From IMG/VR virus record IMGVR_UViG_3300027985_000227, positions 1 through 64,000 of that record: a DNA stretch of 64,000 nucleotides; one strand, written 5' to 3'. Below are positions 1 through 64,000 of this stretch, piece by piece; within the stretch, counting starts at the first letter, position 1; every line of letters starts with the position of its first letter. Made by a program: the position numbers and the translations under genes. This DNA comes from a virus. The notes under the pieces are model-generated. The model was not told the origin of the DNA. It ran no database searches and saw nothing but the letters and a program-made list of their open reading frames with translations.

Positions 1-420
1 GTTTCTTTAAAAAGTAGTCGGTTTCTACCCGGTTTCTTTAAAAAGTAGCAGGTGAAATATCATTTAAAGAATACAAATTTAAGTAGCACACTAAGTTGGC
101 CCCCCCCCTAGTTATTACGGCCTGTCAACGCCGTACAACATGGTTCAAACTAACTTACCCAATTTATTTCTTTTAAAGAAATAGCAGCTAAAAACTGTAA
201 CAATAACAATAACTTACGACTACTTCTTAACATTCTACGTTAATTACTACGAACGAAGACTCACACATAGCTACACAAATACACCTCCGCGCGCACGTTC
301 TTATTATATATACGCACGCGGCTATAACTGGTTTGTAGTGTTGGGATTATAGCCGTTATGACGGCCTACACAAGCCTTGATTGTGGATACGAGGGTGGTG
401 GCCGAGGAGCGTCGCCCCGG
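1..420. other. Intergenic region at window start
   Basis: No convincing gene is seen. The stretch holds two copies of an 18-base direct repeat (GGTTTCTTTAAAAAGTAG, near 19-36 and at the window edge), a run of nine C near 101-109, an AT-rich palindrome near 168-184 (ATTTC..GAAAT) and a hairpin with 8-bp arms GGCTATAA/TTATAGCC near 329-357. It may be an untranscribed spacer or regulatory region. Short reading frames on the minus strand here are shadows without ribosome binding sites. Confidence 0.5.
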
Positions 421-449
421 TGTCATCCTTAGATAACAGGTGGTATATT
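421..449 (+). promoter_or_regulatory. Sigma-70-like promoter
   Basis: The -35 box is TGTCAT (421-426), the spacer is 17 bp and the -10 box is TATATT (444-449). The stretch CCTTAGATAACAGGTGGTAT matches the spacer of the promoters near 5885 and 16260. It is followed by the recurring leader ending in CTGGAG, which is the ribosome binding site of the next gene. Confidence 0.6.
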
Positions 450-472
450 ACTATTAGAAACTGGAGATGAGC

Positions 473-679
473 ATGGGCACAGCCGAGTCTGATTGTTACG
501 ACGGTCCTATAGTAGCCACTTTGAGGTATATAGGCATCCTTCACCCAGATTATAAGAAGTACGAGGCACTTAACAGGGCCGTTAATACCATGAACTGGTT
601 TAGTAGCGGCCGCAGACCTGTGACAGACTATTGTCAGTACGGCGGGTTCTGTACGGAAGAAAACGCGTGGAGATGCTGA
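473..679 (+). CDS. Small hypothetical early protein
   Basis: A 68-residue protein of unrecognised family, first gene behind the promoter at 421. The start at 473 is preferred over the in-frame ATG at 467 because GGAG lies six bases upstream of it. The protein has four cysteines (two close to the C-terminus) and no membrane segment. It is followed one base later by the next start codon, so the two genes are probably translated together. Confidence 0.6.
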   Translation: MGTAESDCYDGPIVATLRYIGILHPDYKKYEALNRAVNTMNWFSSGRRPVTDYCQYGGFCTEENAWRC

Positions 680-680
680 G

Positions 681-860
681 ATGCGGCTAGTTCATCCGGA
701 TGTGATGGAGGCTTTAGAAACTATAGACGCTGCATTGTTCAGTGGTGATACGTTTCAGTGCTACGAAGGCGTGTCTCTGCTAGAAAAGTATCTACATAGA
801 TGGCAGCGCGAGTTAGTTAACATCACGAACTATTTAGAGGAAGAAGAGAACGATGATTAA
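681..860 (+). CDS. Small acidic hypothetical protein
   Basis: A 59-residue frame from ATG at 681 to TAA at 858-860, starting MRLVHPDVMEAL and ending in an acidic tail rich in Glu and Asp. It starts one base after the preceding stop and overlaps the next start by eight bases, the usual coupling in this cluster. No family recognised; amphipathic helices are likely. Confidence 0.5.
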   Translation: MRLVHPDVMEALETIDAALFSGDTFQCYEGVSLLEKYLHRWQRELVNITNYLEEEENDD

Positions 861-1053
861 GGTTACACGGTACAGAGTGAAGTTCACGTATGGTGGAATG
901 AATGGGCTATCTGTTGTGACACCATCAAGCTGGTCACTTCCAACCATTATGGAAGGATTTTGGGTAAATAAGGATTTTGAACTGTGTGTAACGGCCGAAG
1001 CTAAATGGTTCATAATGCCACACATGTTTCGATCCATAGAGAAATTAAGCTGA
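853..1053 (+). CDS. Hypothetical protein, paralogue of 4985-5194
   Basis: A 66-residue protein. Its second half, around GFWVNKDFELC and ending MPHMFRSIEKL, aligns with GFWVNKSNEF..MPHHIARIVKV of the gene at 4985-5194, so the two are paralogues. The motif GFWVNK is the best shared signature. Function is unknown. The DNA coding for its C-terminus is duplicated as a non-coding relic at 2164-2199. Confidence 0.65.
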   Translation: MIKVTRYRVKFTYGGMNGLSVVTPSSWSLPTIMEGFWVNKDFELCVTAEAKWFIMPHMFRSIEKLS

Positions 1054-1097
1054 AATTACTCAATGAGTTTGTTACTGATTAATTAGGAAATAGAAAA

Positions 1098-1427
1098 ATG
1101 ACTATGATTTTAATTGCAATTATAGCGTCGATTTTATTGACAACTGCCCTATTGTGGTACATTAGTAATAATTATGATTCAGGGATAGCGTATATTTTTG
1201 CACTAATTATGTCGCTTGGATCGGGGGCCGCTGTTTTAGCCTACATCTTTGCTGGGTATCAATGGTTTGCGGCTGATTACAAGGCTCAGATAATTAATCG
1301 TGAATATGGGACTGCTTATACTAAAGAAGATATTTTCTGGGCAAGTGATGTTATAGACAAAATTCGCCAGCTTGACAGGAAGCGTATTGAGATTAATGGA
1401 GACCTGATGCGCGACAAAGATCGCTAA
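1098..1427 (+). CDS. Small membrane protein
   Basis: A 109-residue protein with two hydrophobic segments near residues 3-21 and 30-53, joined by a short polar loop, then a charged C-terminal half likely to be cytoplasmic and helical. This suggests a small inner-membrane protein. No family recognised. It lies in the early small-gene cluster, where phages often keep host-interaction proteins; that role is inferred from position only. Confidence 0.6.
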   Translation: MTMILIAIIASILLTTALLWYISNNYDSGIAYIFALIMSLGSGAAVLAYIFAGYQWFAADYKAQIINREYGTAYTKEDIFWASDVIDKIRQLDRKRIEINGDLMRDKDR

Positions 1428-1495
1428 CTGTGAATATTAATTGGTGAGCGTAGCGAATCCATATTGAATGTATGGTTATGTGCGAGGTTTTATAA

Positions 1496-1690
1496 ATGAG
1501 TGAGATTGAGCAACTAAAAACCCGTATTAATGACGCTGGACCAGCAGGTGTGTTGACTGCACATGTGCGCGATGACTATGAACCAGCTGGAGACATGATG
1601 ATGAACGGCCTTATGGAGTCTGGCGAGTACGTGCAACGTAAAGACGGCTATGAATGGAAGATTTACAAGAAAGGAATGGAGCCGTACTAG
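1496..1690 (+). CDS. Small hypothetical protein
   Basis: A 64-residue polar protein starting MSEIEQLKTRI. The ribosome binding site is weak (GAGG about ten bases upstream). The C-terminus is basic with aromatic residues (YEWKIYKK). No membrane segment or known motif is seen. Function unknown; early-cluster position only. Confidence 0.5.
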   Translation: MSEIEQLKTRINDAGPAGVLTAHVRDDYEPAGDMMMNGLMESGEYVQRKDGYEWKIYKKGMEPY

Positions 1691-1756
1691 CGCCATAATG
1701 CCGCATTCAGCGGCTAGTCCGCTGTAATGGCTGGTTAGGTTTTTTCGGAGATTGAT

Positions 1757-2143
1757 ATGAGCGAAAAAATAGTAGGGCACAAAACGTACTGGAATGACGA
1801 CGGCACACACCATCATGAGCCACTCACGGAGAGTGAGGCCGACGCACTATGTAAACAGGTAGAGGCAGAGGATGAGCGCCGTAAGGAAGCTATACCGGAC
1901 GAAGGGACAGCTCTCCAGATGATGATGGATTGCCACACGCGCCTGAGAGATATGGGGTGGAGAGAGCCACCTAAATTCACAATAAAGCAAGGCAAGTACA
2001 AGTTTAAGGTTATCTGTTTCGGCAGCACCGGGATTTTCGATGTTTCTTGCACTGTTGGTGATGACGGTAAATTCGAGTGGTGGCACGAAAGTCATGGCGA
2101 TATATGGCCGATCACCCCTTTGATGGTGAAGGACGTTACATAA
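1757..2143 (+). CDS. Hypothetical protein
   Basis: A 128-residue soluble protein with a strong ribosome binding site (CGGAG, seven bases before ATG). The N-terminal third has a His cluster (THHHEP) and an acidic helical stretch, and the rest looks beta-rich (KFTIKQGKYKFKVI). No family recognised. Confidence 0.6.
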   Translation: MSEKIVGHKTYWNDDGTHHHEPLTESEADALCKQVEAEDERRKEAIPDEGTALQMMMDCHTRLRDMGWREPPKFTIKQGKYKFKVICFGSTGIFDVSCTVGDDGKFEWWHESHGDIWPITPLMVKDVT

Positions 2144-2163
2144 ATCTAACTAGGATTATGCGA

Positions 2164-2199
2164 CACATGTTCGATCCATAGAGAAGTTAAGCTGAAAAT
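2164..2199 (+). repeat. Relic duplicate of the 3' end of gene 853-1053
   Basis: This segment matches 1021-1056 with one base deleted and one or two substitutions (shared core GATCCATAGAGAA). The deletion breaks the reading frame, so it no longer codes for the paralogue's C-terminus. It now forms the leader of the gene at 2198, which points to gene duplication followed by decay. Confidence 0.6.
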
Positions 2200-2431
2200 G
2201 AAACCACGCATAATGGAACTTAGACAAGAGCGAACAGATTGGCCTAGATGTGAAGCTATGTTATCACTAGTTACTCGTCAATTTTGGTTTGGTAGAGGTC
2301 GACCGTCTAATGAAGTTGGTAGTGATTATTGCCAAAACAATGCGCGATACAGAATAAATGGAAGGTTCTTCTGCCGTAAACACGGCGCACTATATTTATT
2401 AGATTATATGCTTGGTAAAACTGGAGAGTAA
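2198..2431 (+). CDS. Small Cys-containing hypothetical protein
   Basis: A 77-residue basic protein with the stretch DYCQNNARYRINGRFFCRKH, which resembles a minimal zinc-binding knuckle (two Cys plus a His). It ends in GGAGAGTAA, which also gives the ribosome binding site for the next gene. A decayed relative may lie at about 6555-6650. Confidence 0.55.
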   Translation: MKPRIMELRQERTDWPRCEAMLSLVTRQFWFGRGRPSNEVGSDYCQNNARYRINGRFFCRKHGALYLLDYMLGKTGE

Positions 2432-2495
2432 CATGTAACAGACCACAACATACGTATGCGACGAATGCGGACACACTCAAGACCATCCTAGACAG

Positions 2496-2714
2496 ATGAT
2501 AGTGGCGTCGGTACGATACAGGTTCAAAGACTCGTATGCATCGTCACATGATAGCACACGTGATGTTGACCTATGCCGTATGTGCGCAGAAAAGCATGGG
2601 CTTGTGCCACCCGTATTTCACAGAAATGAAGGAGTAATATTACAGCCTACTCCAACCGAGCAAATAGTGATAGGTATTCAAGCCTTGATTCAAGAGTTAA
2701 CAAATACGGAGTGA
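2496..2714 (+). CDS. Zinc-ribbon-like protein with an unresolved start
   Basis: From ATG 2496 the product has 72 residues with one CxxC (LCRMCAEKHG). The same frame is open further upstream and codes for a second CxxC (VCDECGH), as expected for a four-cysteine zinc ribbon. A well-placed GGAG and ATG at 2433-2435 sit in this frame, but the second codon is TAA (2436-2438). Either the gene is disrupted, the ochre codon is read through, or an unusual start is used. Confidence 0.5.
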   Translation: MIVASVRYRFKDSYASSHDSTRDVDLCRMCAEKHGLVPPVFHRNEGVILQPTPTEQIVIGIQALIQELTNTE

Positions 2715-2717
2715 ACC

Positions 2718-2963
2718 ATGGAAATGATCGTTGTAGAATACGTTGGGCCTGGGTTCGGTGAGATTGTGCCGAAAGTAGTTGGTATTTACTCTGACGTAGA
2801 GAAGGCCAAGAGGGAATGCATCAAAGCCATGGCAACCACCTACTGTAACAAAGACAAAGTGCCAGAGATATTCGACTCTACTATGGATGGCATGGAGTTC
2901 GATAACGGTGATGAGTTCAGATTCACACCGGTGGAGCTGGACAAAGAGATCGATCACCTTTAA
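2718..2963 (+). CDS. Small acidic hypothetical protein
   Basis: An 81-residue acidic protein starting MEMIVVEYVGPGFGEIV, with GGAG upstream in the tail of the preceding gene (CGGAGTGAACC before ATG). It has a predicted beta-alpha-beta pattern and no known motif. Function unknown. Confidence 0.6.
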   Translation: MEMIVVEYVGPGFGEIVPKVVGIYSDVEKAKRECIKAMATTYCNKDKVPEIFDSTMDGMEFDNGDEFRFTPVELDKEIDHL

Positions 2964-2975
2964 TACGAGCTCACT

Positions 2976-3164
2976 ATGGTAGACTATACTGAAGACACGT
3001 TACTTAATAATGTGGCCAGAGCCATATTCAGGAAGATGAAGCCTGTAAATATGGTTGAAAGAGATTGGGATAGTGGAGCGATACTTGGTCGTGATGACGA
3101 GTATCGTAAGCAGATCATGAGGGCCGCGAAGGCCGCGTGCACGGAGTTCTTGAAATGGCGCTAG
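2976..3164 (+). CDS. Small basic helical protein
   Basis: A 62-residue largely helical protein starting MVDYTEDTLLNNVARAIF. It overlaps the next start by ten bases, which implies coupled translation. No family recognised. Confidence 0.55.
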   Translation: MVDYTEDTLLNNVARAIFRKMKPVNMVERDWDSGAILGRDDEYRKQIMRAAKAACTEFLKWR

Positions 3165-3355
3165 TTCAATGGGAGCAAGATAAAATAGACATGTTTGTCG
3201 AACGTCTAGAGAGACAGATAATTACACAAGAGCGATATTTAGAGGAGCTAAAAATCAAGCATGAATTGGTTAAAAACTGTAACCATGACAATCGTGTTGT
3301 GAATGAAAGATCCGCCGAATGCACAACCTGTGGTTACAGGTGGTATTACAAATGA
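3155..3355 (+). CDS. Coiled-coil and zinc-finger-like small protein
   Basis: The start at 3155 (MALVQWEQDK) is preferred over an upstream in-frame ATG because CGGAG lies eight bases before it. Residues 5-45 form a heptad-like helix (LERQIITQERYLEELK), followed by a CxH..CxxC zinc-knuckle (CNHD..ECTTCGYRW). It may be a small nucleic-acid or protein-binding factor; that is inference. Confidence 0.55.
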   Translation: MALVQWEQDKIDMFVERLERQIITQERYLEELKIKHELVKNCNHDNRVVNERSAECTTCGYRWYYK

Positions 3356-3777
3356 CATTCAAACGCCTATACAGATACGATACTTCATACCACTATAAAG
3401 GTGGTTTAGAGTTGATGTTGACCACGTATATAGCTGTGAAAGATACACCATGTGGATGGTGGGTCGTAGAAGAAGGCTGTGAAATGTACTTCAAAGATGG
3501 GTTTGACGCAGCTATTGAAGAAAACCCATGGCTAAAGAAGGCAATGCGATGGGTATCGACCGAAGGCCGTAAGAAGTGGTGCTACGCAGATATAGATGAG
3601 GCATGGAGGTCGTACTGCATAAGACGTGATAAACGTATTGGTCATGCAATGCGTGAGTTAAAGGTTGCGTTGAGATCCAAAGACTTCGTTCAGTCAGACG
3701 CACATACTGGTGCTATTCTGCATATTGAGCAAGCTCTATTATCCCACCGTTTACTCCCAGTTAGACTTGATGTATAG
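3352..3777 (+). CDS. Hypothetical protein
   Basis: A 141-residue protein starting MTFKRLYRYDTSYHY; the ATG overlaps the preceding stop (ATGA), a typical coupled start. It is rich in aromatic residues in its first half and helical in its second half (IGHAMRELKVAL). Its coding end contains the promoter for the next gene. No family recognised. Confidence 0.6.
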   Translation: MTFKRLYRYDTSYHYKGGLELMLTTYIAVKDTPCGWWVVEEGCEMYFKDGFDAAIEENPWLKKAMRWVSTEGRKKWCYADIDEAWRSYCIRRDKRIGHAMRELKVALRSKDFVQSDAHTGAILHIEQALLSHRLLPVRLDV

Positions 3778-3778
3778 T
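3750..3778 (+). promoter_or_regulatory. Sigma-70-like promoter inside a gene end
   Basis: TTTACT (3750-3755), a 17-bp spacer and TATAGT (3773-3778), the same boxes as the promoters at 5885 and 16260. It lies in the last codons of the upstream gene and is followed by GAGGAGACTACA and ATG at 3804. Confidence 0.6.
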
Positions 3779-3803
3779 ATATGTAGTTAAAGAGGAGACT
3801 ACA

Positions 3804-4118
3804 ATGCCAGGCGCACAACGTCAACAGCCAATCGAGTACAAGTACTATACTGTTCAGCAATATGTGGACGCTGGTTGTATGCAGATGGACGAACTGCTTT
3901 TAGGACTAGTGATTTACCGTCTTACAAAAGGCATAATGTGCAAGGGATGTCCAAAAGCGGATCAAAATTGTGCAGCTTTGTTCATCTTACGCAGAGAAGA
4001 AATGGTGAAGCCGCGTGCTGTTACACCGTCTGAAACTGTGCGCGATGAGGCGAGGCGCCGAGGTGTATCAATCAAACAAGTACGTCGTGAGCGCAGGGAC
4101 ATAGCTAACGGAGAATGA
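3804..4118 (+). CDS. Hypothetical protein with Cys motif and HTH-like C-terminus
   Basis: A 104-residue protein with a strong ribosome binding site (GAGGAGACTACA). The middle has CKGCPKADQNCAALF, a possible metal-binding cluster. The C-terminal part (SETVRDEARRRGVSIKQVRR) looks like a helix-turn-helix, suggesting DNA binding. No family assigned. Confidence 0.6.
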   Translation: MPGAQRQQPIEYKYYTVQQYVDAGCMQMDELLLGLVIYRLTKGIMCKGCPKADQNCAALFILRREEMVKPRAVTPSETVRDEARRRGVSIKQVRRERRDIANGE

Positions 4119-4119
4119 T

Positions 4120-4344
4120 ATGGCCTCTGTAACGATTCCAGGCTGGAAGTCTTTCATGTATGAAGAAGTATGGGAGATAACAGCAATGAAGGATCAATGC
4201 GTATTCAAGACTAAGCGTACTGGTAAGTACATCAGTTCACAAGATGTGCGTAATGGTTTACTACCTGAAGGATACGTGTCAACTTCAATAAGTACAAAAA
4301 TGACTGTTCAAGATGAGTTGACACTTGAATTGTTTGAGGTGTGA
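4120..4344 (+). CDS. Small hypothetical protein
   Basis: A 74-residue protein one base after the preceding stop, with GGAG in the end of the upstream gene. The sequence is mixed alpha and beta, with no membrane segment and no recognised motif. Confidence 0.55.
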   Translation: MASVTIPGWKSFMYEEVWEITAMKDQCVFKTKRTGKYISSQDVRNGLLPEGYVSTSISTKMTVQDELTLELFEV

Positions 4345-4345
4345 C

Positions 4346-4558
4346 GTGGTTGACAATATACAAGATTTATGTACATACTGCAGGATAAATGGCTGTCAAT
4401 ACGATACAATAGACAAATTGCTAGATGAGAAGTATGATCAAATAAGTGATCTACTTGATGTTATTCGTTCTATATACGCTATAGCCGGTGAAGATCCGGC
4501 AGTAAATAGGTTGTGCAACAAAATTCTTGAGGATTCACGTTTTGCAACAATATTGTGA
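4346..4558 (+). CDS. Small Cys-containing acidic protein
   Basis: GTG at 4346 is chosen as start because GAGG lies six bases upstream; a TTG further upstream lacks a site. About 70 residues with CTYCRINGC near the N-terminus, then an acidic helix (IDKLLDEKYDQISDLLDVI). It could be a small metal-binding protein. Unknown function. Confidence 0.45.
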   Translation: MVDNIQDLCTYCRINGCQYDTIDKLLDEKYDQISDLLDVIRSIYAIAGEDPAVNRLCNKILEDSRFATIL

Positions 4559-4567
4559 GAAATACGT

Positions 4568-4726
4568 ATGAGCTCCACAGTAAAAGATTTAAAAGAGGTT
4601 CTTGATCAGTATGAAGATGATCATGAGGTCGAGTTTCTGGTAGTAGACACCAAAGGTGAGCTTATTGCAATTGACCTTGAGAAGACTGTAAAGGGACTAA
4701 AAAGATTGCTGGAGAATTTTGTATGA
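4568..4726 (+). CDS. Small acidic hypothetical protein
   Basis: A 52-residue frame from ATG 4568 to TGA 4724-4726, starting MSSTVKDLKEVLDQY. It overlaps the next ATG in the form ATGA. It is acidic with an alpha-beta-beta-alpha pattern. The tight overlaps on its 3' side support it as a real gene. Confidence 0.5.
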   Translation: MSSTVKDLKEVLDQYEDDHEVEFLVVDTKGELIAIDLEKTVKGLKRLLENFV

Positions 4727-5013
4727 GATACTATCTTGTAGAAACTGCACTCAGACATGAGAAGAATGTAGCTGTAGTTACGCCTGATGGACGTTTAATA
4801 GAGTTCAGTGGACCTAGAAACGAGTCTCCTGCTTCATTCTTACTAGAAACAGTTGGTGAGATTATACGCGGCGTTAAGTATACGTGTTCACTAGAAGTGG
4901 TGGATTTAGACACCTTAATTGTAAAAACCATCATATGTGTAGACATAAGTTTCTACATTCCTGACGTAACATTTGAGGTTACTAATGTCATCATTAACGC
5001 GCAATCAGAGTAG
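4723..5013 (+). CDS. Hypothetical protein
   Basis: A 96-residue beta-rich protein starting MRYYLVETALRHEK. GGAG lies upstream within the end of the previous gene. Its last 29 bases overlap the next gene. No recognised domain. Confidence 0.55.
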   Translation: MRYYLVETALRHEKNVAVVTPDGRLIEFSGPRNESPASFLLETVGEIIRGVKYTCSLEVVDLDTLIVKTIICVDISFYIPDVTFEVTNVIINAQSE

Positions 5014-5194
5014 TTTGTACAGAGTAAACTTCAAGGACGTAGGACTGATGTACTCAATACTTATACCACCTGGTGTGTCCATAGACATGATAGTCAATGG
5101 GTTTTGGGTGAATAAGAGTAATGAGTTCACACTTGGCGCAGACGCACACATGTATGTGATGCCTCACCATATAGCAAGGATAGTAAAAGTATGA
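4985..5194 (+). CDS. Hypothetical protein, paralogue of 853-1053
   Basis: A 69-residue protein; ATG 4985 (MSSLTRNQSS) is chosen because GAGG lies six bases upstream. Its C-terminal half shares GFWVNK and MPHHIARI with the product of 853-1053, so this is a second copy of that family within 4 kb. Function unknown. Confidence 0.55.
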   Translation: MSSLTRNQSSLYRVNFKDVGLMYSILIPPGVSIDMIVNGFWVNKSNEFTLGADAHMYVMPHHIARIVKV

Positions 5195-5230
5195 GATTTA
5201 TAGCTAAAGACTGGGTTGATGAGGACTAAA

Positions 5231-5413
5231 ATGCATAAACCATTAAATCTCAGTGAGTCTATTGTTATGCGTGTACCAGAACAGCGCAGATACCACAATG
5301 CGTCAAACATCAAGTGGGCGCTGAATAATTTACAACTATCTCCACTTGAGCGAAAAGAATGCATAGCCGCTTACAGAGCTGAACTTGATCGTATAGGAAG
5401 ACTGGACAAATGA
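5231..5413 (+). CDS. Small basic protein
   Basis: A 60-residue protein with ATG 5231 placed six bases after GAGG. The pattern LSPLERKECIAAYRAELDRIG looks like a helical pair. The ATG of the next gene overlaps its stop (ATGA). Family not recognised. Confidence 0.5.
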   Translation: MHKPLNLSESIVMRVPEQRRYHNASNIKWALNNLQLSPLERKECIAAYRAELDRIGRLDK

Positions 5414-5595
5414 CCATATACACGCAGATATTCTTAACCAATTGGATTGTGTTAATAACGCTTATTGCATTAGATGCAACTGTGTTTGAAGATTACATAG
5501 AGAATACGCCTGTATTGGACGCTATAGTAAATGTATGGGCAGCCATAAGTCTTGTATGCATACCACTATGGTGTGTATACGCTATATGGAGTTAA
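5410..5595 (+). CDS. Small two-helix membrane protein
   Basis: A 61-residue protein with two hydrophobic helices near residues 8-24 and 40-60, joined by an acidic loop. It is translationally coupled to the gene before it. It is probably an inner-membrane protein, role unknown. It lies far from the lysis cassette, so a holin role is not favoured. Confidence 0.5.
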   Translation: MTIYTQIFLTNWIVLITLIALDATVFEDYIENTPVLDAIVNVWAAISLVCIPLWCVYAIWS

Positions 5596-5620
5596 AATAC
5601 GACAAACTGACGCTCCAGCT

Positions 5621-5648
5621 ATTCTCCTTATATAATAAGTAGTATAGT
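5621..5648 (+). promoter_or_regulatory. Sigma-70-like promoter
   Basis: ATTCTC (5621-5626), a 16-bp spacer and TATAGT (5643-5648). It is preceded by GCTCCAG, a block that recurs near 61127. It probably drives the gene at 5680. Confidence 0.5.
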
Positions 5649-5679
5649 TACGTTGTAGAAATAAAACCGGTGGAATAAT

Positions 5680-5865
5680 ATGCCCAAGCATTGTGATAGC
5701 TGCCCGCATCTGGTAGGTGATATTGATCAAAGGGACTGTGCTTTCCCTGAATGCACATCAGACGAAGGCCTGGAGGATACTGTGTACTTTGAGTTGTGCT
5801 TTCCAGAGCCAAATTGGGATACTGTATTCATGTTATTAGGCGAGTTACACGCTAGGAATTTTTAA
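5680..5865 (+). CDS. Small Cys-rich protein
   Basis: A 61-residue acidic protein with CDSCPH near the N-terminus and further Cys residues (DCAFPEC, LCF), suggesting a compact zinc site. It has its own promoter upstream and another promoter directly after it, so it is a single-gene transcription unit. No family recognised. Confidence 0.55.
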   Translation: MPKHCDSCPHLVGDIDQRDCAFPECTSDEGLEDTVYFELCFPEPNWDTVFMLLGELHARNF

Positions 5866-5884
5866 AGTCGTATAATTCCCCAGG

Positions 5885-5913
5885 TTTACTCCTTATATAA
5901 CAGGTGGTATAGT
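5885..5913 (+). promoter_or_regulatory. Sigma-70-like promoter
   Basis: TTTACT (5885-5890), a 17-bp spacer (CCTTATATAACAGGTGG) and TATAGT (5908-5913), followed by a leader with CTGGAGACTACA before ATG 5940. It belongs to the recurring promoter family of this phage. Confidence 0.65.
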
Positions 5914-5939
5914 ATACCATAGTTGAGCTGGAGACTACA

Positions 5940-6482
5940 ATGCAAAAGTTTACCAATAATGACAGATACCTGTGGCTTCGTCGCAATATCGGTCGTCTGA
6001 TCATTGAAACAGGTACTGACCACAATTCTGGTGAGGTTATATGCTACAAGCTGACTTCCAATAACCAGCTGACCACTCCAATTCCATCCACGTTTGATTC
6101 TGTGGTCGATAAAGCCATGGAAACAGATGGGTATACTCCAGGGTATAGCAATGGCCGAGGTGCCGCTGACCAACCATCTGATGTTGAGACGTATGAATTG
6201 ACAGTGCATCCTTTGGAAATAGCTGTAGATCTTCACAATATAATAAACGCAGAAGGATTCGGAAATAAAGATCCGTTTTCTGAGGAGGTTCTGAAAGATA
6301 CGTACAACCAACTGTGCACAATATTTGCAGCCTACAACGCAGTATATTATCAAAGATCAGGTAATATGTTCGGCGTGTATGAGCGCAGTATTGAGGGCGT
6401 ATTCGATGAGCTGTCAAATAGCTTACGCAAAGCCTTGTTGCACATTGAGGATACGTTAAGAGCAAGCAAAGATGAGCAGTGA
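5940..6482 (+). CDS. Hypothetical protein
   Basis: A 180-residue soluble protein with an optimal ribosome binding site (CTGGAGACTACA). The N-terminal half is polar and loop-rich; the C-terminal half is helical (YNQLCTIFAAYNAVYYQ, FDELSNSLRKALLHIED). No domain recognised. It has its own promoter and is followed by a hairpin at 6527-6544. Confidence 0.65.
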   Translation: MQKFTNNDRYLWLRRNIGRLIIETGTDHNSGEVICYKLTSNNQLTTPIPSTFDSVVDKAMETDGYTPGYSNGRGAADQPSDVETYELTVHPLEIAVDLHNIINAEGFGNKDPFSEEVLKDTYNQLCTIFAAYNAVYYQRSGNMFGVYERSIEGVFDELSNSLRKALLHIEDTLRASKDEQ

Positions 6483-6526
6483 TCATATTTCTGAAATTGA
6501 CTTTGGAAAGTTGAGAGATTTTTAAC

Positions 6527-6544
6527 CCAATACGAAGGTATTGG
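6527..6544 (+). terminator. Possible intrinsic terminator
   Basis: A 7-bp perfect stem CCAATAC/GTATTGG with loop GAAG, followed by TTTTGG. The T tract is short, so it could instead be an RNA-processing hairpin. Its position after the single-gene unit fits a terminator. Confidence 0.4.
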
Positions 6545-6658
6545 TTTTGGCAAGAATGATACGCAAAATGCGCGTAAAATTCAGTCAACCAAGAAGGTAA
6601 AGTACGCCGTAAAGGCTACTTCTGTTGTCGTAAATATCGTTATTAACTGGAGATCGAT

Positions 6659-6817
6659 ATGTATATCAAGCTTTTCATCAATGAGAATGAATATCGCAAC
6701 ATCGACAGTGCGCACAGTCTAAAGGCTGCTACGTCGATCGTGAAGAGTCTTTTGCCTGACAGCATGCACAAGTTCGCTGCTGGCATCGCACTGGACATTC
6801 GTAACCAGGAGGCGTAA
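6659..6817 (+). CDS. Small hypothetical protein
   Basis: A 52-residue frame with a strong site (CTGGAG, six bases, ATG 6659), starting MYIKLFINENEYRNID. The pattern suggests a short alpha-beta protein. It stops nine bases before the tRNA-like gene. The region 6555-6650 just upstream looks like decayed coding sequence related to the gene at 2198. Confidence 0.5.
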   Translation: MYIKLFINENEYRNIDSAHSLKAATSIVKSLLPDSMHKFAAGIALDIRNQEA

Positions 6818-6826
6818 CAGTAACTG

Positions 6827-6940
6827 GAGGCAGTAGTTCAATGGTTAGAACGCATCTTTCGTCACGGCGCCAGTGAAGAGATGAAACGCAGACATAAGGG
6901 ATTCTAGATAACTTGTTCGGTTCAATTCCGGCCTGCCTCT
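6827..6940 (+). tRNA. tRNA-like gene with an oversized anticodon region
   Basis: The acceptor arms GAGGCAG (6827-6833) and CTGCCTC (6933-6939) pair perfectly. The D arm GTTC/GAAC and the T loop TTCAATT are canonical. Between D and T arms, however, there are about 41 bases too many. CATCT and AGATA, at the expected anticodon-stem positions, pair if about 41 bases are removed, giving a loop TTCGTCT (anticodon CGT, Thr); the insert itself forms a hairpin. It could be a tRNA with a small insertion, a decayed tRNA or a tRNA mimic. The 3' CCA is not encoded. Confidence 0.5.
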
Positions 6941-7019
6941 ATCATATATGGTGAATACACGTGGTTGTTGATTTTGTTGCTAATGATTATTTTGATAGTA
7001 ATAGCAAAAAGGTAAGGTT

Positions 7020-7120
7020 TTATTATTTGCCCCTCTGCGCTCAGGCAGCAGCAATATATACTGAGATGTATTGTGGTGAGAACAGCTATCCTCATCTGCT
7101 GGCAGAGGGGCAAATAATAA
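7020..7120 (+). ncRNA. Structured RNA closed by a 19-bp perfect stem
   Basis: Arms 7020-7038 and 7102-7120 (ending CCCCTCTGC / starting GCAGAGGGG) are perfectly complementary over 19 bp. The enclosed 63 bases can form two inner hairpins (CAATA..TATTG and GGTGAG..CTCATC) and an extension CAGCAG/CTGCTG, giving a three-way junction. It ends seven bases before tRNA-Pro and is probably co-transcribed with it. There is no T tract, so it is not a simple terminator. Family unknown. Confidence 0.55.
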
Positions 7121-7127
7121 GACTTTA

Positions 7128-7204
7128 GTGGGTGTAGCGCAGTTTGGTAGCGCACCTGGTTTGGGACCAGGATGTCGAGGGTTCAAGTCCCTCCGCCCGC
7201 ACCA
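7128..7204 (+). tRNA. tRNA-Pro (TGG)
   Basis: A complete cloverleaf: acceptor GTGGGTG/CGCCCGC, D arm GCGC/GCGC, anticodon stem CCTGG/CCAGG with loop TTTGGGA (anticodon TGG), T arm GAGGG/CCCTC with TTCAAGT, and encoded ACCA at 7201-7204. It probably supplements host decoding of CCA/CCN codons. It is the most canonical RNA of this locus. Confidence 0.93.
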
Positions 7205-7205
7205 G

Positions 7206-7297
7206 TTTGGACTAGGTTAGTAAGACGGTTGGCCCTATCTCCTCAGGGTATTTGGAGCGGTTGCCAGTGCCGTAGACCGTCGCCATTGGTATAGTCC
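7206..7297 (+). ncRNA. Structured RNA directly after tRNA-Pro
   Basis: A closing stem TTTGGACTA/TAGTCCAAA (9 bp perfect) encloses a second stem GACGGT/ACCGTC and smaller helices (TGGC/GCCA, CTCC/GGAG). It starts two bases after the tRNA CCA. The GACTA..TATAGTCC pair superficially resembles a group I intron P7, but the element is self-contained. It could be part of a larger ornate RNA spanning 7206-7567. Family unknown. Confidence 0.5.
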
Positions 7298-7310
7298 AAA
7301 ATAGAGGTTA

Positions 7311-7443
7311 CTGTCTATGCGGACAGTCAGAACGACAGGTGAGTATTTCCAGCAGACGCGGATGAAATAGCCCGCCCAAGAGCGAGAAGCGCACTGACTG
7401 GAAAAGGTAGCTGAATCAACAGTGGCGAAGCCTGTGACCTCCC
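7311..7443 (+). ncRNA. Branched structured RNA domain
   Basis: GAGGTTAC and GTGACCTC close the domain. Inside are the hairpin ACTGTC/GACAGT, then ACAGG/CCTGT, and a long arm TTTCCAG/CTGGAAA carrying GCGG/CCGC. No reading frame with a ribosome binding site covers it. The nested perfect helices support a folded RNA, possibly continuous with the 7206-7297 element. No known class could be assigned by eye. Confidence 0.45.
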
Positions 7444-7445
7444 CA

Positions 7446-7567
7446 ATTTATTATGGCAAAGGTAGTTCCTATAAATCTTTGGCGATATACTACCCGCCTA
7501 CTAAGCGCGCTCTACGCCGTTGTCGAATGGATTAGAGCTTGTATTGGCTAAATAGGTTCCTATATAC
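7446..7567 (+). ncRNA. Two copies of a recurrent hairpin motif
   Basis: Hairpins at 7446-7476 and 7541-7567 share the plan ATGG or TTGG, an 11-base loop (CAAAGGTAGTT, CTAAATAGGTT), then CCTATA. The same motif occurs at 10306-10334 and, in variant form, at the 5' side of the RNA at 10179. The flanking stem bases differ between copies while pairing is kept, which is evidence of RNA structure. It may be a protein-binding element for the gene product at 7607. Confidence 0.5.
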
Positions 7568-7606
7568 ACTTCTAACTGTATACCTATCGCTACATTGGAG
7601 ATTATT

Positions 7607-9400
7607 GTGAAAGACATAGTTTATGCGACTTTAGATCTGTTTAATGGAGTTCCAGCTCTAGCTGACGCCGAACAAGAACATTCTATCAACACAGAGTTCG
7701 GTCTTGTAATAGACCGTGATGCCAGATGGTTAGAAAGTAACATAGAGGACTATGCACGCTATAAACAATCTACTGGGTATGATTTAAATCGTACGTTCCA
7801 TAAGTCTTGGGCTAAAATAGCTTCAATGAGTGACCGGGAGCGTATAACTCACCAGATCATTCATTACGCATCCACATACGGTACTAATTTCGAAGGTAAT
7901 ACGTATTTACCAGATGAGGTTTTACGTATACCCAATTACGATTTGACGTTTAAAGTTATTCACGCATACGATGAAGACGCACTGATAAAAAAGTGCTTGG
8001 ATATACTAATCAGCGGAATAGCTTTAAAAGATGAAACAATACACAGTATCTTTTTGGTTCTTAAGTATTGTAACTACATCTTTACAGGTAAAGAAGGGAT
8101 TCGTAACCGTGAAGCGTTGATGCATATTGCAGACAACTTCGGTCCGTGTATTTTAAAACCAGAAGAGTTAGTCCGTTACTTGGTGTTCAAGTCGACTGGT
8201 TCTACGTTGCTCATTAAGAACATGAGTACGTATCAGGCTATAGCCAAAAGTGCGTTCAATCCACGTGACGTCCTTTTAGCGTATGGTTTAACCAAGATTT
8301 CATGTGTGTTCAACAGATATAAGCCTATCTTTATGGCGCTTAAGAGCAAATGTCGTACTGAGATAAACTATATCTCCAAAGCCAGTAAAACGAATCATGT
8401 ACCAGTGACCGAAAACCCATTAAATAAGGTCACTACCACTATTCTGACCGAGTCAGAGATGCCTTGGTTGGAAAACGCCACAGTGTTTGCCATATTCAGA
8501 GCTATGCACGCGTGCAATACACGTATGCGCGGTCAAAATACGTTCGTATATAAGGTACGTAATGGTAAGTCATTTGCCAAATTTAACCCTGTTAATAAGG
8601 TGAGTGACATTGTGTGTCAACACAACTATATTGTGCTAACGAAGTTCTTGAAGGCCAAATTTGATATGACCAAAAGCGTGTTCTTACCAAAAGACATTCT
8701 TTTTGGTTTACCTACGTCCGAGAAGCAGTTCATTGGAAACGTTCCAATTGGTACCAAAATTATTGGTGATTCGTTGGCAGTAGGTGTGTACTGGAGAAAT
8801 GATTGGGGCGCTAGAGACATTGATCTGTCAGGAATGAGCATAAGTGGTAAAGTTGGCTGGAACGCTTCATATAGACAACATGGATATATTAAGGACGAGT
8901 ATGGCTTAATGTATTCCGGCGATATTACCAATGCTCCAAATGGTGCAGTAGAGTACTTGTGGGCTGGTAAGTACGTCGATAATTCACTCGTACAGACAAA
9001 CATATTTAGTGGTAAAGATACGTGTAAATATCGTATCATTGTAGGTGATGCTGACAATATAAATCGTGATTACATGATGAATCCAAATAACCTTAAATTC
9101 TATGTCGAAACAAACAGTGTACAGAAGCAGACAATTTTAGGTATGATAATGCCATATGATGGCAGAGTAGCGTTTGTTTTGTTTAATACAGGTTCTGGGC
9201 AGTTACGTGTAAGCGGTGGAAAGAACACACATCTCTTCCGTGAGGCGTTGATCCAAGAGTGGACTAACAATATCACACTTAATGACGTGTTGTACTCTAT
9301 GGGAGTGACTATAGTAGAGTCGCCAGAAGAAGCTGATATAGATTTATCGATTGAAGCTCTTCAAAAAGACACGTTCATCTCGATGTTTGAGGTGAAGTAG
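7607..9400 (+). CDS. 597-residue protein of unknown family within the RNA locus
   Basis: GTG 7607 is chosen because GGAG lies six bases upstream; a TTG at 7595 lacks a site. The N-terminal 350 residues are mainly helical and repeat-like (LNRTFHKSWAKIAS, ITHQIIHYASTYG). The C-terminal 200 residues look beta-rich and include RDIDLSGMSI..GWNASY..YSGDITNAPNGAVEY, distantly reminiscent of TerD-type domains. No vWA metal-site motif (DxSxS) is seen, so it is not a standard Ro60. It is flanked on both sides by structured RNAs sharing a motif, so an RNA-binding role is inferred from context. Confidence 0.7.
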   Translation: MKDIVYATLDLFNGVPALADAEQEHSINTEFGLVIDRDARWLESNIEDYARYKQSTGYDLNRTFHKSWAKIASMSDRERITHQIIHYASTYGTNFEGNTYLPDEVLRIPNYDLTFKVIHAYDEDALIKKCLDILISGIALKDETIHSIFLVLKYCNYIFTGKEGIRNREALMHIADNFGPCILKPEELVRYLVFKSTGSTLLIKNMSTYQAIAKSAFNPRDVLLAYGLTKISCVFNRYKPIFMALKSKCRTEINYISKASKTNHVPVTENPLNKVTTTILTESEMPWLENATVFAIFRAMHACNTRMRGQNTFVYKVRNGKSFAKFNPVNKVSDIVCQHNYIVLTKFLKAKFDMTKSVFLPKDILFGLPTSEKQFIGNVPIGTKIIGDSLAVGVYWRNDWGARDIDLSGMSISGKVGWNASYRQHGYIKDEYGLMYSGDITNAPNGAVEYLWAGKYVDNSLVQTNIFSGKDTCKYRIIVGDADNINRDYMMNPNNLKFYVETNSVQKQTILGMIMPYDGRVAFVLFNTGSGQLRVSGGKNTHLFREALIQEWTNNITLNDVLYSMGVTIVESPEEADIDLSIEALQKDTFISMFEVK

Positions 9401-9432
9401 TAAATCTTTATTAACGTAAATGAGGTAAGGCC

Positions 9433-9627
9433 ATGAGTGTTACACCAGTATTGGATATGAATTCTGTACGACAAGAAGTGGAAAAAGAGCTGAATGATGA
9501 AAGAGTATCTGAAGCCAAGAAAAAGCTAAAGTCTAAGCTAAAGGAGTTACAAGCAGCAAAGAAGCTGGTAACCAATATCGAACGCGAGCTGTCAGAGCTC
9601 GAACACGAGCTTAGTGTTGGCCTTTGA
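9433..9627 (+). CDS. Small coiled-coil protein
   Basis: A 64-residue protein with GAGG upstream of ATG. From residue 10 to the end it is one heptad-patterned, highly charged helix (EVEKELNDERVSEAKKKLKS). It overlaps the next gene's start by 14 bases. It may oligomerise or partner with one of its neighbours; no family recognised. Confidence 0.6.
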   Translation: MSVTPVLDMNSVRQEVEKELNDERVSEAKKKLKSKLKELQAAKKLVTNIERELSELEHELSVGL

Positions 9628-10177
9628 TAGACACAACAGGTCTTTACTCGACAGTGATGTACGAGTAATAGCTGGGCCATTTGAGTCTACTATAGGTAGA
9701 ATGCTGCATTTTGGTTGGAATTTTGATGTATCTGTGGACCAGATATCATTTGGAGATATGCTGTTATGTGGTCGTAACTATAAATCTAACACTGTTTTTC
9801 AGTGCTTGATCAATAACTACAGGTATGCGCACATACGAGATTTTCGTGTTATGTACGTGCCGGCTGATACGGTTTTATCAGTGGAGATCAGTAGATCTAC
9901 ATACATACCACCAATAGCGCTACACAGTGCGCATGTTGGTAAGCTAGTCATGGGTCCGGCTGGACGCGAAGATATGATCATATACGAGGCGGGTGTTAAG
10001 AATGAAGAGCCAAGTGAGATCATAGTAATGCCTGAAGATATTCCAGGATTACTGGATAAAATACTTAAGGCTCAAGAGCCGAAGGCCAAAGAGATTCTGA
10101 AAAACGAGCGTCGTCGAAGTGAGATGTCTGAGCTTAAGTTAAAAGCTAAGATTCTGACTTTCGACAAAACGGGTTAG
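9614..10177 (+). CDS. Hypothetical protein between the RNA elements
   Basis: A 187-residue protein from a GTG start that overlaps the preceding gene. The first 130 residues are beta-rich and the tail is a charged helix (KAQEPKAKEILKNERRRSEM). The stop codon lies one base before the YrlA-like RNA begins, so this mRNA and that RNA are probably co-transcribed. No domain recognised. Confidence 0.6.
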   Translation: MLAFDRHNRSLLDSDVRVIAGPFESTIGRMLHFGWNFDVSVDQISFGDMLLCGRNYKSNTVFQCLINNYRYAHIRDFRVMYVPADTVLSVEISRSTYIPPIALHSAHVGKLVMGPAGREDMIIYEAGVKNEEPSEIIVMPEDIPGLLDKILKAQEPKAKEILKNERRRSEMSELKLKAKILTFDKTG

Positions 10178-10178
10178 T

Positions 10179-10304
10179 GTGGACAAAAGAGGTTCCTATC
10201 TACTTAATAATCTGCTGGTTACTGGTTCGAATCCAGTCTGAACACCGAAGGTGATTCAGTAGCTCAATTGGTAGAGCAGCAGAATGTATCTACCTCTCGT
10301 CCAC
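10179..10304 (+). ncRNA. YrlA-like (bacterial Y RNA) tRNA mimic, circularly permuted tRNA layout
   Basis: Read 5' to 3': outer stem GTGGAC and GAGG; tRNA-like anticodon 3' strand TCTGC (10211-10215); five-base variable loop; T arm ACTGG-TTCGAAT-CCAGT; acceptor strand CTGAACACC; tight loop GAA; acceptor strand GGTGATTCAG; TA; D arm GCTC-AATTGGTA-GAGC; anticodon 5' strand GCAGA (10279-10283); outer stem CCTC and GTCCAC. Every tRNA element is present at canonical spacing, but the acceptor is closed by a loop and the anticodon stem opens into a terminal stem. This is the reported topology of YrlA RNAs, which tether Ro60-type proteins. A permuted tRNA needing ligation is the alternative. Confidence 0.7.
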
Positions 10305-10305
10305 C

Positions 10306-10362
10306 ATTATTATGGCTAAGAGTGTTCCTATAATTGCGGTTCAATTCCGCAGCCCGAAAGGG
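10306..10362 (+). ncRNA. Recurrent hairpin plus partial T-arm/closed-acceptor module
   Basis: A hairpin ATTATTATGG (11-base loop CTAAGAGTGTT) CCTATAAT (10306-10334) matches the motif at 7446. It is followed by a perfect T-arm-like hairpin TGCGG-TTCAATT-CCGCA (10335-10351) and a short stem CCC-GAAA-GGG. This repeats the T-arm and closed-acceptor part of the preceding tRNA mimic but lacks a D arm. It is either a second, truncated Y-like RNA or the 3' part of the same transcript. Confidence 0.45.
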
Positions 10363-10406
10363 TCAAGGATTTGTATACACTTCGCCACTTGTATAATAGG
10401 TGTTAT

Positions 10407-10838
10407 ATGAACTATGTACTTGGTTTTATGTTCGACTCATCGTTCGACAGAGTCTTGCTAATAAAAAAGAATAAGCCAGAATGGCAAGCAGGCAAGTTAA
10501 ACGGCGTGGGTGGAAAGGTCGAGCGATTTGAAACTGGACCGAAGGCCATGGTACGAGAGTTCAAAGAAGAGACAGGTGTAGATACTTCAGAATCTGATTG
10601 GAAGTATTTTCTTAATATGATTGGTAGTGATTGGTGTGTAATGTGTTTTGCATGTATAGGTCCAATAGAAAAAGCTATATCAATTACAGATGAAAAAGTA
10701 TTTCCTGTGCATATAGCATCAAGTATACACCACCACAACAATTTCTTGATTGAGAATATACCATGGCTTGTTCAACTAGCCATTGATGTTCTTAAACGAG
10801 GCAGACCTCACATATCTAATATAAGGTATCCGTCATGA
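10407..10838 (+). CDS. Nudix hydrolase
   Basis: A 143-residue protein from ATG 10407. The complete Nudix box (GX5EX7REUXEEXGU) is at residues 36-58, with GKVERFE and REFKEETGV. Nudix enzymes hydrolyse nucleoside diphosphate-X compounds with Mg or Mn bound by the box glutamates. The substrate is not evident; the coupled NADAR gene two genes downstream makes ADP-ribose compounds or modified dNTPs reasonable guesses. A weak promoter (TTGTAT, 15 bp, TATAAT at 10371-10397) may precede it. The stop overlaps the next start. Confidence 0.88.
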   Translation: MNYVLGFMFDSSFDRVLLIKKNKPEWQAGKLNGVGGKVERFETGPKAMVREFKEETGVDTSESDWKYFLNMIGSDWCVMCFACIGPIEKAISITDEKVFPVHIASSIHHHNNFLIENIPWLVQLAIDVLKRGRPHISNIRYPS

Positions 10839-11116
10839 AGTATATCATGCTAGAACTATCACTTGGTGATCTGCGCTATAACGTACCAGTGATATTTCCT
10901 GATACCTTAGTACATGAAGATATGGGTAAAGCTGTAGTTCATGCTGCCAACAGGTCAGTACCGAAAGCAGACGTCAAAATGGTGTCCGCTGGATTCGTAT
11001 CAAATTGTTCTGGTGTAACTTGTTACGGCAGATCAGAATCACTAGATCTTGATAGTAGACCAGAAGATGGTAAAATCATAAGTACATATGACTATACGCA
11101 TGGGGTATTTGCATGA
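10835..11116 (+). CDS. Hypothetical protein between Nudix and NADAR
   Basis: A 93-residue protein; its ATG overlaps the Nudix stop (ATGA) and its own stop overlaps the NADAR start in the same way. This links all three in one translational unit. Mixed alpha and beta, no recognised motif. Confidence 0.6.
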   Translation: MKYIMLELSLGDLRYNVPVIFPDTLVHEDMGKAVVHAANRSVPKADVKMVSAGFVSNCSGVTCYGRSESLDLDSRPEDGKIISTYDYTHGVFA

Positions 11117-11538
11117 ACGTATGGTATTCTACTAATGAAAATGCATGGCTGAGTAATTTGGCTGATAGACCGTTCAACTTAGGCGGATTATGGTTTTTCT
11201 CAGTAGAACATGCGTATCAAAGTCTAAAATCCGGTCGTTTTGATCCAGATACATATTACAAGTATAAAGGTCCAGGACAAAAAATAAAAGGTAAAACGGT
11301 TAGAACACAAGATAACTATAATCTATTGTTAATGAAGCTATTAATACGAGAATCATTTTTACAGAACGATCATTTGATACACATACTAATCAGCACACGA
11401 AACCATGTTATAACACACAATCAAGCCAATCCATATTGGAGAGAACATTTTCCAAAAATTCTTATGAACGTACGAAATGAGTTTGACTTTAAGGCACACA
11501 TAAATGAACTGATATTTGATGACGATATTCCGTTCTAA
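11113..11538 (+). CDS. NADAR-family protein (YbiA-like)
   Basis: A 141-residue protein of typical NADAR length. It has the N-terminal signature NAWLSNLADRPF, then FFSVEHAYQSLKSG, and the C-terminal NPYWREHFPKILMNVRNEF. NADAR proteins are N-glycosidases acting on ADP-ribose-linked substrates; some reverse guanine-ADP-ribosylation of DNA made by DarT-type toxins, and phage copies can act as counter-defence. Here it is coupled to a Nudix hydrolase, consistent with ADP-ribose metabolism. Function is inferred from family. Confidence 0.85.
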   Translation: MNVWYSTNENAWLSNLADRPFNLGGLWFFSVEHAYQSLKSGRFDPDTYYKYKGPGQKIKGKTVRTQDNYNLLLMKLLIRESFLQNDHLIHILISTRNHVITHNQANPYWREHFPKILMNVRNEFDFKAHINELIFDDDIPF

Positions 11539-11550
11539 CTTTCCACCAGT

Positions 11551-11578
11551 TTTATCCTTAATAGTTACGTAGTATAGT
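11551..11578 (+). promoter_or_regulatory. Sigma-70-like promoter cassette
   Basis: TTTATC (11551-11556), a 16-bp spacer and TATAGT (11573-11578), overlapping the dyad AGTATA-GT-TATACT. The cassette runs from CCAGTTTTATCC to AATTAATCTGGAA and is nearly identical to that at 13542. The CCAG/CTGG ends are inverted repeats. Confidence 0.65.
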
Positions 11579-11607
11579 TATACTAAATAAATTAATCTGG
11601 AAAACAC

Positions 11608-12060
11608 ATGCAATTTCACAAACAGCTTATTCAACACTGCCCAACAGAAGATCGTTATGGTGACTGCTTCAGGACTAGTCTTGGATGTATTTTAGACTTA
11701 CGTCCTGAAGAAGTACCTCACTTCTTTGATAAAGGTAAGATATGTGATGAGGCGTTTGATGAGTTACATGAGTGGCTGTCAGATAGAGGTTTGAAAATAA
11801 TAGACATACCATTCAATGGTAAAGACATAGAACCAAAACAATTTATTGAAAATATAAACACATGGTTTAGCGATATTCTATTGCTGGTATCAGGTGAAAG
11901 TGGCGGGTTTAAAGGCGTAAATCACACTGTTGTAGCATTAAACGGTGAATTTATACACGATCCAGCCATTCACAACAAATTCATCTGTGGTCCATGTGAT
12001 GATGAGTTGTACTGGGTAGCGTTTATAGTACCTAAAACAATAGAGTTTCACTATGACTAA
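11608..12060 (+). CDS. Papain-like cysteine peptidase-fold protein
   Basis: A 150-residue protein. GDCFRTSLGCIL near residue 20 gives a candidate nucleophilic Cys, and VNHTVVALNGEFIHDPA gives the His and Asp of a Cys-His-Asp triad, as in the C39/papain-like hypothetical proteins common in phages. The substrate is unknown. It has its own promoter and overlaps the next gene by eight bases. Enzymatic activity is inferred only. Confidence 0.65.
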   Translation: MQFHKQLIQHCPTEDRYGDCFRTSLGCILDLRPEEVPHFFDKGKICDEAFDELHEWLSDRGLKIIDIPFNGKDIEPKQFIENINTWFSDILLLVSGESGGFKGVNHTVVALNGEFIHDPAIHNKFICGPCDDELYWVAFIVPKTIEFHYD

Positions 12061-12286
12061 GCTAATACCAATAAAACCAGATATGGTTCTTACCGATGAG
12101 GCTCAGAATGATTACGATGACTTTAACAGCAGATTTGAGGGGTGTACATGTTTTCTAGGTCATCCACCGTGCGGGTTCTGCGCTCATCCAGGTAACCCAC
12201 TTAATCTTAATGAAGATGAATCGGCATGGAAACACACATTGAAATCTGCAGTTAGAAGTGTGGTAGAAAACGGTAAGGTTGTATGA
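12053..12286 (+). CDS. Small Cys-rich conserved-type phage protein
   Basis: A 77-residue protein with CTCFLGHPPCGFCAHPGNP, a pattern seen in many small phage proteins and likely to bind a metal ion. It is coupled to the peptidase-like gene. Function not known. Confidence 0.6.
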   Translation: MTKLIPIKPDMVLTDEAQNDYDDFNSRFEGCTCFLGHPPCGFCAHPGNPLNLNEDESAWKHTLKSAVRSVVENGKVV

Positions 12287-12293
12287 TAATTGA

Positions 12294-12375
12294 AGCTTTA
12301 GTGAGTGCCGACGGCCGACTCTCGATCCATTGATAGTCTCCAGCTACCAATAGGCTGACGGCACTCACTAAAGCT
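12294..12375 (+). ncRNA. Long-stem RNA hairpin
   Basis: Arms AGCTTTAGTGAGTGCCG (12294-12310) and CGGCACTCACTAAAGCT (12359-12375) are perfectly complementary over 17 bp. The 48-base loop can form an inner hairpin ATTG.TAG/CTA.CAAT. There is no T tract, and the next gene starts 14 bases later. It resembles the design of the elements at 7020-7120 and 20170-20222. It could be an RNase III site, a small regulatory RNA or a protein-binding element. Confidence 0.5.
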
Positions 12376-12389
12376 CCAACAGGTGACAT

Positions 12390-12596
12390 ATGGAAGACTT
12401 AACACTGGGTGAGATCAGAAAGCTGTTACGGCTGTCTGAACAATCTATTTGTGACTATATAAATCATGAGTTGAATCAATTACGTGCCATTGGTATTGTA
12501 CCAGAGGACGTCGATTTAGATAAAATCGTCACCAAAAGTTTGGGTTATGACGATGAGTTACGTATATCAGATGTAAGTATAGAGATAAAAGTATGA
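12390..12596 (+). CDS. Small acidic hypothetical protein
   Basis: A 68-residue acidic protein starting MEDLTLGEIRKLLRLSE, helical at its N-terminus. Its stop overlaps the start of the RlaP-like gene (ATGA), so the two are made together. No family recognised. Confidence 0.55.
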   Translation: MEDLTLGEIRKLLRLSEQSICDYINHELNQLRAIGIVPEDVDLDKIVTKSLGYDDELRISDVSIEIKV

Positions 12597-13552
12597 CGCC
12601 AATAGTAAAAATGGTCTTTGGGTCACACTTGTATGGCCTAGATACACCAGAATCAGATAAAGATTTTAAAGGTGTGTATCTACCTGACATCAATGACATT
12701 CTGTTATTAAAAGTACAAAACAGCATATCTACATCCACAGGTAATGACAGATCAAAAAATACAAAAGATGACGTAGATACTGAGATATTTTCTCTGCAGT
12801 ATTTTATGAATATGTTAGCTCAAGGGCAAACTATAGCTTTAGATATGGTGCATGCTCCTGACTGGGCCATAGAAGTATCTAGTGAAATTTGGATGCACAT
12901 AGTAAGTTGCAAGCATAAGTTTTACACAAAGAATATGACAGCTTTTATTAGTTACTGTCGTAAACAAGCCAATAAGTACGGTATAAAAGGTAGCCGTCTA
13001 GATGAAGCGATAAAAGTAGAAATGTTTCTATCATTAAGACCAAATGATATGCGTCTATCGTCCATCTGGAACCATTTACCTGATGGTGAGCACATTCATA
13101 AGCTGCCACCATCTGACACAGACATGTCTAACAGACGTATTTATCAAGTAGTTGGTAAACAGTTTCTAGAGCACGCTAGACTCAGTGAAGTACGTGGGAG
13201 CTTACAGCAGTTCATAGCTAATGCTGGTGACAGAGCAGCTAAGGCTAGAATGAATCGCGGTATTGATTGGAAGGCTGTATCACACGCTGTAAGAGCAGCG
13301 GATCAAATGAAACAGTTATTCACTGAAGGTACCATTACGTTCCCATTGAAGCGTGCTGAATATATAAAGTCTGTAAAAATGGGTAGACTAGACTACACAA
13401 GACTTGTAGCACCAGATTTAGAACGGACAATGGACGAGGTGGAAGAATTGGCCTCAGTAAGCGGTTTACCAGATACGGTGGACTACAAGTGGCTGGATGA
13501 TTTTACTGTGTCATTAATTAGAACTAAGTACAATCTCCAGTTTTATCCTTGA
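12593..13552 (+). CDS. RlaP-type predicted nucleotidyltransferase
   Basis: A 319-residue protein. The N-terminus VFGSHLYGLDTPESDKDFKG carries the polymerase-beta-type signature: GS at residues 10-11 and the metal-binding DxD at Asp22 and Asp24. This layout fits the RlaP group, nucleotidyltransferases proposed from gene-neighbourhood studies to act in RNA repair. The C-terminal two thirds are helical. The phage encodes several tRNAs and a tRNA mimic within 6 kb, which makes RNA-end repair after anticodon-nuclease attack a plausible role. No RNA ligase is seen in the window. Confidence 0.75.
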   Translation: MTPIVKMVFGSHLYGLDTPESDKDFKGVYLPDINDILLLKVQNSISTSTGNDRSKNTKDDVDTEIFSLQYFMNMLAQGQTIALDMVHAPDWAIEVSSEIWMHIVSCKHKFYTKNMTAFISYCRKQANKYGIKGSRLDEAIKVEMFLSLRPNDMRLSSIWNHLPDGEHIHKLPPSDTDMSNRRIYQVVGKQFLEHARLSEVRGSLQQFIANAGDRAAKARMNRGIDWKAVSHAVRAADQMKQLFTEGTITFPLKRAEYIKSVKMGRLDYTRLVAPDLERTMDEVEELASVSGLPDTVDYKWLDDFTVSLIRTKYNLQFYP

Positions 13553-13569
13553 TAGTTACATAGTATAGT
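13542..13569 (+). promoter_or_regulatory. Sigma-70-like promoter cassette
   Basis: TTTATC (13542-13547), a 16-bp spacer and TATAGT (13564-13569) in the dyad AGTATAGTTATACT. The cassette begins CTCCAG and ends CTGGAG, an inverted repeat of about 60 bp span, and overlaps the end of the upstream gene. Nearly identical to 11551. Confidence 0.65.
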
Positions 13570-13602
13570 TATACTGTAGTAATTAATCTGGAGACTACAT
13601 CG

Positions 13603-13794
13603 ATGCAACTAATCATAGATGTGCCTGATGAATACCTTCATACTATACGTGGTGAAGGTGTAAACAAACATGACATGGCCAGACTAGTGAAAAAGGAACT
13701 TTCTTCGGCTGGTGGTGTGTACATGCCGCACGAGTGGGAACAGATTTTCCTTCACATGTTCAGGAGTGGTAAAGCTCGTGTTAAAGCTGCGTGA
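13603..13794 (+). CDS. Small hypothetical protein
   Basis: A 63-residue basic protein directly behind the promoter at 13542 with the standard leader CTGGAGACTACAT. The N-terminus MQLIIDVPDEYL resembles short beta-alpha folds in phage toxin-like or regulator-like proteins, but no family can be assigned. Confidence 0.55.
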   Translation: MQLIIDVPDEYLHTIRGEGVNKHDMARLVKKELSSAGGVYMPHEWEQIFLHMFRSGKARVKAA

Positions 13795-13990
13795 CACATT
13801 TGTAACGGCCGTATCAATAGCCATTGTAGCTACATTGATCATTTTAAACGTGTGGATATATTTCGAGGAAGTACACGTATTCGTGTGTATTTTACTTAAC
13901 ATTTTGTCATTCGCAATGTGGATGTCTTGGGGCACTTCTAGCCAGTTTCGTAAAAGGATAACTGCTATTGAAAACCGAGTAAAACGATGA
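13778..13990 (+). CDS. Small membrane protein
   Basis: About 70 residues from a probable GTG at 13778; AGGAG lies somewhat far upstream, so the start is uncertain. Two hydrophobic helices (near residues 8-27 and 32-50) are followed by a charged tail ending KRITAIENRVKR. It overlaps both neighbours. Probable inner-membrane protein. Confidence 0.5.
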   Translation: MLKLRDTFVTAVSIAIVATLIILNVWIYFEEVHVFVCILLNILSFAMWMSWGTSSQFRKRITAIENRVKR

Positions 13991-14214
13991 GTTTAGAATG
14001 GGTAAAATGTGCCGAAGGATACAGAGCCAGAGTACTTAAAGGCCAATTTAAGGTAAAGCTAATTGACGGCAAATGGCGTGCATCTTACGAGACAGTCAAA
14101 AGTGGTTTTGTAGTTGGTAACACAATAAGTGAAAACATTGCTAATAGTGTTCTAGCTAAAAACGAATGTGAATCGGCTTACGAAAAAGTCAAGCACCTGG
14201 TAGACGCACCATGA
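13987..14214 (+). CDS. Small basic hypothetical protein
   Basis: A 75-residue protein whose ATG overlaps the previous stop and whose stop overlaps the next start. Its C-terminal coding end (ESAYEKVKHLVDAP) lies in the first copy of an 87-bp tandem duplication. No family recognised. Confidence 0.55.
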   Translation: MSLEWVKCAEGYRARVLKGQFKVKLIDGKWRASYETVKSGFVVGNTISENIANSVLAKNECESAYEKVKHLVDAP

Positions 14215-14345
14215 AACTTTTCCTGACTATAAATGACGTACAAACAATATTGACAAGAATCGGCTTACGAAAAAGTCAAGCACCTGGTAGACGCACCATG
14301 AAACTTTTCCTGACTATAAATGACGTACAAACAATATTGACAAGA
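14172..14345 (+). repeat. Perfect 87-bp tandem duplication
   Basis: Copies 14172-14258 and 14259-14345 appear identical. The unit covers the end of one gene and the start of the next, and 87 is a multiple of three, so the second gene stays open with a duplicated N-terminus. Lack of divergence points to a recent event or, possibly, an assembly artefact. Confidence 0.85.
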
Positions 14346-14747
14346 ATCGGATGCGATGTAGAGAGAGATATTACTAACAAGTATCTCAACATACGTTATC
14401 ATGGTGTCAGTATGGGCCGTGTTACGTTTTCCTCTACAGAAGACTTCCACTTGAAACTGTATGGCGAGTATAGGTATAGATCTGATCCACTAGACCTAAA
14501 AGATTGTGACATGATCAGATACAGATTCAACGTGGCGGTATCTACAGGCTATGTTCCGTCGCTTCATGATTGGCTGATAGTGGTGCGTGACGCTAAAAAT
14601 GCACAAGCAGCGGAACTTCGTATACGTGTAAGAAATCGTGAGCGCCTTGAATCTGTATTCCCTAAAAAACGAAGTAAATTAGTGCCAAAAAATATTCGTT
14701 CATTCTTAGGTGAAGTGGTAGACGATGACGTACGTTGTGACACATAA
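14211..14747 (+). CDS. Hypothetical protein with duplicated N-terminus
   Basis: From ATG 14211 the product has 178 residues and contains MKLFLTINDVQTILTRIG twice, because of the 87-bp tandem duplication. Starting at the second ATG (14298) gives the presumed ancestral 149-residue form, and both ATGs have the same upstream sequence. The body is basic with a helical C-terminal region rich in Arg and Lys. Function unknown. Confidence 0.6.
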   Translation: MKLFLTINDVQTILTRIGLRKSQAPGRRTMKLFLTINDVQTILTRIGCDVERDITNKYLNIRYHGVSMGRVTFSSTEDFHLKLYGEYRYRSDPLDLKDCDMIRYRFNVAVSTGYVPSLHDWLIVVRDAKNAQAAELRIRVRNRERLESVFPKKRSKLVPKNIRSFLGEVVDDDVRCDT

Positions 14748-15273
14748 ACGCAGTCAAGCTTTAGTAAACGCCGCAATACGGTTCGCTAAAGGACACCATG
14801 AAGGTCAATTGCGTAAGTATACTGGAGAACCGTATATAGAGCATCCGATTTCTGTTGCAAAGATTGTATCAAGTGTAACAGAAGACGTTGAAGTCATATG
14901 CGCAGCCATATTACATGATGTATTAGAAGATACGAATGCTAAGTATGAAGATCTAATAAACCGTGGATTTGGCTGGAGTATAGCCAACATGGTGTTAGAG
15001 TTAACTGATGTATCTAAACCATCGGACGGTAATAGATCTATACGTAAGGCTATAGACAGAATGCACTTGGCCAAGGCCAGTAAAAGATCAAAGACTGTGA
15101 AGTTGGCTGACATGATTGATAACTCATGCTCCATAGTTGTGCATGATCCTAACTTCGCTGTAGTGTACATGAGAGAAATGAAGCTACTATTGCCACACAT
15201 AAAAGATGGCGATATATCTCTATTCAAAATTGCAAACCAGATAGTAGAAGAATACTATGCCAGCAAGACGTGA
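14725..15273 (+). CDS. Small alarmone hydrolase (RelA/SpoT-type HD domain, MESH1-like)
   Basis: A 182-residue protein of the length of stand-alone HD-domain (p)ppGpp hydrolases. It has YIEHPISVAKIV, the HD motif AAILHDVLEDT, and a second conserved stretch KTVKLADMIDN. No synthetase or regulatory domain is present. Such enzymes remove the 3'-pyrophosphate of (p)ppGpp or related alarmones. In a phage it may lower host stringent response or neutralise alarmone-producing toxins; that role is inferred. It overlaps both neighbours. Confidence 0.85.
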   Translation: MTYVVTHKRSQALVNAAIRFAKGHHEGQLRKYTGEPYIEHPISVAKIVSSVTEDVEVICAAILHDVLEDTNAKYEDLINRGFGWSIANMVLELTDVSKPSDGNRSIRKAIDRMHLAKASKRSKTVKLADMIDNSCSIVVHDPNFAVVYMREMKLLLPHIKDGDISLFKIANQIVEEYYASKT

Positions 15274-15490
15274 AATCCGTGCTGTAAGAAAGTGGTCTAT
15301 ACTAGTATACAGACCAAAGTATTGGTATGAGTGGCTATTCATGCCATTACATAAAATGGTTTGCGGTTATGTGTACGTTTGTAATGACGTGCCATATAAA
15401 GACATGATGGATGCTATTCGTCATTGCACTGTAGCAGACATTTGCTGTAAACCTGAGCGCTCTGGTATAAACACGTGTAGCAGCCCGTAG
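15257..15490 (+). CDS. Small Cys-rich protein with C-terminus coded by a repeat
   Basis: A 77-residue basic, aromatic-rich protein (YWYEWLFMPLHKMVCGYVYVC) overlapping the alarmone hydrolase. Its last 13 codons (KPERSGINTCSSP) lie inside the 125-bp repeat starting at 15449, so the repeat insertion may have replaced the original C-terminus. Confidence 0.5.
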   Translation: MPARREIRAVRKWSILVYRPKYWYEWLFMPLHKMVCGYVYVCNDVPYKDMMDAIRHCTVADICCKPERSGINTCSSP

Positions 15491-15574
15491 CTACATATTA
15501 ATAATTTTATAGTGTTTAACCAGAACGCTCTGAATAGTCCGAACGTACATCCGGTTACATACTTCTAAGTTAAA
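15449..15574 (+). repeat. 125-bp cruciform repeat, copy 1
   Basis: Closely matches 34300-34424 and, inverted, 60882-61003. Outer arms GAGCGCTCTGGT / ACCAGAACGCTC surround an inner hairpin GTAGC-agcccgta-GCTAC. The conserved 3' part CATCCGGTTACATACTTCT ends 13 bases before the gene at 15588. Each copy lies directly upstream of a gene read in the same direction, so a leader or promoter role is likely. Confidence 0.8.
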
Positions 15575-15587
15575 AATTGAGGTTACA

Positions 15588-15959
15588 ATGTCTAAGAGAA
15601 AAATTGTTTGTCTGTGTGGATCTACCAAGTTTCGCAAAGAGTTTGAAGAAGCTAATAAGGCATATACACTGGCAGGATGGGTTGTACTGACAGTAGGTGC
15701 ATTTCCACACACTGACAACAGCCAATCCCCTGAAGAAGAGTTCGGCTCTTCGGTAAAACGTGAGCTAGATGAACTGCATAAAGACAAGATTCTAATGGCT
15801 GATCTTGTACACGTGATCAACGTAGGTGGATATATTGGCTTTTCTACGAAGAACGAGATAGCTCATGCGCTCGCACATGGAAAGAAAATAGAGTGGCTAG
15901 AACCAAAGTTCTCTATGGAGAATGTGTACTTTGCTCTGAAGCAACACTTTAATCAATGA
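15588..15959 (+). CDS. Nucleoside 2-deoxyribosyltransferase-like protein
   Basis: A 123-residue Rossmann-like protein. CLCGSTKF at the N-terminus resembles the phosphate-binding loop of deoxyribosyltransferase-fold proteins; LHKDKILMADLVHVINVGGYIG and STKNEIAHALAHGKKIEWL complete the typical core, including the conserved Glu. Such proteins cleave or transfer nucleobases from nucleosides or nucleotides. The substrate is not evident. It is expressed behind repeat copy 1. Confidence 0.65.
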   Translation: MSKRKIVCLCGSTKFRKEFEEANKAYTLAGWVVLTVGAFPHTDNSQSPEEEFGSSVKRELDELHKDKILMADLVHVINVGGYIGFSTKNEIAHALAHGKKIEWLEPKFSMENVYFALKQHFNQ

Positions 15960-15969
15960 TGTTTGTACT

Positions 15970-16251
15970 ATGAAGCTACCAGTTAAATATGATGATATAC
16001 CGATTAGTGATAGATGGAGGGTCAGGGAAGAGTATGTTAGGTTACAAGAAGGTAATTGCTATCACTGTGGAGCGCCCTTAAGTGGTAAACCAACTAAGAA
16101 AATTAGGATTAAATGGATAAATACGCGTCTATTTCCGCCTAACTTCTTCAGGTACCCAATACATTTACACCATAGTCATGACACAGGAATGACCATAGGT
16201 GCTGTGCATAGCCTGTGTAATGCTGTGTTATGGCAGTATTACGGAGAGTAA
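15970..16251 (+). CDS. HNH/endonuclease VII-like protein
   Basis: A 93-residue protein with a zinc pair CYHCGAPL, the motif HLHHSHDTGMTIGAVHSLCN and a further Cys, resembling HNH/recombination endonuclease VII-type nucleases. The His-His..His stretch could form the active site. The short length and lone position could also fit a homing-type HNH protein. Followed by a promoter cassette. Confidence 0.65.
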   Translation: MKLPVKYDDIPISDRWRVREEYVRLQEGNCYHCGAPLSGKPTKKIRIKWINTRLFPPNFFRYPIHLHHSHDTGMTIGAVHSLCNAVLWQYYGE

Positions 16252-16259
16252 TCCCTCTA

Positions 16260-16288
16260 TTTACTCCCTGATTAATAGGTGGTATAGT
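16260..16288 (+). promoter_or_regulatory. Sigma-70-like promoter
   Basis: TTTACT (16260-16265), a 17-bp spacer (CCCTGATTAATAGGTGG) and TATAGT (16283-16288) in the dyad TATAGTTATACT; the leader CTGGAGATAAAACC precedes ATG 16318. Confidence 0.65.
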
Positions 16289-16317
16289 TATACTGCAATG
16301 TAACTGGAGATAAAACC

Positions 16318-17121
16318 ATGTCTAACGTATTTTCATCCGGTCAATGTGTAATCCACAATGACGGAACTTATGGTATCATAATCGGCACTACTCGTAATGC
16401 CACCAATCACAAACTCTTAACCAGGTTCTTGATTTGTGGTGGATCTACTCGCGACAAGATTGGCAGCCGCCGCACGTCGTACTCATCGAACTTGTCTCTT
16501 TTGACAGATCTAAAAAGAATCAAGATCTGTGCTGATAAGTCCATAAGGTATAATGTGGATATCAATGTGGATGTCGTTACATGTACGAAGAATGATATCA
16601 ATATGGATATCGTTACGTATCCGAATGACGCGTTGATGAAGGAGATCATGGATAGTATAGACTATAAAAAATCTAGCACTACGTTAGACAAGAAATCGAA
16701 GATCGAAGCATGCAGTCTTAAGCAAAAGACAGCTGAAGCAGCGAAGCGCCGTCGTGCTCAACGTCGTGATCTGAAAGCCGGATACTCTTTCAAGTCTTCA
16801 TCTGTATCATCTTTGGACTACATCGCGCTGTCAGAAGAACTGGGTAAGTCGAACCCTGTTATGATCGTCAAGATGACAGCCAACAAAAAGACGTATTTCG
16901 TCGTTGGCGTGTACATTCAGCTGATCAACAAGGTTCGTGCTAAAAAAGCACCAACTATGCCCATGTCATACTCAGTCGCACGCAATTTAGAGCGTGCTGT
17001 GTTTTACAAAGTCAACGTTGACAACCTGCCAAGCATGATCGAGTGGTTGAAGGCAGTAAATCGTGCATCATGGGCTGGTAATGGCAGTGTCAAAGCCAGC
17101 GTTTCATTCCCAAAAGTGTGA
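16318..17121 (+). CDS. Hypothetical protein
   Basis: A 267-residue protein with its own promoter and a strong ribosome binding site. The N-terminal 80 residues are beta-rich; residues 80-105 contain a degenerate internal repeat (NVDVVTCTKND, NMDIVTYPND). A very basic stretch (AAKRRRAQRRDLKAG) suggests nucleic-acid binding. No known domain recognised. Confidence 0.65.
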   Translation: MSNVFSSGQCVIHNDGTYGIIIGTTRNATNHKLLTRFLICGGSTRDKIGSRRTSYSSNLSLLTDLKRIKICADKSIRYNVDINVDVVTCTKNDINMDIVTYPNDALMKEIMDSIDYKKSSTTLDKKSKIEACSLKQKTAEAAKRRRAQRRDLKAGYSFKSSSVSSLDYIALSEELGKSNPVMIVKMTANKKTYFVVGVYIQLINKVRAKKAPTMPMSYSVARNLERAVFYKVNVDNLPSMIEWLKAVNRASWAGNGSVKASVSFPKV

Positions 17122-17381
17122 TAGGACTAGTATTCCAGCACACGGACGTGCCAAGAGGTGATGGTCTGATTCCAGTAAGATCATATTTTGATCTAAAGAA
17201 GGGTAGCTACTATATCGTACGATACAACGGCACATACTATACAGGTATAGTAGAGTCAATAGATGAGTACGATGAAAAAATAGGCTATCACCATTTGATC
17301 AGACGTATGGATAAAACTGAATTAAAGATCACATTTGATGGATTTAATGAGTGTCGTATATACACTTGTACACTACATTAG
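17118..17381 (+). CDS. Small hypothetical protein ending in a tRNA
   Basis: An 87-residue beta-rich protein (SYYIVRYNGTYYTGIVESI) overlapping the upstream stop. Its TAG stop codon (17379-17381) shares its G with the first base of the downstream tRNA, so mRNA cleavage by tRNA processing would trim right at the stop codon. Confidence 0.55.
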   Translation: MIGLVFQHTDVPRGDGLIPVRSYFDLKKGSYYIVRYNGTYYTGIVESIDEYDEKIGYHHLIRRMDKTELKITFDGFNECRIYTCTLH

Positions 17382-17457
17382 GGCTTGTAGCTCAGACGGT
17401 TAGAGCAGTCGACTCATAATCGATTGGTCGTAGGTTCGAATCCTACCAGGCCCACCA
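17381..17457 (+). tRNA. tRNA with CAT anticodon (Met or Ile2)
   Basis: A full cloverleaf: acceptor GGGCTTG/CAGGCCC, D arm GCTC/GAGC, anticodon stem GTCGA/TCGAT with loop CTCATAA, T arm GTAGG/CCTAC with TTCGAAT, and encoded ACCA. Elongator Met and lysidine-modified Ile2 both use CAT and cannot be separated by eye here. Confidence 0.93.
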
Positions 17458-17472
17458 AATTTGGAGACATAG

Positions 17473-17733
17473 ATGACAACCCACCTTCGTCAAATAGCCA
17501 ACAAGCTGATGGAGCAAAACCCAGAAGGTACCAAGACAGTACCGTGCAAATGGTGCGATACACCAACTCCGATGCTTGGTACTAAAGAGTGTGATGGCTG
17601 TTGGGAACTTCGTACTCGTCTAGTCCAATCCAAACAAACCATTCTGGTATCAATGCTTAACGTAGAACGTCCAGATCTACTAGTCATGGTGAAGGAGACC
17701 AAAGATGAAAATCTTCCAACAGATAAAGAGTGA
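17473..17733 (+). CDS. Small zinc-binding phage protein
   Basis: An 86-residue protein with CKWCDTPTPMLGTKECDGCWEL, a CxxC-x(n)-CxxC zinc ribbon seen in many short phage proteins. It lies between two tRNA genes, with GGAG upstream of its ATG. It overlaps the HTH gene by 29 bases. Role unknown. Confidence 0.6.
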   Translation: MTTHLRQIANKLMEQNPEGTKTVPCKWCDTPTPMLGTKECDGCWELRTRLVQSKQTILVSMLNVERPDLLVMVKETKDENLPTDKE

Positions 17734-17917
17734 GCTCAAGCAGTACGAGTTGAAAGACGTGGCTGAATACGCAGAAGTAAGCGTGCAGACACTACGTAAC
17801 TGGATTGATGGTAAGGTAGAGAATCCGCACCTTCGTACCATTACAGCTGTGGCCGATGCACTTGGCTATAACGTTGTTCTGGAAAAACAAGGCACGGTCT
17901 TTACTCTAGCAGCTTAA
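17705..17917 (+). CDS. Small helix-turn-helix regulator
   Basis: A 70-residue Cro/XRE-like protein. DVAEYAEVSVQTLRNWIDGK is a clear helix-turn-helix and TITAVADALGYNVVL completes the five-helix fold. It probably binds DNA as a dimer to control phage or host promoters; the palindromic AGTATA-TATACT dyad in several promoters is a candidate operator (inference). Its stop codon abuts tRNA-Leu. Confidence 0.75.
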   Translation: MKIFQQIKSELKQYELKDVAEYAEVSVQTLRNWIDGKVENPHLRTITAVADALGYNVVLEKQGTVFTLAA

Positions 17918-18002
17918 CCGGGTATGGCGGAATTGGTAGACGCAAGGGACTTAAAATCCCTTGGCTTAGGCCGTGTGGGTTCGAGTCCCACTACCCGGAC
18001 CA
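17918..18002 (+). tRNA. tRNA-Leu (TAA)
   Basis: Acceptor CCGGGTA/TACCCGG, D arm with AATTGGTA, anticodon stem AGGGA/TCCCT with loop CTTAAAA (TAA), a long variable arm typical of Leu, T loop TTCGAGT, encoded ACCA. It starts at the base after the upstream stop codon. It reads TTA, a frequent codon in this AT-rich genome. Confidence 0.94.
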
Positions 18003-18023
18003 AAACATTAGGTGAAAAATAAG

Positions 18024-18317
18024 ATGGAAGAAATCAATGAGTGGTTAGATAATGAGTGGAATAAGAATCCTCCGCAGAATGATGGGGATTTTTACTATTA
18101 CGGCCCACTTCCTGGGGGAGGAGATAATATAGTCATTATAGTACAGATAACCACACATCCTGGAACTGGTCAGCGCTTAGGATGTTTCTTTATGCCACCT
18201 GGGTGGAGAGGAAATAAGATGATTGTAACGCCTACACTTCACGCAGCAGAACTCCATATGTGGACAGGAGAATGGTCTGGACCTGAGTTTGGTCTGTGCT
18301 GTGTAGATAGTGAGTAA
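18024..18317 (+). CDS. Hypothetical protein
   Basis: A 97-residue acidic protein starting MEEINEWLDNEWNKN; AGGTG ten bases upstream is a modest site, and an in-frame GTG at 18012 is a weaker alternative. Gly-rich in the middle (GPLPGGGDNIVI). No domain recognised. Confidence 0.55.
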   Translation: MEEINEWLDNEWNKNPPQNDGDFYYYGPLPGGGDNIVIIVQITTHPGTGQRLGCFFMPPGWRGNKMIVTPTLHAAELHMWTGEWSGPEFGLCCVDSE

Positions 18318-18807
18318 AAATACGATGAAGTGTAAAGAATGTGAAGACTCTGGATATATGTGGGATACTGCAATACCATGCCCAAAATGTGATATTGGTG
18401 CTGAAAAGAAGTATGAAGAAAATAAGTCTGAGCTAAGGCACTTAAATATTAGAGCCAAAGCATTGCGAAACAGTATAAAGGCGTACGAACTATCTAAGTC
18501 TAAGATAGATTACGGTATTTTTAATGGTGATGGTCGTACAACAGTATCTCCGATAAACTATCCAGTAGGTACAAGACCAATATCCGTCACCAAATCAGCT
18601 GCAAGAGCATGTATCAACAGATTTCTTTCTACAAAATCGTCCACACATTCAGTATTTGGATCTACTTTGTGGGTTATACTTTATTTCTGCGTACTTCATG
18701 ATATAAAGTATACACTATTTAGAACAAGCGGTATTGGCTACTATGTACAACTTAACGCGTTTACTGGTGATGATCTTTCTGTTTTTGTTAACAGTAAATC
18801 CAGTTAA
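18310..18807 (+). CDS. Protein with DnaJ-like zinc knuckles
   Basis: A 165-residue protein; the start is either GTG 18310 or ATG 18325. CKECEDSGYMWDTAIPCPKC resembles the CxxCxGxG repeats of DnaJ-type zinc domains. The rest has a charged helix, a polar middle and a hydrophobic segment. It ends one base before a convergent gene. Function unknown. Confidence 0.55.
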   Translation: MSKNTMKCKECEDSGYMWDTAIPCPKCDIGAEKKYEENKSELRHLNIRAKALRNSIKAYELSKSKIDYGIFNGDGRTTVSPINYPVGTRPISVTKSAARACINRFLSTKSSTHSVFGSTLWVILYFCVLHDIKYTLFRTSGIGYYVQLNAFTGDDLSVFVNSKSS

Positions 18808-18808
18808 A

Positions 18809-19204
18809 TTACAATTTACCTACAGCCACAAATTTAAGTTCACCAGTAAATCGTACGTGGTATCCCATTCTAGCGAACATGGTCTGGATTATATGGATCT
18901 CTTGCTCAGACACGGCAAATAGATCTTTACTTATACCAAGAATCATTCGGCATACTTCTTCATTTGACGAGGAGCTAAGTTGAAGAATCTCGTCACTTAT
19001 CTCAGAACAATCTCTATCCCACATAAAACATACTTTGTTTACGTTCTTTTTACATCGCGTCCACTCTATTTCGAGAATACGAAGTAGCGCTATTATGTAG
19101 TCATTGTATTTTGCTTCATAGTAATTGCCTCTATATCTTTTTGCAAAAAATCTGAGATACACTATAAGCAAGGCATCGATTTTACTCATCATTGTGTAAT
19201 CCAT
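18809..19204 (-). CDS. Lone minus-strand gene
   Basis: A 131-residue helical, basic protein read against all its neighbours. It has a consensus promoter (19219-19247) giving a very short 5' leader; the ATG at 19192 is an alternative start. Its stop lies one base from the stop of the convergent gene at 18807. No family recognised. Its isolation and own promoter suggest a moron-like insertion. Confidence 0.65.
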   Translation of the reverse strand: MDYTMMSKIDALLIVYLRFFAKRYRGNYYEAKYNDYIIALLRILEIEWTRCKKNVNKVCFMWDRDCSEISDEILQLSSSSNEEVCRMILGISKDLFAVSEQEIHIIQTMFARMGYHVRFTGELKFVAVGKL

Positions 19205-19218
19205 GGTAATTTTGTAGT

Positions 19219-19247
19219 ATTATATACCAATGAATAGTCAAGGTAAA
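19219..19247 (-). promoter_or_regulatory. Sigma-70 promoter for the lone minus-strand gene
   Basis: On the minus strand: TTTACC (19247-19242), a 17-bp spacer and TATAAT (19224-19219). The -10 box is a perfect consensus. Confidence 0.6.
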
Positions 19248-19252
19248 TACCG

Positions 19253-19432
19253 ATGAAAACAGCAGAAGAAATGGTTTTAATAATCAAACGAGCACAAAGA
19301 ATGGCTAACACGTATAAAGAGCCATATGTAGTGCTTAGAAACGGTCTGATTGTAGACGAAAAGTCTATTAAAGACGTTGTAGATCCTACAAATGTTATAG
19401 AGACATGCAAACCAATTATTGATGACCAATAG
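19253..19432 (+). CDS. Small hypothetical protein
   Basis: A 59-residue frame from ATG 19253 (AAGG about nine bases upstream), starting MKTAEEMVLIIKRAQRMA. It is diverging from the lone minus-strand gene. Helical N-terminus then beta strands. Followed by a promoter for the next gene. Confidence 0.5.
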   Translation: MKTAEEMVLIIKRAQRMANTYKEPYVVLRNGLIVDEKSIKDVVDPTNVIETCKPIIDDQ

Positions 19433-19441
19433 ATCGTCTGT

Positions 19442-19470
19442 TTTACTCCTAAAAATTATATGTTAGTATA
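19442..19470 (+). promoter_or_regulatory. Probable promoter
   Basis: TTTACT (19442-19447) with TAGTAT (19464-19469) at 16 bp, followed by CTGGAGATAGTC and ATG 19501. The -10 box is weaker than in the other copies. Confidence 0.45.
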
Positions 19471-19500
19471 CCTACTGCTACAACAAACCTGGAGATAGTC

Positions 19501-19779
19501 ATGTTACCAAGATCAGCCGAAATCATGCTTAAAGTTGGTACTGGAGAAGATTACGTGGACACATTCCTTGAAGTGTACGGGTTTTATCCAGAAAGTGAGC
19601 CTACTGGCTTTGATTCAAGTGGTCGAAGACTTTGGGCTACAAATTATGGTGGTATAAGACAAAATAACAGAAATGAAGATAGACGACGTAAACGTGCAAG
19701 ACGGTACATGTCTATGGTAAAAGACGTACTTCAAGAGATCAAAGATGAAGAAGACGATAGACAACATAAGACTGAATGA
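19501..19779 (+). CDS. Small basic hypothetical protein
   Basis: A 92-residue protein with a strong ribosome binding site. The C-terminal half is very basic (NEDRRRKRARRYMSMVKDVL), suggesting nucleic-acid binding. It overlaps the next gene by 35 bases. No family recognised. Confidence 0.55.
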   Translation: MLPRSAEIMLKVGTGEDYVDTFLEVYGFYPESEPTGFDSSGRRLWATNYGGIRQNNRNEDRRRKRARRYMSMVKDVLQEIKDEEDDRQHKTE

Positions 19780-20056
19780 AGAAGTTGGCAATGTACGCAT
19801 TGATAAGCTTGAGCCGAACAGTGCGTACACTGGTGGCTGGCTTATTTATGTAACATGTCTAGAGTGTGGTACCAAGCTTGGTATGTCGTTCGTTACATTG
19901 AATAAGAGAATAGAGAAGGGCACGTCTGGATGCAAAGTCTGTACGGCAACAGTGTTCAAGAAGGGCGACATATCTATGGACTGGGTAAATTCCATGTGGA
20001 AGGTACCTGAAAACGTGATAGGCACGAAAGTCTACTGTGAATTCCCCATGAAATAA
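19745..20056 (+). CDS. Zinc-ribbon-like hypothetical protein
   Basis: A 103-residue protein with YVTCLECGTKLG and SGCKVCT, a four-cysteine zinc ribbon, beta-rich around it. It overlaps the upstream gene in another frame. It is the last gene before the ncRNA at 20100. Confidence 0.55.
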   Translation: MKKTIDNIRLNEEVGNVRIDKLEPNSAYTGGWLIYVTCLECGTKLGMSFVTLNKRIEKGTSGCKVCTATVFKKGDISMDWVNSMWKVPENVIGTKVYCEFPMK

Positions 20057-20064
20057 AATCAGGG

Positions 20065-20093
20065 TTTACACTGTTAAGTCATTGTTATATAAT
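20065..20093 (+). promoter_or_regulatory. Strong sigma-70 promoter for an ncRNA
   Basis: TTTACA (20065-20070), a 17-bp spacer and a perfect TATAAT (20088-20093). Transcription would start near 20100, exactly where the structured RNA begins. Confidence 0.7.
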
Positions 20094-20099
20094 ATAAAA

Positions 20100-20250
20100 A
20101 TGTCGCTCCGAAAATCCCCTAGACCATCGGCCAATGGTTCAGGCGCGACTAGCTGACCTTACCCAGCGATAATGGCCATCGGCACATCTGCACACCCCAA
20201 GAGCACGTGTCGATGGCCATTACTTTTAGTGTAAGGAATACGGTAAGGTA
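20100..20250 (+). ncRNA. Promoter-driven structured small RNA
   Basis: About 150 bases with two domains. Domain one: GTCGC/GCGAC (20102-20106, 20145-20149) around ACCAT/ATGGT. Domain two: ACCTTACC/GGTAAGGT (20156-20163, 20242-20249) enclosing a 16-bp stem, 20170-20185 with 20207-20222 (TAATGGCCATCG/CGATGGCCATTA plus four more pairs). No reading frame with a ribosome binding site is present. The dedicated consensus promoter argues for a real small RNA; it could also act as a long structured leader of the primase-helicase gene. Confidence 0.6.
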
Positions 20251-20295
20251 ATGTTATATTCAATACATAATCAAAATCATCATTAGGGTAAACCT

Positions 20296-22509
20296 ATGGG
20301 CGTACTGGACTCTGCATTAGACTTTATTAATAGAGGCTTTTACGTATTCCCTACGTATGCTAAAACACCAATAATGAAAGACTGGCCGAATCTGGCCACT
20401 AATGATCCAGATACAGCTATAGAGTGGTTCACAAATGAATACTCTAATGCTGATGGATTTGGAATATGTCCAAAAGATACTTGTTTTGTACTTGACATAG
20501 ACATAAAAGACGGTAAAAAGGGCATAGACTCTTTAAAGCTGTTGATACAAGAATTCGGATTACCAAAAGACACATTCAAAGTAAGAACAAAGTCTGGAGG
20601 TATGCACATATACTATAGTTATCCAACCAGTTTAAAAGAAGATCAGTACATAAAATCGGTGGTTGGATGGACTTTACCTGACGGTAGAAAATTAGATGGA
20701 ATAGATATACGTGGAAATAAAGGTCAAGTAATTGGACCAACAGACGATAATAATTACGCCATAATAACTGACACAAGTCTCAAAGAATTACCACAATCAA
20801 TAGTTGACTTATTACCAATCGAGTCTAACTATGGTCTTAAACCGGTCGATGCTCATGACGCGGACTCTCTTATAGCTTACGATAAACCAACCATGGGTGG
20901 CATGATCCCTGATGTAATACCTAAGGGAGAGCGACACGATACATTACTAAGTCTGACTGCTTCATGGGCTCGTAAACTACCATACGAAACAGCAAAAATA
21001 CTGTTACAAGTAGCATGTGATAGATGTGAAGGATCTGTAGCCTTTGAAGACTATCTATCACGACTTGATGACGCGTACGCAAAATTTGAACCAGTAGTCA
21101 AAGATAAGTTACAGTACATGCTAGATCACATGGTATATGTTACATGGGGTAGTCGTGTATATAGAAAAGATAAGCCTGGCAATGTTGCTACAATAAAGCT
21201 TGATGAAGCAAGAAATGTATATAAAAACTGGCTAATATGGGATGAGCGGGTACTTGCTAATGGTGATACTAAAAAGACAAGCAGAGAGGCATTCTCTGAC
21301 TGGTTAAAACATCCAGATAGACAGACAGTGGAAAATGTTGGGTTCAAACCAGTTACAGAAGAACGATACATTTGTCCTGTATTAGGTGTAGAGGTAATAA
21401 ACTCATACAGAAAACCTGACCACTTGCCTGTCATAGCAACTGACAAGCATGTCAAACCATTTGTGGATTTAGTACAGCATTTATGGGGTGATCACTCTGA
21501 AATCATGCTTAATTGGTGTGCACATTTAGTGCAGCACCCCACTATTAAGTTTCATTGGGCTCCGTTAATAGTTACACCTGTACAAGGTATGGGTAAGAAC
21601 CTGTTCTTTAAAATCATATCACAAGTACTTGGAATGTGGAACACATCAATTGTTAATGCTGCCATGCTTAACAAGACATTTAATACATTCCTTGTAGAAA
21701 ATTTATTAGTACTTATAAACGAGGTACAAGAGATAGGAAAGTCTGATAGACGAGCCATGATGGGTAAGCTGAAAGGTTATGTTACAGAGTCCCAACAGTC
21801 TATCGAAGGTAAAAGCGCAAATATTTATCAAACAGAAATATTTGCTAACGTGATAATATTCTCCAATGTCGAAGATGCAATGGACATTGAAGATGAAGAC
21901 CGCAGATGGTTTATACATATAAACTACGATAGACCACAGCCAGAATCATGGTACAATAACATAGTGAGTTGGATGGACAATGAAGGTGCGTCATATCTTT
22001 ATCATTGGCTTATGAATCGTGATATATCAGGATTCAAAGCAACAGGTCATGCGCCAGCATCTGAGTCTAAGCTTGAAATGATACGAGCCAATAAGACCGA
22101 AGTTGAGCTTATAATAGAAGACCACATAGCTACTAGCTACTCTATATTTGGATCAAACATAGTAACACAACAAAGTTGGGAATACTATGTAAAGCATGTA
22201 CTTCATAAAGGTGGTAGACTAGGTCATGCACAAGAGAAATTTCTCAAGAAAAAGTATTTCGTCGGTGTAAAAACACTAAATAGTTCAAATGGTAAATACA
22301 TATCATGTCAAGTAATGATGCCAAATATAGCGTCTATGAGTGACATAGATGTGGTGATAGAAGACCGCAAGAGTTCGAAAACAACTTGCTGGACTTGCAG
22401 AAATCATGGTTCTTATGACAATAGAACCACTAAAGAAATACGTGAAGAATATATGAAGATATTCTCTTCAAGCGGTTCAACAGCGAATAACATAACAAAT
22501 ATCGCATAG
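20296..22509 (+). CDS. Primase-polymerase/helicase
   Basis: A 737-residue replication protein. The N-terminal 190 residues are a bifunctional prim-pol domain: FVLDIDIKDG (metal-binding DxD), SGGMHIYY (motif II His) and GIDIRGNKGQVIGP. Around residue 425 is a P-loop helicase core, IVTPVQGMGKNLFFKI, with downstream VLINEVQE (Walker B-like) and DEDRRWFIHI, like phage primase-helicases of the DUF5906 type. It should make primers and unwind the fork for the polymerase encoded next. Confidence 0.88.
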   Translation: MGVLDSALDFINRGFYVFPTYAKTPIMKDWPNLATNDPDTAIEWFTNEYSNADGFGICPKDTCFVLDIDIKDGKKGIDSLKLLIQEFGLPKDTFKVRTKSGGMHIYYSYPTSLKEDQYIKSVVGWTLPDGRKLDGIDIRGNKGQVIGPTDDNNYAIITDTSLKELPQSIVDLLPIESNYGLKPVDAHDADSLIAYDKPTMGGMIPDVIPKGERHDTLLSLTASWARKLPYETAKILLQVACDRCEGSVAFEDYLSRLDDAYAKFEPVVKDKLQYMLDHMVYVTWGSRVYRKDKPGNVATIKLDEARNVYKNWLIWDERVLANGDTKKTSREAFSDWLKHPDRQTVENVGFKPVTEERYICPVLGVEVINSYRKPDHLPVIATDKHVKPFVDLVQHLWGDHSEIMLNWCAHLVQHPTIKFHWAPLIVTPVQGMGKNLFFKIISQVLGMWNTSIVNAAMLNKTFNTFLVENLLVLINEVQEIGKSDRRAMMGKLKGYVTESQQSIEGKSANIYQTEIFANVIIFSNVEDAMDIEDEDRRWFIHINYDRPQPESWYNNIVSWMDNEGASYLYHWLMNRDISGFKATGHAPASESKLEMIRANKTEVELIIEDHIATSYSIFGSNIVTQQSWEYYVKHVLHKGGRLGHAQEKFLKKKYFVGVKTLNSSNGKYISCQVMMPNIASMSDIDVVIEDRKSSKTTCWTCRNHGSYDNRTTKEIREEYMKIFSSSGSTANNITNIA

Positions 22510-22518
22510 TTCCCCACG

Positions 22519-22547
22519 TGTTATCCCTGTAAAACATGTGATATAAT
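22519..22547 (+). promoter_or_regulatory. Promoter for DNA polymerase
   Basis: TGTTAT (22519-22524), a 17-bp spacer and TATAAT (22542-22547); shares TTATCCCTG.AAA..TGTGATATAATAT with the promoter at 27633. Confidence 0.65.
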
Positions 22548-22581
22548 ATAATATTGCAACAATTTTATCTACGGAGTAGAT

Positions 22582-24471
22582 ATGGACTACAGCCAGCTTT
22601 TCAGTTTAGACTTAGAAACAGAACCAACAAATCCTAATGACACAAGACCTGTTGCATTAGAACCATATAGACAGTATTCAGGAGAAGCAAGAATATCGTC
22701 TATGTCTGTAGCTGGCCCAGACGGATATGTGGCACAAGCAAGTTTGCTGAATAACGATATAGGGCGAATCACTGACCTACTCCATATGCTAAAAGGAAAG
22801 CAGGTTATATGCCATAACACTGTATTTGACACAGCATGGTTGATTGGCAGCGATGGTATTGATATATTACGACCAATAAAATGGCGTGATACATTTATTC
22901 TGGCCAAATGGCTTCTTAATGGGCAACCATTAGAACGAGGAAAGAGTGAGCACCACAACTCTGACGGCAAGTTCTCACTTTCATTAGCTAATTTGGTAAA
23001 AACATTTTTAAAAGGCCATCCTCTTTACGAAGAATTCCTGGATGTAAAGAATCAAAATGTCACACCAGGTCAAGATCCTAATTACTGGTTACGTCGTGGA
23101 CGCATGGACGCTATACTGACGCGTGATCTATACATAAAGCTGATTGAAAAGCTGCCTCAAGCACAAAGACGTGGGTACATAATCGAGTGTAATGCAATAT
23201 TGCCAACTGCCAATAGTTGGATGAATGGTATTGTGTTGAATAAAAACGGCGCCAAAGAGTTAAAGCCAAAAATTCAGCGTGCTAAGGCAGGTTTAGCTGG
23301 AAAGCTAGGTAAACCAGAAGGCATGTTCACTTCACCAAAACAATTAAGTCATTATCTGTTTAATGAGCTTGGGTTAAAACCTATAAGCTATACACCAACT
23401 GGTAGCCCATCAACTGGTGCCGATGACCTTAAACGCATGGCATATGATATGGCCGGTACTAAGGCTGGTGACATAATCAAAACCATTCTAGAATTCAAGC
23501 AAGTAAAAACTCTAGAATCAAAGTATATTGACGGTATACTCAAAGTATGTAATTATAACGGATCGAATATCAATCACTCGGCACCTCGTATGTTTGGAAC
23601 ATACACAGGTCGTTTTACATACTCATCCAAGACACTTAATAAGGAAGTATTCAGGCCAGGTATAGCTACTCACCAGTTACCTCGTAAAGGTCCAACTCGT
23701 GGATTACTAACTGCGCCAGAAGGTTACATGGTCGGTGAACTTGATGCAGCAGCACAAGAAATGCGTGGAATGGCTATTGAGTCACGTGATGCACACATGC
23801 TTGATGGATTCAATAGAGGCATAAACTTGCACAGTTCTATGGGCGCGTATATAAACGGCATACAATACGAAGAATTCGAGCGTCGTCGTAAGGCTGAAGA
23901 TAAAGACACTATAAATTATCGGTATGCTGGTAAACTGCTTAATTTATCTTGTCAATATCGTATAGGAAAAAACGCCATAGCTAGCAAGTTCTTTACAACG
24001 TATGGAATTGTAATATCTCAAGCTATGGGTGCATCGTATCTTCGTATGTACAAAGAACGATATCCAGGTGTTCCATTATATTGGGATAAAGCTATACAGA
24101 AGGCCAAACAAAATGGATATGCTGAAACAATTGCTGGACGCAGATACCAGTTGACTGACTGGAACAGTAAAGCCTGGGCCACCGAGTCTTCAGCGATTAA
24201 TTTCCCAATTCAAGGCTTTGGTGCTGATCACAAAGACGTAGCCATATCGTCAATATTCAAACAATTTCCTGAAGTGATATTCGTGCTTGATCTGCATGAT
24301 GGTTTGTGGTACTACATTCCAGACGATAGGCCGAAAGAGTTGTTACTGGAAATGAGGGACTATCTTAACACGAAGGTAGATTACAATCAATTATGGGACG
24401 CTGATATCCCCATTCCTCTTCTGTTCGATGCTCAGCTCGGACCTAATTTTAAGAACGTACACGAACTATAA
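22582..24471 (+). CDS. Family A DNA polymerase with 3'-5' exonuclease
   Basis: A 629-residue T7-like replicative polymerase. The exonuclease motifs are SLDLETEP (Exo I), VICHNTVFDTAWL (Exo II) and RGRMDAILTRDLY (Exo III). In the polymerase domain, motif A is VGELDAAAQEMRG, with AAAQEMR in place of the usual YSQIELR, motif B lies around RRKAEDK..NYRYAGKLLN, and motif C is VLDLHDGLW (HDG rather than HDE). The catalytic aspartates are present. It copies the phage genome, probably containing modified bases. Confidence 0.93.
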   Translation: MDYSQLFSLDLETEPTNPNDTRPVALEPYRQYSGEARISSMSVAGPDGYVAQASLLNNDIGRITDLLHMLKGKQVICHNTVFDTAWLIGSDGIDILRPIKWRDTFILAKWLLNGQPLERGKSEHHNSDGKFSLSLANLVKTFLKGHPLYEEFLDVKNQNVTPGQDPNYWLRRGRMDAILTRDLYIKLIEKLPQAQRRGYIIECNAILPTANSWMNGIVLNKNGAKELKPKIQRAKAGLAGKLGKPEGMFTSPKQLSHYLFNELGLKPISYTPTGSPSTGADDLKRMAYDMAGTKAGDIIKTILEFKQVKTLESKYIDGILKVCNYNGSNINHSAPRMFGTYTGRFTYSSKTLNKEVFRPGIATHQLPRKGPTRGLLTAPEGYMVGELDAAAQEMRGMAIESRDAHMLDGFNRGINLHSSMGAYINGIQYEEFERRRKAEDKDTINYRYAGKLLNLSCQYRIGKNAIASKFFTTYGIVISQAMGASYLRMYKERYPGVPLYWDKAIQKAKQNGYAETIAGRRYQLTDWNSKAWATESSAINFPIQGFGADHKDVAISSIFKQFPEVIFVLDLHDGLWYYIPDDRPKELLLEMRDYLNTKVDYNQLWDADIPIPLLFDAQLGPNFKNVHEL

Positions 24472-24482
24472 CGGAGCAAAAA

Positions 24483-25163
24483 ATGGGTGATATAGCCTTA
24501 AGTTATTCACGTCTAAGTGACTATGAAAACTGTCCTCGTAAGTTTAAGTCAAAGTACTTGACTAAAACGTATCCAAATGACCCTAACAATCCGTACTTCA
24601 TTCGTGGTTCTGCTATACATAAGCAGTTGGAAGACTACGCTAATGCACGTATAAGCGGACGAGACCCATCACCTCTTTCTGACGATATTGCAAGAGCCGG
24701 CAATATCATAGAAGGCGTTGTAAAAGGTTACAGTATAATATATACGGAGCAACAAATAGCTGTAGACAAAGACTTTAACTCAGTAGAGTGGTTTAGCAAA
24801 CAGGCGTATTACAGAGCTATATTCGACCTTGTTGCCATAGAGCAATCAAAGGCTTTGATAATAGACTGGAAATCCGGTAAAGTACGTGATTATGATGATA
24901 GTGACACTGGTCAGTTGCACTTATCATCTGGCATACTCATGTCAATCAAACCACAAATAGAAGAGGTGACTACAGCGTACGCGTTTGTAGAACACAATCA
25001 GACTATTGCGCGTAAATTTACTCGTGATCAGTTGAGTGATTTAATCGCACCATTTCATAAGGCTCACGCAGAAGTAAATAGAGACAAAGAGTTTTTGCCT
25101 ATCAAAAACAAGTACTGTTATTTCTGTGAAATACCGCCACATGAGTGTGAGTATAAGAAATGA
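24483..25163 (+). CDS. Cas4/RecB-like PD-(D/E)XK nuclease
   Basis: A 226-residue protein. It has SYSRLSDYENCPRKFK with an N-terminal Cys, RGSAIHKQLE, FDLVA..ALIIDWKSGK (the PD-(D/E)XK core D..DWK) and a C-terminal Cys cluster YCYFCEIPPHEC. One N-terminal plus three C-terminal cysteines match an iron-sulfur nuclease of the Cas4/AddB type. It probably processes DNA ends in replication and recombination. The stop overlaps the next start. Confidence 0.85.
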   Translation: MGDIALSYSRLSDYENCPRKFKSKYLTKTYPNDPNNPYFIRGSAIHKQLEDYANARISGRDPSPLSDDIARAGNIIEGVVKGYSIIYTEQQIAVDKDFNSVEWFSKQAYYRAIFDLVAIEQSKALIIDWKSGKVRDYDDSDTGQLHLSSGILMSIKPQIEEVTTAYAFVEHNQTIARKFTRDQLSDLIAPFHKAHAEVNRDKEFLPIKNKYCYFCEIPPHECEYKK

Positions 25164-25369
25164 CACTTCCAGATATGAACGTTAGACAGGTGCTGGCATC
25201 GTTATTCGATGTACCAACAAGCTTCATAAACACGGATGTTGTGAGGATGGTATCAGACTTTGGTCAATTTATGTTCATAGACGATGAGGCAATGGAAATG
25301 GCAAATTCGTCATTACAGCAACTATACGAGAACAAGTCCAGTGGCACAGACACCAGAAGGCAAGGTTAA
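25160..25369 (+). CDS. Small acidic hypothetical protein
   Basis: A 69-residue acidic protein coupled to the Cas4-like gene (ATGA overlap). Its end overlaps the VRR-NUC start. Helical; no recognised family. Confidence 0.5.
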   Translation: MTLPDMNVRQVLASLFDVPTSFINTDVVRMVSDFGQFMFIDDEAMEMANSSLQQLYENKSSGTDTRRQG

Positions 25370-25697
25370 AGATTGGTTAGTACGATACATATTAAAGTAC
25401 TTTCCTGATGCGTGGATATACAAAGCTCCAGCAGGAAGATATGGTCGTAAGGGTGTACCTGATTTACTATGTTCTATAAAAGGTATATTTGTCGCCATAG
25501 AAGTAAAGGCCGATAATGGCACTTTATCACAGTATCAAGACTATGAAATTAAGAAACTAGATAAATCAGAAGCACTAACACTGGTGATTTATGGCAAAGA
25601 TGAAGCTAAATTACGATGCTCCCTTAGAAGGGTCCTCTCCTATTATAAAGGAGACAGAATATCATGGCCATCGGGTTGCGATAAAGATAACACATAG
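25341..25697 (+). CDS. VRR-NUC domain nuclease
   Basis: About 118 residues from a probable GTG 25341, directly before AQTPEGKVKDW. GRKGVPDLLCSIKGIFVAIEVKADNG shows the VRR-NUC catalytic pattern (PD..ExK), followed by LSQYQ. Stand-alone VRR-NUC proteins are junction- or structure-specific nucleases in many phages. Start choice is uncertain. Confidence 0.8.
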   Translation: MAQTPEGKVKDWLVRYILKYFPDAWIYKAPAGRYGRKGVPDLLCSIKGIFVAIEVKADNGTLSQYQDYEIKKLDKSEALTLVIYGKDEAKLRCSLRRVLSYYKGDRISWPSGCDKDNT

Positions 25698-25827
25698 ACT
25701 CTTTTATACAGAAGTAGTAGTTGCGTGTGCTAATCCAAGATATAAGTCAACCATAACTTGTCACCATACAAACGTAGTAAACACTGTTCATAAGCAGTTA
25801 AAAGGTATTCACGATGGAACTCACTAA
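25591..25827 (+). CDS. Small hypothetical protein overlapping the nuclease
   Basis: A 78-residue basic protein that overlaps the VRR-NUC gene by 107 bases in another frame. The ribosome binding site is weak (GGTG). The 3' half is the only frame open between 25697 and 25814, which supports it. No family recognised. Confidence 0.45.
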   Translation: MAKMKLNYDAPLEGSSPIIKETEYHGHRVAIKITHRLFYTEVVVACANPRYKSTITCHHTNVVNTVHKQLKGIHDGTH

Positions 25828-26239
25828 CTCTCAAAGACGAATGCTACAACGAGTTCTGATGGCTAAAGGTCCAGGAGTTGGAAACTGGAGCCCTGGTAAA
25901 GTCACGTTAATTGTAGGTGATAGAGCCACACGTAAAAACGTGAGTAAATTACCTTTTATTCATCCAGATGGTTGCGCACCGTGGTTAGCTGATCAGATGG
26001 ATTTAGTTGATGCCAACGAAGACAACTTTTACTGGATTAACGCGTATTCTTTTAAGGGCGTAGCTACTGACGCTAGTTTCATAGAAGAGCTTAAACCAAT
26101 TAGAGTTATAGCTCTTGGTGCAAAGGCCGATGCGTGGTGTGAGCAGAACAACATCCCACATATATCTGTACCTCATCCACAATATTGGAGAAGATTTCAT
26201 TCCAAAGAACGTTACCCATTACTAGATCTTATAGCATAG
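25814..26239 (+). CDS. Uracil-DNA glycosylase-fold protein
   Basis: A 141-residue protein with TLIVGDRA near the N-terminus, IRVIALGAKADAWC in the middle and SVPHPQYWRRF near the end, the layout of UDG-superfamily proteins (substrate loop, core strand, His loop). The usual catalytic Asp/Asn motif is not clear, so it may bind rather than cleave, or recognise a modified base. It sits between nuclease and helicase genes. Confidence 0.55.
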   Translation: MELTNSQRRMLQRVLMAKGPGVGNWSPGKVTLIVGDRATRKNVSKLPFIHPDGCAPWLADQMDLVDANEDNFYWINAYSFKGVATDASFIEELKPIRVIALGAKADAWCEQNNIPHISVPHPQYWRRFHSKERYPLLDLIA

Positions 26240-27625
26240 ATGTACGATTTATCAAAAATAGATTACGCATTTCCTTGCGAATATGAAAGACCTTTCGACC
26301 ATCAAGTCGAAACTTTTATGTTTATGCTTAAGTACCCAAGATCCTACATACTAAATACAATGGGTACTGGTAAGACGCTTACAGCGTTATGGGCTACTGA
26401 TTACTTGATCATAAAAAATAAGATACGTAGGATATTAATTATATCTACGCTGTCTTCTTTAAAGCCTACTTGGAGTCATGAGATACTAACTCACTTGCCG
26501 CACAGATCATTTACCATACTACATGGAACTCGTAAAGAACGATTGATAAATTTACGTAAGGACGTAGATTATTTCTTGATAAATCACGACGGTATTAAAA
26601 CCATAGAAGATGAGTTGACTGACTATGGATTTGATGCTGTGATTATAGATGAGTCTACAGCTTACAAAACACATTCATCTGATAGATCTAAGTGTGCTAA
26701 AAGGTTATGCCAAGACATACGAGCTGTATGGTCTATGACTGGCGAACCTACACCTTGTTCACCATTAGAAGCGTATAGTCAGGCAATAATAACAACGCCT
26801 AAAAATCCTAACTTACCTACGTCTTTTTATAAGTATCGTGATCAAGTGATGCTTAAGATTGACGAGGCTACATATGTACCAAAAGAAGGCTGGCAAAATG
26901 CCGTAGCAAAAATACTTCGGCCATCTATACGATTTACTCTTCGTGAGTGTGTAGATTTACCAGAAACCATAGTTGTTAATCGTGAAGTAGGATTATCAAA
27001 AGAACAGCATCGCATGTATGCTCAAATGAAAAAAGAGTATATAGCGCAATATAAGGACGGACTAATAACGGCTTCAAATGCTGGAGTAAAGTATTTAAAG
27101 CTTCTTCAAATATCAGCTGGCACTGTATTTGATGAAAACAAAGTACCTCAGTATTTAGAGTGTAACAACAAGCTCAATGAAATATTGGAAATATTCTATC
27201 AGACTGAGCAAAGAAAACTTATCGTATTCGCGTTATTCAGACCACTTGTACGCAGAATTGTTGAGTTCTTGCGGCACAAAGGAATTAAGGCCGCTGGTAT
27301 AATGGGCGGTATGAATAAAAATGAACGAAGTGACAACATACAAAATTTTCAGTTTGGTGATCTAGAAGTAGTAGTTGCACAACCTAAAACTGTAGCGCAC
27401 AGTATAACGTGGACAGCAGCCAACTATATCTTGTGGTTTACTCCAGCTCCATCTAATGAGATATACAATCAGGCCAATTCTCGTATAGTTCGTCCTGGAC
27501 AAACACGTGTTCAATATATAATGAGACTATTTAGTTCTGAGTCAGAAAAAAGAGTGTACGCCGTTCATGAAGAACAAGCCGATATGTCAGCCCTTTTGAT
27601 GGATATACTGAAAAATGGCGGTTAA
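26240..27625 (+). CDS. SNF2-like superfamily 2 helicase
   Basis: A 461-residue helicase. Motif I is ILNTMGTGKTLTALWA, motif II is AVIIDESTAYK (DEST), motif III is SMTGEP, and motif VI is QANSRIVRPGQTRVQY with the arginine finger. Size and order match phage SNF2-type translocases used in replication restart or recombination. It starts at the base after the upstream stop codon. Confidence 0.88.
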   Translation: MYDLSKIDYAFPCEYERPFDHQVETFMFMLKYPRSYILNTMGTGKTLTALWATDYLIIKNKIRRILIISTLSSLKPTWSHEILTHLPHRSFTILHGTRKERLINLRKDVDYFLINHDGIKTIEDELTDYGFDAVIIDESTAYKTHSSDRSKCAKRLCQDIRAVWSMTGEPTPCSPLEAYSQAIITTPKNPNLPTSFYKYRDQVMLKIDEATYVPKEGWQNAVAKILRPSIRFTLRECVDLPETIVVNREVGLSKEQHRMYAQMKKEYIAQYKDGLITASNAGVKYLKLLQISAGTVFDENKVPQYLECNNKLNEILEIFYQTEQRKLIVFALFRPLVRRIVEFLRHKGIKAAGIMGGMNKNERSDNIQNFQFGDLEVVVAQPKTVAHSITWTAANYILWFTPAPSNEIYNQANSRIVRPGQTRVQYIMRLFSSESEKRVYAVHEEQADMSALLMDILKNGG

Positions 27626-27632
27626 TCTTCTG

Positions 27633-27661
27633 TTATATCCCTGCTTAAATTGTGATATAAT
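27633..27661 (+). promoter_or_regulatory. Promoter for the ssDNA-binding protein operon
   Basis: TTATAT (27633-27638), a 17-bp spacer and TATAAT (27656-27661); similar to the promoter at 22519. Followed by TGGAG before ATG 27680. Confidence 0.6.
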
Positions 27662-27679
27662 ATGTTTTTGGAGCGAGCT

Positions 27680-28102
27680 ATGACAGAAAAGAAAGAATAT
27701 AGAGTTGATGATGTAGTAAAGCGTTATCGTGAAATTAAGCTTGAATTAGATAACGCACGAAAAGAATGGCAGACAAAGGAACTGGAGCTCAAAACAAAAA
27801 TCGAACGGCTTTCAATGTGGCTACGTGAAAAAGCCGATCTTCTTGGGGTTAACTCATTCAACACCCCGTATGGTACAGCATACAGATCTGAGAAGGCATA
27901 TGCTCGTATATTAGACTGGGACAAATTTATCGATTATGTTATAAAAACCGATAATACCCAGATGTTGGAAAAACGATTAGCAAAAATAGCTACGATGGAT
28001 ATATTGGATAAAGAGAAGCTTGATCCAATAACTATCGGCGTAGAAATAAGCTACGACATCGATTTTCTAGTTCGCAAACCATCTAAACCAACAAAAGGTT
28101 AA
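27680..28102 (+). CDS. Coiled-coil replication accessory protein
   Basis: A 140-residue protein; ATG 27680 follows GGAG by six bases. Residues 8-55 are a long charged helix. The second half contains NSFNTPYGTAYRSEKAYARILDW-type sequence often found in phage proteins next to a ssDNA-binding protein. A Gam-like nuclease-inhibitor fold is possible but not shown. Confidence 0.6.
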   Translation: MTEKKEYRVDDVVKRYREIKLELDNARKEWQTKELELKTKIERLSMWLREKADLLGVNSFNTPYGTAYRSEKAYARILDWDKFIDYVIKTDNTQMLEKRLAKIATMDILDKEKLDPITIGVEISYDIDFLVRKPSKPTKG

Positions 28103-28105
28103 AAT

Positions 28106-28963
28106 ATGTCTAAAGACCTAGTAATTCCCGATTATCTGAAGGCCCTTATCGATTCTGGTGATGTACAAGACGACGCATCAAATCTGGTAGGTTCTGTATC
28201 TAGCGTACCTCGTATATCGCTCAAAGGTCAGAAATTCCGGCTGATAGTCGATGGTGAAGAGAAAGAAATCATCAAAGACTCGATGCATGTAGTTATCCTC
28301 GGATCTCAACCCGACATGCCTCGTTTGATGGCTAAAACCTACTATGAGGGAGATTACAACCCCAACGATAGCGGTCCACCTGACTGCTCTTCTTCCGACG
28401 GTATTTCTCCTGATGACTGGATAGTTAGTCCGGTTTCTGAAAAATGCCACAACTGCCCCAAAAACAAGTGGGGTTCCGCTATAAGCAAGCTGTCTGGCAA
28501 AAAAGCCAAAGCCTGCCGTGACTCCAAACGACTGTTCATAGTGAAGCCTACAGAGATTACGGATGGCACGATCTATACAGTGAATGTGACAGTTAGTTCA
28601 CTGAAAGCTCTGTCTGAATATGGTAAGTTCTTGTCAGAACACAAGTTACCTATGTCTGCAGTAATCACCACTCTAACACTGGCTGATGACTCTGACTTCC
28701 CACGGTTGGAGTTCAAAATGGCTGGCATCATGAAAGAGGCCAACGGTCGTGCGGCTATCACTCGTTCTCAGCAGAAAGAATGGACTGAGTATCAGGGAAA
28801 GATGCTAGAGCACGATGATGCCGACAGCAAGCCGTCACTCACAGCTCCCGATAATGTAGACCCTACAGCGCCAATCAATGCTGACGGTTCTATCGAAGGT
28901 AGTACCACAGAGTCGACCAAGTCTGGTCCGTCTGATATAGACGACATTCTGGATCAGTGGTAA
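28106..28963 (+). CDS. Probable ssDNA-binding protein
   Basis: A 285-residue protein. It has RISLKGQKFRLIVDGEE near residue 36, a four-Cys region (CSSSDG, CHNCPKNKWGS, KACRDSKRLF) suggesting zinc binding, and an acidic C-terminal tail ending DIDDILDQW, like SSB tails that recruit partners. Its place between helicase and nucleotide genes fits a single-strand binding role. Codons are GC-richer than its neighbours, as expected for high expression. Confidence 0.7.
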   Translation: MSKDLVIPDYLKALIDSGDVQDDASNLVGSVSSVPRISLKGQKFRLIVDGEEKEIIKDSMHVVILGSQPDMPRLMAKTYYEGDYNPNDSGPPDCSSSDGISPDDWIVSPVSEKCHNCPKNKWGSAISKLSGKKAKACRDSKRLFIVKPTEITDGTIYTVNVTVSSLKALSEYGKFLSEHKLPMSAVITTLTLADDSDFPRLEFKMAGIMKEANGRAAITRSQQKEWTEYQGKMLEHDDADSKPSLTAPDNVDPTAPINADGSIEGSTTESTKSGPSDIDDILDQW

Positions 28964-28971
28964 CAAACTGA

Positions 28972-29011
28972 TAGATGTAGCCTGTAACCAATAAGTTGCA
29001 GGCTACATCTA
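28972..29011 (+). terminator. Strong hairpin after the ssDNA-binding gene
   Basis: A 17-bp stem (28972-28988 with 28995-29011, one G-T pair) with loop CAATAA. No T tract follows, so it may act as an RNase III site or mRNA stabiliser instead of a Rho-independent terminator. It separates the replication block from the modification block. Confidence 0.5.
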
Positions 29012-29052
29012 ACTATATGTATACCATAGTAAAAATTTTTGGAGAATAGTGG

Positions 29053-30741
29053 ATGAATCTGCTTTTAACGTTAGGTCACAATAGTTCAGCCATACTAGTC
29101 AGCAGTAATGGTGAAGTTCTGTGCGGGTATGAGAATGAGCGTTTGACTCACGTAAAGTCAGATAGCAAATTTCCTATAGAAGCTATACAGGAAATAATGA
29201 AGCATCACTCTATTCCAGTGAATGTAAGTGTGTTCGTAAGCCATTGGTTTACAAACTGTATTCTCCCAGATCTACCAAATAAGTGGTGGGATCCAATAAC
29301 GTTATTCAAACTATTTCCAGAGGCTACTGTCTATTCTCTGGACAAAGACTTTACACACCATGATGCTCATTGCTATAGTGCGCTAGCATTCTTGGATAAA
29401 CCTGAATATAATGATCACACAGTAATAGTGTGCGATGGATTTGGTAACTTCGGTGAAACACTGAGTATCTACAGAGTTAACGGCTCTGGAAGAGAGCCAG
29501 AGCTAATTAAACGAGCTTTTGGGTACTCGTCTTCTCTTGGTTTATTCTATCAATATGCTACGGCATATTTAGGCTTAACAATGAACCAAGATGAATACAA
29601 GTTACTCGGATATGAAGCACACATATACGAGCATATTATATGTGAAAAGGGGTTACAAATTCTTTATAGGGAAGCAGAAAAGCTTTCTAGCAAATTTATA
29701 CAGGACATAGTGAGTTCATCTGTAGTTGACAAGTTTGATCCTATGCTATCCATAGACGCTCTTCCAGCTTTACGAGAAAACTACAGAGTATTTTTCGATG
29801 AGCTGTTAGCTGAAGTTAGATTACACAAATCCATGGAAATAGGTAAGATTCGTATAGCTATATCTCACTTTGTTCAACGAGTGGTAGAACAAACATTAGG
29901 ATACATAGTAGCGTCATACACACCAAAGGACCTGTTATTGGTTGGTGGTGTGTTCATGAATGTCAAGCTAAATAACTACTTGTCAAAAATAGCTCCAGGA
30001 TACACGTCAATAATGCCACTAGCCGGAGATCAAGGTGCTGCAATTGGTGTATACCACAGACATACTGGCAAGTTTAAATGGCCTGGTAATCTGTTCTGGG
30101 GCAAACGTCATTTATACCATATTGATAATGACATATTAATACGGCCTAGATTCAACACATTAGAAAACACAGTATCGGCCCACAAAGTAATTGCCGCACT
30201 AATAAGCCAAAACTATATTGTCAATATAGTACACGGTAATATGGAGTTCGGTGCAAGGGCTCTTGGTAACACTAGCACACTGGCAAGACCTACAGAAGAA
30301 AATGTTCGTTATATAAATCAGTGTAATGAGCGATCAACAATAATGCCTATGGCCGGTGCATGTAAAATTGAGTTTGCAGAGCAGATACATGGTGATGACC
30401 TGTATTCTATACATAAATCAATGGAGTATATGATCTGCACACGTGACTTCAAAAATACTGAGCACATTAAACTTCGTGGTGCTGCTCACTATGACCCAGT
30501 AGAACAAAAGTTTACTGGGCGCACACAAATAGTCAGACCAGGGAATATAATATACGATATTCTTAACCATACTGACGATGATGTACAGCTGGTTATAAAT
30601 ACCAGTTTTAACCCACACGGTAAACCTATCTTGTTCAACATGATTGATGTGATTAATGGTCATAACTTCATGATTGAAAGAGATATAGATGATCGTGTAT
30701 TCACCTTTGTTATAACAAGAGGCTCACATGTCCAAGTTTAA
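29053..30741 (+). CDS. Carbamoyltransferase (NodU/TobZ family)
   Basis: A 562-residue protein of family length. The N-terminal Kae1-like domain has LGHNSSAIL, FTHHDAHCYSA (His102, His103, Asp104, His106; metal and substrate site), VCDGFGNFGE and LLVGGVFMNVKLN. The C-terminal YrdC-like domain has GNMEFGARALGNTST and VINTSFNPHGKP. Family members use carbamoyl phosphate and ATP to carbamoylate hydroxyl groups. Directly downstream are genes for making a hydroxymethylated pyrimidine nucleotide, so the likely target is the hydroxymethyl group of the phage base. Coupled to the next gene. Confidence 0.9.
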   Translation: MNLLLTLGHNSSAILVSSNGEVLCGYENERLTHVKSDSKFPIEAIQEIMKHHSIPVNVSVFVSHWFTNCILPDLPNKWWDPITLFKLFPEATVYSLDKDFTHHDAHCYSALAFLDKPEYNDHTVIVCDGFGNFGETLSIYRVNGSGREPELIKRAFGYSSSLGLFYQYATAYLGLTMNQDEYKLLGYEAHIYEHIICEKGLQILYREAEKLSSKFIQDIVSSSVVDKFDPMLSIDALPALRENYRVFFDELLAEVRLHKSMEIGKIRIAISHFVQRVVEQTLGYIVASYTPKDLLLVGGVFMNVKLNNYLSKIAPGYTSIMPLAGDQGAAIGVYHRHTGKFKWPGNLFWGKRHLYHIDNDILIRPRFNTLENTVSAHKVIAALISQNYIVNIVHGNMEFGARALGNTSTLARPTEENVRYINQCNERSTIMPMAGACKIEFAEQIHGDDLYSIHKSMEYMICTRDFKNTEHIKLRGAAHYDPVEQKFTGRTQIVRPGNIIYDILNHTDDDVQLVINTSFNPHGKPILFNMIDVINGHNFMIERDIDDRVFTFVITRGSHVQV

Positions 30742-31126
30742 GCAGGTTGTAGAATTTAATAAGAATGTACTTGGCATTTCGCCACGTGATCTTGGTATGC
30801 AGAGTGAGGAAGAATTCAGGTTATCTGTTCATCAGCTAACAGAAGAAGTTCTAGAGATACAAGAAGCATATGAGGATAAGGATTTTATCGCGCTTATCGA
30901 CGGACTACATGATCTGGAATACTTCCTTCTCGGTGTAATGTATAAAATCGGTCTAACTGAAGATAAGCACGAGCAGATCTTTTCAGCCATACACGAGGCC
31001 AATACCAAGAAGGTACGAGGCACAAAACTTTCTCGTCAAGGTTATGGTGATAGTGCTGACGCTGTAAAGCCAGATGGTTGGGTAGCACCAGAGACCGCCA
31101 TAGCTCGTATATTGGAGGCAAAATGA
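30728..31126 (+). CDS. All-alpha NTP pyrophosphatase (MazG/dCTPase-like)
   Basis: A 132-residue helical protein with LTEEVLEIQEAYEDKDFIA and LIDGLHDLEYFLLG, the ExxE..ExxxD metal pattern of MazG-type pyrophosphohydrolases. In T4 a dCTP pyrophosphatase removes dCTP and feeds dCMP to the hydroxymethylase; the position here suggests the same role, but the substrate is inferred. Start and stop overlap both neighbours. Confidence 0.8.
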   Translation: MSKFKQVVEFNKNVLGISPRDLGMQSEEEFRLSVHQLTEEVLEIQEAYEDKDFIALIDGLHDLEYFLLGVMYKIGLTEDKHEQIFSAIHEANTKKVRGTKLSRQGYGDSADAVKPDGWVAPETAIARILEAK

Positions 31127-31641
31127 AGAGCATTATCGTAGAAGGTTACGATAACATGGGTAAGTCAACATTGATTGATGACTTACACCACACATCTTCA
31201 TTTAACTTTCCAATACACAGAGCAGGTCCACCAGCGCAAAACGATGCTCATGCCATTTTATGTTGTGAAGAGCAACTAGATAAAATGGTTCACCAATCGT
31301 CATACACGCTTTTTGATCGTATCACACCTATATCCAGGACATGTTACCAGTTTGACATAGGTGATCGTCACAGACGTACTCTAAGTATGTTCTTACGTGA
31401 AATGATGAGGCACTCTATCATAGTATGGTGCGATACTGATAACGACCCTGAATCACACGTAGTTAAAGAGTATGATACACCGGAGCACCTTGAATTCTTG
31501 CACAACAATGAATTCAAAATCATCTCGAATTATAGAGACATTATGGCATCATTGCCTGGTGTGATTCGATATGATTATAGAGCGCACAGTATAGACCAAC
31601 TTGTGGAGAAGATAGATGTCGCCGTTTCTAGCCGCCTATAA
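31123..31641 (+). CDS. P-loop nucleotide kinase
   Basis: A 172-residue protein from ATG 31123 (overlapping the upstream TGA). The Walker A motif is VEGYDNMGKSTLID (residues 6-19), and LFDRITPIS resembles the DR(Y/F)..S motif of dNMP and deoxynucleoside kinases. Inferred roles are phosphorylation of 5-hydroxymethyl-dCMP, as T4 gp1 does, or a polynucleotide-level kinase as in phages with hypermodified thymine. Overlaps the hydroxymethylase gene by 26 bases. Confidence 0.75.
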   Translation: MKSIIVEGYDNMGKSTLIDDLHHTSSFNFPIHRAGPPAQNDAHAILCCEEQLDKMVHQSSYTLFDRITPISRTCYQFDIGDRHRRTLSMFLREMMRHSIIVWCDTDNDPESHVVKEYDTPEHLEFLHNNEFKIISNYRDIMASLPGVIRYDYRAHSIDQLVEKIDVAVSSRL

Positions 31642-32407
31642 CGAACTGAAGACACGTGGACAACTTACAGCGCCGCGTGGACATCGGGTATTAGAGATAG
31701 AGGATTTCAGTATAGACTTCCATCCTATACTTGACCGATTCTCTAACTTCGATGCTCGTAAGATGAGCATCGACTATGCCAAGAAAGAGATGGCCTGGTA
31801 TCTTCGCGGTGATCGTTATGAAATGACGATCACAGAAGAAGCTCAGATGTGGAAACAGATTATTGACGTAGACGGAGGAATCAACTCCAATTATGGTCAG
31901 TATATTTTCCACGATCAATCACAGTACAAGTGGGTTATCGCCGAGTTAAAGCGAGACAAGGATTCACGACGTGCATCGATGATGCTGTTAAATCACACCC
32001 ACTTCAGACCAAATAATCCTGATGTTGTGTGTACGTATGCTATCAACTTCCGCATACGAAATAATCGTCTGAACATGTCCATACATATGAGATCATGGGA
32101 CGCCATATGGGGAATGACCAACGATGTGTTCTGCTTCAGTGTAATATACGAAGTAGTTTACTCGCTTCTTCGTGAACACTATGTAGATCTGCAGGTAGGT
32201 AACTACCACCACACAGCTGACTCATTTCATGTGTATGAGCGGCACTTCAAAATGCTGGATAAGCTCATATCAGATGGGATGGGCGGATACAAACCTGTGT
32301 ACTGTCCTACCATATCTGGCCACGAAGAAGCTAAGTGGTTAATTCGTAATAAATCAAAGCAACCGTTCCCGAAGTATCGCTTCAGTGAGTGGTTGTTTAC
32401 TGTATAA
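31616..32407 (+). CDS. Predicted dCMP hydroxymethylase (thymidylate synthase fold)
   Basis: A 263-residue ThyA-fold protein. The catalytic Cys is in PDVVCTYAINF (Cys139), the phosphate-binding Arg pair is at 118-119, and HMRSWDAIWGM, LQVGNYHHTADSFHVY follow the TS order. At the position of the Asn that selects dUMP in ThyA (GLPFN) this protein has Asp170 (GMTND), the change known in T4-type dCMP hydroxymethylases. With ThyX encoded next door for dTMP, this enzyme is free for base modification. It likely makes 5-hydroxymethyl-dCMP. Alignment was by eye. Confidence 0.8.
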   Translation: MSPFLAAYNELKTRGQLTAPRGHRVLEIEDFSIDFHPILDRFSNFDARKMSIDYAKKEMAWYLRGDRYEMTITEEAQMWKQIIDVDGGINSNYGQYIFHDQSQYKWVIAELKRDKDSRRASMMLLNHTHFRPNNPDVVCTYAINFRIRNNRLNMSIHMRSWDAIWGMTNDVFCFSVIYEVVYSLLREHYVDLQVGNYHHTADSFHVYERHFKMLDKLISDGMGGYKPVYCPTISGHEEAKWLIRNKSKQPFPKYRFSEWLFTV

Positions 32408-32417
32408 TGAGGTTGTT

Positions 32418-33140
32418 ATGGAAAAAATACAAGTTTTGGATCACGGGTTCGTTCAGCTACGTAACCTTTCTGGCCCAACAAGACGTGTCTTCGATGGTGA
32501 CAGTATTAGAGATTTTGACGGTGACGATACTGATCCAGCCAACAGTGCAAGGATGTCTTTTGACTCTATGGATTCTGGAAGAACTCGTGATGAAGATTTA
32601 CGGTTAGCTGAGTATTTGATGAAAAACAAACATACCACACCTTTTGAAATGATAGAAGTGTGGATTGAGATGAAGATGCCAATCTTCGTAGCTCGTCAGT
32701 TTGTTCGCCATCGTACAGTGACTATCAATGAGGTGTCAGCCAGATACGTCACACTTCCAGAAGAATGGTATATACCAGATGTGGTCGGCGGCAAAGCGGC
32801 CACTGCTAAACAGGGTCAGGAAGACACTTTGCCATTGGCTGTGCAAGATACGTTCAAGGTTGTATTAAACGAAGACTGTAAACGCAGTTATGATAGTTAT
32901 CTTGACTTCATTAATGTTGGTGTAGCTAATGAGCACGCTCGCCTTTTCCTACACGTTAACCACTATACCCACTGGTTATGGAAGCAGGACCTGCACAACA
33001 TCATGCACTTCTTAAGCTTGCGTGATCACAGTCATGCTCAAATAGAGGCGCAGCTTTATGGTAAGGCCGTAGACGCTCTACTTCGTCAGCATTTACCACA
33101 CTCTATGGAGCTTTACGACAAATACAGGCGGATGAAATGA
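32418..33140 (+). CDS. thyX: Flavin-dependent thymidylate synthase
   Basis: A 240-residue protein; ATG 32418 follows GAGG by five bases. The ThyX signature RHRTVTINEVSARY (RHRX7S plus RY) is complete, and FLSLRDHSHAQIEAQ provides the C-terminal substrate site. It converts dUMP to dTMP using FAD, NADPH and methylene-tetrahydrofolate. Presence beside a ThyA-fold homologue implies that the homologue has another job. Confidence 0.95.
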   Translation: MEKIQVLDHGFVQLRNLSGPTRRVFDGDSIRDFDGDDTDPANSARMSFDSMDSGRTRDEDLRLAEYLMKNKHTTPFEMIEVWIEMKMPIFVARQFVRHRTVTINEVSARYVTLPEEWYIPDVVGGKAATAKQGQEDTLPLAVQDTFKVVLNEDCKRSYDSYLDFINVGVANEHARLFLHVNHYTHWLWKQDLHNIMHFLSLRDHSHAQIEAQLYGKAVDALLRQHLPHSMELYDKYRRMK

Positions 33141-33171
33141 AGGTTTACCTCATAACGTGACATCCCTCCCG

Positions 33172-33200
33172 TGTACTCTTTGGTTATATTATGGTATAGT
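33172..33200 (+). promoter_or_regulatory. Sigma-70-like promoter
   Basis: TGTACT (33172-33177), a 17-bp spacer and TATAGT (33195-33200), with GAGG before ATG 33220. It drives the small gene and dCMP deaminase. Confidence 0.6.
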
Positions 33201-33219
33201 ATGATTAGAGGTAACAAAT

Positions 33220-33408
33220 ATGACTGAAGAGTACACAGAAGAGGATTATGAACGTAGACATCAAAAGGCCGAAGAATTTAGTGTAGAATTCAAGGCTTTA
33301 GTGCGTAAGTACTTTCCTGAATATCCTGTAAACAGTTTTGAAATGGATTTACTGTACAACATACAAGATCGTACATCTTGTTTTAGTCCATATATTTGGA
33401 GTGATTGA
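33220..33408 (+). CDS. Small acidic hypothetical protein
   Basis: A 62-residue acidic protein starting MTEEYTEEDYERRHQK. Its TGA overlaps the ATG of the deaminase gene, so it is co-translated with it. No family recognised. Confidence 0.55.
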   Translation: MTEEYTEEDYERRHQKAEEFSVEFKALVRKYFPEYPVNSFEMDLLYNIQDRTSCFSPYIWSD

Positions 33409-33866
33409 TGAGACCGTCCAGAACCCAATACTTCTGTGAAATGGTTAAAGTTGTTGCATCTCGTGGGTCATGCAGACGACGTAAGGTCGGTTGCATCCTT
33501 ATAGACAAACACCATTTTGTTCTGTCTACAGGTTACAATGGTCGCCCATCAGGATTTGATAATTGTCTAGACCACCCTTGTGAGGGTGCTGATGCCAAGT
33601 CTGGACAAGATTTAGATAAGTGCGAAGCCATCCACGCAGAGGCTAACGCGCTTCTTCAGTGCCCTGATACAAATCGTGTATACAAGGCATACTGCACAAC
33701 GGCACCATGCATTCACTGTGTGAAGTTGCTGTTAAACACGTCATGTGAAGAAATAGTTTTTATCGATACGTACCCGCACGCTAACGTATCGAAGGAGTTG
33801 TGGGAGCGTGCTGGTAGAAAATGGACTAAATACGATGAAGACTATTCTAAACATTCTGACAGCTAA
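33408..33866 (+). CDS. Deoxycytidylate deaminase
   Basis: A 152-residue zinc deaminase. CEAIHAEANALLQ gives the HAE zinc ligand and proton shuttle, and TTAPCIHCVKLLL gives the PCxxC ligands. It converts dCMP to dUMP, which ThyX then methylates. Together with the upstream pyrophosphatase and hydroxymethylase it balances normal and modified pyrimidine pools. Confidence 0.9.
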   Translation: MRPSRTQYFCEMVKVVASRGSCRRRKVGCILIDKHHFVLSTGYNGRPSGFDNCLDHPCEGADAKSGQDLDKCEAIHAEANALLQCPDTNRVYKAYCTTAPCIHCVKLLLNTSCEEIVFIDTYPHANVSKELWERAGRKWTKYDEDYSKHSDS

Positions 33867-34026
33867 AGTGTGGCTTCCTGAATCCGTATACCACTTACTT
33901 CCGTATGTGTATACGTCAGCAGCCGTTATTTTCTTCATTTCAAAGGCGTATATGTTAGGCTCACTCACTCTTCTGTGGGGAGCATATGTGATTGTATGCC
34001 GCAGAGCCAACGCGAGAATGTGGTAA
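33835..34026 (+). CDS. Small membrane protein
   Basis: A 63-residue protein from ATG 33835, overlapping the deaminase end. Two hydrophobic segments (PYVYTSAAVIFFIS and GSLTLLWGAYVIV) suggest a hairpin in the inner membrane. Function unknown. Confidence 0.5.
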   Translation: MKTILNILTAKVWLPESVYHLLPYVYTSAAVIFFISKAYMLGSLTLLWGAYVIVCRRANARMW

Positions 34027-34307
34027 TGAAACTAAACGAAAAGATTTATGAGTTTGTAGACGACATGAATCGTCACATGCAGGAGATACCAAACGGTATG
34101 CAGCTAGAATTCAATGACGCGCTCAGTTCTTTGTGCAGAGTAGTTGTAGCACTGGAACACGCGGATAGAATGAAAACTGACGATCGTCAGGTTAAAAGTA
34201 GCAATGCATCTACTAACAACTTAAATAACAGAGAGCAGCTGGAGCGCACATATCGTCGTTTATGCGATATACCACAAGACGATGATCATATGTATGATCA
34301 AACCTGA
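34026..34307 (+). CDS. Small hypothetical protein
   Basis: A 93-residue polar helical protein starting MKLNEKIYEFVDDMN, coupled to the membrane-protein gene. An Asn/Ser-rich linker (SSNASTNNLNN) separates two helices. Its stop codon lies in the first bases of repeat copy 2. Confidence 0.5.
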   Translation: MKLNEKIYEFVDDMNRHMQEIPNGMQLEFNDALSSLCRVVVALEHADRMKTDDRQVKSSNASTNNLNNREQLERTYRRLCDIPQDDDHMYDQT

Positions 34308-34424
34308 GCGCTCTGGTATAAACACCTGTAGCAGCCCGTAGCTACATATTAATAACTTTTTAGAGTTTAACCAGAGCGCTCAGAATTACTCTGACATACA
34401 TCCGGTTACATACTTCTAAGTTAA
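34300..34424 (+). repeat. 125-bp cruciform repeat, copy 2
   Basis: Nearly identical to 15449-15574 in the outer arms, the GTAGC/GCTAC hairpin and the CATCCGGTTACATACTTCT end. Outer arms here are GAGCGCTCTGGT / ACCAGAGCGCTC, a perfect match. It ends 19 bases before the DNA ligase ATG. Confidence 0.8.
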
Positions 34425-34443
34425 TTTTTAAGAGTTACTTAAC

Positions 34444-35529
34444 ATGACTACATCGACCAAGATACGTTTATACAAGAATCACATGAACTCTATCGGCTAT
34501 TGGGACATATGGTTCGTTGATAACGTAATTCATATTGAACATGCAACATGTGTAGGTTGTTCACCAGTTCACCACACAGAGACTGTTCATGAAGGCAAAC
34601 AAAGTCGTTCACTGCGTGAGCAAGTAATCAGTCGTATAAAGTCACGTGTCAATAAGCAATTAGATAAGGGCTATGTAAGGACCATAGATGAAGCACGAAG
34701 TGCTCCAACTAATACTCTTAATTTCCTTCAACCTATGCTAGCTCAAAGAATAGAGCGAGTATCGGGTATCAATTGGACAGAATCGTATATTCAGCCAAAA
34801 CTAGATGGGCACAGATGTTTGATAACTCGCTTTGAAGGTAACTTGGTTGCGTATTCACGACAAGGTAAGATCATCGATACCATTGACCATGTATTCGAGA
34901 TGTTGGCCGATCTGCCTGAAGGTGTAACTCTAGACGGAGAGCTCTACTGTGATGGAGTAAAGTTGCAAGAGATTGCGTCTTGGGTAAAACGTAAGCAAGT
35001 GAATACTGAACGACTGTCTTACAATGTGTTTGACTTAGTATCAGATAAACCGTTTAGTCAGCGGCACAGTGACTTGCTTAATATACTTAGTGTGGACGAA
35101 GAACGAATCCAACCTATACAGATCGTTCCTACTTACCAAGTAAAATACCTGCGTGACTTTAACATACACGAAAAACTACACGAATTCAGAAGTATGGGTT
35201 ATGAAGGTGTAATTGTACGACACAGTTCCAAGGGATACGAAGCCGGTCGCAGGTCACAATCTCTTGTGAAAGTAAAGCACATGAGCGATACAGAATGCAC
35301 GGTATCTGACGTAGAGCCATCTAAAGATGGTTGGGGTATATTGGTGTGTAAGACTGATGGTGGAGCTACATTCAGAGTATCAGCTCCAGGGTCATTACAA
35401 GAAAAACAACACGTACTTGACAATAAAGACCTGTATATAGGTAAACTGGTTACTGTAGAATTCAGCATGTACACCAAGGACAAAGTTCCTTTTCATCCTG
35501 TAGCGTTACGTTTCAGGGAAGATATTTAA
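34444..35529 (+). CDS. ATP-dependent DNA ligase
   Basis: A 361-residue ligase. Motif I YIQPKLDGHRC carries the AMP-linked Lys; LDGELYCDG (motif III-like), GYEGVIVRH (motif IV) and SLVKVKH (motif V) follow, then an OB-fold domain. An N-terminal extension of about 80 residues (NSIGYWDIWFVDN) resembles a WGR-type domain. It seals nicks in phage DNA. The gene is placed behind repeat copy 2 and its stop overlaps the convergent tail gene by four bases. Confidence 0.9.
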   Translation: MTTSTKIRLYKNHMNSIGYWDIWFVDNVIHIEHATCVGCSPVHHTETVHEGKQSRSLREQVISRIKSRVNKQLDKGYVRTIDEARSAPTNTLNFLQPMLAQRIERVSGINWTESYIQPKLDGHRCLITRFEGNLVAYSRQGKIIDTIDHVFEMLADLPEGVTLDGELYCDGVKLQEIASWVKRKQVNTERLSYNVFDLVSDKPFSQRHSDLLNILSVDEERIQPIQIVPTYQVKYLRDFNIHEKLHEFRSMGYEGVIVRHSSKGYEAGRRSQSLVKVKHMSDTECTVSDVEPSKDGWGILVCKTDGGATFRVSAPGSLQEKQHVLDNKDLYIGKLVTVEFSMYTKDKVPFHPVALRFREDI

Positions 35530-37688
35530 GGCGTATAACTGTTAGTCACTGTTATTTCTGGATATTGCTCTGAATAATGACCGTCCCTAAGTGTAAGCAC
35601 CTGTATACGAAGTGTAGTCCAGGCCGCGTTATTAGCAAATGACGTAGTTCTGGTGGGTGCTGACACTGTGTCAGTAAATACCAGTGAATCAACCTGATTG
35701 TACACATTCACTATATACGACGTTCCTGCTTCTTCTGTAGATGACGCGCTTACAGAATCGTCTATAAGATCAGCAGTATCAATTAATCTATTACGACCTG
35801 ACCAATCCACTGTTACAGTGGCTGTATTTACATCCGTGGCGTTATACACGCTATTGATCAAAAGATGTGCTGCTGGATACGGTAATACGGACCGCTCATC
35901 CACAGTCACATTTATCTGTGTAGCTGAAGCTATAGGCAATGTGCCAAGAGATGTCTTTGGTAACAGTTTAACGTCTAAATCTTCTCCAGCCGTATGAACC
36001 TGATCTAAGGTTTCCCAACCAGCGCCTACTGTTGGGAACAATATCACTGCACCAGACGTATGTTGTTTAGGTACAGAGTATATGCACCCTCGGCCCACCG
36101 TTATCTCGTGGTTGACAGTATCAATACTGTCAATGCGCATGCACTCGCCATCAAGATAAATATAATGCTTACCACCAGCAACAGCTTTGGCCATATTAGC
36201 GCCGTTCTGATATGGTATGACTGTAGCACCCGCACTGATTGTCGATGCAAGTGTACAATACGGTGAACTTGGGCCAGAACCAGTTTCGATATATGTTCCA
36301 GCACCGTCTGGACTAACATTAATACGATAGCCATAGTAGTCACCTATATTAACGTATCCGAATGTCATTAAATACTCATCAAGGTCGTCTAGAGTATCCA
36401 AATTAACGAACCCATTATTAGCTATATCCCAATAGCTAGCAGTAAGTACAGATTGATACGTGAGAGGAACGGGTGTAGTATTAGGTGAAGACCACAGATT
36501 AGCTTGACTACCTAAATACACATTAGACGTTCTAGCGAACACGTCTTCTATGGCATCCACTGTTATAGTCCCGTCTAATAATTCACCAAAGTCCACATGA
36601 CCTACACGAAATACTACGTCTACCGCCTGATGTTTAGCCCAAGAAAACTTGAACACCCCTCCTATATTGAGATTCCATGCTTTACGGTTAACCTTCATCT
36701 TTAACACACGAAGAGGGGACGATAAAACCATTAGATCGCGCGCAGCTATTTTTGCAGCGTCATCAGAGTTGGTTATACCAGGATAAGCTTTCTTTTTAGG
36801 TACTACGCCACCCTGCATAGTAATGTTGCCTTGATTATGAACAGTTACAGAATTGTCTTTACCACGATTAGAGAAATCAGTATACACTACAGTCATAGTG
36901 TTTATTGTTTCGCCCCAAAGCTTGGTATCATACTTCTGTAATTCTAGTACATTGGACTCATCATACGAATCTAAGTCACCTACAACGTAATCGTCACGAA
37001 TAAGCTTTATTACGAACTTACCAAGTTGTGGGTCTATGTATAGAGTAGCGTCTATATGTTCTAATACCATCATCACGAACTCTTCTATAGACGTAGCGTT
37101 AGCCCAATAAAACGATATACCTAGGCCTTCAGAATGTATTTTGATAGCTGCGGCTAAGAATGATGTCTCGTCTATAAAGGTAAACGAATAACCCATTCCC
37201 CAATCTGTATCAGTAAGACATTCACGAATGATGTGTACACCATTCATATCGTCACCTACTGCTGCGTATGATGGCTGCCATTGTGTAGTTCCGTCTGTAC
37301 GTATATTACGACGATTCAATAAAAACATCCATTGTTTTATGTACGGATTGTTGGCTGTTAAATAACACGACTTGAGTATTACACCTAACACACCACGAAA
37401 TGCCGGTACTAGTCCTCCAATGGCTGCGGCTAAATAAGCGTTAATGGACTGAGTAGGTTCTCCAAACTCAAAGTCCACATATCCTTGTACACCTCCTTCT
37501 CGTTCTGTACCACCAAATAGTTCTGGCTTGTCCATGTACACAGTCGAACTTCCAGTAATAGGTGTGTCAGTTAGCAGTCTGTCACCAACATAGATTTCGT
37601 CTATGCTATCCACAGGACCATACCCAAGTACCATGTGCATATCCATGTAGTACTTATAACCTGTTACTGCGCTACCTTTAGAGCCCAT
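35526..37688 (-). CDS. Tail tip / central hub protein (J-like)
   Basis: A 720-residue protein, last gene of the minus-strand late transcript. It has the character of phage tail-hub proteins: an N-terminal hub part (VDSIDEIYVGDRLL), a middle SFAAAIKIH-type domain with IDPQLGKFVIKLIRDD, and C-terminal beta domains ending in a fibronectin-like segment. It likely forms the tail tip and contacts the host receptor. The tail-to-tail stop overlaps the ligase stop. Confidence 0.75.
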   Translation of the reverse strand: MGSKGSAVTGYKYYMDMHMVLGYGPVDSIDEIYVGDRLLTDTPITGSSTVYMDKPELFGGTEREGGVQGYVDFEFGEPTQSINAYLAAAIGGLVPAFRGVLGVILKSCYLTANNPYIKQWMFLLNRRNIRTDGTTQWQPSYAAVGDDMNGVHIIRECLTDTDWGMGYSFTFIDETSFLAAAIKIHSEGLGISFYWANATSIEEFVMMVLEHIDATLYIDPQLGKFVIKLIRDDYVVGDLDSYDESNVLELQKYDTKLWGETINTMTVVYTDFSNRGKDNSVTVHNQGNITMQGGVVPKKKAYPGITNSDDAAKIAARDLMVLSSPLRVLKMKVNRKAWNLNIGGVFKFSWAKHQAVDVVFRVGHVDFGELLDGTITVDAIEDVFARTSNVYLGSQANLWSSPNTTPVPLTYQSVLTASYWDIANNGFVNLDTLDDLDEYLMTFGYVNIGDYYGYRINVSPDGAGTYIETGSGPSSPYCTLASTISAGATVIPYQNGANMAKAVAGGKHYIYLDGECMRIDSIDTVNHEITVGRGCIYSVPKQHTSGAVILFPTVGAGWETLDQVHTAGEDLDVKLLPKTSLGTLPIASATQINVTVDERSVLPYPAAHLLINSVYNATDVNTATVTVDWSGRNRLIDTADLIDDSVSASSTEEAGTSYIVNVYNQVDSLVFTDTVSAPTRTTSFANNAAWTTLRIQVLTLRDGHYSEQYPEITVTNSYTP

Positions 37689-37863
37689 TTTTTATTTTCC
37701 TCAATAATTCTATAGCATTAGCGTCATTAAGGGCACGCAATCTATCTTCAGATATGCCGTTTAATCTAAAGTCATTATAGTCCACACCAGCATTTTTGCA
37801 CCATAGACGTAATCCTCTATTGCACAAACCAAATGACTTAGCGTGTTGATGAGTTACTATCAT
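37678..37863 (-). CDS. Small conserved-type tail-region protein
   Basis: A 61-residue protein starting MIVTHQHAKSFGLCNRGLRLW. Proteins of this type with a Cys-x-Arg-Gly helix and an NGI..L motif are usually found just upstream of tail-tip genes in siphophages. Role unknown, possibly tail tip assembly. It overlaps both neighbours. Confidence 0.6.
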   Translation of the reverse strand: MIVTHQHAKSFGLCNRGLRLWCKNAGVDYNDFRLNGISEDRLRALNDANAIELLRKIKNGL

Positions 37864-38084
37864 TTACCTTTAGACTTTATCTCATCGATAATTAAATTTC
37901 CATACCATACCACATTTGGATCACGTAAATACGCACGTCCAAACACGATTGGTATAGACCTGTCAGCTGAAGCTGTAGGTACATCAAAATCACTCAAAGC
38001 CGCTGGTTTTGCATCCTTAGGTTTTGGAGTGAGAGCATATGTTATGGCCATGCTCACTAGCCATAGTGCTACTTGTACCCACAT
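37860..38084 (-). CDS. Tail assembly protein with N-terminal membrane segment
   Basis: A 74-residue protein. Residues 3-20 are hydrophobic, and ALSDFDVPTASADRSIPIVFGRAYLRDPNVVWYG is typical of a small protein next to siphophage tail-hub genes. It might aid tail-tip assembly at the membrane. The family is known mainly by position. Confidence 0.65.
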   Translation of the reverse strand: MWVQVALWLVSMAITYALTPKPKDAKPAALSDFDVPTASADRSIPIVFGRAYLRDPNVVWYGNLIIDEIKSKGK

Positions 38085-38091
38085 ATAGACC

Positions 38092-38907
38092 TCAATAAAC
38101 TATGGAGTCAAACGGGTTAATTAAAGGAATGTACGGAAACCCGCCATAATTAGCTATGTTAGAAAACTTTGTATCACAGTCTGTCATAGAATGATCACAA
38201 CCTGGATATGCACTCACAGTCACACCAGATATTAAGCCAGGTATTATATAGTCTATAGATACGTCAGTACCAACATGACTGGTAATCATCCTTGACTCTG
38301 GTAAACCCAAAGCGTTGGTAAATATTATAAACCCGCCGTTAAAGTATCCATCGTCATATAAATCAAACTCTACTGCTGATATATTTATACCGGATACAGC
38401 CGTTAGAGACGCTGATACAAGAAAATTAAATTTCTGTAGCTGGCAACGTGTGCCATACAGGAGATGAGGGCACATTGTTTGGTACGTACGAACTAATCCT
38501 GTACGTTTAAGGCTAGTGAATACAGATTCACATTTAAACGTTACCCTAGCTTGTCCTCTCTCTATAGAAATTATTCTACCAGCCCAAATAACTAGACCTT
38601 CTTGATCAGGATCATTGGCATGAACACGATATACGTTCAAGTAAATAACTGTAGCCGGAGGGTAGTCCAGAATACTCGTAACTATTTCATTCAGTGTACT
38701 TACTTTGACATCTAAAGCAGACTTATTTATTTCGTCTACTTTTTCAATGTTGGATCTCTCTATGTACTCGCTAGTAAATAAATCACCGTTATATGTATAA
38801 TCTGATCCGCTAGAGGTATATCGGAAAAACGTTCCACCAATATTGAACTCATATAGTTCTACAGGAGAACCGCCACGTGCTGAACCCTCATATGCGCTAA
38901 AAGTCAT
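38092..38907 (-). CDS. BR0599/DUF2163-type tail protein
   Basis: A 271-residue protein with the family's C-terminal Cys motifs: CPHLLYGTRCQ near residue 146 and YPGCDHSMTDCDTKF with FGG-like YGGFPYIP at the end. The N-terminus is beta-rich. These proteins belong to the distal tail baseplate region. Coupled to the upstream gene by overlap. Confidence 0.8.
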   Translation of the reverse strand: MTFSAYEGSARGGSPVELYEFNIGGTFFRYTSSGSDYTYNGDLFTSEYIERSNIEKVDEINKSALDVKVSTLNEIVTSILDYPPATVIYLNVYRVHANDPDQEGLVIWAGRIISIERGQARVTFKCESVFTSLKRTGLVRTYQTMCPHLLYGTRCQLQKFNFLVSASLTAVSGINISAVEFDLYDDGYFNGGFIIFTNALGLPESRMITSHVGTDVSIDYIIPGLISGVTVSAYPGCDHSMTDCDTKFSNIANYGGFPYIPLINPFDSIVY

Positions 38908-40592
38908 TCTACTATCTCCTCAACTTTTAAGCTGACATAACAGGAATTCAGCCAATCATATTCAAACGTAACTGTCTCTTCGGCTAAGCGAACCTTATAC
39001 AAACGAGCCAATCTCACTATATCATTCGCAGTAAAGTTTACACCATGCTGCTCGGTAAATGTTATGGCTTCTGTAGTACTCCCTTCTACCACATTTAATA
39101 CTTGACGTAACAAAATAGTACCATCACTTAACTCTATAACCATATGCATCTCTGCAAGATTATTAAATACTGCGGCCAACCCAGCTTTCATTACGTCTAT
39201 AGATGAACTGGTGGACACGGCAGACCCTGACATCAGAGCTTCTAGTGTCTGACCCACAACCCAAAATTGACCAACCTTGCCAACCATCTTATTTAGCCAC
39301 TGCTTAAACTCTACTATGGCTGACTTGTTTGAAAAATACTTTTTATACGGTAATATAGATTTCGAATACGTAGTGTGGTATACATAATCAAATATACCGC
39401 TCTTATTATCTAGCTCATCAAAATCATTTAGTATTGTTATAGTTGACTTGTCTGAGTCTATAAGAGTGGCGTCTAATAACAGGTCAAGTCCACCATATTG
39501 GTCAGGTAAATCTGTAGAACCTATGTCTTCAGGATAAATGACGTTGAACTCGTAATTAGAACTAAGTCCTATCTTCTTTAAAAAGTTTATGTCTAATTGC
39601 CTTGGCGCTTTAGACAGTTTTAATGGTGAAAGTATTACAAATGAATAATCATTAACACAACCAAAATCAGTAACTACGTGATCAGCATGGACTTCAGATA
39701 CGTTAATGGCTTCAAACAATATATCACTACCCCATATAAATAAGCTGTCACCAACATCTATATCCATAATAGACGTATCAAAATAAAAGTCCGTAGTTCC
39801 AGCAGATATAGGAGTTAGAACTGTCACTAAATCAGACCACTGTGGTATGCCGAAATTTATATATTGGTATGCTTTCAACGTGTTATGCATCTTATTGGAT
39901 ACATGAACATCGTCTTTTACATAATCATATACGAAAGATACTCGTGGGTATGTGCGTAAAGATTGCACAGTCTCTGTAGTATCAAACGCAGTAAATACTT
40001 CCGATAACCACTCCATTCTCTCTTTAAAGGTTTGCTGCGGCATGTAGCCCCATATGACTAAACGAGTACCGTCTACATTAAGCGTAGACTCATTGTAATT
40101 GACACCATCAGTGTATTTAAATATAAACTCTGCCGATATTGTGGATGGTCCGTCAGTAGATACTGTTAATGTGTATATTAACGATTCACCAGCGGCCATA
40201 ACATACGGTATTACAGCCGCATTATACAGGTCTAATCCACCGTCATTAGTGGCAGCTATCTCGTAAATTGTACGTGTTTCGTCGTATAGAGCTGCGTTCC
40301 ATACCTCTACTTCATAAACCAACTCACGCAATACAGCACCTGTTGATATAGAAAACGGCACTATCCATATCTGACCATATAGGTAATCCACATAGTCATA
40401 AGCCATACCTACACAGTCTGGTCTAGTTAACGAGTTCCATACTGGCTGACCGATATTCTCTGAGCCTAAACAGGCCTCGCTAGCGTCTATAAAAGACAGC
40501 GACGTTGGGGGTGTAATGTTTTGCGTGACTGAAGTATATGAAGTAAAGTCAGCCGTGCCAACATCTGGACAAAGACCTGTATACGTAGTCAT
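38904..40592 (-). CDS. Large tail protein
   Basis: A 562-residue beta-rich protein between tape measure and tail tip. No exact family recognised; size and position suggest a distal tail or baseplate protein. Coupled by four-base overlaps on both sides. Confidence 0.6.
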   Translation of the reverse strand: MTTYTGLCPDVGTADFTSYTSVTQNITPPTSLSFIDASEACLGSENIGQPVWNSLTRPDCVGMAYDYVDYLYGQIWIVPFSISTGAVLRELVYEVEVWNAALYDETRTIYEIAATNDGGLDLYNAAVIPYVMAAGESLIYTLTVSTDGPSTISAEFIFKYTDGVNYNESTLNVDGTRLVIWGYMPQQTFKERMEWLSEVFTAFDTTETVQSLRTYPRVSFVYDYVKDDVHVSNKMHNTLKAYQYINFGIPQWSDLVTVLTPISAGTTDFYFDTSIMDIDVGDSLFIWGSDILFEAINVSEVHADHVVTDFGCVNDYSFVILSPLKLSKAPRQLDINFLKKIGLSSNYEFNVIYPEDIGSTDLPDQYGGLDLLLDATLIDSDKSTITILNDFDELDNKSGIFDYVYHTTYSKSILPYKKYFSNKSAIVEFKQWLNKMVGKVGQFWVVGQTLEALMSGSAVSTSSSIDVMKAGLAAVFNNLAEMHMVIELSDGTILLRQVLNVVEGSTTEAITFTEQHGVNFTANDIVRLARLYKVRLAEETVTFEYDWLNSCYVSLKVEEIVE

Positions 40593-41659
40593 ACTGTTTT
40601 CTTAACGACAAACCCATATATCCAAGTATTTACTGCTGCTTCAGCGTAGGTAGTCCACCAATTTTCTACGTTGGATTGTACCGCCAATGGGAATACAACC
40701 CAAGTATCAGATCCGACTGTAACTTCTTGCTCTGCCGTATAAAACTCCATATTTATAGCACGAATGTGAGCTAGTCTACCAGCTAAAAAGAACCTGTTAG
40801 TCAGACGCGTTATATATACGTTTATAGGCTGAAGGTACGAAAGAAGACCGAATCTATTAGCACCTCGTACTAAAGTCATATTTTCTATAGCACTACCATA
40901 AAATCCTGATATAGTGGCAGGCGCTTGAAGCATTCCATTAGAACAATCACCGCCCGTTGGATCACTTAAACTTGATGTACCTAGATAACTACCTATGCCA
41001 CCATGATGATATTGTGGCGTACTATCTATATCAAACCGTATTACACCACCACCACGATCAAATGACTGATAACTGTCACTTCCTTTATCAAGGAACGTAT
41101 AGTGTTTACCAGAGTTGGCATCACCAACGAATGAGTTTGAAGCTGCCGCTATGTACCCGCCCCATACATATGCGCCATCTGCCGAACCTACTAGCGATGT
41201 GTCATATATGTCAGTAGCAACGCCAAATCCTAAGTGACGCCACCAACCTTCGGCTGTCAAGAATGACACTGTTATCTCTTCATCATCCATAAATATATGG
41301 TACTTTTGAACCGTTCCAGCACCACACAGATTAAGAACTGTTCCATTTCTAAGGTCATTGTATGTGGATGCCCATGTACCTGGTTGTTGCCATGGGTTGG
41401 CACCAGTATCTAAACCAGTAGCCATTTTCATGTAAATATAGTAATACCCGCCTGTACCTACAGACGAAGCTATTAACGTGCTATATTGTGTCCAGAAATG
41501 ATAATAAACACCGCCTTTTGATAGACATAGCCACGTATCATTAATGCCACCACTAGTATCCCAGTGCTCTTGAGTATACCCATTAGATACAGCGAACGTA
41601 CGTATCTGATTAAGAATCTGAGAATAGTCAGACAGAGAAAATCCGGATGTGTATGCCAT
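40589..41659 (-). CDS. Tail protein
   Basis: A 356-residue Gly-, Tyr- and Ser-rich beta protein. Its position and overlapping start and stop place it in the tail operon. It is probably a structural tail protein; no family recognised. Confidence 0.55.
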   Translation of the reverse strand: MAYTSGFSLSDYSQILNQIRTFAVSNGYTQEHWDTSGGINDTWLCLSKGGVYYHFWTQYSTLIASSVGTGGYYYIYMKMATGLDTGANPWQQPGTWASTYNDLRNGTVLNLCGAGTVQKYHIFMDDEEITVSFLTAEGWWRHLGFGVATDIYDTSLVGSADGAYVWGGYIAAASNSFVGDANSGKHYTFLDKGSDSYQSFDRGGGVIRFDIDSTPQYHHGGIGSYLGTSSLSDPTGGDCSNGMLQAPATISGFYGSAIENMTLVRGANRFGLLSYLQPINVYITRLTNRFFLAGRLAHIRAINMEFYTAEQEVTVGSDTWVVFPLAVQSNVENWWTTYAEAAVNTWIYGFVVKKTV

Positions 41660-42897
41660 TACAATAGCCTCAGCGCTACGAAGTCGTAGTTGTTATTTCT
41701 GTGAATATTCTGTATGACTAGCCAATCATACGTATTACACTGCACGATATCACCAAGTGTTAACGTATTGTGGCCTGGAACAGCAGCGATTCCGAATAAC
41801 TCACCTAACCACTGTGCCGGTAAACCCATAGATATCTTAATTGGTATCATTGGATATTTTCCAGATAAATCCGGTCTCATAGCATCAATAGCCATACGAA
41901 CGGTTTGATCAAAACCATATGGGTGAGTCTGATTCTGGGTAGATGTGGGTGTTATTTGTGAGGCGTATGCGAACGATTCACTAAATGAATCAAGATAATT
42001 ATACACATCTAACCACGTATTATCTGGACGAAGTACGCTCATAGCTTGATAGGCCGGGTCAACACAGAATCGTATACGACTATCTTGTGTAGAATACTTA
42101 AATGTGCTAGACTGATCTATAGAATCACCGCCAATTACTAATGGACCAGGATAAGCACCTGTAGACGCGTATTGTGTCATATACCGCGCTATCATGAGAC
42201 GACTGGTGGTACCTGCCTGAATAGCCCAATTAAACCCGTACTCATCTGCTATTATCCAATGAGTCATCGGTTGATTTCGTACGTAACAGAATTTGTGTGA
42301 ACAAGAGTTGGGTTGACTATCGACACCCAAAGACAAGTTAGGATTACGAGTACCGTGTACACGAACATAGAATCGGTCATTATCTTTGTCACGACCAGCC
42401 ACTATACATATGTTTATTGTGTCTGATCCTGCGCCTACGAATTCTACCTGGAACTTATACTCACATAATGCAGTACCAGCATATGTATAATCGTGCTGCT
42501 CAAGAGTTGCAGCCTCACCTGACGTATCCATGTCACCTACACCAGTTATGACAACAGTAAATACAGACGTGGTATCAAATGCACCTGTTGAATCAGACGA
42601 AATTATGAACGTAACTCCGCTATCTTCATATAGAACGTTAGATGTAGCACTAGACAACGAACCAATAATGCTACCAGATACGCTCCATACCTCAGCACCT
42701 TCTGTAGTGTCATCAGTACACGTTATTGTTATGGTCTGATTAGCTAGCGTGTTATCAGCACCAAACGCATCTAACGTACCACTACCAGATCCGGTCAAAA
42801 CCGGAAGGTTATTTTCTTTATAGCCGCACACATAATTACGTAGACGTCCGGCCAAATCTAGGACATTTTGAGCGTCTGTCTCAGTTTTCCAAGTCAT
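41659..42897 (-). CDS. Tail protein downstream of tape measure
   Basis: A 412-residue beta-rich protein starting MTWKTETDAQNVLDLAG. Residues 45-110 look like an Ig-like fold (QTITITCTDDTTEGAEVWSV). Its start overlaps the tape-measure stop. A distal tail role is inferred. Confidence 0.6.
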   Translation of the reverse strand: MTWKTETDAQNVLDLAGRLRNYVCGYKENNLPVLTGSGSGTLDAFGADNTLANQTITITCTDDTTEGAEVWSVSGSIIGSLSSATSNVLYEDSGVTFIISSDSTGAFDTTSVFTVVITGVGDMDTSGEAATLEQHDYTYAGTALCEYKFQVEFVGAGSDTINICIVAGRDKDNDRFYVRVHGTRNPNLSLGVDSQPNSCSHKFCYVRNQPMTHWIIADEYGFNWAIQAGTTSRLMIARYMTQYASTGAYPGPLVIGGDSIDQSSTFKYSTQDSRIRFCVDPAYQAMSVLRPDNTWLDVYNYLDSFSESFAYASQITPTSTQNQTHPYGFDQTVRMAIDAMRPDLSGKYPMIPIKISMGLPAQWLGELFGIAAVPGHNTLTLGDIVQCNTYDWLVIQNIHRNNNYDFVALRLL

Positions 42898-45566
42898 TAT
42901 GATATATACCTTTTGACTGCGGACGGGTTACTTTTTATTACATTTAACACTACATCATGACCATCTGGTGACAACAAGAAGTCACGTACTAAAGATGGAT
43001 CAAGAAGGTTTATGATATTCATTGGCGTCTTTTGCTTTTCTTCTGTCTTCGGCGCATCGGCTGGCTTACGCTTTTCAGCACGATAGCTTTCAGCTTGCTT
43101 AGCTGGAATTATAGCCTCATCCTTATGAACGTACGCTAAACCATCATTAGCCACTCGATCAGAACCAACTGCATTCCTTGGAGCATTCGCAGCACTGACG
43201 GCGCCTGTTACAGATGAACCAAAATTCATCATAGCGCAAGCTTGAGGAAACGCAGTGCATAATGCTTGCATCATAACCATTTTTGTAAGCATCATGGTTA
43301 TGTCTAACATAACAGACCGTGCAAAATCCTTAAACGAAAATTTACCTGTCTGTGCAAAATTAACTATGGCGTCTGCCATAGAGTTGAACGCATTCGTTGT
43401 GACAGACTTCATATTGTCGTACACATTAAATACGTCCTGACTCATATCGTATATGGCGTCACTGGCTCCAGCAAACACTTGGTCTGGAAGAGACATTTCA
43501 CCCATAGCCACCTTAGCTTCTATCAACTGCACTTTCAATTCGTGCATGGCGTCTGCGTAAGAATTTACACTTATTACACCGTTGTCAAGAAGATAGTTGA
43601 GTACTTCCGTCTCATTAGATAATTCACGTGTAGCGTTAACTACTGGGTCAATTCTGGCTGAGTCCTCATATAGCATTGTCATCTCAGCAAGATGCTTTTT
43701 AAGTGCAGCTACTTGCTCTATGATCTGCTGACGTACGTCTAAATCTTTGCCAGCATATTTGCTAGCAGCTTCACGCATATCGGCCTCTTTTTCAAGTTCA
43801 GCTGTGAGATACTCACGAGCAAGACCTTCCTTACCTATAAGCTTTATTTGATCTTCTATCTCACGACGTGGCTCTGATATTTTAAATAGCTCTTCGTTGT
43901 AGTCTATCTGAAGCTCTAACAGCTTCTTTAAAGATTCAGCGTATCTGCTAGCCGCACCTTCACGGAATTCACGTGTTTGAGAACCTGGTCCACCGCCACC
44001 AAGAGCATCACGCTTATACTTAATTAAATTCTGCTGCTCTTTATCCATATCCTTTTGGATTTTTTCGAGCTCAGATTTAAATGCATCACGTTCAAAATTT
44101 GATAATGCCCTACGTATAGACGCGTTAAACTGCGCATCAGTGATTTCCTGTATAACGGGTGCAGCAGACTTGTTATTGATTAACTCGTCTACTATATCAC
44201 TGGTAGTCTGTAATTCTTTATTAAGCTCTTTAACCTGATCTTTTACCTCTTTGACTGGCGCTATGGCTGCTTCAGCTTCACCAGAAAACATTCCACCCAT
44301 CCAATCAGTGAGGGCATTACCATCTAAGAATCCATCTACAACAGCTTTCATTGGGTTTAATACGGCGCCCATTACATCCATACCAGTTCCAGCTACGTCC
44401 ATAGCTGACTCTGCTTTCTTCTTAATCTCTGGCACTGCGTGTATTATTTTGTCTACCCACTCATATATAGACTTTAGTGTATCGCGCATACCTTCAAAGA
44501 AACCAGTAACATCCTCCTTATCGATGTTAGTCAGCCAGTCAGTAAATTTTCCAACTATACGTCCTAACTCCTGACTTATTTCTTTGAATACTACACGATT
44601 ATCACGTAACCATTTAGCTATTCTGTCTGCAGCATTGCCAAGAGCGTCAAGTAATCCGCCATGTGCCAGTATTTGTGATGTATTAAATAGCTCGTTTTGG
44701 AATCTACGAAACGCACCAATAGCTGTCTTAGACGCTAAACTAGCCGCGCCACCGAATTTCTCATGAATCTTCTTGGCAAAAGGTGTTAAGAATTCACCAG
44801 TGGAAACAGCGCCTTCACGTACCTTAGATTCCAACTCAGCCACACTCATCTTCATGGCGTTAGCAGCTAGCTGCATGGCACCAGGAATGCGCTCTGCTAA
44901 CTGCAAGCGAAGCTCTTCCATTGACACTCTGCCCTTAGACGCCATCTGTTGAAGCGCTAAGAATACACCTTGCATTTCTTGTTTGTTTAAGTGTAAGGCC
45001 GCACTGGCTTCACCAAATGCCTCAAATATCTGATTTATCTCATCAGTAGGTAAAGCACCTTTGGCAGCCGCAGCAAACTTAGCAAATGGCGCTGCAGCAG
45101 ATTCAAACGATATACCAAGTCTATTAGCAGAGTCCATTAACCAGTCTAACTGGTCTCTAGCTCCTTCTATAGAGCCAGTTATAACAGACATCGTTGTTAA
45201 GAATTTTTGGTAGTTTAATCCTGATTCTAGTACCTTCTTAACTGTGCCTATAACACCAAGAGGCGCTATTAGTCCTGCGGCCTTACCGAATGTAACCTTC
45301 CATGCGTTTACTAAATTACTTCCAGCTGTTTTCATCATGCCAAATATGTTTTTGACATGGTTGTACATACTGGACGCAGCGCCCTTTATGGCCTTAAACG
45401 CGGCCACAAATCCACCACCAATACTCTTGGTAACGTCAGATATGAACTTAGTCGTACTATTTGCATGATTACGCATGCGTTCAAACGCATTTTCAGCCGC
45501 TCGCGCACCTGTTTCCGCACCTGACGGATCAATTGCTACGTGGAGTGTCGATGTTTGGTCGGTCAC
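42897..45566 (-). CDS. Tape measure protein
   Basis: An 889-residue protein, mostly long helices. The N-terminus TLHVAIDPSGAETGARAAENAF, the hydrophobic tape region, and the C-terminal block NAFNSMADAIVNFAQTGKFSFKDFARSVM match lambda-H-type tape measures. It sets tail length and helps DNA delivery. The start overlaps the frameshifted chaperone frame, as usual. Confidence 0.9.
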   Translation of the reverse strand: MTDQTSTLHVAIDPSGAETGARAAENAFERMRNHANSTTKFISDVTKSIGGGFVAAFKAIKGAASSMYNHVKNIFGMMKTAGSNLVNAWKVTFGKAAGLIAPLGVIGTVKKVLESGLNYQKFLTTMSVITGSIEGARDQLDWLMDSANRLGISFESAAAPFAKFAAAAKGALPTDEINQIFEAFGEASAALHLNKQEMQGVFLALQQMASKGRVSMEELRLQLAERIPGAMQLAANAMKMSVAELESKVREGAVSTGEFLTPFAKKIHEKFGGAASLASKTAIGAFRRFQNELFNTSQILAHGGLLDALGNAADRIAKWLRDNRVVFKEISQELGRIVGKFTDWLTNIDKEDVTGFFEGMRDTLKSIYEWVDKIIHAVPEIKKKAESAMDVAGTGMDVMGAVLNPMKAVVDGFLDGNALTDWMGGMFSGEAEAAIAPVKEVKDQVKELNKELQTTSDIVDELINNKSAAPVIQEITDAQFNASIRRALSNFERDAFKSELEKIQKDMDKEQQNLIKYKRDALGGGGPGSQTREFREGAASRYAESLKKLLELQIDYNEELFKISEPRREIEDQIKLIGKEGLAREYLTAELEKEADMREAASKYAGKDLDVRQQIIEQVAALKKHLAEMTMLYEDSARIDPVVNATRELSNETEVLNYLLDNGVISVNSYADAMHELKVQLIEAKVAMGEMSLPDQVFAGASDAIYDMSQDVFNVYDNMKSVTTNAFNSMADAIVNFAQTGKFSFKDFARSVMLDITMMLTKMVMMQALCTAFPQACAMMNFGSSVTGAVSAANAPRNAVGSDRVANDGLAYVHKDEAIIPAKQAESYRAEKRKPADAPKTEEKQKTPMNIINLLDPSLVRDFLLSPDGHDVVLNVIKSNPSAVKRYIS

Positions 45567-45876
45567 TGTTATGGTGCTCCAAAAATACTGAATCCATTTT
45601 TATCATGTAGTCAGTAAATTTTTCTAAGTCGTACCACCGGTACAGCGAAAAATATGCGATAATCTCTGAGAAAGGGATTGGGTTAAGAGCTAACCCGCTC
45701 TGTCTGCGTGTAGACAACGTCCAAAATGCCTGCACATAGAAATGTAAGTGCCCTGGAACAACTACTTTGTTTTCCAGTGCGGGCGGAGATATCCCTCTCT
45801 CCACCAATGATTCTAGGAACTCTTCTTTATCGGCCCACTCTAGTTCCCACTTGATGTAGGCCTTTAGAATTCCCCC
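45529..45876 (-). CDS. Tail assembly chaperone, -1 frameshift extension (gpT-like)
   Basis: No good start codon exists for this frame. It is open from the slippery site GAGGGGGAA (45878-45870): a -1 slip on GGG re-pairs on GGG and continues GGA-ATT-CTA without a stop to 45529, adding about 114 residues to the upstream 128-residue protein. This G/G-T arrangement is standard before siphophage tape measures; the fusion chaperones the tape measure. The slip site is not the classical XXXYYYZ heptamer. Confidence 0.7.
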   Translation of the reverse strand, partial: GGILKAYIKWELEWADKEEFLESLVERGISPPALENKVVVPGHLHFYVQAFWTLSTRRQSGLALNPIPFSEIIAYFSLYRWYDLEKFTDYMIKMDSVFLEHHNSDRPNIDTPRSN

Positions 45877-46250
45877 TCTTCTTTCATTTCCTCTTTACGG
45901 TAGTTTTCAAGGTTCATGGAAAAATCTTGTATAAACTCACGAAGATCTGGGTTAGCTATGAGAACTCGTACAGCGTTTTCAAACGAGTACTCTATAATAT
46001 TCTTACCATCGCCTACATTCTTCCAATCCAACAGAAGACCATGAGCCATGGCTTTGCAAAGAATCTCAGTCTGTATTTTTGGATCAAGAGTACCTTTATC
46101 GATCTTCTTAGCAAATGGCTGCTGAAGACGTGAGAACTCACGCTGAAAGGCCATACTGTTGGTGCTTGCTATTAAAAACTCGCCACCACCAAAATCAGTC
46201 CAAACACCGTTGTCTTTACCTTGATCATTTATAGTTGATGCGTTAAACAT
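45864..46250 (-). CDS. Tail assembly chaperone (gpG-like)
   Basis: A 128-residue protein between tail tube and tape measure genes. It ends near the G-rich slip site at 45870-45878, giving a short product plus a minor frameshifted fusion. Helical and acidic at the C-terminus (RKEEMKEEGEF). It has the standard site GGAGACTACAC before ATG. Confidence 0.75.
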   Translation of the reverse strand: MFNASTINDQGKDNGVWTDFGGGEFLIASTNSMAFQREFSRLQQPFAKKIDKGTLDPKIQTEILCKAMAHGLLLDWKNVGDGKNIIEYSFENAVRVLIANPDLREFIQDFSMNLENYRKEEMKEEGEF

Positions 46251-46283
46251 GTGTAGTCTCCATGGTTATTGATAGCGCCCAGA

Positions 46284-46311
46284 TTTATCCGTTATTTTTA
46301 AGTAGTATAAC
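46284..46311 (+). promoter_or_regulatory. Antisense copy of the promoter cassette
   Basis: On the plus strand: TTTATC (46284-46289), a 16-bp spacer ending AAGTAG and TATAAC (46306-46311), then GACGAATTAAATCTGGGAG, matching the cassettes at 11551 and 13542. The ends CCCAGATTTA and TAAATCTGGG (46279-46288, about 46325-46334) are inverted repeats. It points against the late operon and has no plus-strand gene behind it. As an inverted repeat it might also act as a processing hairpin in the late mRNA. Confidence 0.55.
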
Positions 46312-46345
46312 TATGCTGACGAATTAAATCTGGGAGCTCGTTGGT

Positions 46346-47497
46346 TTACAGCTTATCTACCTGAGCTGTGCACAGGGTCGTAGGATCGAGTATGGCTCTC
46401 CAGCCAGCCTGCATCATGACATCTGTATCAAGGCCACCCGCAACTACCTCACCAGACTCGAACTTTACGTACGGCAGAGTGAATACGTAGGCATTACCAC
46501 TTGCATCTTCCATTACGAACGCCAGAGAGAATGCCGAAGCATTCAGATACAGATCATACATGGTTTTATCTTCGAAGTACAGGTTAATATCACCAGTCAC
46601 ATCGAGAGAACCAAGAGCAATACCTACGTGTGGTAAACTTCCGATCGCGTCTTGAGAACGAAGGTTGTTGTTTATAGACAACGACAGAGTATTGAAGAAC
46701 GCTGTAGATTGTGAATCGTTCAGATATATAGCTGAAATGTTACCTACAGCATTCATAACTTCGGTCGTAGTGGCCGGAACTACTGTGGCACCAGTAATCT
46801 GGGTCTCAGATACATTGGCACCTAAAGCCATAAACTTGAACGCACCAGTTACTATTTGTCCAGTAGCGTAGGACAGATCGAGACCACCACATCGAGCACC
46901 AGTAAAGTTCATGTACGTCGGTACAGTGGAATCCTGAAGCGCCTTCTGAATGGTATACGACAGAAGTGTGGTACCATTTCTCATCATAGTTCCGGATACG
47001 CTTACAGCGGTTCCAGCACTTTCATCGGCCAGTGTAATTCCAGTAAGGGTTATTTTTGCGCTAGTCTGTGTGGCTACTCGACCATAACCATTATTGGTTG
47101 TGCTGGTTAACTTTATCCACTGACCCACTACCAAGTTAGCGAACTCAGTACCAGACGAATTGAGCGAGTTATCGGCCGCTACAGCCGATATAGTGAGAGA
47201 ATCTACTATGTCTGTAGCTGTACCCCAAGCACTGGCAAATGCGGCTTGAAGAAACTCGTCATACGAGTTATAGCTCATCTCTATGTTTAAGTCGCCAGCT
47301 GCGTCTGACTGAACTTGTACAAGAGCAGAGCGCTGACGATCATCACGAATCTCATTGCTAGTGATGTTGGACAAGTTGTAATTAAGGCTTTCACCTGTAA
47401 AACGAAGCGCCTGAAAAACTGGAGTAGCAGGTGTGACACCAAAGGTGGACTCTTTGATGAAGCGTAACGCAGTGCGGTTGCTTGATGCGAACGACAT
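46346..47497 (-). CDS. Major tail tube protein
   Basis: A 383-residue beta-rich protein starting MSFASSNRTALRFIKESTFGVTP. Tail tube proteins of this class start similarly, share the long beta sheet pattern and precede the chaperone gene. It forms the tube through which DNA passes. A strong ribosome binding site (AGGAGATAATC) fits high expression. Confidence 0.8.
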   Translation of the reverse strand: MSFASSNRTALRFIKESTFGVTPATPVFQALRFTGESLNYNLSNITSNEIRDDRQRSALVQVQSDAAGDLNIEMSYNSYDEFLQAAFASAWGTATDIVDSLTISAVAADNSLNSSGTEFANLVVGQWIKLTSTTNNGYGRVATQTSAKITLTGITLADESAGTAVSVSGTMMRNGTTLLSYTIQKALQDSTVPTYMNFTGARCGGLDLSYATGQIVTGAFKFMALGANVSETQITGATVVPATTTEVMNAVGNISAIYLNDSQSTAFFNTLSLSINNNLRSQDAIGSLPHVGIALGSLDVTGDINLYFEDKTMYDLYLNASAFSLAFVMEDASGNAYVFTLPYVKFESGEVVAGGLDTDVMMQAGWRAILDPTTLCTAQVDKL

Positions 47498-47506
47498 GAT
47501 TATCTC

Positions 47507-47905
47507 CTAGAATAATTCGTCTCTGTAAAATGGGCAACTGACATTCACTTGATACCAACCGGCTACGATACCTAAATCAATTACTACTGGGGCTTTAAAT
47601 ACAAGCCCATCGAATTGTTGGCCTCGCCATATGGCACATGCAGTGTCAGCCAATTCTAGAGCACGTTTAGCACCGCTGTTAGGCTCTACAAATACCTGAA
47701 CAATCACATTACCAGGATGACGATACACATTAGTATCACCACCCATAGATGCTTGATAAGCAACACCTCGTACTATGTTTAATCTAACCCATTCATCGAT
47801 ATTATTAGTATCGAATTTAACATTTGGATACGCAACACCTACACCGGCAGGCCACATATTGCTGAAATGGCTTGTTATGTAGGCTTGTTCTTGTGCGTAA
47901 CTCAT
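47507..47905 (-). CDS. Tail terminator/completion protein (DUF4128-like)
   Basis: A 132-residue protein; WPAGVGVAYPN.KFDTNNIDEWVRLNI and GNVIVQVFVEPNSGAKRALELAD fit the tail-completion proteins that cap the tail tube. It lies just upstream of the tube gene, the usual place. Confidence 0.75.
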   Translation of the reverse strand: MSYAQEQAYITSHFSNMWPAGVGVAYPNVKFDTNNIDEWVRLNIVRGVAYQASMGGDTNVYRHPGNVIVQVFVEPNSGAKRALELADTACAIWRGQQFDGLVFKAPVVIDLGIVAGWYQVNVSCPFYRDELF

Positions 47906-48258
47906 AGGTTAAGACTGTCTAGTGTTACTTGAACCATTCCTGCCGGAGCTTTTGCTGAATAACCGTGCTCCAACAAGTTTATGTACGGTTTGCCATTAGC
48001 TATAAAAATAAGCGGATACTCGCCCTTTTTAAACTCTAACTTAGGCGCTACTGGAGGCGGAAGGTTATCTCCATCGTCTACAGTAGTGTAATTCGGTTTT
48101 TCCTTAGACATGTTCCAAGAAGCTCTCGCTTGACCTGTTAATACAGGTGTAAGTGTGATTATCCCGTTCCACACTTTATACGTAAGCTTCAATACAAAGT
48201 CTTGGGCTTCTTTATCAACCCAAGACCTAAAATCTCTTGTTGACAGCGATAGACTCAT
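47902..48258 (-). CDS. HK97 gp10-like neck protein
   Basis: A 118-residue protein with TPVLTGQARASWNMS, the hallmark of gp10-like neck proteins, and YINLLEHGYSAKAPAGMV near the end. It takes part in head-tail joining. Overlaps both neighbours by four bases. Confidence 0.8.
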   Translation of the reverse strand: MSLSLSTRDFRSWVDKEAQDFVLKLTYKVWNGIITLTPVLTGQARASWNMSKEKPNYTTVDDGDNLPPPVAPKLEFKKGEYPLIFIANGKPYINLLEHGYSAKAPAGMVQVTLDSLNL

Positions 48259-48614
48259 CGTCTTACTATCAACTTGTACAGAAACGCCTCATCATATGTA
48301 ATTATTGTATTTACACTAAGTATGGTGTATGTGTCACCGACAGCATCTTTAAACGAATCATCCATTTCTGGAGTAACAGATGACAGCACATATACCACAC
48401 GAAGACCTTCAACTATGTCATGTGTATTTAAACCCGACTCTTTTGAGTCATCATACACGTATTTAATAGTCGTCTCTACACTAGTAACTGATGTTTCATC
48501 AGTGCTTGGGTCATATGACGAGGTATTCTTTATCACAGATCCAGGACCAGTTAAGGTGCTGGTTAATGAAAAAGCTAAACTTATACCACTTTGAACTTTT
48601 GATTTAAGGCTCAT
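48255..48614 (-). CDS. Head-tail joining protein
   Basis: A 119-residue beta-rich protein in the connector block. Size and order (adaptor, this gene, gp10-like, terminator) fit a head-completion or stopper protein. No precise family seen. Confidence 0.6.
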   Translation of the reverse strand: MSLKSKVQSGISLAFSLTSTLTGPGSVIKNTSSYDPSTDETSVTSVETTIKYVYDDSKESGLNTHDIVEGLRVVYVLSSVTPEMDDSFKDAVGDTYTILSVNTIITYDEAFLYKLIVRR

Positions 48615-49096
48615 ACACGAACCAACTTTGGCGTCTGTATACCAGAAGCATCGCCTGATATAACAGCACCATATTCGCTTATCATAGACACAACCAATCT
48701 TGGAAGCATCTGTATGACATTGTCCACATTAAAGTCTAACTTTATAGGCCCTACAGCTAATTTAGTTAGTGCTTCAGAATCGAATAACTCTGTATTATTT
48801 ATGAGATGTAGCGCAAGCTCACATGTGGCGCGCTTAACTTTCTCAGGAAAAACAGACGTATATGGATCGTCAGGTAAATATCTAGGCCAGTTTAATGCTT
48901 GTGTATCTGTTACAGATTCACCGAACCAGGATATTATAGAATCTAGTATGGTGGTAGCGTATACTAGGGCAGCTTCAGAATCTGCCACAGTCTCCCAAGC
49001 GGATGCATACATGTGCGTCTCAAAGTAACTATCAGCATAAGCCTCAGTTACGTATGAGTTAGAAGCGCTACCACCCTCTGTCGCATCTAGTGCCAT
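48611..49096 (-). CDS. Head-tail adaptor (DnaT-like fold)
   Basis: A 161-residue protein; ATG 49096 follows GGAG by six bases, so the in-frame ATG at 49108 is not preferred. SNSYVTEAYADSYFETH and ALVYATTILDSIISWFGE followed by LNWPR match the small adaptor proteins that sit below the portal. Confidence 0.75.
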   Translation of the reverse strand: MALDATEGGSASNSYVTEAYADSYFETHMYASAWETVADSEAALVYATTILDSIISWFGESVTDTQALNWPRYLPDDPYTSVFPEKVKRATCELALHLINNTELFDSEALTKLAVGPIKLDFNVDNVIQMLPRLVVSMISEYGAVISGDASGIQTPKLVRV

Positions 49097-49145
49097 GTAC
49101 GTCTCCAAAAAGCGCCGTCCATGGCGAGAGGACTACACCTGAAAC

Positions 49146-49397
49146 TTATTTAGCCGGCGCAGACTTGGCTGCAGCCTCAGCTTCTTTGGCTGGTTCAGGC
49201 TTAGTGGTGGTGCAGGCATAGAACTTTTTCAGCATCTTTATAGTTCCTACGTCTTTGGACGGAATTTTGATCATGCCGTTCTTGAACCTGTAACGACCGA
49301 ATGAACCCAGAGCTACAGTAGCGCCCTGACGTTTTCCAGTTAGATACAGAGTAGTGAATTCGGCCTCAGCCGCTGCAGAAGGTGTTTCGGTAGCCAT
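49146..49397 (-). CDS. Small Ala-rich head-region protein
   Basis: An 83-residue protein directly after the capsid gene in the transcript. Ala/Glu-rich ends flank a beta core (TTLYLTGKRQGATVALGSFGRYRFKNG). It may be a minor capsid or decoration protein. Inferred from position. Confidence 0.55.
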   Translation of the reverse strand: MATETPSAAAEAEFTTLYLTGKRQGATVALGSFGRYRFKNGMIKIPSKDVGTIKMLKKFYACTTTKPEPAKEAEAAAKSAPAK

Positions 49398-49463
49398 TTA
49401 TCGCTCCTGATTATAAAGTAGATGGGGGCCAGACTAGCTAGCCCCCAAGTTGTGCACCCTGAC

Positions 49464-50384
49464 TTAGTTCTTGATGCCAGTTCGAATAGCCAGACCCTTC
49501 TCGTTGAAGTTGGCCAGGCCATTGTAGAACTTGATACGGGTGATGGTTTCGTCCTTACCTTCAGCCTCACCGATTTCAGCGATACGGATACCGGCTTCAC
49601 CCATGGCAGTCAGACCAGCGATGCCGTAAGACATCGAACCGTCGTCTACAGTACCGGCGATAATGGTGGTCGCGGTTGTAGTAGCGCCGACAGTCTGGTC
49701 GATCGGGATGTTGTCGTTGCGGAAGATAGGAGTACCGCGATAACCAGGTATCTGTACACCAGAAGGCAGTGTAACGACGTCACCGATACCTGCTCCACCA
49801 AGAGCACGAAGCAGTGTGTAGTAGGAGCGAAGAGTACGAGAGTTCATCTGGATGTAATCGACAACACCATTCTTGTCTTTCACAGTATCCATCAGCTCAT
49901 CCAGGATCTCGAAACTCAGGTCATCGCCATCAGTGGCAACCTCACCGATAGTCTGGCCAGCGGCCACCAAGGCCAACAGACCTTCGAAGGTGTTGGAGGT
50001 ACCGTCACCATTGATCAGGTTATCGCGATAAGTCAGGCCGATATTTTTGGCCTTAGAAGCGATCTGCACCAGTTTCTGGTCGTTGATGTTGGAGCGAGTG
50101 GCCTGAATAAGACCGTTCACCTCAGCGTCACCGATCAGAGTGGTGAGGCTGGACGTAACCTGCGTGAAGGTGGCAGGATTCTTGGCGGTGATGGAGTCAC
50201 CAACACCGGCGAACTGAACATCACCAAGCGCGTTCTCACGGTTGTACGCCAGAGCGTTGCCTTCGATCTCGGTAAACGGGAGGATCTCGTAAAACCGGTC
50301 AACGACGATCATGTTTTCGATGATACCTGCCACAAGCATGTCCTGAGACAGTTTGGCAGACTCAGTAAGCGTAACTGTAGCCAT
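49464..50384 (-). CDS. Major capsid protein (HK97 fold)
   Basis: A 306-residue protein. VDRFYEILPFTEIEGNALAYNREN, an E-loop-like stretch, and DYIQMNSRTLRSYYTLLRALGG with FRNDNIPI fit the N-arm, spine helix and A/P domains of HK97-fold capsids. No cleavable scaffold domain is fused; the scaffold is a separate gene. Codons are GC-richer than neighbours, as expected for the most abundant protein. Confidence 0.88.
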   Translation of the reverse strand: MATVTLTESAKLSQDMLVAGIIENMIVVDRFYEILPFTEIEGNALAYNRENALGDVQFAGVGDSITAKNPATFTQVTSSLTTLIGDAEVNGLIQATRSNINDQKLVQIASKAKNIGLTYRDNLINGDGTSNTFEGLLALVAAGQTIGEVATDGDDLSFEILDELMDTVKDKNGVVDYIQMNSRTLRSYYTLLRALGGAGIGDVVTLPSGVQIPGYRGTPIFRNDNIPIDQTVGATTTATTIIAGTVDDGSMSYGIAGLTAMGEAGIRIAEIGEAEGKDETITRIKFYNGLANFNEKGLAIRTGIKN

Positions 50385-50514
50385 TTAAATGTTCCTCTGG
50401 TAGGAGTTGATTACAAGTCCTCCACCGGAGGATTAGCTGGAAGGTTTCATTGCAGCTACTTATATATTACTGCAGCGACTCCTTAAAGTACATACCGAAA
50501 TTAAAGTTTTTGAA

Positions 50515-51045
50515 TCACCGATCCTTAACTTTGATTTTGACAGACCTGTTAATTACCTCGACAAAACCATTAGCTCTGTTGATTGTGAGTTGATTTGTTA
50601 GTATGAAACTAGAGACTCCGTCAGGCACCGCACTGACTCTGGTATACGTATCATATGTGTCTACTCCATCGTTATCTATAGTGACTCCGCCATCTACAGA
50701 CCACTCGCTAGACGAGATAGTGTCGCCAGTCTCAAGTTCAAAATCATCAGTGTGCATTTCCCATTGAACTGATCCATCATCAACTAAGTCATCCTCAGCT
50801 GAACCCCATGTGGGCTCAACAGCACCAGTCACTCCTGTGGATATGCATTCAGCATAAAATCCAGTCAAAGATAGTGGTCTGACCACATCACCGGACTGGC
50901 CTTCCACCAATGACTGCTTCTTTTCAGCTAAAGATGTCCAATCTGGTGCACGATACCTGAACGTGTAATACACGCTTTCATCAGGATCGTGCACCATAGC
51001 TATGGCTAATGGCTTTTTCTGGCTGGCGCTGTATATAAAAGCCAT
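50515..51045 (-). CDS. Hypothetical virion-region protein
   Basis: A 176-residue acidic beta protein starting MAFIYSASQKKPLAIAMV. The middle stretch TGVTGAVEPTWGSAEDDLVDDGSVQWE is a motif common in phage proteins that carry short structural repeats. Probably a minor virion protein; not assigned. Confidence 0.6.
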   Translation of the reverse strand: MAFIYSASQKKPLAIAMVHDPDESVYYTFRYRAPDWTSLAEKKQSLVEGQSGDVVRPLSLTGFYAECISTGVTGAVEPTWGSAEDDLVDDGSVQWEMHTDDFELETGDTISSSEWSVDGGVTIDNDGVDTYDTYTRVSAVPDGVSSFILTNQLTINRANGFVEVINRSVKIKVKDR

Positions 51046-51055
51046 ATTCTACTCC

Positions 51056-51415
51056 TTAAGCAGGATCACTGATCTCGTGATCATGCGCAGGCACTGTAAC
51101 GGTACCACCACTGGTGAGACCTTGAGCTGTGCAGGTTGTGATGACATAGTCCGTACCGTCATCAATGGTAATGTGGTCAGCTGTTCCATCAGACGTAATG
51201 CTGATATTGGACTGCTGAGCCACAGTAACCTTCCTGCCAGACGTATCACCGTCGGCCTTTGTGAAGTCAGCGCCATCAATGGTGACAGACGCTAACTCAC
51301 GTGCAGCTATATCCGCATAGCTTACAGGCTGACCAGCGCACACTGTAAGGGTTGTGCATGTGGCGATCTTGTCGAGACCGCCATCGATCATCGCGTTGGT
51401 TGCTACTTTAGCCAC
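51056..51415 (-). CDS. Hypothetical virion-region protein
   Basis: A 119-residue beta-rich, Thr-rich protein starting MAKVATNAMIDGGLDKIATC. Small proteins like this accompany the accessory structural gene block in several siphophages. No known activity. Confidence 0.6.
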   Translation of the reverse strand: MAKVATNAMIDGGLDKIATCTTLTVCAGQPVSYADIAARELASVTIDGADFTKADGDTSGRKVTVAQQSNISITSDGTADHITIDDGTDYVITTCTAQGLTSGGTVTVPAHDHEISDPA

Positions 51416-51662
51416 TGATATTCTCCGAAGTAGCGCCCATTACTGTGCTATTTGGAGCAAGCACCACATGGGACGGTTCAGGTTTACCGGTAGGAACTTC
51501 GCCAGACAGGTCCTTGAACCAGCCCATAGAGCAGCCGTACATACCGAATGCTTTTCCAACTATCCACACTTCTTCAGGGATTCCGACGTGCAGCATGTTG
51601 GTATCAGGATCAGCGTGCTTAAAAGACTTAAGCACCTCTACCTTCATTTCACCAGGATTCAT
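51408..51662 (-). CDS. Small hypothetical protein
   Basis: An 84-residue protein; ATG 51662 follows GGAG by six bases. Contains GIPEEVWIVGKAFGMYGCSMGWF. Overlaps the next gene by eight bases. Unknown function. Confidence 0.5.
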   Translation of the reverse strand: MNPGEMKVEVLKSFKHADPDTNMLHVGIPEEVWIVGKAFGMYGCSMGWFKDLSGEVPTGKPEPSHVVLAPNSTVMGATSENISG

Positions 51663-51675
51663 TGTTTTCTCCGGT

Positions 51676-54189
51676 TTACGTTTCAATTATTGGCTTAATC
51701 TTGTGCATGTCCACATCGGAATCATAAGCCGCCATACTAACTAGCCGACTTGTACTAAACACCGTTATAGTACGACTAGAAGATTTTATTAACACGGCGT
51801 TAGTGTCAGGAATATACACTGCGCCTTCAATTAACTCTATGTTGTCTAGGACGAAAGAGTACAATAAGTCTGAGACAACCAACACGTTATGCTGAGACAG
51901 CTCAACACTGTCTAACAAGTACTCAAACGTAGTGCTATTTACGCTTAGTACATTATTCTGCAGCAAATCTATATTTTCAGCCATATACAGATACTGCAGG
52001 TCATCCACTGACAATATGAACGATATAGATACAGATACGTTATCATACGTCTGACTATATAGCAATCCATTTATAGCTAACGTATTGTGCTGAGCTATAG
52101 CCACATTATCATACGTCATTGAAAACAACGTATCATTTACACCAAGTATTCCAGACTGTGATAACGACACGTTGTCTATAGTATACAAAAACTGTGTGTC
52201 TTGAACAGCTAGTACACCTACAGACGATAACCCAAATGACTCTAATAAATACGAAAATAAGGTATCTTGTACAGATAAAATATTATTCTGTACTAAATCT
52301 ACACTATCCACCACATACCCAAAAGCTGTATCAGATACCGATAAGTTGTTATTCTGTATAAGATCTAATCCATCTATTGAGTATGTAAACAGTGTGTCGC
52401 TTGTGCTTAACGTATTGCCCTGGTTAAGCTCAACATTGTCGATAGTATAATTATATAACAAAGAATTCCCAGATAAAACATTGGATTGTATTAAATCTAG
52501 ATTATCTGTTAAGTATGAGAATAGCGTGTCTTGTACAGATAAGATATTATTCTGTACTAAATCCACGTTATCAATAACGTATCCAAACACTGTATCTAAT
52601 ACTGACAAATTAAGTTCAATGGACAAAGTTACATTATCAATCGTATAAGTATATGCTGCATCACTTACAGTCAAGGAATAGACTGCAGACACAACAACTG
52701 ACTCTAGAGAATACGAATAGGTAGCATCACTAACTGCCAGCACATACTCAGCAGACAAAACTACGTTATCTAATGTATATGATAATTGAGAGCTATTTAC
52801 TGTAAGAGAATACGTTACAGATAACGATATTGGATCAATCACATATGTGAAATTTATTTTATCGATAGCTAATATATTGGCTTGAATTATACTTACAGAA
52901 TCTAGTGTATAACCTTTAAGAGTGTCTTGTACTGACAATATGTTATGTTGAGTTAAAGCAAATGGATCTGTTGTATAAGAAAACAGCGTATCACTTACTG
53001 ATAGATCTGTAGATTGTATCAGAGCCACCCCATCTATTGTATACGTATACTGAGAGTCGTTCATAGATAACACATTATTTTGTATTAAAGATACAGACTC
53101 TAATGTATATGACATAAGAGTGTCATTAAGGCTTAAAACATTCTGTTGTACCAGTGTAGGTACATCGAACGACAATCCATACGCACAATCGTTGACTGTA
53201 AGAGTTACAGCTCCACCGCCAACTATATCATCTGCACCTACAGACCACGTCCCACTGATAGTGGCCGACCGATTGGAGATCGGCACATCGATCTCAGGGT
53301 AGGTTGCAGGACTGTAGGCGGTAGAGCCAGCCTGATAACTGACCGCATTGGTATCTTTGAGACGCAGGTCGACACCTGACCAGCCACTACCACCTGCATC
53401 ATAGACCGATATCACCTCGTTAGCGTCGGTTATGTTAGTCAACCCGGCAGCGGCATCTCCTGTGCCGTCGAATGTCGCGTTGTTATCTTTGGATGTATAG
53501 GTACCTATGGCGCCACCGGATCCTATATTACTCAGGCATAAGTTGTTCTCGAGTGGGACATTTCCACTCAAATCATTGAGTGATTCATCTCCGTTGTTAG
53601 ATGCATCGGAATAGCCAACCGTGTTTTGCGCAAAAATGGATCCAGTCTCTGCAGAGGCAGAGTTAAAATAAACAACTTCACCGCCACCCCCATAAAATAT
53701 ATTTCTATAGAGTTGATAAATGCCAGTCTTTCTGGACTGTACAAAGATTTGCCTGTTGTCCGATGAATTGCCATCATTATGGACGATATTGTGATGCAGG
53801 CGCGACCTGACGGTGGCCGAGTTAATGTATAGATCGATGTCTCGCGCCGTTGAATTCACGGTCTGCTCGACGTCGAGCCAAGAGATCTCGATAGCCCCCG
53901 AGATTCGCCAGGGCGTGGAAGCTGAAAATGTCAATCTGGCGCAGGAAACACCTGACACGTTAAATGCGCGTCCATCATGCTCTGCGCCAGCCTGGGCGGT
54001 CAGCTTGCATTGATAGGTGTCGTTGTTGTAGTTGGAACCAGGTGCGATCGTAAGCGTTGCGCCGCTGGCATCACCTACAACGGACTCGGCCATCACCTCA
54101 CCGATCCAGTCCTCTGTATTCGGTGCAGCAGCAAGCCATGATTGGACGTCATTATAGTCACCTAACAGGCCGATAGTGCTAACAGTCAT
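51676..54189 (-). CDS. Beta-helix protein with twenty 22-residue repeats
   Basis: An 837-residue protein of two parts. Residues 1-340 look like a parallel beta-helix (Asn- and Gly-rich, YINSATVRSRLHHN) encoded by GC-rich DNA. Residues about 350-790 are about 20 tandem copies of a 22-residue unit (consensus L-S-V-x-D-T-L-F-x-Y-x-I-D-N-V-x-L-x-Q-x-N) encoded by AT-rich DNA. The regular alternation suggests a beta-solenoid fibre. Placed beside the capsid gene, it may be a head fibre, decoration or adhesin; this is inference. Confidence 0.65.
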   Translation of the reverse strand: MTVSTIGLLGDYNDVQSWLAAAPNTEDWIGEVMAESVVGDASGATLTIAPGSNYNNDTYQCKLTAQAGAEHDGRAFNVSGVSCARLTFSASTPWRISGAIEISWLDVEQTVNSTARDIDLYINSATVRSRLHHNIVHNDGNSSDNRQIFVQSRKTGIYQLYRNIFYGGGGEVVYFNSASAETGSIFAQNTVGYSDASNNGDESLNDLSGNVPLENNLCLSNIGSGGAIGTYTSKDNNATFDGTGDAAAGLTNITDANEVISVYDAGGSGWSGVDLRLKDTNAVSYQAGSTAYSPATYPEIDVPISNRSATISGTWSVGADDIVGGGAVTLTVNDCAYGLSFDVPTLVQQNVLSLNDTLMSYTLESVSLIQNNVLSMNDSQYTYTIDGVALIQSTDLSVSDTLFSYTTDPFALTQHNILSVQDTLKGYTLDSVSIIQANILAIDKINFTYVIDPISLSVTYSLTVNSSQLSYTLDNVVLSAEYVLAVSDATYSYSLESVVVSAVYSLTVSDAAYTYTIDNVTLSIELNLSVLDTVFGYVIDNVDLVQNNILSVQDTLFSYLTDNLDLIQSNVLSGNSLLYNYTIDNVELNQGNTLSTSDTLFTYSIDGLDLIQNNNLSVSDTAFGYVVDSVDLVQNNILSVQDTLFSYLLESFGLSSVGVLAVQDTQFLYTIDNVSLSQSGILGVNDTLFSMTYDNVAIAQHNTLAINGLLYSQTYDNVSVSISFILSVDDLQYLYMAENIDLLQNNVLSVNSTTFEYLLDSVELSQHNVLVVSDLLYSFVLDNIELIEGAVYIPDTNAVLIKSSSRTITVFSTSRLVSMAAYDSDVDMHKIKPIIET

Positions 54190-54836
54190 AGTACTGGCGC
54201 CTCGGTCGGCTTGACGAATTGCACGTCGACAGGCCGATCGAAATCAGTATCTACGGAGACAGTAGGATCGATGATGTGGAGATACTCCTCCTCAGTGACA
54301 TCCACCGAGATCAGAGCGCCGAGTACGTCGATGGTTGAGGCGGTCGCGTGATAAGTTATCTCGTCAGCCCCCAGCAGCGTGATGGGGGATACATCGACGA
54401 AGAGAGTTCCGGCGACCAATGCCGGTAGGCTTTGTGTCTTCTGCTTTTTGCCCCAGATCCAGGTGTCCATCAGGTCGCGCTGGCCTCGAGGATCTTTGCC
54501 CATCGCCGCCTTGAGTCCGGAGTCGATGACGTACTTCATCCAGAAGGCAGCCGTATCGATCTGGTTGTTGAAGAAGCCGTCGCGCTTGGCGGAAAACCAG
54601 GCGTCGCGGAATTCCTGAGTCCATCGATCAAGGAGCACTTGGAACCAGGGCAATTTGCTAGCGTAGCGGTGGCGGTTAGCCGGCGAGGCCAGGTCGAACG
54701 CGATCTCCATCCACTTGACCATGCGCGCATGATCGCTGACCGCTGTGATCACAGCGCCCTGCGGTATATAGCGCCGCTCGGTGTCACTCAGCGTCACCAT
54801 GCGCGCATTGGTCTGGATGAGGATTTCAGTAGCCAT
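54186..54836 (-). CDS. GC-rich accessory structural protein
   Basis: A 216-residue protein; start ATG 54836 overlaps the upstream stop. Middle is helical (FRDAWFSAKRDGFFNNQIDT), C-terminus beta-rich. Codon use is clearly GC-richer than most of the window, continuous with the N-terminal half of the repeat protein, so the two were probably acquired together. No family recognised. Confidence 0.55.
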   Translation of the reverse strand: MATEILIQTNARMVTLSDTERRYIPQGAVITAVSDHARMVKWMEIAFDLASPANRHRYASKLPWFQVLLDRWTQEFRDAWFSAKRDGFFNNQIDTAAFWMKYVIDSGLKAAMGKDPRGQRDLMDTWIWGKKQKTQSLPALVAGTLFVDVSPITLLGADEITYHATASTIDVLGALISVDVTEEEYLHIIDPTVSVDTDFDRPVDVQFVKPTEAPVL

Positions 54837-55003
54837 CAATCGTCACAAAATCCCAGTTTCTTTCGGCGTGCCTCGCTCATCTCCTTTAACTCCCACGGCT
54901 GAAGAGGACATAAGTCGTGCAAGGTCTTCGCCCCATTGGTGTCAACTGCACGCGGGTGTCCGAAGATGAGCGCAGGTGGAGTTGTCTGATCAAGCGGGTC
55001 CAT
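54836..55003 (-). CDS. Small hypothetical protein
   Basis: A 55-residue protein starting MDPLDQTTPPALIFGHP, coupled to both neighbours (TAATG and TGATG-type overlaps). Basic C-terminus (MSEARRKKLGF). Part of the GC-rich accessory block. Confidence 0.5.
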   Translation of the reverse strand: MDPLDQTTPPALIFGHPRAVDTNGAKTLHDLCPLQPWELKEMSEARRKKLGFCDD

Positions 55004-55470
55004 TATTGCTCTGTGATCGTGCAACCATCACACGACGTAATGCTGACAATCAGCGTAGATACCAGTACAGCAGCGTCGGATTGAACTATATACGCTTTGA
55101 CGAATTCATTAGACAAAGCAGACTCAACTCCATCCTTATCCACTACGTACGCTATAAACACCACACTGTATGGGGTGGCCTTCGGTACCAGATTAATGGT
55201 GTACGGTGTATCAAAACCCCACGGAGCAGCTATAACACCTGGCTGCTGAACACCATCTACCTTTACATAGATATGGCATTCATTACCTAACTCTGATGGT
55301 GCTAGTGGAGTGCTGTCATTACGTGTATCCGGTGCTACACACTTTAAGCTAAAAACACTGTCATTCTCTACCGCACTAGCAGGTATGGCCATAAATGACA
55401 GCAGGGCTGCGATACAGAGATAAATCATAAAATACCATTTGGTATTCGGGTTACTTGTAAGGTGTTTCAA
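55003..55470 (-). CDS. Secreted protein with fibronectin-like domain
   Basis: A 155-residue protein from TTG 55470, which follows GGAG by seven bases. It has a typical Sec signal peptide: basic N-terminus, hydrophobic core (FMIYLCIAALLSFMAI) and cleavage after PASA. The mature part has a CVAPDTRND..CHIYVKVDG sequence and a fibronectin III-like beta pattern. Two Cys at the C-terminus (SCDGC). It may act in the periplasm or attach to virions. Confidence 0.55.
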   Translation of the reverse strand: MKHLTSNPNTKWYFMIYLCIAALLSFMAIPASAVENDSVFSLKCVAPDTRNDSTPLAPSELGNECHIYVKVDGVQQPGVIAAPWGFDTPYTINLVPKATPYSVVFIAYVVDKDGVESALSNEFVKAYIVQSDAAVLVSTLIVSITSCDGCTITEQ

Positions 55471-55771
55471 TTCGCTTCTCCAATCGTTTACAGTCTTTCG
55501 CAACGTCAAGACAGTCTCTTCGTGTCTCCCACATGTCGTACTCGAGTTTGTAAAGTCTTTTATCCATTTCTGACTCATGCTTGTCATATTTAAGCCTCAG
55601 TTGTACGACTATATCTTTGACATTTTCAAGCTGTTCAACAGTTACAGGTTTATTGCCGTTTACGTATTCAGAGGTGATCCTATCGTACGCAACATTTCCA
55701 ACTTGCGTAAGCAAAGCTGCAGCGACTATTACCGCCTTGATGCTAACTTGCTGATCACCGACATCTGACAT
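55451..55771 (-). CDS. Membrane-anchored coiled-coil protein, candidate inner spanin
   Basis: A 106-residue protein with one N-terminal hydrophobic segment (IKAVIVAAALLTQVGNVAY) followed by a long charged helix, the plan of an inner-membrane spanin. It lies in the lysis block near a lipoprotein gene that could be its outer partner. The role is inferred. Confidence 0.5.
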   Translation of the reverse strand: MSDVGDQQVSIKAVIVAAALLTQVGNVAYDRITSEYVNGNKPVTVEQLENVKDIVVQLRLKYDKHESEMDKRLYKLEYDMWETRRDCLDVAKDCKRLEKRIETPYK

Positions 55772-55956
55772 TACGGTGTATTCAGAATCCGGTCTTCGAG
55801 CGCGTCATTCTCACTCATGATAGATTTTAATTCATCAAGTGTGAGGTTATCACGACCTTCCATCTGCGCTTTTTGGACCAATTCCTGGAAACGCACAGCA
55901 ACATTTACTGCGATAGATACAGAGTCTAACGCTATTAACATCGGGGACGTACTCAT
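55771..55956 (-). CDS. Small helical protein in lysis block
   Basis: A 61-residue helical acidic protein starting MSTSPMLIALDSVSI. It overlaps both neighbours by one to four bases. Function unknown; position suggests lysis or its regulation. Confidence 0.5.
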   Translation of the reverse strand: MSTSPMLIALDSVSIAVNVAVRFQELVQKAQMEGRDNLTLDELKSIMSENDALEDRILNTP

Positions 55957-56303
55957 TTCACCTCCTCTGTGGTGACGTAGTATGAACGAAGGGACGTCAG
56001 AAGTTGACTGGCTAGAGCCAGTGTATTGGACGTAGTCTCAATATCACCTATCTCTAACGAGGTCTTCATGACAGTTCGTGCAGCACTAACCTGACGTACT
56101 GTATTCTGGATTTCTTTCCATGTTGCGTCAGAAAAGCGATTTTCCTTTTTGTACAGCTGAATGGTCTTCAGCACTTCGCCATACGAAACTTCAAACAGTG
56201 CTACACGCTTTTCAAGTGTGTCTACAGGAACAGTAGCGCATGCACTCATTACTAGTGCTACTATTAGCATAGACAGTACGAATGGATATTTAACGTATCT
56301 CAT
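55953..56303 (-). CDS. Lipoprotein, candidate outer spanin
   Basis: A 116-residue protein with a lipoprotein signal: MRYVKYPFVLSMLIVALVM then lipobox SAC. The mature part is helical. A lipid-anchored protein beside endolysin and holin genes fits an outer-membrane spanin subunit. It is larger than typical spanin lipoproteins, so another periplasmic role is possible. Confidence 0.6.
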   Translation of the reverse strand: MRYVKYPFVLSMLIVALVMSACATVPVDTLEKRVALFEVSYGEVLKTIQLYKKENRFSDATWKEIQNTVRQVSAARTVMKTSLEIGDIETTSNTLALASQLLTSLRSYYVTTEEVK

Positions 56304-56309
56304 GTGCAG

Positions 56310-56489
56310 TCATTCCTTGTGTGGTATAGTGTATGAGATTAAACCAGTAACGAATACCACGAAAGCGCCACTGATCTCGGGGGTTACAGCTTCTTTGTGC
56401 TCAGGAAAGAACAACAAAAAAAGCCATATCAGAAGTACTGCGAGTGCACCGCTAAACGATGTCACAGTCACGGTGGTCTTATTTCCCAT
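56310..56489 (-). CDS. Holin-like protein
   Basis: A 59-residue protein from ATG 56489 (MGNKTTVTVTSFSG), with GGAG eight bases upstream. Two transmembrane helices (ALAVLLIWLFLLFF and GAFVVFVTGLISYTI) are joined by a short charged turn. Size, topology and location directly after the endolysin gene fit a small class II-type holin. Confidence 0.65.
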   Translation of the reverse strand: MGNKTTVTVTSFSGALAVLLIWLFLLFFPEHKEAVTPEISGAFVVFVTGLISYTIPHKE

Positions 56490-56491
56490 GA

Positions 56492-56830
56492 TTATCTCCG
56501 TACTGTGTTTGGGTGGGATTGGATGTGTAAGTGCAAGCCTTTGCCAGTATCATGACAAATAGCACACGATTTATATGGACGTTTTGGATCGTACAGCCAG
56601 CGACTATTTATGATTCTTGCTATTTCGTCGCCAAGAGTCTGTACTCTACATCTGAAATCACAGCCACGAACTGGCATTGTGCTATGGACACTAGAAGACG
56701 GATCACCTTCTCTATATAGACTTGTTATTGTAAAAGTTAATCCAGTAAACTCTTCTATATCTAGTACGATCTCTCTAAGAGTTTCGTCTACGAACTTAAG
56801 TTGTGCTATGTCGATATTCATGGTGTCCAC
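56492..56830 (-). CDS. Peptidase M15-type endolysin
   Basis: A 112-residue protein (GTG 56830 or ATG 56821). TITSLYREGDPSSSVHSTMPVRGCDFR holds the first zinc His and Asp, and GLHLHIQSHP the second His, in the order of M15 D-Ala-D-Ala/endopeptidases (HxxxxxxxxD..HxH). It cuts peptidoglycan cross-links at lysis. A strong promoter lies directly upstream. Confidence 0.75.
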   Translation of the reverse strand: MDTMNIDIAQLKFVDETLREIVLDIEEFTGLTFTITSLYREGDPSSSVHSTMPVRGCDFRCRVQTLGDEIARIINSRWLYDPKRPYKSCAICHDTGKGLHLHIQSHPNTVRR

Positions 56831-56853
56831 ACATAAAATTCCCCTATGGTATT

Positions 56854-56882
56854 ACTATACCATAAGGGAACTTCAATGTAAA
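56854..56882 (-). promoter_or_regulatory. Promoter for the lysis and capsid block
   Basis: Minus strand: TTTACA (56882-56877), a 17-bp spacer and TATAGT (56859-56854). The -10 box sits in a dyad CCCTTATGGTAT/ATACCATAGGGG, a possible operator. It allows the lysis block to be transcribed separately from terminase and portal. Confidence 0.65.
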
Positions 56883-56892
56883 CAACGAATTA

Positions 56893-57606
56893 TTACTGTT
56901 GCTTGCGCTGATCCAGACCGGCCTGCAGTTTCTGCATGGATGTCATCTTGCTCGGATCGAGGTTACCACTTGGATTTCTACCACCACCGGATCCGCCGCC
57001 TACCGATGGTTCGAACAGATGTGGTGCAGTCTTTATCAAGCCTTTCACCCATTCTCCAGGAGATAAAGGGGATGTACCGTCCTTTCCATACACCATGTTA
57101 CCGTTGCTATCTTGAGGTGTGAGAACGCCGTCTACAACCTTGAACACAGACTTAGCTCGAAGAAGTACGTCGTCCACAGCAGAAGCCAGAACCTTCTCAT
57201 TAGAAGCTTCACGACGAACAGCCGAATCCACCAGCAGAGATTCGAGTTGACGATTGAGTTTGTTGTTAGCCTCAGTCATGGTCTGTTTTTCTGTGTTGAA
57301 GTCGTTCTGCATTGTCTTCACACGCTCCAACACCATGTCATTGACCTCATCCATGGAGACCATCTTCTTGCCTTCAAACTCTTGCTGCTTCTTAAGCAGT
57401 TCTTGGTACTTGACAGGATCGACGTCCTTGAACTTTTCCATCTCTTTCATCAGATTGACATTAGTATTACGAAATTCGTCCAACTTGGACTTGGCTACAG
57501 CGCCGTCAACTTCCAGGTAAAATTTCTTGTCTTGACCTTGAGAATATAGCTTAGCTGTACCTTCGTCCAGACCTTCCAGGGTATCTAACATGAATTTAAG
57601 AGCCAT
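56893..57606 (-). CDS. Capsid scaffold protein
   Basis: A 237-residue protein; ATG 57606 follows GGAG by six bases. Residues 25-130 form a long charged coiled coil (NLMKEMEKFKDVDPVKYQEL), then a Gly-rich linker (GGGSGGGRNPSG) and a basic C-terminal helix (MTSMQKLQAGLDQRKQQ), the usual capsid-binding end of scaffolds. Confidence 0.75.
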   Translation of the reverse strand: MALKFMLDTLEGLDEGTAKLYSQGQDKKFYLEVDGAVAKSKLDEFRNTNVNLMKEMEKFKDVDPVKYQELLKKQQEFEGKKMVSMDEVNDMVLERVKTMQNDFNTEKQTMTEANNKLNRQLESLLVDSAVRREASNEKVLASAVDDVLLRAKSVFKVVDGVLTPQDSNGNMVYGKDGTSPLSPGEWVKGLIKTAPHLFEPSVGGGSGGGRNPSGNLDPSKMTSMQKLQAGLDQRKQQ

Positions 57607-57618
57607 TGTTATCTCCAA

Positions 57619-58968
57619 TTACGGTGTAGTAGTTCCAGTTGAAGCCGTAGGCGTACCTGGTTTGGGTTCGGTTGACTTAAATGTCTGGAACAATCGTTTA
57701 GTTTCAGGTGTAAGTTCCCCTCGCTCGAGGTTATAAAAGTAGGTCTCTTCATCAATAGCGCCTTCCAAATACGCTTTTGTTAACTCACGCAGCTCCGCAG
57801 CTGATAATTGAGTTGATAAAAAGTCCTTATTCAGTGAAATATTCACAGAATTCTCATCAAGACCTATGTATTTAGCTATGCTTTTATAGATCTTATTGAA
57901 AACATTTTCGAGTGCTACAGCCACACCTGTGAGTGTTGTGGCCTCAGAACTATGACGTAATTTAACTGTCTCAGCAGCCTCAGAGCCTCTTGTAGACGTA
58001 TCCATCAGCCTAGCGCTAAACTGAGCCATATGACTGGTCTTTTCTTTAATAGCGTTTTCTAGTGTGTTCAACCCAGAGCCCAAAAACTCTAGATAATATG
58101 CTTTTGCTTTTTCATTAGGTATGATCCATGCAGTCTGTGATCCGATTTTAAGCACAGAGTCACTAGGAGCACCGGTAACTACTGGAGTAGGTAATGCAGT
58201 AAAATGGCGCCCATGCTCAAGATCAGCACTATTTATATACATACTCAGGTTAATGTCTACTATATCTAGTATGGGCGGTTTTACTGGATCTACACTTATA
58301 CCATTTGGATTGACAATGTAAAATGGAATCTCTGTTAACGGAGAACCTCGTACCAACACAGCATGGGGTGGTGTATACAGAGCAAGCTTATCGTCATATA
58401 CAGACTGATAATATATACCATTTATCAGCTGAAGGTGCCTGTAACGCACAGTTTCTATTTGAGAGAATTGATCACGTGGGTCAGATGTCATGTAGTACTC
58501 ACGTAAGACTACACCTACTAGCACATCATTCTTTACAAACCAATTTAAAATGTTTTCGGTTACGTACGTTGATAAATACGGCTGTCCACCTTCGGCCGGC
58601 CAGTCAATAAGCAGTCCATAGCGTCCAACCATAAGCAATTCATTAGTCGCGTCACGAAATACTTCGTAAAAAGAGTACCTGGAGCCTGTAGCGTCGTCAA
58701 AAAACGGCGTAAGATCGTCCGGTTTATCAATTATAGGCGGTTTACGTGTCATCATGCCTACTAAACCGCTCAAGGATCGTCCTGCGACACTGAAAAACAG
58801 TGCTCGACGTTTATAGGCTATATATTCGATGTCGGTTTGACCTCCAAGCTTTGGAAGGTACTTAATGCTCTTAGATTTTACAGCGTCAGAGCCTTCAACG
58901 ACATCACGACAGCGTGTCCACTGGTCTACACGGGCTTTATACTGAGCATGGCGTGTATCGACAGGCAT
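57619..58968 (-). CDS. Portal protein (DUF4055-type)
   Basis: A 449-residue protein. YIAYKRRALFFSVAGRSLSGLVGMMTRKPP and VGRYGLLIDWPAEGGQPYLSTY are typical of DUF4055 portals. It forms the twelve-fold ring for DNA entry and is placed between large terminase and scaffold. Confidence 0.88.
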   Translation of the reverse strand: MPVDTRHAQYKARVDQWTRCRDVVEGSDAVKSKSIKYLPKLGGQTDIEYIAYKRRALFFSVAGRSLSGLVGMMTRKPPIIDKPDDLTPFFDDATGSRYSFYEVFRDATNELLMVGRYGLLIDWPAEGGQPYLSTYVTENILNWFVKNDVLVGVVLREYYMTSDPRDQFSQIETVRYRHLQLINGIYYQSVYDDKLALYTPPHAVLVRGSPLTEIPFYIVNPNGISVDPVKPPILDIVDINLSMYINSADLEHGRHFTALPTPVVTGAPSDSVLKIGSQTAWIIPNEKAKAYYLEFLGSGLNTLENAIKEKTSHMAQFSARLMDTSTRGSEAAETVKLRHSSEATTLTGVAVALENVFNKIYKSIAKYIGLDENSVNISLNKDFLSTQLSAAELRELTKAYLEGAIDEETYFYNLERGELTPETKRLFQTFKSTEPKPGTPTASTGTTTP

Positions 58969-58969
58969 T

Positions 58970-60376
58970 TTAGAATCCTATAACCTTTGTAACGACGATT
59001 TCTTGATTAGCATCAAGAGATAAATAACGCAAAACGTCATAAATATGGTCGTCTTGCTCAGTATCAACATCTTCCACGTTATCTTCATCCACAACTAAGT
59101 GAGGAATCTGATCTATGGTATTAACGCATGTGTTAAACACGTAAAGACAAGGCTTCTCAGGCATGTCTTTACATGCTTCAGAGATCATTTGGTTAATAAC
59201 AGCTAGCCCATTTACTCGACTACCTGGCTTTTTGTTGCTTTCAGTCCAAAAACAGCTCTCTTGAGACATTAACTCAGCTATAGATGGACCTTGTTCTTTT
59301 GTAAATATCGCATTATCGGCAGGTCCTGGCATTATACCTCGGCCGTTATTAAGCTGCTTATCTATGTTAACGATCTTACGGGCTGTGATTCTAACGTCTT
59401 CTTGTATCCCAGAACCGTACTGATCAGCACCATATAGCTCATTTATCAGTACAAGAGAGCCTTTTGGCATATACAGACGTACGCCAGCACGATCAGTGTA
59501 CTCCTCACCATTACTGATTGCGGCCCAAAGTACGGCGTATGGAGCACTGAACCCATAGTCATAGCCGCGCTTTATTCGCCAAGAGCTAGGGATATCAAAC
59601 GGCTCAATCACGTGACGTTCATACTTCCAATCTCGTATTGCACGATTGTCAGAAATATCCCAATCACCAGACAGCATAGCGTCCACAAGAGCGGCTTTAC
59701 CAAGACCTCTAAGCCTGCTAGCGTATTCTGGATCATTTTTCATCAATACTTTGTTATCATTGAGTCTGGACGGTATGAACTGACGAACCATTCCGCCTTC
59801 GTCTTCGGTTGCTTTATGAATAGACGTACCGTAGTCTACAAAATTGCGTTTAAAGTAGCGATGTGACACGCCACCAGGGTTGGACGCATAGATAATTCTT
59901 GGAAAAAGTGCCCGATATTCAGGCGGCACGTTAAGTGATCCTAGTCGTACGCGAGACCGAAGGAATCGTATCATTTTCTCAGTAAAGTGGGTCGCTTCGT
60001 CTATGAATAGCATAGGTATCTGCGCGCCCTGATAGTTGGTCACATCGTTTTCCCATTGAGCGTGACACAACTGAATACGACTACCGTTCAACCACTCCCA
60101 TACGTAGTCACCTTTATTGTACTTAACTAAACCGTCCTCAACGGCGTCTTTTAGCATCTCAGGGAAGCCACCAGGCGTCCACATGTGGTTCGACATCAGC
60201 TCTTTGAACGTCCGCCGAAATATGTACACATGCAGACCAGGAATTTGCATACAGTACACAATAGAAGCCACACGGATAAGATGTGACTTACCGCCACCAG
60301 CGGCACCGCCGTACAGTATCTCCGTTGCTTCGGTCTGTAAGGCCAAGGCTTGCTTTCTGTATAGTTGTAAATCCAA
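58970..60376 (-). CDS. Terminase large subunit
   Basis: A 468-residue packaging motor. Walker A is GGAAGGGKSHL, Walker B with catalytic Glu is PMLFIDEATHF, and the motor motif III is IIYASNPGG. The nuclease domain starts at RGYDYGFSAPYAVLW (first Asp). It cuts and packages concatemeric DNA with the small subunit encoded upstream. Confidence 0.93.
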   Translation of the reverse strand: MDLQLYRKQALALQTEATEILYGGAAGGGKSHLIRVASIVYCMQIPGLHVYIFRRTFKELMSNHMWTPGGFPEMLKDAVEDGLVKYNKGDYVWEWLNGSRIQLCHAQWENDVTNYQGAQIPMLFIDEATHFTEKMIRFLRSRVRLGSLNVPPEYRALFPRIIYASNPGGVSHRYFKRNFVDYGTSIHKATEDEGGMVRQFIPSRLNDNKVLMKNDPEYASRLRGLGKAALVDAMLSGDWDISDNRAIRDWKYERHVIEPFDIPSSWRIKRGYDYGFSAPYAVLWAAISNGEEYTDRAGVRLYMPKGSLVLINELYGADQYGSGIQEDVRITARKIVNIDKQLNNGRGIMPGPADNAIFTKEQGPSIAELMSQESCFWTESNKKPGSRVNGLAVINQMISEACKDMPEKPCLYVFNTCVNTIDQIPHLVVDEDNVEDVDTEQDDHIYDVLRYLSLDANQEIVVTKVIGF

Positions 60377-60471
60377 TGGTCAGAACCTCTGTAACCACCA
60401 ACAAGCACTGCTTGCTTATAGATCAAGGCCGAGGTGCCGTCGTACTCTGTACTCAGTGCACCAATGCCTTG

Positions 60472-60858
60472 TTATGCTTCGATACTCTTTTCATCCGGTG
60501 TCTCTTCGTCGTTGTCGTCGTCATCTTCCATGATAGTGACTCGCAGGAGACCGAAGTCAGACTTAATGTTGCCCTTCACTTCCACCGACTTGAGTTCAGA
60601 CTCGACGTACTTGACAATTGTCTTGTGACACTCTACACGAAGTTTTGCGTCATGTACGAATTTGTTTTCATCGTCTTTTTCCAACGCAATTTCGGCCATC
60701 GACACTAGCGGATGATAGTTGGGATGCTCTCTTTGAAGCATCTCTAAAATCCGATTTTTGTATGTAGATTCGTCAGACATTGTACGCATCACTTGATTGC
60801 GAATTACTTGGATGTAACTATACAGCATGGGAAACCATTTGTACACCAGGTGTTTCAT
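60472..60858 (-). CDS. Probable terminase small subunit
   Basis: Up to 128 residues from ATG 60858, directly upstream of the large subunit in the transcript. From MSDESTYKNRILEML (60780) onwards it is helical and acidic, with a very acidic C-terminus (EDDDDNDEETPDE), and this may be the real start. The function is inferred from position. Repeat copy 3 lies directly in front. Confidence 0.6.
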   Translation of the reverse strand: MKHLVYKWFPMLYSYIQVIRNQVMRTMSDESTYKNRILEMLQREHPNYHPLVSMAEIALEKDDENKFVHDAKLRVECHKTIVKYVESELKSVEVKGNIKSDFGLLRVTIMEDDDDNDEETPDEKSIEA

Positions 60859-60881
60859 GCTCGAAGTTCTTCTAAAAGTAG

Positions 60882-61003
60882 CTAGAAGTATGTAGCCGGA
60901 TGTATGTCAGAGTAGTTCTGGACTATCTGGTAGCTATCAAAAGAATAATTAATATGTAGCTACGGGCTGCTACTTGATAATAAATTGGAGCGCTCTGAGT
61001 AGT
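60882..61003 (-). repeat. 125-bp cruciform repeat, copy 3 (inverted)
   Basis: The minus strand reads GAGCGCTC.., GTAGCAGCCCGTAGCTACAT, and then CTCTGACATACATCCGG and TACATACTTCT, matching copies 1 and 2. It is more diverged in the right outer arm. It ends 24 bases before the start of the terminase small-subunit gene on the same strand. Confidence 0.7.
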
Positions 61004-61029
61004 CCATTAACACATATTACTGAGTAATG

Positions 61030-61103
61030 AGCACTGAATACTGGATACATAGCACCGAATACATAGCACTGAATACATAGCACTGAATACATAACATTGA
61101 ATA
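61030..61103. repeat. 14-bp tandem repeat
   Basis: About four copies of ATACATAGCACTGA with minor changes (CACCGA, ATAACATTGA). Non-coding. It lies between the cruciform repeat and the octamer arrays. Confidence 0.7.
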
Positions 61104-61261
61104 CTACGGCCATCGGCGCTCCAGCTATTCTCCAAATATAACGTTGAGGGTATCTACATACAAAGAAGTAGCCTGATGTAGCTACGTGGCCAATTAGAAA
61201 AGTCTGGAACGAAAAAATGCCGAGCAGGTCTGGGGGGCGCGCCTCTGGGGCAATGGCCCCT

Positions 61262-61630
61262 AATGTGCTAATATACTAATACGCTAATATTCTAATATTC
61301 GTGTATACAAATATTCGCGTATACGAATATTATTATACATCGAGGTCGACATATTCTAATACACTAACATTCTAATATTCGTATGCATCGAGATCGACAT
61401 ATTATAATACACTAATATTCTAATATTCGTATGCATCGAGGCCGACATATTCTAATACACTAATATTCTAATATTCGTATACATCGAGGTCAGCATATTC
61501 TAACACACTAATACACTAATATACATATATACTTATTTACTGATATACGTATATACGGCTTCACTAATATACTAATATACTGGGATCGATATATACTAAT
61601 TCACTAATATTCTAATTTACTAATATACTG
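61262..61630. repeat. AT-rich octamer and 48-bp repeat array
   Basis: Built from octamers of the form NNCTAATA on the plus strand. Within it a 48-bp unit (CATCGAGGTCGACATATTC..) starts at 61338, 61386, 61434 and 61482, an exact 48-bp period over four units. No genes. The same octamer occurs in inverted orientation at 62353-62452. It resembles iterons of a replication or partition site, or a repeated binding site for a phage DNA-binding protein. Confidence 0.8.
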
Positions 61631-61633
61631 AAG

Positions 61634-61663
61634 CAAATAAAAGGGGATCATCGCGATCCCCTT
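61634..61663 (-). terminator. Intrinsic terminator, minus strand
   Basis: On the minus strand AAGGGGATC-gcgat-GATCCCCTT is followed by TTATTT. It ends the transcript of the HTH-like gene at 61683-62012. Confidence 0.8.
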
Positions 61664-61682
61664 ATAAGATTTCCGAATGCTG

Positions 61683-62012
61683 TTATTCGGAGATCTTATG
61701 ATCTTCCGTCACTTCGCGGAAGGTGTAACCATTTCTCGCGGAGTAGATTTGCCCGTAAGAGAGGTTAAGCTCTTCCGCGGCCTTCTTGTGTGACGAATCT
61801 TTGAGGTCACCGAATTTGACCCGGAATGCATCATCTTCGGTCATCTGTCTTTCGGACTTCGGTCCACGGTCTCGCTTGGGGGCCGACTCCATTTCGTTGA
61901 CCCGCTGAATCAGCTCATTGAGCTTTTCGGTAATGCTCGCAAGAGTTTGCTTACCTTCGAGCATGGCGATTTCAGAAGAGGCATTTTTGAGTTCGTTGAT
62001 CAGATCTTTCAT
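61683..62012 (-). CDS. HTH-like DNA-binding protein, paralogue of 62669-63166
   Basis: A 109-residue protein: an N-terminal coiled coil (LASITEKLNELIQRVNEM), a basic linker, then FRVKFGDLKDSSHKKAAEEL and SYGQIYSARNGYTFREVTED, which aligns with FLIRFAFQG and GKVNDIKKGRNFGYITED of the gene at 62669. The shared domain looks like a helix-turn-helix. It lies between the two octamer arrays, which may be its binding sites. It has its own promoter and terminator. Confidence 0.65.
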   Translation of the reverse strand: MKDLINELKNASSEIAMLEGKQTLASITEKLNELIQRVNEMESAPKRDRGPKSERQMTEDDAFRVKFGDLKDSSHKKAAEELNLSYGQIYSARNGYTFREVTEDHKISE

Positions 62013-62062
62013 GATAGTCTCCAGACTTGGGTTGCGAGGCTGTTTATTCAGCTCTCAATTAT

Positions 62063-62091
62063 ATTGTACACTGCGATGGCGATTTGTACAA
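62063..62091 (-). promoter_or_regulatory. Sigma-70 promoter, minus strand
   Basis: TTGTAC (62091-62086), a 17-bp spacer and TACAAT (62068-62063), then TATAATTGAGAG. The stretch TACAATATAATTGAGAG is shared with the promoter at 62293. Confidence 0.7.
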
Positions 62092-62100
62092 TACGGATTT

Positions 62101-62256
62101 TTAATCGATGAGAAAGAGGATTTTATCGGCACTGATGGCGAAAAACTCGACAACATCCTCGAAATCATCGTCGGACATCGTGGGCAATTCGATCTCGTGA
62201 ACCTCGATCTCAGGGATTTCGTCGATCGGCTCTATATTGATATGGGTGACGTTCAT
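62101..62256 (-). CDS. Very acidic 51-residue protein
   Basis: ATG 62256 follows GGAG; the stop is at 62101-62103. Starts MNVTHINIEPIDEIPEIEVH and has a DDDFEDVVEFF stretch. A strongly acidic small protein behind a strong early-type promoter could be a DNA mimic or host-protein inhibitor; that is speculative. Confidence 0.55.
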   Translation of the reverse strand: MNVTHINIEPIDEIPEIEVHEIELPTMSDDDFEDVVEFFAISADKILFLID

Positions 62257-62292
62257 CGTAAATCTCCATTAATTTATTCAACTCTCAATTAT

Positions 62293-62321
62293 ATTGTACC
62301 AAAAATTCATGAAAAGTACAA
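62293..62321 (-). promoter_or_regulatory. Sigma-70 promoter, minus strand
   Basis: TTGTAC (62321-62316), a 17-bp spacer and TACAAT (62298-62293), drives the acidic 51-residue protein gene. Confidence 0.7.
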
Positions 62322-62352
62322 TTCGAGTTTCGTATAGTGCTATAAGATTTAT

Positions 62353-62452
62353 GTATATTAGCATATTAGTATATTAGTATATTAGTATATTAGTATATTA
62401 GTATATTAGCGTATTAGCGTATTAGCGTATTAGCGTATTAGTGTATTAGCGT
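62353..62452. repeat. Octamer tandem array
   Basis: Twelve contiguous octamers: one GTATATTA, one GCATATTA, five GTATATTA, four GCGTATTA, one GTGTATTA, then GCGT. The common core TATTAG is the reverse complement of the CTAATA core at 61262-61630, so the two arrays face each other across two small genes. Confidence 0.85.
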
Positions 62453-62456
62453 TTCC

Positions 62457-62591
62457 TCGCGAGGACCCTCTTGGCCGGGTGCCTGAAGGTACGTGACCTC
62501 GGGTCCCCACCCTCGAGGCTACCGGCGCCCGAAGGTACAACGTTTTCGGGTCCCAGCCCTCGATGCCTTACGTACACAAAGGTTCGACGCA
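62457..62591. other. GC-rich non-coding block with an imperfect repeat
   Basis: Two related halves, each with GAAGGTAC, then TCGGGTCCC and CCCTCGA, lie at about 62485-62515 and 62532-62562. No gene seen. This is the 3' untranslated part of no obvious transcript; it may hold regulatory or structural sites. Confidence 0.4.
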
Positions 62592-62625
62592 ATAAAAACG
62601 GCTCCAACCAGTTCTGATTGGAGCC
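62592..62625 (-). terminator. Intrinsic terminator, minus strand
   Basis: On the minus strand GGCTCCAA, a ten-base loop and TTGGAGCC are followed by GTTTTTATT. It terminates the gene at 62669-63166. Confidence 0.85.
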
Positions 62626-62668
62626 GCGCTGTCGGTCGGCGATGGAGTCGTATCGCTAACCGTCAGAC

Positions 62669-63166
62669 TTAGCTCAGGAGAGCATCGAGGTCTTCGGCCT
62701 CGGCATCGCTGTCCTTGGACTCACCGGTCTCACTGGACTCACCAGCCTCGCCGTCTTCACCGGTGGGCTCGACCTTGGCACCGCCGCGGGGCTTGCGAGC
62801 CGCTTTGCGCGATTCCTCGAGCTGCGCGGCCTCGGCCTCGGTGGCCGGGGTCATCTTGTCGAGTTCGGCCAGCACCTTCGCTTTATCCTCGTCGGACAGT
62901 TTGGTGGCGCGCTCACGGGCCGCATCGATCTGCTCCTTGGTGAACTTGGTGTCTTCGGTGATGTAGCCGAAGTTACGGCCCTTCTTGATGTCGTTCACCT
63001 TGCCCGGAGTGGTGCGGAACATTGCGGCCAGCTCGCCGTCGGTGCCCTGGAAGGCGAAGCGAATCAGGAATACCATCGGAACCGGCATGCGACCACGGAC
63101 GATGTCGATGACGACCTTCTCCTCCTTCTTGGTGTTGGCTGCTGGAGCGGTGTCTTTCTTTGCCAT
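62669..63166 (-). CDS. HTH-like protein with acidic tail, highly expressed type
   Basis: A 165-residue protein; ATG 63166 follows GGAGACTACATC. The domain at residues 30-75 (LAAMFRTTPGKVNDIKKGRN) is related to the gene at 61683. A helical charged middle and an acidic Glu/Ser-rich tail follow. Strong promoter, strong terminator and GC-rich codon use suggest high early expression. Possibly a DNA-binding or host-takeover protein. Confidence 0.65.
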   Translation of the reverse strand: MAKKDTAPAANTKKEEKVVIDIVRGRMPVPMVFLIRFAFQGTDGELAAMFRTTPGKVNDIKKGRNFGYITEDTKFTKEQIDAARERATKLSDEDKAKVLAELDKMTPATEAEAAQLEESRKAARKPRGGAKVEPTGEDGEAGESSETGESKDSDAEAEDLDALLS

Positions 63167-63177
63167 GATGTAGTCTC

Positions 63178-63282
63178 CTAGTCTAAGACATTCATTGCGG
63201 CCCATATTAGGCCAAGGGTTAAAATAAGGATCCACTTTAGTATTGTAAAGAAGACCCTCGCTGCGATGTAGATAGCTTTCAC
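63178..63282 (-). CDS. Possible 34-residue membrane peptide
   Basis: GTG 63282 to TAG 63178-63180, with one long hydrophobic stretch (FFTILKWILILTLGLIW). The start codon lies only a few bases after the predicted transcription start, so it would be nearly leaderless. Kept because it fills the leader between promoter and the next gene; it may not be translated. Confidence 0.35.
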   Translation of the reverse strand: MKAIYIAARVFFTILKWILILTLGLIWAAMNVLD

Positions 63283-63289
63283 ATTGTCT

Positions 63290-63318
63290 ATACTACTATA
63301 AGTAAGTTAGGATGTAAA
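63290..63318 (-). promoter_or_regulatory. Sigma-70 promoter, minus strand
   Basis: TTTACA (63318-63313), a 17-bp spacer and TAGTAT (63295-63290). Drives the gene at 62669-63166. Confidence 0.6.
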
Positions 63319-63342
63319 CCAGGGGGATCAACTTTTTATAAC

Positions 63343-63477
63343 TCAGCCGAACCCACCAGCACCGCCGCCACTGTTGTCGCGGTTTTTGAGAGCCTTGAAA
63401 CCGACATGATGATGATGACTCTTGCCATGATCCACAATCAGCTTGAGGATGAACAGTATTGCCAAGATCTTGAACAT
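63343..63477 (-). CDS. 44-residue membrane-anchored small protein
   Basis: ATG 63477 follows GGAG by seven bases. One hydrophobic helix (FKILAILFILKLIV), then a His cluster and a Gly-rich tail (NSGGGAGGFG). The overlapping longer frame from a TTG has no proper site and is rejected. Function unknown. Confidence 0.5.
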   Translation of the reverse strand: MFKILAILFILKLIVDHGKSHHHHVGFKALKNRDNSGGGAGGFG

Positions 63478-63507
63478 CGTCGGCCTCCAATTTCAACTCT
63501 CAATTAT

Positions 63508-63535
63508 ATTATAGCACGATCTGATTAGATGTAAA
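63508..63535 (-). promoter_or_regulatory. Sigma-70 promoter, minus strand
   Basis: TTTACA (63535-63530), a 16-bp spacer and TATAAT (63513-63508), followed by ATAATTGAGAG as in the other right-end promoters. Confidence 0.7.
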
Positions 63536-63542
63536 CCAGGTG

Positions 63543-63821
63543 CTATAATTCTTTGTATTCGTCCTTTACTCGTTCGTCTCCATTCTCATCGACGAAATCG
63601 ATGTACATTTTGGCTTTTGTGGGAACCACTTCGATGGCACCATCCATGGTAAATACACGATAATCTGCTAGGTCCATCACCAGACGCAAGCCTTCATCAA
63701 GAAATTTGATGGCAGACCACACGCTCTGATAATGACGTCCTTTGTGGTAGAATGTCATGCCCATATCGAGCTCGTCCAAACGTACGAGCGCCATTTCATT
63801 GGGAATGTAGACTTTCGTCAT
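63543..63821 (-). CDS. Small beta-rich protein
   Basis: A 92-residue protein; GAGG upstream of ATG 63821. MALVRLDELDMGMTFYHKGRHYQSVW and a second half of beta strands. No family recognised. It belongs to the minus-strand early block. Confidence 0.55.
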   Translation of the reverse strand: MTKVYIPNEMALVRLDELDMGMTFYHKGRHYQSVWSAIKFLDEGLRLVMDLADYRVFTMDGAIEVVPTKAKMYIDFVDENGDERVKDEYKEL

Positions 63822-63832
63822 CGTCTTGACCT

Positions 63833-64000
63833 CTAATCGGTTTCTTTCAGGTCAGGAAGATACTTCCGCTGGAACGCATCGACTGGGTATCCAGTCACGC
63901 CACCCATGGAAAACATAAACCGCAACTGCGCCATTGACGTGAGGTTGTGGTCGTTCTTGGCGCTTTCTACCACGCTATTGAACCACTTGTCGCCCATGTA
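63833..64000 (-). CDS. Partial protein cut by the window end
   Basis: The C-terminal 55 residues of a protein (ending FQRKYLPDLKETD) are visible; the frame is open to the window edge. An ATG at 63997 could be the start but no ribosome binding site can be seen. No family recognised. Confidence 0.45.
   Translation of the reverse strand, partial: YMGDKWFNSVVESAKNDHNLTSMAQLRFMFSMGGVTGYPVDAFQRKYLPDLKETD

Follow-up and report, generated by a model that had tools for sequence, protein, structure and literature searches.

The Locus and Its tRNA-Like Unit

The window analysed here is the whole stretch of 64,000 nt that makes up positions 1 to 64,000 of the IMG/VR virus record IMGVR_UViG_3300027985_000227. 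It carries a tRNA-like RNA unit at 10179-10304 and a protein gene starting at 7607, referred to below as gene 7607 or the partner gene (Table 1). The original prediction took the RNA to be phage-encoded, in agreement with the presence of portal, tape measure, PolA and Prim-Pol in the 65,469 bp record.

The T arm, looped acceptor stem, D arm and anticodon stem that the original prediction had described are all present. The acceptor hairpin consists of CTGAA/TTCAG (5 bp), a bulged A, CACC/GGTG (4 bp) and a GAA loop. Folding of 10175-10310 gave -42.8 kcal/mol compared with -29.8 (sd 3.6) in 200 dinucleotide shuffles (z -3.63), none of which was equally low. A 10-bp terminal stem had also been proposed; a helix is indeed found there (10179-10193/10292-10304), but it is made of 6 + 6 bp, with AAA opposite C. 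The fold, and the recurrence of the arrangement in nine other units (see below), bear out the inside-out, i.e., circularly permuted, tRNA topology of YrlA with a closed acceptor.

Table 1. Positions of the RNA units, their parts and the genes treated in the text; positions refer to the window unless a locus is named.
Feature	Position	Strand	Basis or remark
tRNA-like RNA unit, YrlA topology	10179-10304	+	sequence inspection, folding, Rfam YrlA match, pairing count
Outer stem of this unit, GTGGAC/GTCCAC	10179-10184/10299-10304	+	6 bp
5' AAA bulge versus single 3' C	10185-10187/10298	+	between outer and inner stems
Inner stem, AGAGGT/ACCTCT	10188-10193/10292-10297	+	6 bp
Conserved TCCTAT	10194-10199	+	just inside inner stem
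Anticodon stem, TCTGCT/AGCAGA	10211-10216/10278-10283	+	opens into terminal helix
T arm, ACTGG-TTCGAAT-CCAGT	10221-10237	+	inspection, folding, pairing count
Closed acceptor hairpin, CTGAACACC-GAA-GGTGATTCAG	10238-10259	+	inspection, folding
TA, D arm GCTCAATTGGTAGAGC (GCTC...GAGC, 10262-10277), then AGCAGA	10260-10283	+	inspection, folding, pairing count
Plain hairpin unit, upstream of partner gene	7454-7499	+	model R1 42.3 bits, E 6.2e-12
Plain hairpin leader unit, just before likely ribosome-binding site	7545-7592	+	model R1 33.3 bits, E 9.1e-9
Second long-bodied handle unit	10313-10387	+	fold z -2.4 to -2.5; model R1 10.5 bits, E 1.1
Partner gene, 597 aa (codons 7607-9397)	7607-9400	+	GTG start after GGAG 7597-7600; TTG 7595 also possible
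Nucleotidyltransferase with RlaP (RNA repair) match	12593-13552	+	PF10127 E 8.2e-11; phrog_388 E 1.7e-83
Normal-order tRNA-like sequence inside unit (class d), L045	4638-4755
Normal-order tRNA-like sequence inside unit (class d), L055	3923-4038
Normal-order tRNA-like sequence inside unit (class d), L062	4699-4816

Several simpler readings of 10179-10304 were rejected. An intact tRNA was discarded because ARAGORN calls none there; the tRNAs that it calls elsewhere in the window are tRNA-Pro, -Met and -Leu only. A terminator was discarded too, and a scan of promoters and terminators found no excess over shuffles. Plain chance or a tandem-tRNA artefact was rejected since no complete tRNA lies at 10179-10304 and the arrangement recurs beside one gene.

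A Common Handle

A repeated bulged helix was first seen in the flanks of three relatives of gene 7607. The rule that describes it was set on the window and the loci L002, L005, and L008 and then scanned over all loci. This helix, which we call the handle, has an outer stem, a 5' AHA bulge opposite a single 3' C and a 6-bp inner stem followed by UCCUAU. The window holds four handle units, all of them flanking gene 7607. Three of these, as well as the array habit, the bacterial linkage to RtcB and the version with normal tRNA order described below, go beyond the original prediction.

In the consensus of 328 units the outer stem starts with C-G or T-A, the bulge is AAA, ATA, or ACA, and the six inner pairs end in G-C, T-A; then come TCCTAT(A), a body with an interquartile range of 22-31 nt, a T before the 3' strand, and the single C. 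Among 50 units sampled from 252 plain units 99.8% of pair cells were standard and 129 cells had changed on both sides, compared with 33.7 in shuffles; as the units were picked by pairing, dinucleotide shuffles put through the locus scan are the fair control. All outer and inner pairs except the closing U-A vary with their partner kept, and G-T pairs are kept. A covariance model (R1) built from these 50 units, window sequence excluded, matched in 18 of 18 whole genomes or records, with up to 150 first-look candidates scored in each and only one to four matches in each of the eight bacteria among them. The two long-bodied units of the window, 10179-10304 and 10313-10387, score only 10.4-10.5 bits (E about 1) with R1, and their assignment is therefore based on the handle pattern, the fold and the YrlA match.

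A conserved GAAGTTCCTAT-like string is seen at window positions 10188-10199 and also in other units. It recalls a half site of the yeast FLP target, which we take to be a coincidence.

Linkage of the Handle to One Gene

Relatives of gene 7607 were found in the cyanophages S-CRM01 and S-CBWM1, in the gut phage Phass-1, in 71 IMG/VR loci and in 134 bacterial stretches, mostly from Chryseobacterium and other Bacteroidota, 80 of which were kept for analysis. The 150 loci of the set were reduced to 129 non-redundant ones, 124 of which had at least 150 nt upstream of the gene. Handle units were located within 700 nt upstream of the gene in 117 of these 124 loci, 291 units altogether, compared with a mean of 1.35 (maximum 5) in 20 dinucleotide shuffles. 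The same scan found no unit on the opposite strand and, in 555 kb lying beyond a distance of 2.5 kb from the gene, only two. At least one unit lies within 2.5 kb of the gene in all 80 bacterial loci, and 63 of 70 viral loci, the window included, have a unit; of the seven viral loci without one (L015, L022, L023, L025, L054, L072, and L079), L023, L025, L054, and L079 have a gene that runs off the contig start. In addition to its adjoining units Phass-1 carries handle units at 105674-105908 and 107186-107237, about 10 kb from the partner gene.

A conserved handle with near-exclusive linkage to one gene has the look of an RNA-protein pair. Judged from this arrangement, the partner of 10179-10304 is probably the product of gene 7607. 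The original prediction, which had named this gene, held that the protein partner may be new, and it now has a strong candidate.

Relation to YrlA and to Permuted tRNA Genes

The Rfam YrlA model (RF02553) matches 10207-10289 with 40.8 bits, E being 8.9e-8 in a search of 401 nt and 3.4e-9 when the whole virus record is searched. This falls short of the 69 bits that Rfam sets as gathering score, and the match spans positions 17-92 of the 114 in the model so that the basal stem is outside it. The related loci L002 and L008 score 35.9 and 33.1 bits, and an Rsr-binding basal stem of the YrlA type is, on L002, a forced one with mismatches. The YrlA score alone is not decisive, because at E<=0.001 the same model also matches 7 of 14 control genomes. 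The reading of 10179-10304 is instead settled by the nine other permuted units that recur beside relatives of gene 7607. Of the YrlA kinship proposed originally, the topology thus holds and strict membership, with a score below 69 bits and an unmatched terminal stem, does not: 10179-10304 is YrlA-like in topology and no YrlA by membership.

Like YrlA (Salmonella YrlA, PDB 6CU1), the window unit has the order T arm, capped acceptor, D arm; it is a circularly permuted tRNA whose ends are paired in a basal stem, and it is encoded beside the gene of a candidate partner. Unlike in YrlA, the basal stem is a new bulged handle, units of this type occur in arrays with plain hairpins, the handle RNAs include relatives with normal tRNA order, and no TROVE match was found for the gene beside 10179-10304, whereas YrlA is encoded next to a TROVE/Ro60 gene. 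Circularly permuted tRNA genes of algae and archaea also encode the 3' half before the 5' half. The window unit differs from these in that it would restore no anticodon loop and in that its acceptor hairpin looks kept, not removed. Phage YrlA-like RNAs as such have already been mentioned in print (excerpt of PMC7765460).

Genes Next to the Partner Gene

Of the 80 bacterial loci, 70 have a relative of the RtcB ligase beside the partner gene and on the same strand; it precedes the array in 67 of them and follows the partner gene in the other three. RlaP relatives are present in 53 and PrfH relatives in four of the 80. None of the three was found in 78 viral loci as fetched, and the window has no match to RtcB; linkage to RtcB in an operon is therefore a feature of the bacterial relatives only. 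For the RlaP-type gene of the window (Table 1) a link to the RNA-protein pair is no more than suggestive. Elsewhere in the window, at 31616-33137, genes for thymidylate synthase (PF00303) and ThyX (PF02511) adjoin.

A precedent is the Salmonella repair operon rsr-yrlBA-rtcBA, which adds RtcB to Ro60 and Y RNAs (PMC7790460, in part). As in this operon, the bacterial relatives bring together at one site RtcB, a protein gene and small RNAs, a tRNA mimic among them; in contrast to it, the partner protein is without TROVE by sequence and has a TerD-like C-terminus, and in viral loci no RtcB was found beside the partner gene. PrfH-RtcB repair systems (excerpt of PMC6514570) resemble locus L138, which has RtcB and PrfH upstream, but a PrfH relative is found in just the four bacterial loci mentioned.

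TROVE genes were sought in 40 genomes or records behind the loci. Separate ones are present in 10 of 27 bacterial genomes with the partner gene and in none of 13 virus records with it (the window's own record not among the 13). As both genes exist in 10 of the 27 bacterial genomes, they are no simple replacements of each other. Conversely, 20 loci around TROVE genes contained no handle array when scanned; there were four weak matches at two distinct places, with bodies longer than 120 nt.

The Candidate Partner Protein

Searches with the partner protein gave no meaningful match in Pfam, PHROGs, NCBIfam, or PADLOC, the only NCBIfam match being a TonB-receptor model at 15 bits, far below cut-off, and a profile search of the PDB found nothing relevant. 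An AlphaFold2 model based on 44 sequences (pLDDT 91.1, pTM 0.90) has a helical N-terminal region at about 1-360 (TTG numbering) and a beta domain at about 390-540. In the model the C-terminal domain has a TerD fold: residues 390-542 align with 3ibz (Z 10.8, rmsd 3.0, 137 residues aligned) and 2kxt (Z 8.7), and Foldseek finds 2kxt at E 2.3e-4. At E<=0.1 the Pfam TerD profile is unmatched by 44 family members. The partner thus has a domain fold in common with TerD proteins of the tellurite and stress response and, unlike these, fuses it to a 360-residue helical region and is linked to RNA units. Larger phage proteins of 680-750 aa share the overall fold in BFVD (E 2e-18 to 3e-12) and come from a Campylobacter virus, Lactobacillus phage LpeD and a siphovirus; the annotations among the BFVD matches include a tellurium-resistant-like and a cytoplasmic protein.

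It is conceivable that the partner is a very diverged Ro60, i.e., a HEAT ring with TerD replacing the vWA domain, and that the RNAs are ordinary Y RNAs. The VIA list for the model contains two long-range matches, the Ro60 chains 2nvo (Z 3.1 over 250 residues, model 126-601) and 9nen (Z 3.0 over 264 residues, model 122-599), and the bacterial gene order resembles rsr-yrlBA-rtcBA (PMC7790460, in part). However, both Z scores, while suggestive, are in the chance range, and the N-terminal domain alone (pLDDT 86.7) gave no clear fold match and no Ro60 row. The TROVE profile (PF05731) matched none of 44 family members at E<=0.1, hhalign of the partner against seven TROVE proteins taken from genomes of this kind gave probabilities of 1.5-2.9, and the handle is unlike the YrlA basal stem. 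We therefore consider a Ro60 origin unlikely, and the Ro60-type protein that the original prediction had associated with such RNAs is not found here in the strict sense.

Bodies on the Handle and Two Circular Permutations

The bodies carried by the handle fall into five classes, drawn by inspection of the units. In class a the body is a plain loop and in class b a T arm with a small hairpin, as in 10313-10387, where the T arm at 10335-10351 is accompanied by a GCCC-GAAA-GGGT hairpin and there is no D arm. Class c is the permuted tRNA-like form, ten units in seven virus records. Class d has a whole tRNA-like sequence of normal order inside the unit, with the handle beyond the acceptor (Table 1). 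Class e, a tRNA-like RNA of normal order as well, has the handle with a short loop on its end in place of the anticodon loop. A lenient T-arm test called 152 of 174 units plain, and the median body measures 27 nt.

For the ten permuted units, i.e., the window unit and nine others, picked by eye and counted by script, the own acceptor strands form a mean of 6.5 of 7 pairs compared with 3.5 when strands are swapped; the window unit forms 5 of 7 in strict register. Normal-order units were tested in 42 of 46 candidates, one being left out as well as L055, L078, and L113, each of which spans two units. At least 6 of 7 acceptor pairs were seen in 39 of the 42, a T stem of 4-5 bp likewise in 39, and 36 are bacterial. 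By their sequences classes c and e are thus circular permutations of each other about the same anticodon-arm handle. The normal order with a capped handle is found mostly in bacteria and the YrlA order with a capped acceptor in viruses. As both permutations occur, it is the tRNA shape with a handle on the anticodon arm that is conserved, not the strand order.

In locus L138 positions 10246-10470 hold a chain of tRNA-like modules with pairing between the acceptor 3' strand of each module and the 5' strand of its successor (CATAATC-GAAC-GATTATG, TATCC-GAAA-GGATA); the Rfam YrlA model gives 47.3 bits here. These modules are possibly further permuted tRNA mimics, without a handle.

The position of the handle in the anticodon arm, the existence of both orders and the RtcB genes that adjoin the bacterial arrays would also fit tRNA introns or permuted tRNA genes, with the bulged helix as a splice site and RtcB resealing the product to a linear tRNA. 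Most units are, on the other hand, without any tRNA, as seen from the plain majority and short bodies above. The stretch from TCCTAT to the anticodon stem varies widely in length and excision of the handle would therefore leave no constant 7-nt anticodon loop. The handle also differs from the archaeal bulge-helix-bulge, in which two 3-nt bulges surround 4 bp. An origin of the units as introns or permuted tRNA genes is in our opinion quite improbable.

Placement of the Units Around the Gene

The last upstream unit ends a median of 21 nt before the start codon and within 60 nt of it in 106 of 117 loci. These leader units differ from the rest in the first outer pair, which is T-A in 77 of 106 compared with 15 of 222 other units. 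Their position and distinct outer stem, both read from the sequence, suggest that the partner gene may be autoregulated. In the window four bases separate the end of the leader unit from the GGAG of the partner gene.

The crowding of units in the 5' leader could also mean that the hairpins act in cis only, as leader regulators, and that the tRNA-like bodies are captured tRNA debris. We assign this a low probability, since units are found downstream of the gene as well (14 in 8 of 123 loci versus 2.3 in shuffles), among them the two window units at 10179 and 10313, about 780-990 nt past the stop of the partner gene; moreover, Phass-1 has units up to 10 kb away, and the pairing of T, D, and acceptor stems is kept across many sequences. 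That the units are DNA-level repeats, i.e., recombination sites or mobile hairpins, is hardly credible: they are tandem imperfect inverted repeats with short A/T-rich spacers, but occur on one strand only (291 versus 0), have no cassettes between them, contain tRNA bodies and keep G-T pairs.

A Proposed RNA-Protein Machine

We consider it likely that 10179-10304 is a member of a small-RNA family with a common putative protein-binding handle and that this family serves the product of gene 7607. From the RNA family and its structure, the gene linkage, both permutations and the bacterial RtcB linkage, all of which were computed here, we infer binding, processing and a function of the RNAs as well as the autoregulation of the gene. 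The handle would anchor the gene 7607 product, a helical protein with a TerD-like C-terminal domain. What hangs on the handle, whether a bare loop, a T arm or a tRNA-like body without anticodon, would be the effector domain, and the variable bodies would be what the particle presents. The particle would use the tRNA shape to recruit or divert enzymes recognising T and D arms, such as modification enzymes, an exonuclease like PNPase or, in bacteria, the neighbouring RtcB ligase. As has been proposed for Ro60/YrlA, the setting may be the repair of damaged RNA or its turnover. By way of the unit nearest to the start codon, the partner protein probably represses its own mRNA. In Ro60/YrlA the ring protein sits on the basal stem and PNPase on the tRNA-like part (PMC8394870, in part). 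By analogy the system described here would work like Ro60/YrlA and the RtcB operon, with another protein and another handle.

The same RNA-protein pairing next to an RNA-repair enzyme in many bacteria suggests an unrecognised RNA-protein machine. The chances seem somewhat better than even that it is an undescribed RNP family of phages and Bacteroidota, made of a TerD-containing protein not recognisably related to Ro60, an RNA array with one handle and a tRNA mimic in two permutations. In the literature searched we came across no account of the handle and its arrays, of a TerD-type partner, of linkage to RtcB or of the two permutations; a connection to TerD or RNA may already be noted by Burroughs and Aravind (2016).

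Phage tRNA mimics now have a conserved handle in the RNA and a candidate partner protein, and the Ro60/Y-RNA idea may be extended beyond TROVE proteins. One tRNA mimic in two strand orders is a natural experiment on what is selected, i.e., shape plus handle. As the bacterial versions adjoin RtcB in culturable Flavobacteriia, the role of Y-RNA-type tRNA mimics in RNA repair is directly testable. If the proposal is true, the Ro60/Y-RNA principle would have been invented here independently, or would be present in a form diverged beyond recognition; in bacteria it would be coupled to repair by RtcB, and viruses would carry it too.

Follow-up and report, generated by a model that had tools for sequence, protein, structure and literature searches.

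The 5-hydroxymethylcytosine (5hmC) pathway of phage T4 runs through a dCTPase (gp56), a dCMP hydroxymethylase (gp42), a dNMP kinase (gp1) and glucosyltransferases, and phages with hydroxymethyluracil also have a dCMP deaminase and a thymidylate-kinase fold. A carbamoylated base was described by Yang et al., who reported one carbamoyltransferase that turns 5-hydroxymethyl-deoxycytidine (5hmdC) into 5-carbamoyloxymethyl-deoxycytidine (5cmdC) with ATP and carbamoyl phosphate (eLife 2021;10:e70021, PMC8670742). The assayed enzyme preferred ssDNA, also accepted 5hmdCTP, 5hmC RNA and 5hmCTP, and rejected 5mdCTP and 5hmdUTP (PMC8670742). The same authors describe a pathway deduced from metagenomic contigs and one purified enzyme, tie the same Pfam neighbourhood to cytosine-modified phage DNA by MetaGPA, and place the carbamoyltransferase/thymidylate synthase pair in modified contigs only (eLife 2021;10:e70021). 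A search of the open-access literature found no follow-up work on 5cmdC. Because that 2021 report already contains the enzyme, its modification and the set of genes, the pathway considered here is no new idea (eLife 2021;10:e70021); what we add is that the cassette recurs across a diverse set of tens of viral contigs and in several cultured phages, and that a kinase and a possible ssDNA-binding partner are conserved in it.

The locus lies in a window of 64,000 bases, taken from positions 1-64000 of a virus record 65,469 bases long, where a series of plus-strand genes encodes a predicted 5-hydroxymethylcytosine O-carbamoyltransferase of the TobZ/NodU family (29053..30741, 562 aa), a MazG/PRA-PH-type all-alpha NTP pyrophosphatase and presumed dCTPase (30728..31126, 132 aa), a thymidylate-kinase-fold nucleoside monophosphate kinase (31123..31641, 172 aa), a predicted ThyA-fold dCMP hydroxymethylase (31616..32407, 263 aa), a ThyX flavin-dependent thymidylate synthase (32418..33140) and a dCMP deaminase (33408..33866). 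A 62-aa ORF occupies 33220-33408. On the plus strand the set is flanked by a conserved upstream neighbour (28106..28963, 285 aa) and, at the end of the cassette, by an ATP-dependent DNA ligase (34444..35529; PF01068, 69.6 bits). All six genes that the sequence-only reading had named in 29053-33866 are present with Pfam, PHROG or structural support; its description of them as mostly overlapping holds for the first four, whereas ThyX and the deaminase stand clear of those. The kinase start was revised to the ATG at 31123, which leaves a 4-nt ATGA overlap and makes a TTG at 31078 unneeded, and ATG starts were likewise revised for ThyX (32418) and the deaminase (33408). An Rfam scan returned three tRNAs and nothing else. 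Pfam and PHROG scans that covered most of the larger ORFs revealed no glucosyltransferase, consistent with the earlier statement that none was seen.

Compared with the MetaGPA 5cmdC cassette as far as it is set out in the parts of that report drawn on here, the locus shares PF16861, PF02543, PF00303, PF01503, PF00383 and PF14437 together with Asp177 of ThyA, and differs by having ThyX in addition and by the conservation, around the pair, of a gene with a thymidylate-kinase fold and of a possible ssDNA-binding protein. With T4 it shares the logic of dCTP removal, dCMP hydroxymethylation, a kinase and masking of the hydroxyl, but T4 masks by glucose and this system, as predicted, by carbamoyl; the pyrophosphatase here is of MazG/PRA-PH type, the kinase has a predicted thymidylate-kinase/YorR-like fold, and ThyX stands where T4 has a td-type synthase.

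We put the probability at roughly 0.88 that this cassette, as judged from its gene content, replaces deoxycytidine in phage DNA by 5cmdC. The MazG-like enzyme would convert dCTP to dCMP, the Asp-type ThyA homologue would convert dCMP to 5-hydroxymethyl-dCMP (the step with strong homology and residue evidence), and the kinase, whose fold is predicted, would carry 5hm-dCMP towards the triphosphate. With ATP and carbamoyl phosphate, the carbamoyltransferase would then act on 5hmdCTP or on nascent ssDNA, both being in vitro substrates of its homologue, while the dCMP deaminase and ThyX would turn dCMP into dTMP, presumably because the ThyA homologue would no longer supply it. The phage would presumably gain protection from restriction and from other nucleases that read cytosine. 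This order of dCTP removal, hm-dCMP synthesis, phosphorylation and carbamoylation is the one proposed in the sequence-only reading; each step fits the homology, the last is shown for a 37% identical member of the same clade, and the reconstruction is well supported and right in substance. The 5cmdC reading draws on the biochemistry of that clade member and on a Pfam neighbourhood that the MetaGPA report confines to cytosine-modified contigs (eLife 2021;10:e70021). Against it we count that the substrates of the dCTPase and the kinase are presumed from family and fold and that both genes are often missing.

Profile searches bore out the NodU/TobZ-type identity of the carbamoyltransferase, with both PF02543 (65.7 bits) and PF16861 (85.8 bits) above the Pfam cut-off and phrog_1601 at 214.5 bits. 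Its architecture, Carbam_trans_N plus Carbam_trans_C, is that of the MetaGPA-type enzymes of about 550-560 aa, and it aligns end to end with the assayed enzyme of eLife e70021 at 37% identity (300 bits). In a tree of 76 sequences made by a quick method, the two share a 72-member clade (SH-aLRT 100), and the outgroup is just four rows on long branches, namely the carbamoyltransferases of Synechococcus phage S-CAM3, phage C48C1, Xanthomonas phage XacN1 and one MAG. This full-length identity and shared clade, with four other carbamoyltransferases falling outside it, argue for the 5cmdC reading. Residues conserved across the clade are, in window numbering, H9, H102, H106, D128, D326, E398, R402, N516 and N520.

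Like TobZ, GdmN, NovN and NodU, the window enzyme belongs to a two-domain family with a conserved His/Asp site, but it stands in a separate clade from them, and a nucleic-acid substrate has been shown for its 37% identical homologue. TobZ positions were mapped indirectly, via GdmN and NovN alignments and spacing and not by a direct TobZ alignment. On that mapping, the equivalent of TobZ R423 (window T407) is Thr in 71 of the 72 clade sequences, whereas every one of the four outgroup sequences has Arg; the position is specificity-associated, and the Thr again favours 5cmdC. The W408-equivalent is Trp in none of the 72, as it is also not in three of the four outgroup sequences. The G421-equivalent is Cys in 59/72 clade members. 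On the same indirect mapping, the window enzyme matches the assayed one at I392 (not W) and T407 (not R), but has Gly405 against its Cys, and this departure from the assayed enzyme and from most of the clade counts against the 5cmdC reading.

A DNA-level search of the region against the phage collection matched thyX only, so protein searches were taken instead, and profile searches yielded 77 distinct contigs with a carbamoyltransferase of the clade, for which neighbours were counted within 7 kb. A ThyA homologue lay within that distance in 72/77, and 73/77 have an Asp-type ThyA once L090 is added, a 179 kb record that carries its ThyA elsewhere; the four remaining exceptions are fragments of 6-24 kb. 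All 82 ThyA copies near clade carbamoyltransferases have Asp177. Other members were found at lower frequency within the same 7 kb, with the deaminase in 47/77, the kinase in 43/77, the MazG-like gene in 34/77, the ligase in 31/77, the upstream neighbour (counted where directly upstream) in 25/77 and ThyX in 9/77. Many clade carbamoyltransferases have no MazG-like or kinase gene nearby, so these two are not obligatory parts. The pairing of carbamoyltransferase with Asp-type ThyA, and an order that is kept in cultured phages, both argue for the 5cmdC reading, and since this order is repeated in many phages of diverged sequence the gene set is not there by chance.

For the ThyA homologue, the HMM search returned PF00303 at 75.4 bits, bearing out the ThyA fold, and the top solved relative is T4 dCMP hydroxymethylase (gp42; 1b49, E 2.8e-19), with the CMP hydroxymethylase MilA and all thymidylate synthases ranking below it among solved structures. 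The Asp of dCMP-hydroxymethylase type that had been picked out earlier is real, with window D170 corresponding to E. coli TS N177, T140 to H147 and the catalytic C139 to C146; also retained are E. coli TS Arg126, Arg166, Tyr94, His207 and Tyr209. Enzymes that use cytosine substrates, namely MilA, BcmA and T4 CH, all keep Asp at the 177 site (PMC5175136), and in the MetaGPA report positions 177 and 147 are those that best distinguish contigs with modified cytosine from unmodified ones (eLife 2021;10:e70021, PMC8670742). An INSNYG motif in the window protein is common to 44RR gp42, and the corresponding residues are GPVYG in E. coli TS, NAPYG in an SPO1-like dUMP hydroxymethylase (which has Asn at position 177) and FGAYG in PW916. 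Taken together, Asp177, Thr147, NSNYG and the nearest solved relative speak for the 5cmdC reading and make it a strong inference that the protein would form 5hm-dCMP from dCMP, although the motif shared with gp42-type enzymes is an indirect sign of that product as against 5m-dCMP. An enrichment of Asp at ThyA loci that lack a carbamoyltransferase was given no weight, as the pattern used in the search already selects for NSNYG-type enzymes.

Such residues bear directly on the alternative in which the ThyA homologue would methylate dCMP, yielding 5-methylcytosine as in phage XP12, and the carbamoyltransferase would act on something unrelated. Asp177 alone marks the use of dCMP and not the fate of the methylene, and PW916, annotated as a dUMP enzyme, has Asp177 too; yet the T4-type NSNYG occurs in the window and its cassette relatives and not in PW916, E. 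coli TS or the SPO1-like enzyme, and the nearest solved relative is a hydroxymethylase. Moreover, 5-methylcytosine offers no hydroxyl, yet the carbamoyltransferase nearly always adjoins the ThyA homologue, and the assayed homologue rejected 5mdCTP (PMC8670742), all of which renders a methylase very unlikely.

Equally to be weighed against 5cmdC is a carbamoyltransferase that targets a small molecule, a surface sugar or a protein, as NodU, TobZ and GdmN do. Membership in that superfamily is in line with such a target, as are other phage carbamoyltransferases near sugar or glycosyltransferase genes: the S-CAM3 enzyme sits among sugar/heptose genes, and that of XacN1 adjoins a glycosyltransferase. 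Both of these fall outside the clade, and in the three control phages there (S-CAM3, C48C1 and XacN1) no ThyA was found in two, the sole one, in XacN1, being a distant Asn-type TS; these other contexts thus support the 5cmdC reading. The window enzyme, by contrast, belongs to the separate clade that contains an enzyme shown to be active on 5hmC, with an Asp-type ThyA partner in 73 of its 77 records, and we regard a target other than nucleic acid as highly improbable. A product of carbamoylated 5-hydroxymethyluracil, for which one could invoke the dCMP deaminase and thymidylate-kinase fold that hydroxymethyluracil phages share, is extremely improbable given Asp177 in 82/82 cassette ThyA copies against Asn in the SPO1-like enzyme, the inactivity of the assayed homologue on 5hmdUTP noted above from PMC8670742, and a dTMP supply that would account for the deaminase and ThyX.

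Among the remaining members of the putative 5cmdC cassette, the pyrophosphatase matched PF01503 (25.5 bits against a cut-off of 21.3) and phrog_671, with weak matches to MazG-like DR2231, and on this family membership it is presumed to be the dCTPase. For the kinase, the match was phrog_761 (thymidylate kinase, 45 bits), with no match in Pfam or among PDB sequences; its AlphaFold model (pLDDT 93.1) best matched YorR (3kb2, Z 15.9) and then thymidylate kinases (Z 14-15), T4 gp1 not being among the structural matches listed, and from this fold it is presumed to phosphorylate 5hm-dCMP. The deaminase was assigned by PF00383 (63.4 bits) and phrog_174 (130.6 bits), with PF14437 also above cut-off, and ThyX by PF02511 (136.3 bits), its gene being 65-70% identical at the DNA level to the thyX genes of NP1/PaMx25-like Pseudomonas phages.

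Directly upstream, the 28106-28963 protein has four invariant Cys, a low-confidence linker and the C-terminus DIDDILDQW. Its model (pLDDT 70.5) had no Foldseek match at E < 0.001, and the weak structural matches were to the T4 gp32 core (1gpc, Z 5.6), RB69 SSB (2a1k, Z 5.3) and also a phiC31 RDF protein. Based on this model it may be a gp32-like ssDNA-binding protein, and we speculate that such an identity would fit a carbamoyltransferase acting on ssDNA. That it might hand nascent 5hmC DNA to the carbamoyltransferase, with carbamoylation coupled to replication and not taking place on free 5hmdCTP, is a doubtful extension that we consider unlikely.

Beyond the published pathway, the residual value of the locus lies in this neighbour, the kinase and the cultured relatives. 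In Xanthomonas phage Xp15 and in the Acinetobacter phages Effie, HHU4 and MD-2021a the cassette begins with the upstream neighbour and continues with the carbamoyltransferase, pyrophosphatase, kinase, Asp-type ThyA, deaminase and ligase, which is the order of the window but with no ThyX at its place there, and the genes are mostly annotated as hypothetical. The open-access literature yielded no base analyses of Xp15, Effie, HHU4 or the Bacteroides phages. Since the cassette occurs in cultured phages, 5cmdC in virions and restriction resistance are testable in isolates. Bacteroides phage BF503P1 has the carbamoyltransferase with two Asp-type ThyA copies, which are annotated as deoxycytidylate 5-hydroxymethyltransferase.

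Evaluating the ThyA homologues beyond the window revealed that the Pseudoxanthomonas phage PW916 protein labelled deoxyuridylate hydroxymethyltransferase (L187, 968-1786) carries Asp at position 177 (E. coli TS numbering), which makes that label doubtful, and dCMP is the more likely substrate of this enzyme rather than the dUMP-type one that the label implies. In Bacteroides phage BF503P1, a single carbamoyltransferase is adjoined by two distinct Asp-type ThyA homologues (L032, 9456-10262 and 12335-13015), a doubling that recurs in several viral contigs (L046, L052, L055, L057, and L078). Three MAG contigs from bacterial genome bins (L180, L181, and L182; labelled Acidimicrobiia, Epsilonproteobacteria, and Patescibacteria) also contain this phage cassette or at least its core, the carbamoyltransferase paired with a ThyA homologue; they are likely phage contigs that were binned with bacteria.

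Within the window, the conserved neighbour 5' of the carbamoyltransferase gene (28106-28963) encodes a protein with Cys invariant at four positions and the C-terminus DIDDILDQW, and structural comparison revealed a weak resemblance to the T4 gp32 core; the protein is possibly a gp32-like ssDNA-binding protein. Elsewhere, a stand-alone SpoT/RelA-type HD hydrolase domain (14725-15273; TIGR00691, 97.9 bits, with the match confined to positions 1-124; also phrog_990) represents a candidate phage (p)ppGpp hydrolase, and an RlaP-like nucleotidyltransferase (12593-13552; PF10127) perhaps serves in RNA repair. The stretch at 15588-15959 weakly resembles SLOG cluster 4 (LDcluster4), scoring under the family cut-off.

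Follow-up and report, generated by a model that had tools for sequence, protein, structure and literature searches.

A viral thymidylate synthase homologue with a cytosine-selecting aspartate, predicted to act as dCMP 5-hydroxymethylase in a carbamoyltransferase operon

The window, as the analysed stretch of DNA is called here, comprises 64,000 nucleotides (positions 1 to 64,000) of the IMG/VR virus record IMGVR_UViG_3300027985_000227. It harbors an operon with a gene of the thymidylate synthase (ThyA) superfamily, the product of which is the only PF00303 protein in the virus record (Table 1). The gene downstream encodes a ThyX with the motif RHR-x7-S, which probably starts at ATG 32418 and not at GTG 32385 of the longest frame. 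A glycosyltransferase was not recognised in the operon by Pfam domain search. In the carbamoyltransferase, I392, G405 and T407 correspond to W408, G421 and R423 of TobZ by motif spacing only, and this correspondence is not used as evidence.

Table 1. Genes and active-site features of the operon (window coordinates).
Feature	Position	Strand	Basis
Carbamoyltransferase (Carbam_trans_N/C), predicted 5hmC carbamoyltransferase	29053-30741	+	PF02543, PF16861; PHROG 1601
MazG-like nucleotide pyrophosphohydrolase	30728-31126	+	PF01503; PHROG 671
P-loop dNMP-kinase-like protein, Walker A GYDNMGKS	31123-31641	+	PHROG 761 thymidylate kinase, E 6.7e-11
ThyA-superfamily ORF, predicted dCMP hydroxymethylase, 263 aa	31616-32407	+	PF00303, E 5.1e-21
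Ser91-Asn92-Tyr93 (T4 S94-N95-Y96)	31886-31894	+	alignment; coordinates counted from ORF start 31616
Asp136 (T4 Asp145, water-activating in hydroxymethylases; Leu in ThyA)	32021-32023	+	alignment
Cys139 (nucleophile, T4 C148) and Thr140 (T4 T149, E. coli H147)	32030-32035	+	alignment
Arg159-Ser160 (T4 R168-S169)	32090-32095	+	alignment
GMTND motif, residues 166-170	32111-32125	+	ORF translation
Asp170 codon GAT, base-selecting residue (T4 Asp179, E. coli ThyA Asn177)	32123-32125	+	phmmer, MAFFT
ThyX, FAD-dependent thymidylate synthase	32418-33140	+	TIGR02170, E 2.7e-41, above cut-off; motif RHRTVTINEVSAR
dCMP deaminase	33408-33866	+	PF00383; PHROG 174
ATP-dependent DNA ligase	34444-35529	+	PF01068

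An earlier note on this DNA had placed Asp170 of the GMTND motif at the position of the Asn of GLPFN in thymidylate synthase. Residue correspondences were established by sequence alignments (phmmer, MAFFT), and structures were compared at the level of the fold. In a phmmer search against the PDB, T4 dCMP hydroxymethylase (1b49) was the top match of the window protein (E 2.8e-19), with D170 opposite T4 Asp179 and C139 opposite T4 Cys148, and MilA also showed Asp opposite D170. In the MAFFT alignment N177 of E. coli ThyA stood opposite D170, so that the placement was confirmed by both alignments; the interval given for it, 32118-32132, holds the Asp codon but is off the codon borders, as GMTND starts 7 bases further left. 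A one-residue misalignment of D170 is made unlikely by a gapless stretch and the flanking RSxD and G-x3-D anchors. At its C-terminus the protein shows no PVAI-like ThyA tail in the alignment but has an extension of its own ending FSEWLFTV. The FSEWL motif found there (window 32381-32407), which reads FTNWL, FTEWL or FSKWL in close relatives, perhaps forms a lid replacing the ThyA tail.

T4 Asp179 is known to select cytosine (PMC6400193), as the earlier note had said of the equivalent T4 residue, and the cytosine-specific residue of MilA is Asp186 (MilA paper). ThyA positions 177 and 147 are the best separators of modified and unmodified contigs (PMC8670742), and the window protein has Asp and Thr at these positions. 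The signature of dCMP hydroxymethylases further includes Asp145, located three residues before the Cys where ThyA has Leu, together with Ser94 and Tyr96 (PMC6400193). Each T4 hydroxymethylase signature residue tested is present in the window protein (E58, S91, Y93, D136, C139, T140, D170), and its catalytic and phosphate/deoxyribose-binding residues are E58, C139, R118, R119, R159, S160, H205 and Y207. At T4 positions 60/94/145/149/171/179 both the window protein and T4 gp42 read ESDTDD, ThyA reads EPLHDN, dUMP hydroxymethylases EADNDN and RB69-type 5-hydroxy-dCMP synthases ETETND. Positions 145/149/179 can thus be written as a code: LHN for ThyA, DNN for phage dUMP hydroxymethylases, DTD for dCMP hydroxymethylases, which is the pattern of the window protein, and ETD for 5-hydroxy-dCMP synthases. 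Leu/His/Asn was found in E. coli ThyA and in all 38 non-redundant ThyA of viral contigs. The latter set is a biased control, since the patterns used to gather it came from E. coli ThyA and His147 is part of one of them; PMC8670742 gives residue statistics with less bias.

A dUMP hydroxymethylase of the SPO1 gp29 type, which would make a thymine derivative the modified base, shares the fold and the water-activating Asp (T4 145) with the window protein. However, the SPO1-type enzymes of Goe10 and EalM132 and the ViI-related one of phiEa2809 have Asp/Asn/Asn at T4 145/149/179, that is Asn at both positions where the window protein has Thr140 and Asp170, and this combination indicates that the residue for hydroxymethylation varies independently of the one that selects the base. 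A sequence search for viral proteins related to SPO1 gp29 itself gave no match. Furthermore, dUMP hydroxymethylases were separated from the window protein in the tree, and a carbamoyltransferase from a comparable contig carbamoylates 5hmdC in DNA and 5hmdCTP but is inactive on 5mdCTP and 5hmdUTP (PMC8670742). This explanation is scarcely credible. In sequence alignments with T4 gp42, ThyA and dUMP hydroxymethylases, for which the earlier note had proposed a structure-based comparison, the specificity position was Asp and not Asn. The choice of cytosine over uracil as substrate is supported, at the level of sequence, by Asp170, the companion Thr140 and the adjacent carbamoyltransferase, whose relative takes 5hmdCTP but not 5hmdUTP.

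An AlphaFold model of the protein was obtained from an input of 35 window and viral-contig sequences (pLDDT 95.8, pTM 0.93). Its best solved structural match was MilA (Z 27, rmsd 2.2 Å over 250 residues), and further matches were T4 dCMP hydroxymethylase (Z 22.9) as well as ThyA and AfhB (9iqc, 9iqu; Z about 22). By fold, T4 dCMP hydroxymethylase, ThyA and AfhB are inseparable; it is the residues that separate them. In a tree from which 13 active-site columns had been removed, a quick tree with weak deep branches, the window protein fell on the side of T4; separate clades were formed by ThyA, by hmU and by hydroxylase proteins, the last of them with strong support.

The Pfam name of the window protein, Thymidylat_synt, would fit an ordinary thymidylate synthase, and the structural match to MilA, which also shares the cytosine-selecting Asp, would fit a CMP hydroxymethylase. 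As a thymidylate synthase, however, the protein scores far under every NCBIfam ThyA cut-off (at most 53 bits, cut-offs 108 to 405), and Asn177, His147 and Leu143 of ThyA are replaced by Asp, Thr and Asp. MilA prefers CMP, with Lys133 and Ala176 as ribose selectors (MilA paper), whereas the window protein has the deoxyribose-type residues Arg118 and Ser160, the Ser excluding the ribose preference of MilA. Neither assignment retains any appreciable probability.

From the Asp, together with ThyX, the earlier note had concluded on hydroxymethyl-dCMP. This holds for the base but not for the product, since MilA and the RB69-type 5-hydroxy-dCMP synthases share the Asp. The Mosigvirus enzyme is a 5-hydroxy-dCMP synthase (PMC13390438), and AfhB, to which RB69 ORF048c is nearly identical (9iqc), is a flavin-dependent dCMP hydroxylase (PDB titles, 9IQC, 9IQU). 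An enzyme of this type would place oxygen directly on C5 with cytosine still as target, and not only does AfhB match the model in its ThyA fold, but RB69 ORF048c also has Thr149 and Asp179. Asp and Thr therefore mark cytosine and not the product. All five hydroxylase-type proteins checked (RB69 ORF048c and four relatives) nevertheless have Glu145 and Asn171, lack Gly at T4 175 and carry Thr at position 94 (once Met), whereas the window protein, like T4 gp42, has Asp (Asp136), Asp (Asp162), Gly and Ser (Ser91) at these positions. They belong to the strongly supported separate clade, and the window operon contains a carbamoyltransferase and no recognised glycosyltransferase. A 5-hydroxy-dCMP synthase is accordingly very unlikely, and as judged from the sequences D136, S91 and D162 set the window enzyme apart from this group. 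Glu145, Asn171 and mostly Thr94 are common to the RB69-type synthases (RB69, L203:4498-5214, and L204-L207), and the Glu/Thr variants that PMC6400193 mentions as putative dCMP hydroxymethylases may belong to this type of hydroxylase.

What points to the hydroxymethyl product itself, also claimed by the earlier note, is the presence of D136, S91 and Y93, residues that it had not cited. These residues bear as well on a dCMP methylase of the Xp12 type, which would make 5-methyl-dCMP and for which engineered Asn-to-Asp thymidylate synthases that methylate dCMP (cited in PMC8670742) give a precedent. Methylating ThyA has Leu143 where the window protein has D136, Ser91 is present, and the T4 enzyme with the D145N mutation fails to produce 5hm-dCMP (PMC6400193). 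In addition, a hydroxyl is required by the carbamoyltransferase, whose relative does not act on 5mdCTP. We consider such a methylase highly improbable.

Conservation of the Asp was followed in viral loci that had been retrieved by the carbamoyltransferase profile alone. A ThyA homologue was found within the flank at 60 of the 65 loci with a close carbamoyltransferase and at none of the 13 with a distant one. All ThyA homologues of the close-carbamoyltransferase loci (67/67) carry Asp at T4 position 179 and, at 149, either Thr or Ser, and after clustering at 70% all 52 non-redundant carbamoyltransferase-linked viral homologues have Asp at both 179 and 145. Since D170 is moreover invariant across 42 aligned relatives, the Asp is not there by chance. 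At locus L024 the operon is otherwise similar to that of the window, but the ThyA homologue (27% identical) falls with AXL3 and HTVC200P in a different lineage, and it keeps the Asp; retention of the residue although the gene had been replaced points to selection on it. The operon order recurs in Xanthomonas phage Xp15, in the Acinetobacter phages HHU4, MD-2021a and Effie (carbamoyltransferase about 40%, ThyA homologue 36-40% identical) and in several viral contigs, mostly without ThyX; unlike in the window, no ThyX was found within the fetched stretch of the four phages.

It had also been argued that with ThyX encoded downstream, dTMP supply does not need the ThyA homologue. ThyX is indeed present, and homologues occur in related loci (L003, L025, L052, L063, L082, L084, L085) and in AXL3, but none was seen within the fetched stretch of most related loci, and the argument proves nothing alone. 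In AXL3, which encodes ThyX, the only enzymes that cut the DNA are those whose sites consist of A/T, and 35 others, with G/C in their sites, fail (PMC7504290); this pattern fits a modification of G or C without identifying it. AXL3 gp28 (L034:6968-7777), annotated as thymidylate synthase, has the same Asp and Thr as the window protein and, judging by these residues, is probably a mis-annotated dCMP-modifying enzyme.

With residues, fold, family position, the operon and its conservation shown by the analysis, we consider it highly likely that the window gene encodes a dCMP 5-hydroxymethylase of a cytosine-modification pathway with 5-carbamoyloxymethylcytosine as product. Substrate, product and the order of steps are taken from characterised relatives. 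Cys139 would attack C6 of dCMP, with cytosine N3 held and protonated by Asp170, and one carbon would be supplied by methylene-tetrahydrofolate, the cofactor being activated by Glu58. Water positioned by Asp136 and Ser91/Tyr93 would then attack the exocyclic methylene, and as these residues place the attacking water, 5-hydroxymethyl-dCMP is the expected product. The neighbouring kinase would phosphorylate this nucleotide in the direction of the triphosphate, and normal dCTP may be cleared by the MazG-like enzyme. The hydroxymethyl group would be the target of the carbamoyltransferase, on the nucleotide or in DNA. The predicted modified base is thus 5-hydroxymethylcytosine carbamoylated to 5-carbamoyloxymethylcytosine. 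Supply of dTMP could be kept up separately by dCMP deaminase and ThyX. A protein with Carbam_trans_N and Carbam_trans_C linked to an Asp-type ThyA homologue, as expected for the carbamoylation pathway, is found at the window locus. That the virus makes another cytosine derivative, for example by a carbamoyltransferase variant with another acceptor or donor, is unlikely.

The predicted hydroxymethylase is only about 29% identical to T4 gp42 (1B49, 1B5D, 6A9A), although the six signature residues, the fold, the cytosine-selecting Asp and the role in DNA modification agree; T4 has glucosyltransferases, whereas the window has the carbamoyltransferase, and the protein its own C-terminal extension. 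The MetaGPA contigs (PMC8670742) likewise combine carbamoyltransferase, Asp-type ThyA homologue, PRA-PH/MazG-like protein and dCMP deaminase, and ligase domains are also associated with modification there. In the window, in contrast, ThyX lies between hydroxymethylase and deaminase. Since that 2021 eLife paper had already described the 5hmC carbamoyltransferase, together with its gene neighbourhood and the Asn/Asp rule, the gain is one well-supported new instance, together with the caution that Asp alone fixes the base and not the product. Hydroxymethylation would very likely be the first step of a known phage DNA disguise. A base-selecting residue and two or three product-selecting residues may serve to predict the modified base of a phage, which argues for re-annotation of so-called thymidylate synthases such as AXL3 gp28.

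Two further variants of the ThyA homologue were observed. At carbamoyltransferase-linked loci, ThyA-like paralogues without the catalytic Glu (T4 E60 replaced by Met, Ile or Leu) occur at L036:3082-3891 and in L053, L056, L058, L060, L063, L065, L066 and L085; they mostly have Asn at T4 171 and keep the Cys and the selecting Asp. A second, intact-looking ThyA homologue lies nearby in L036, L053, L060, L063, L065, L066 and L085. Homologues with T4 E60Q are located directly upstream of the carbamoyltransferase in L027, L064, L070, L071, L076 and L092, and these have Glu at T4 171 and keep Asp145, Thr149 and Asp179.
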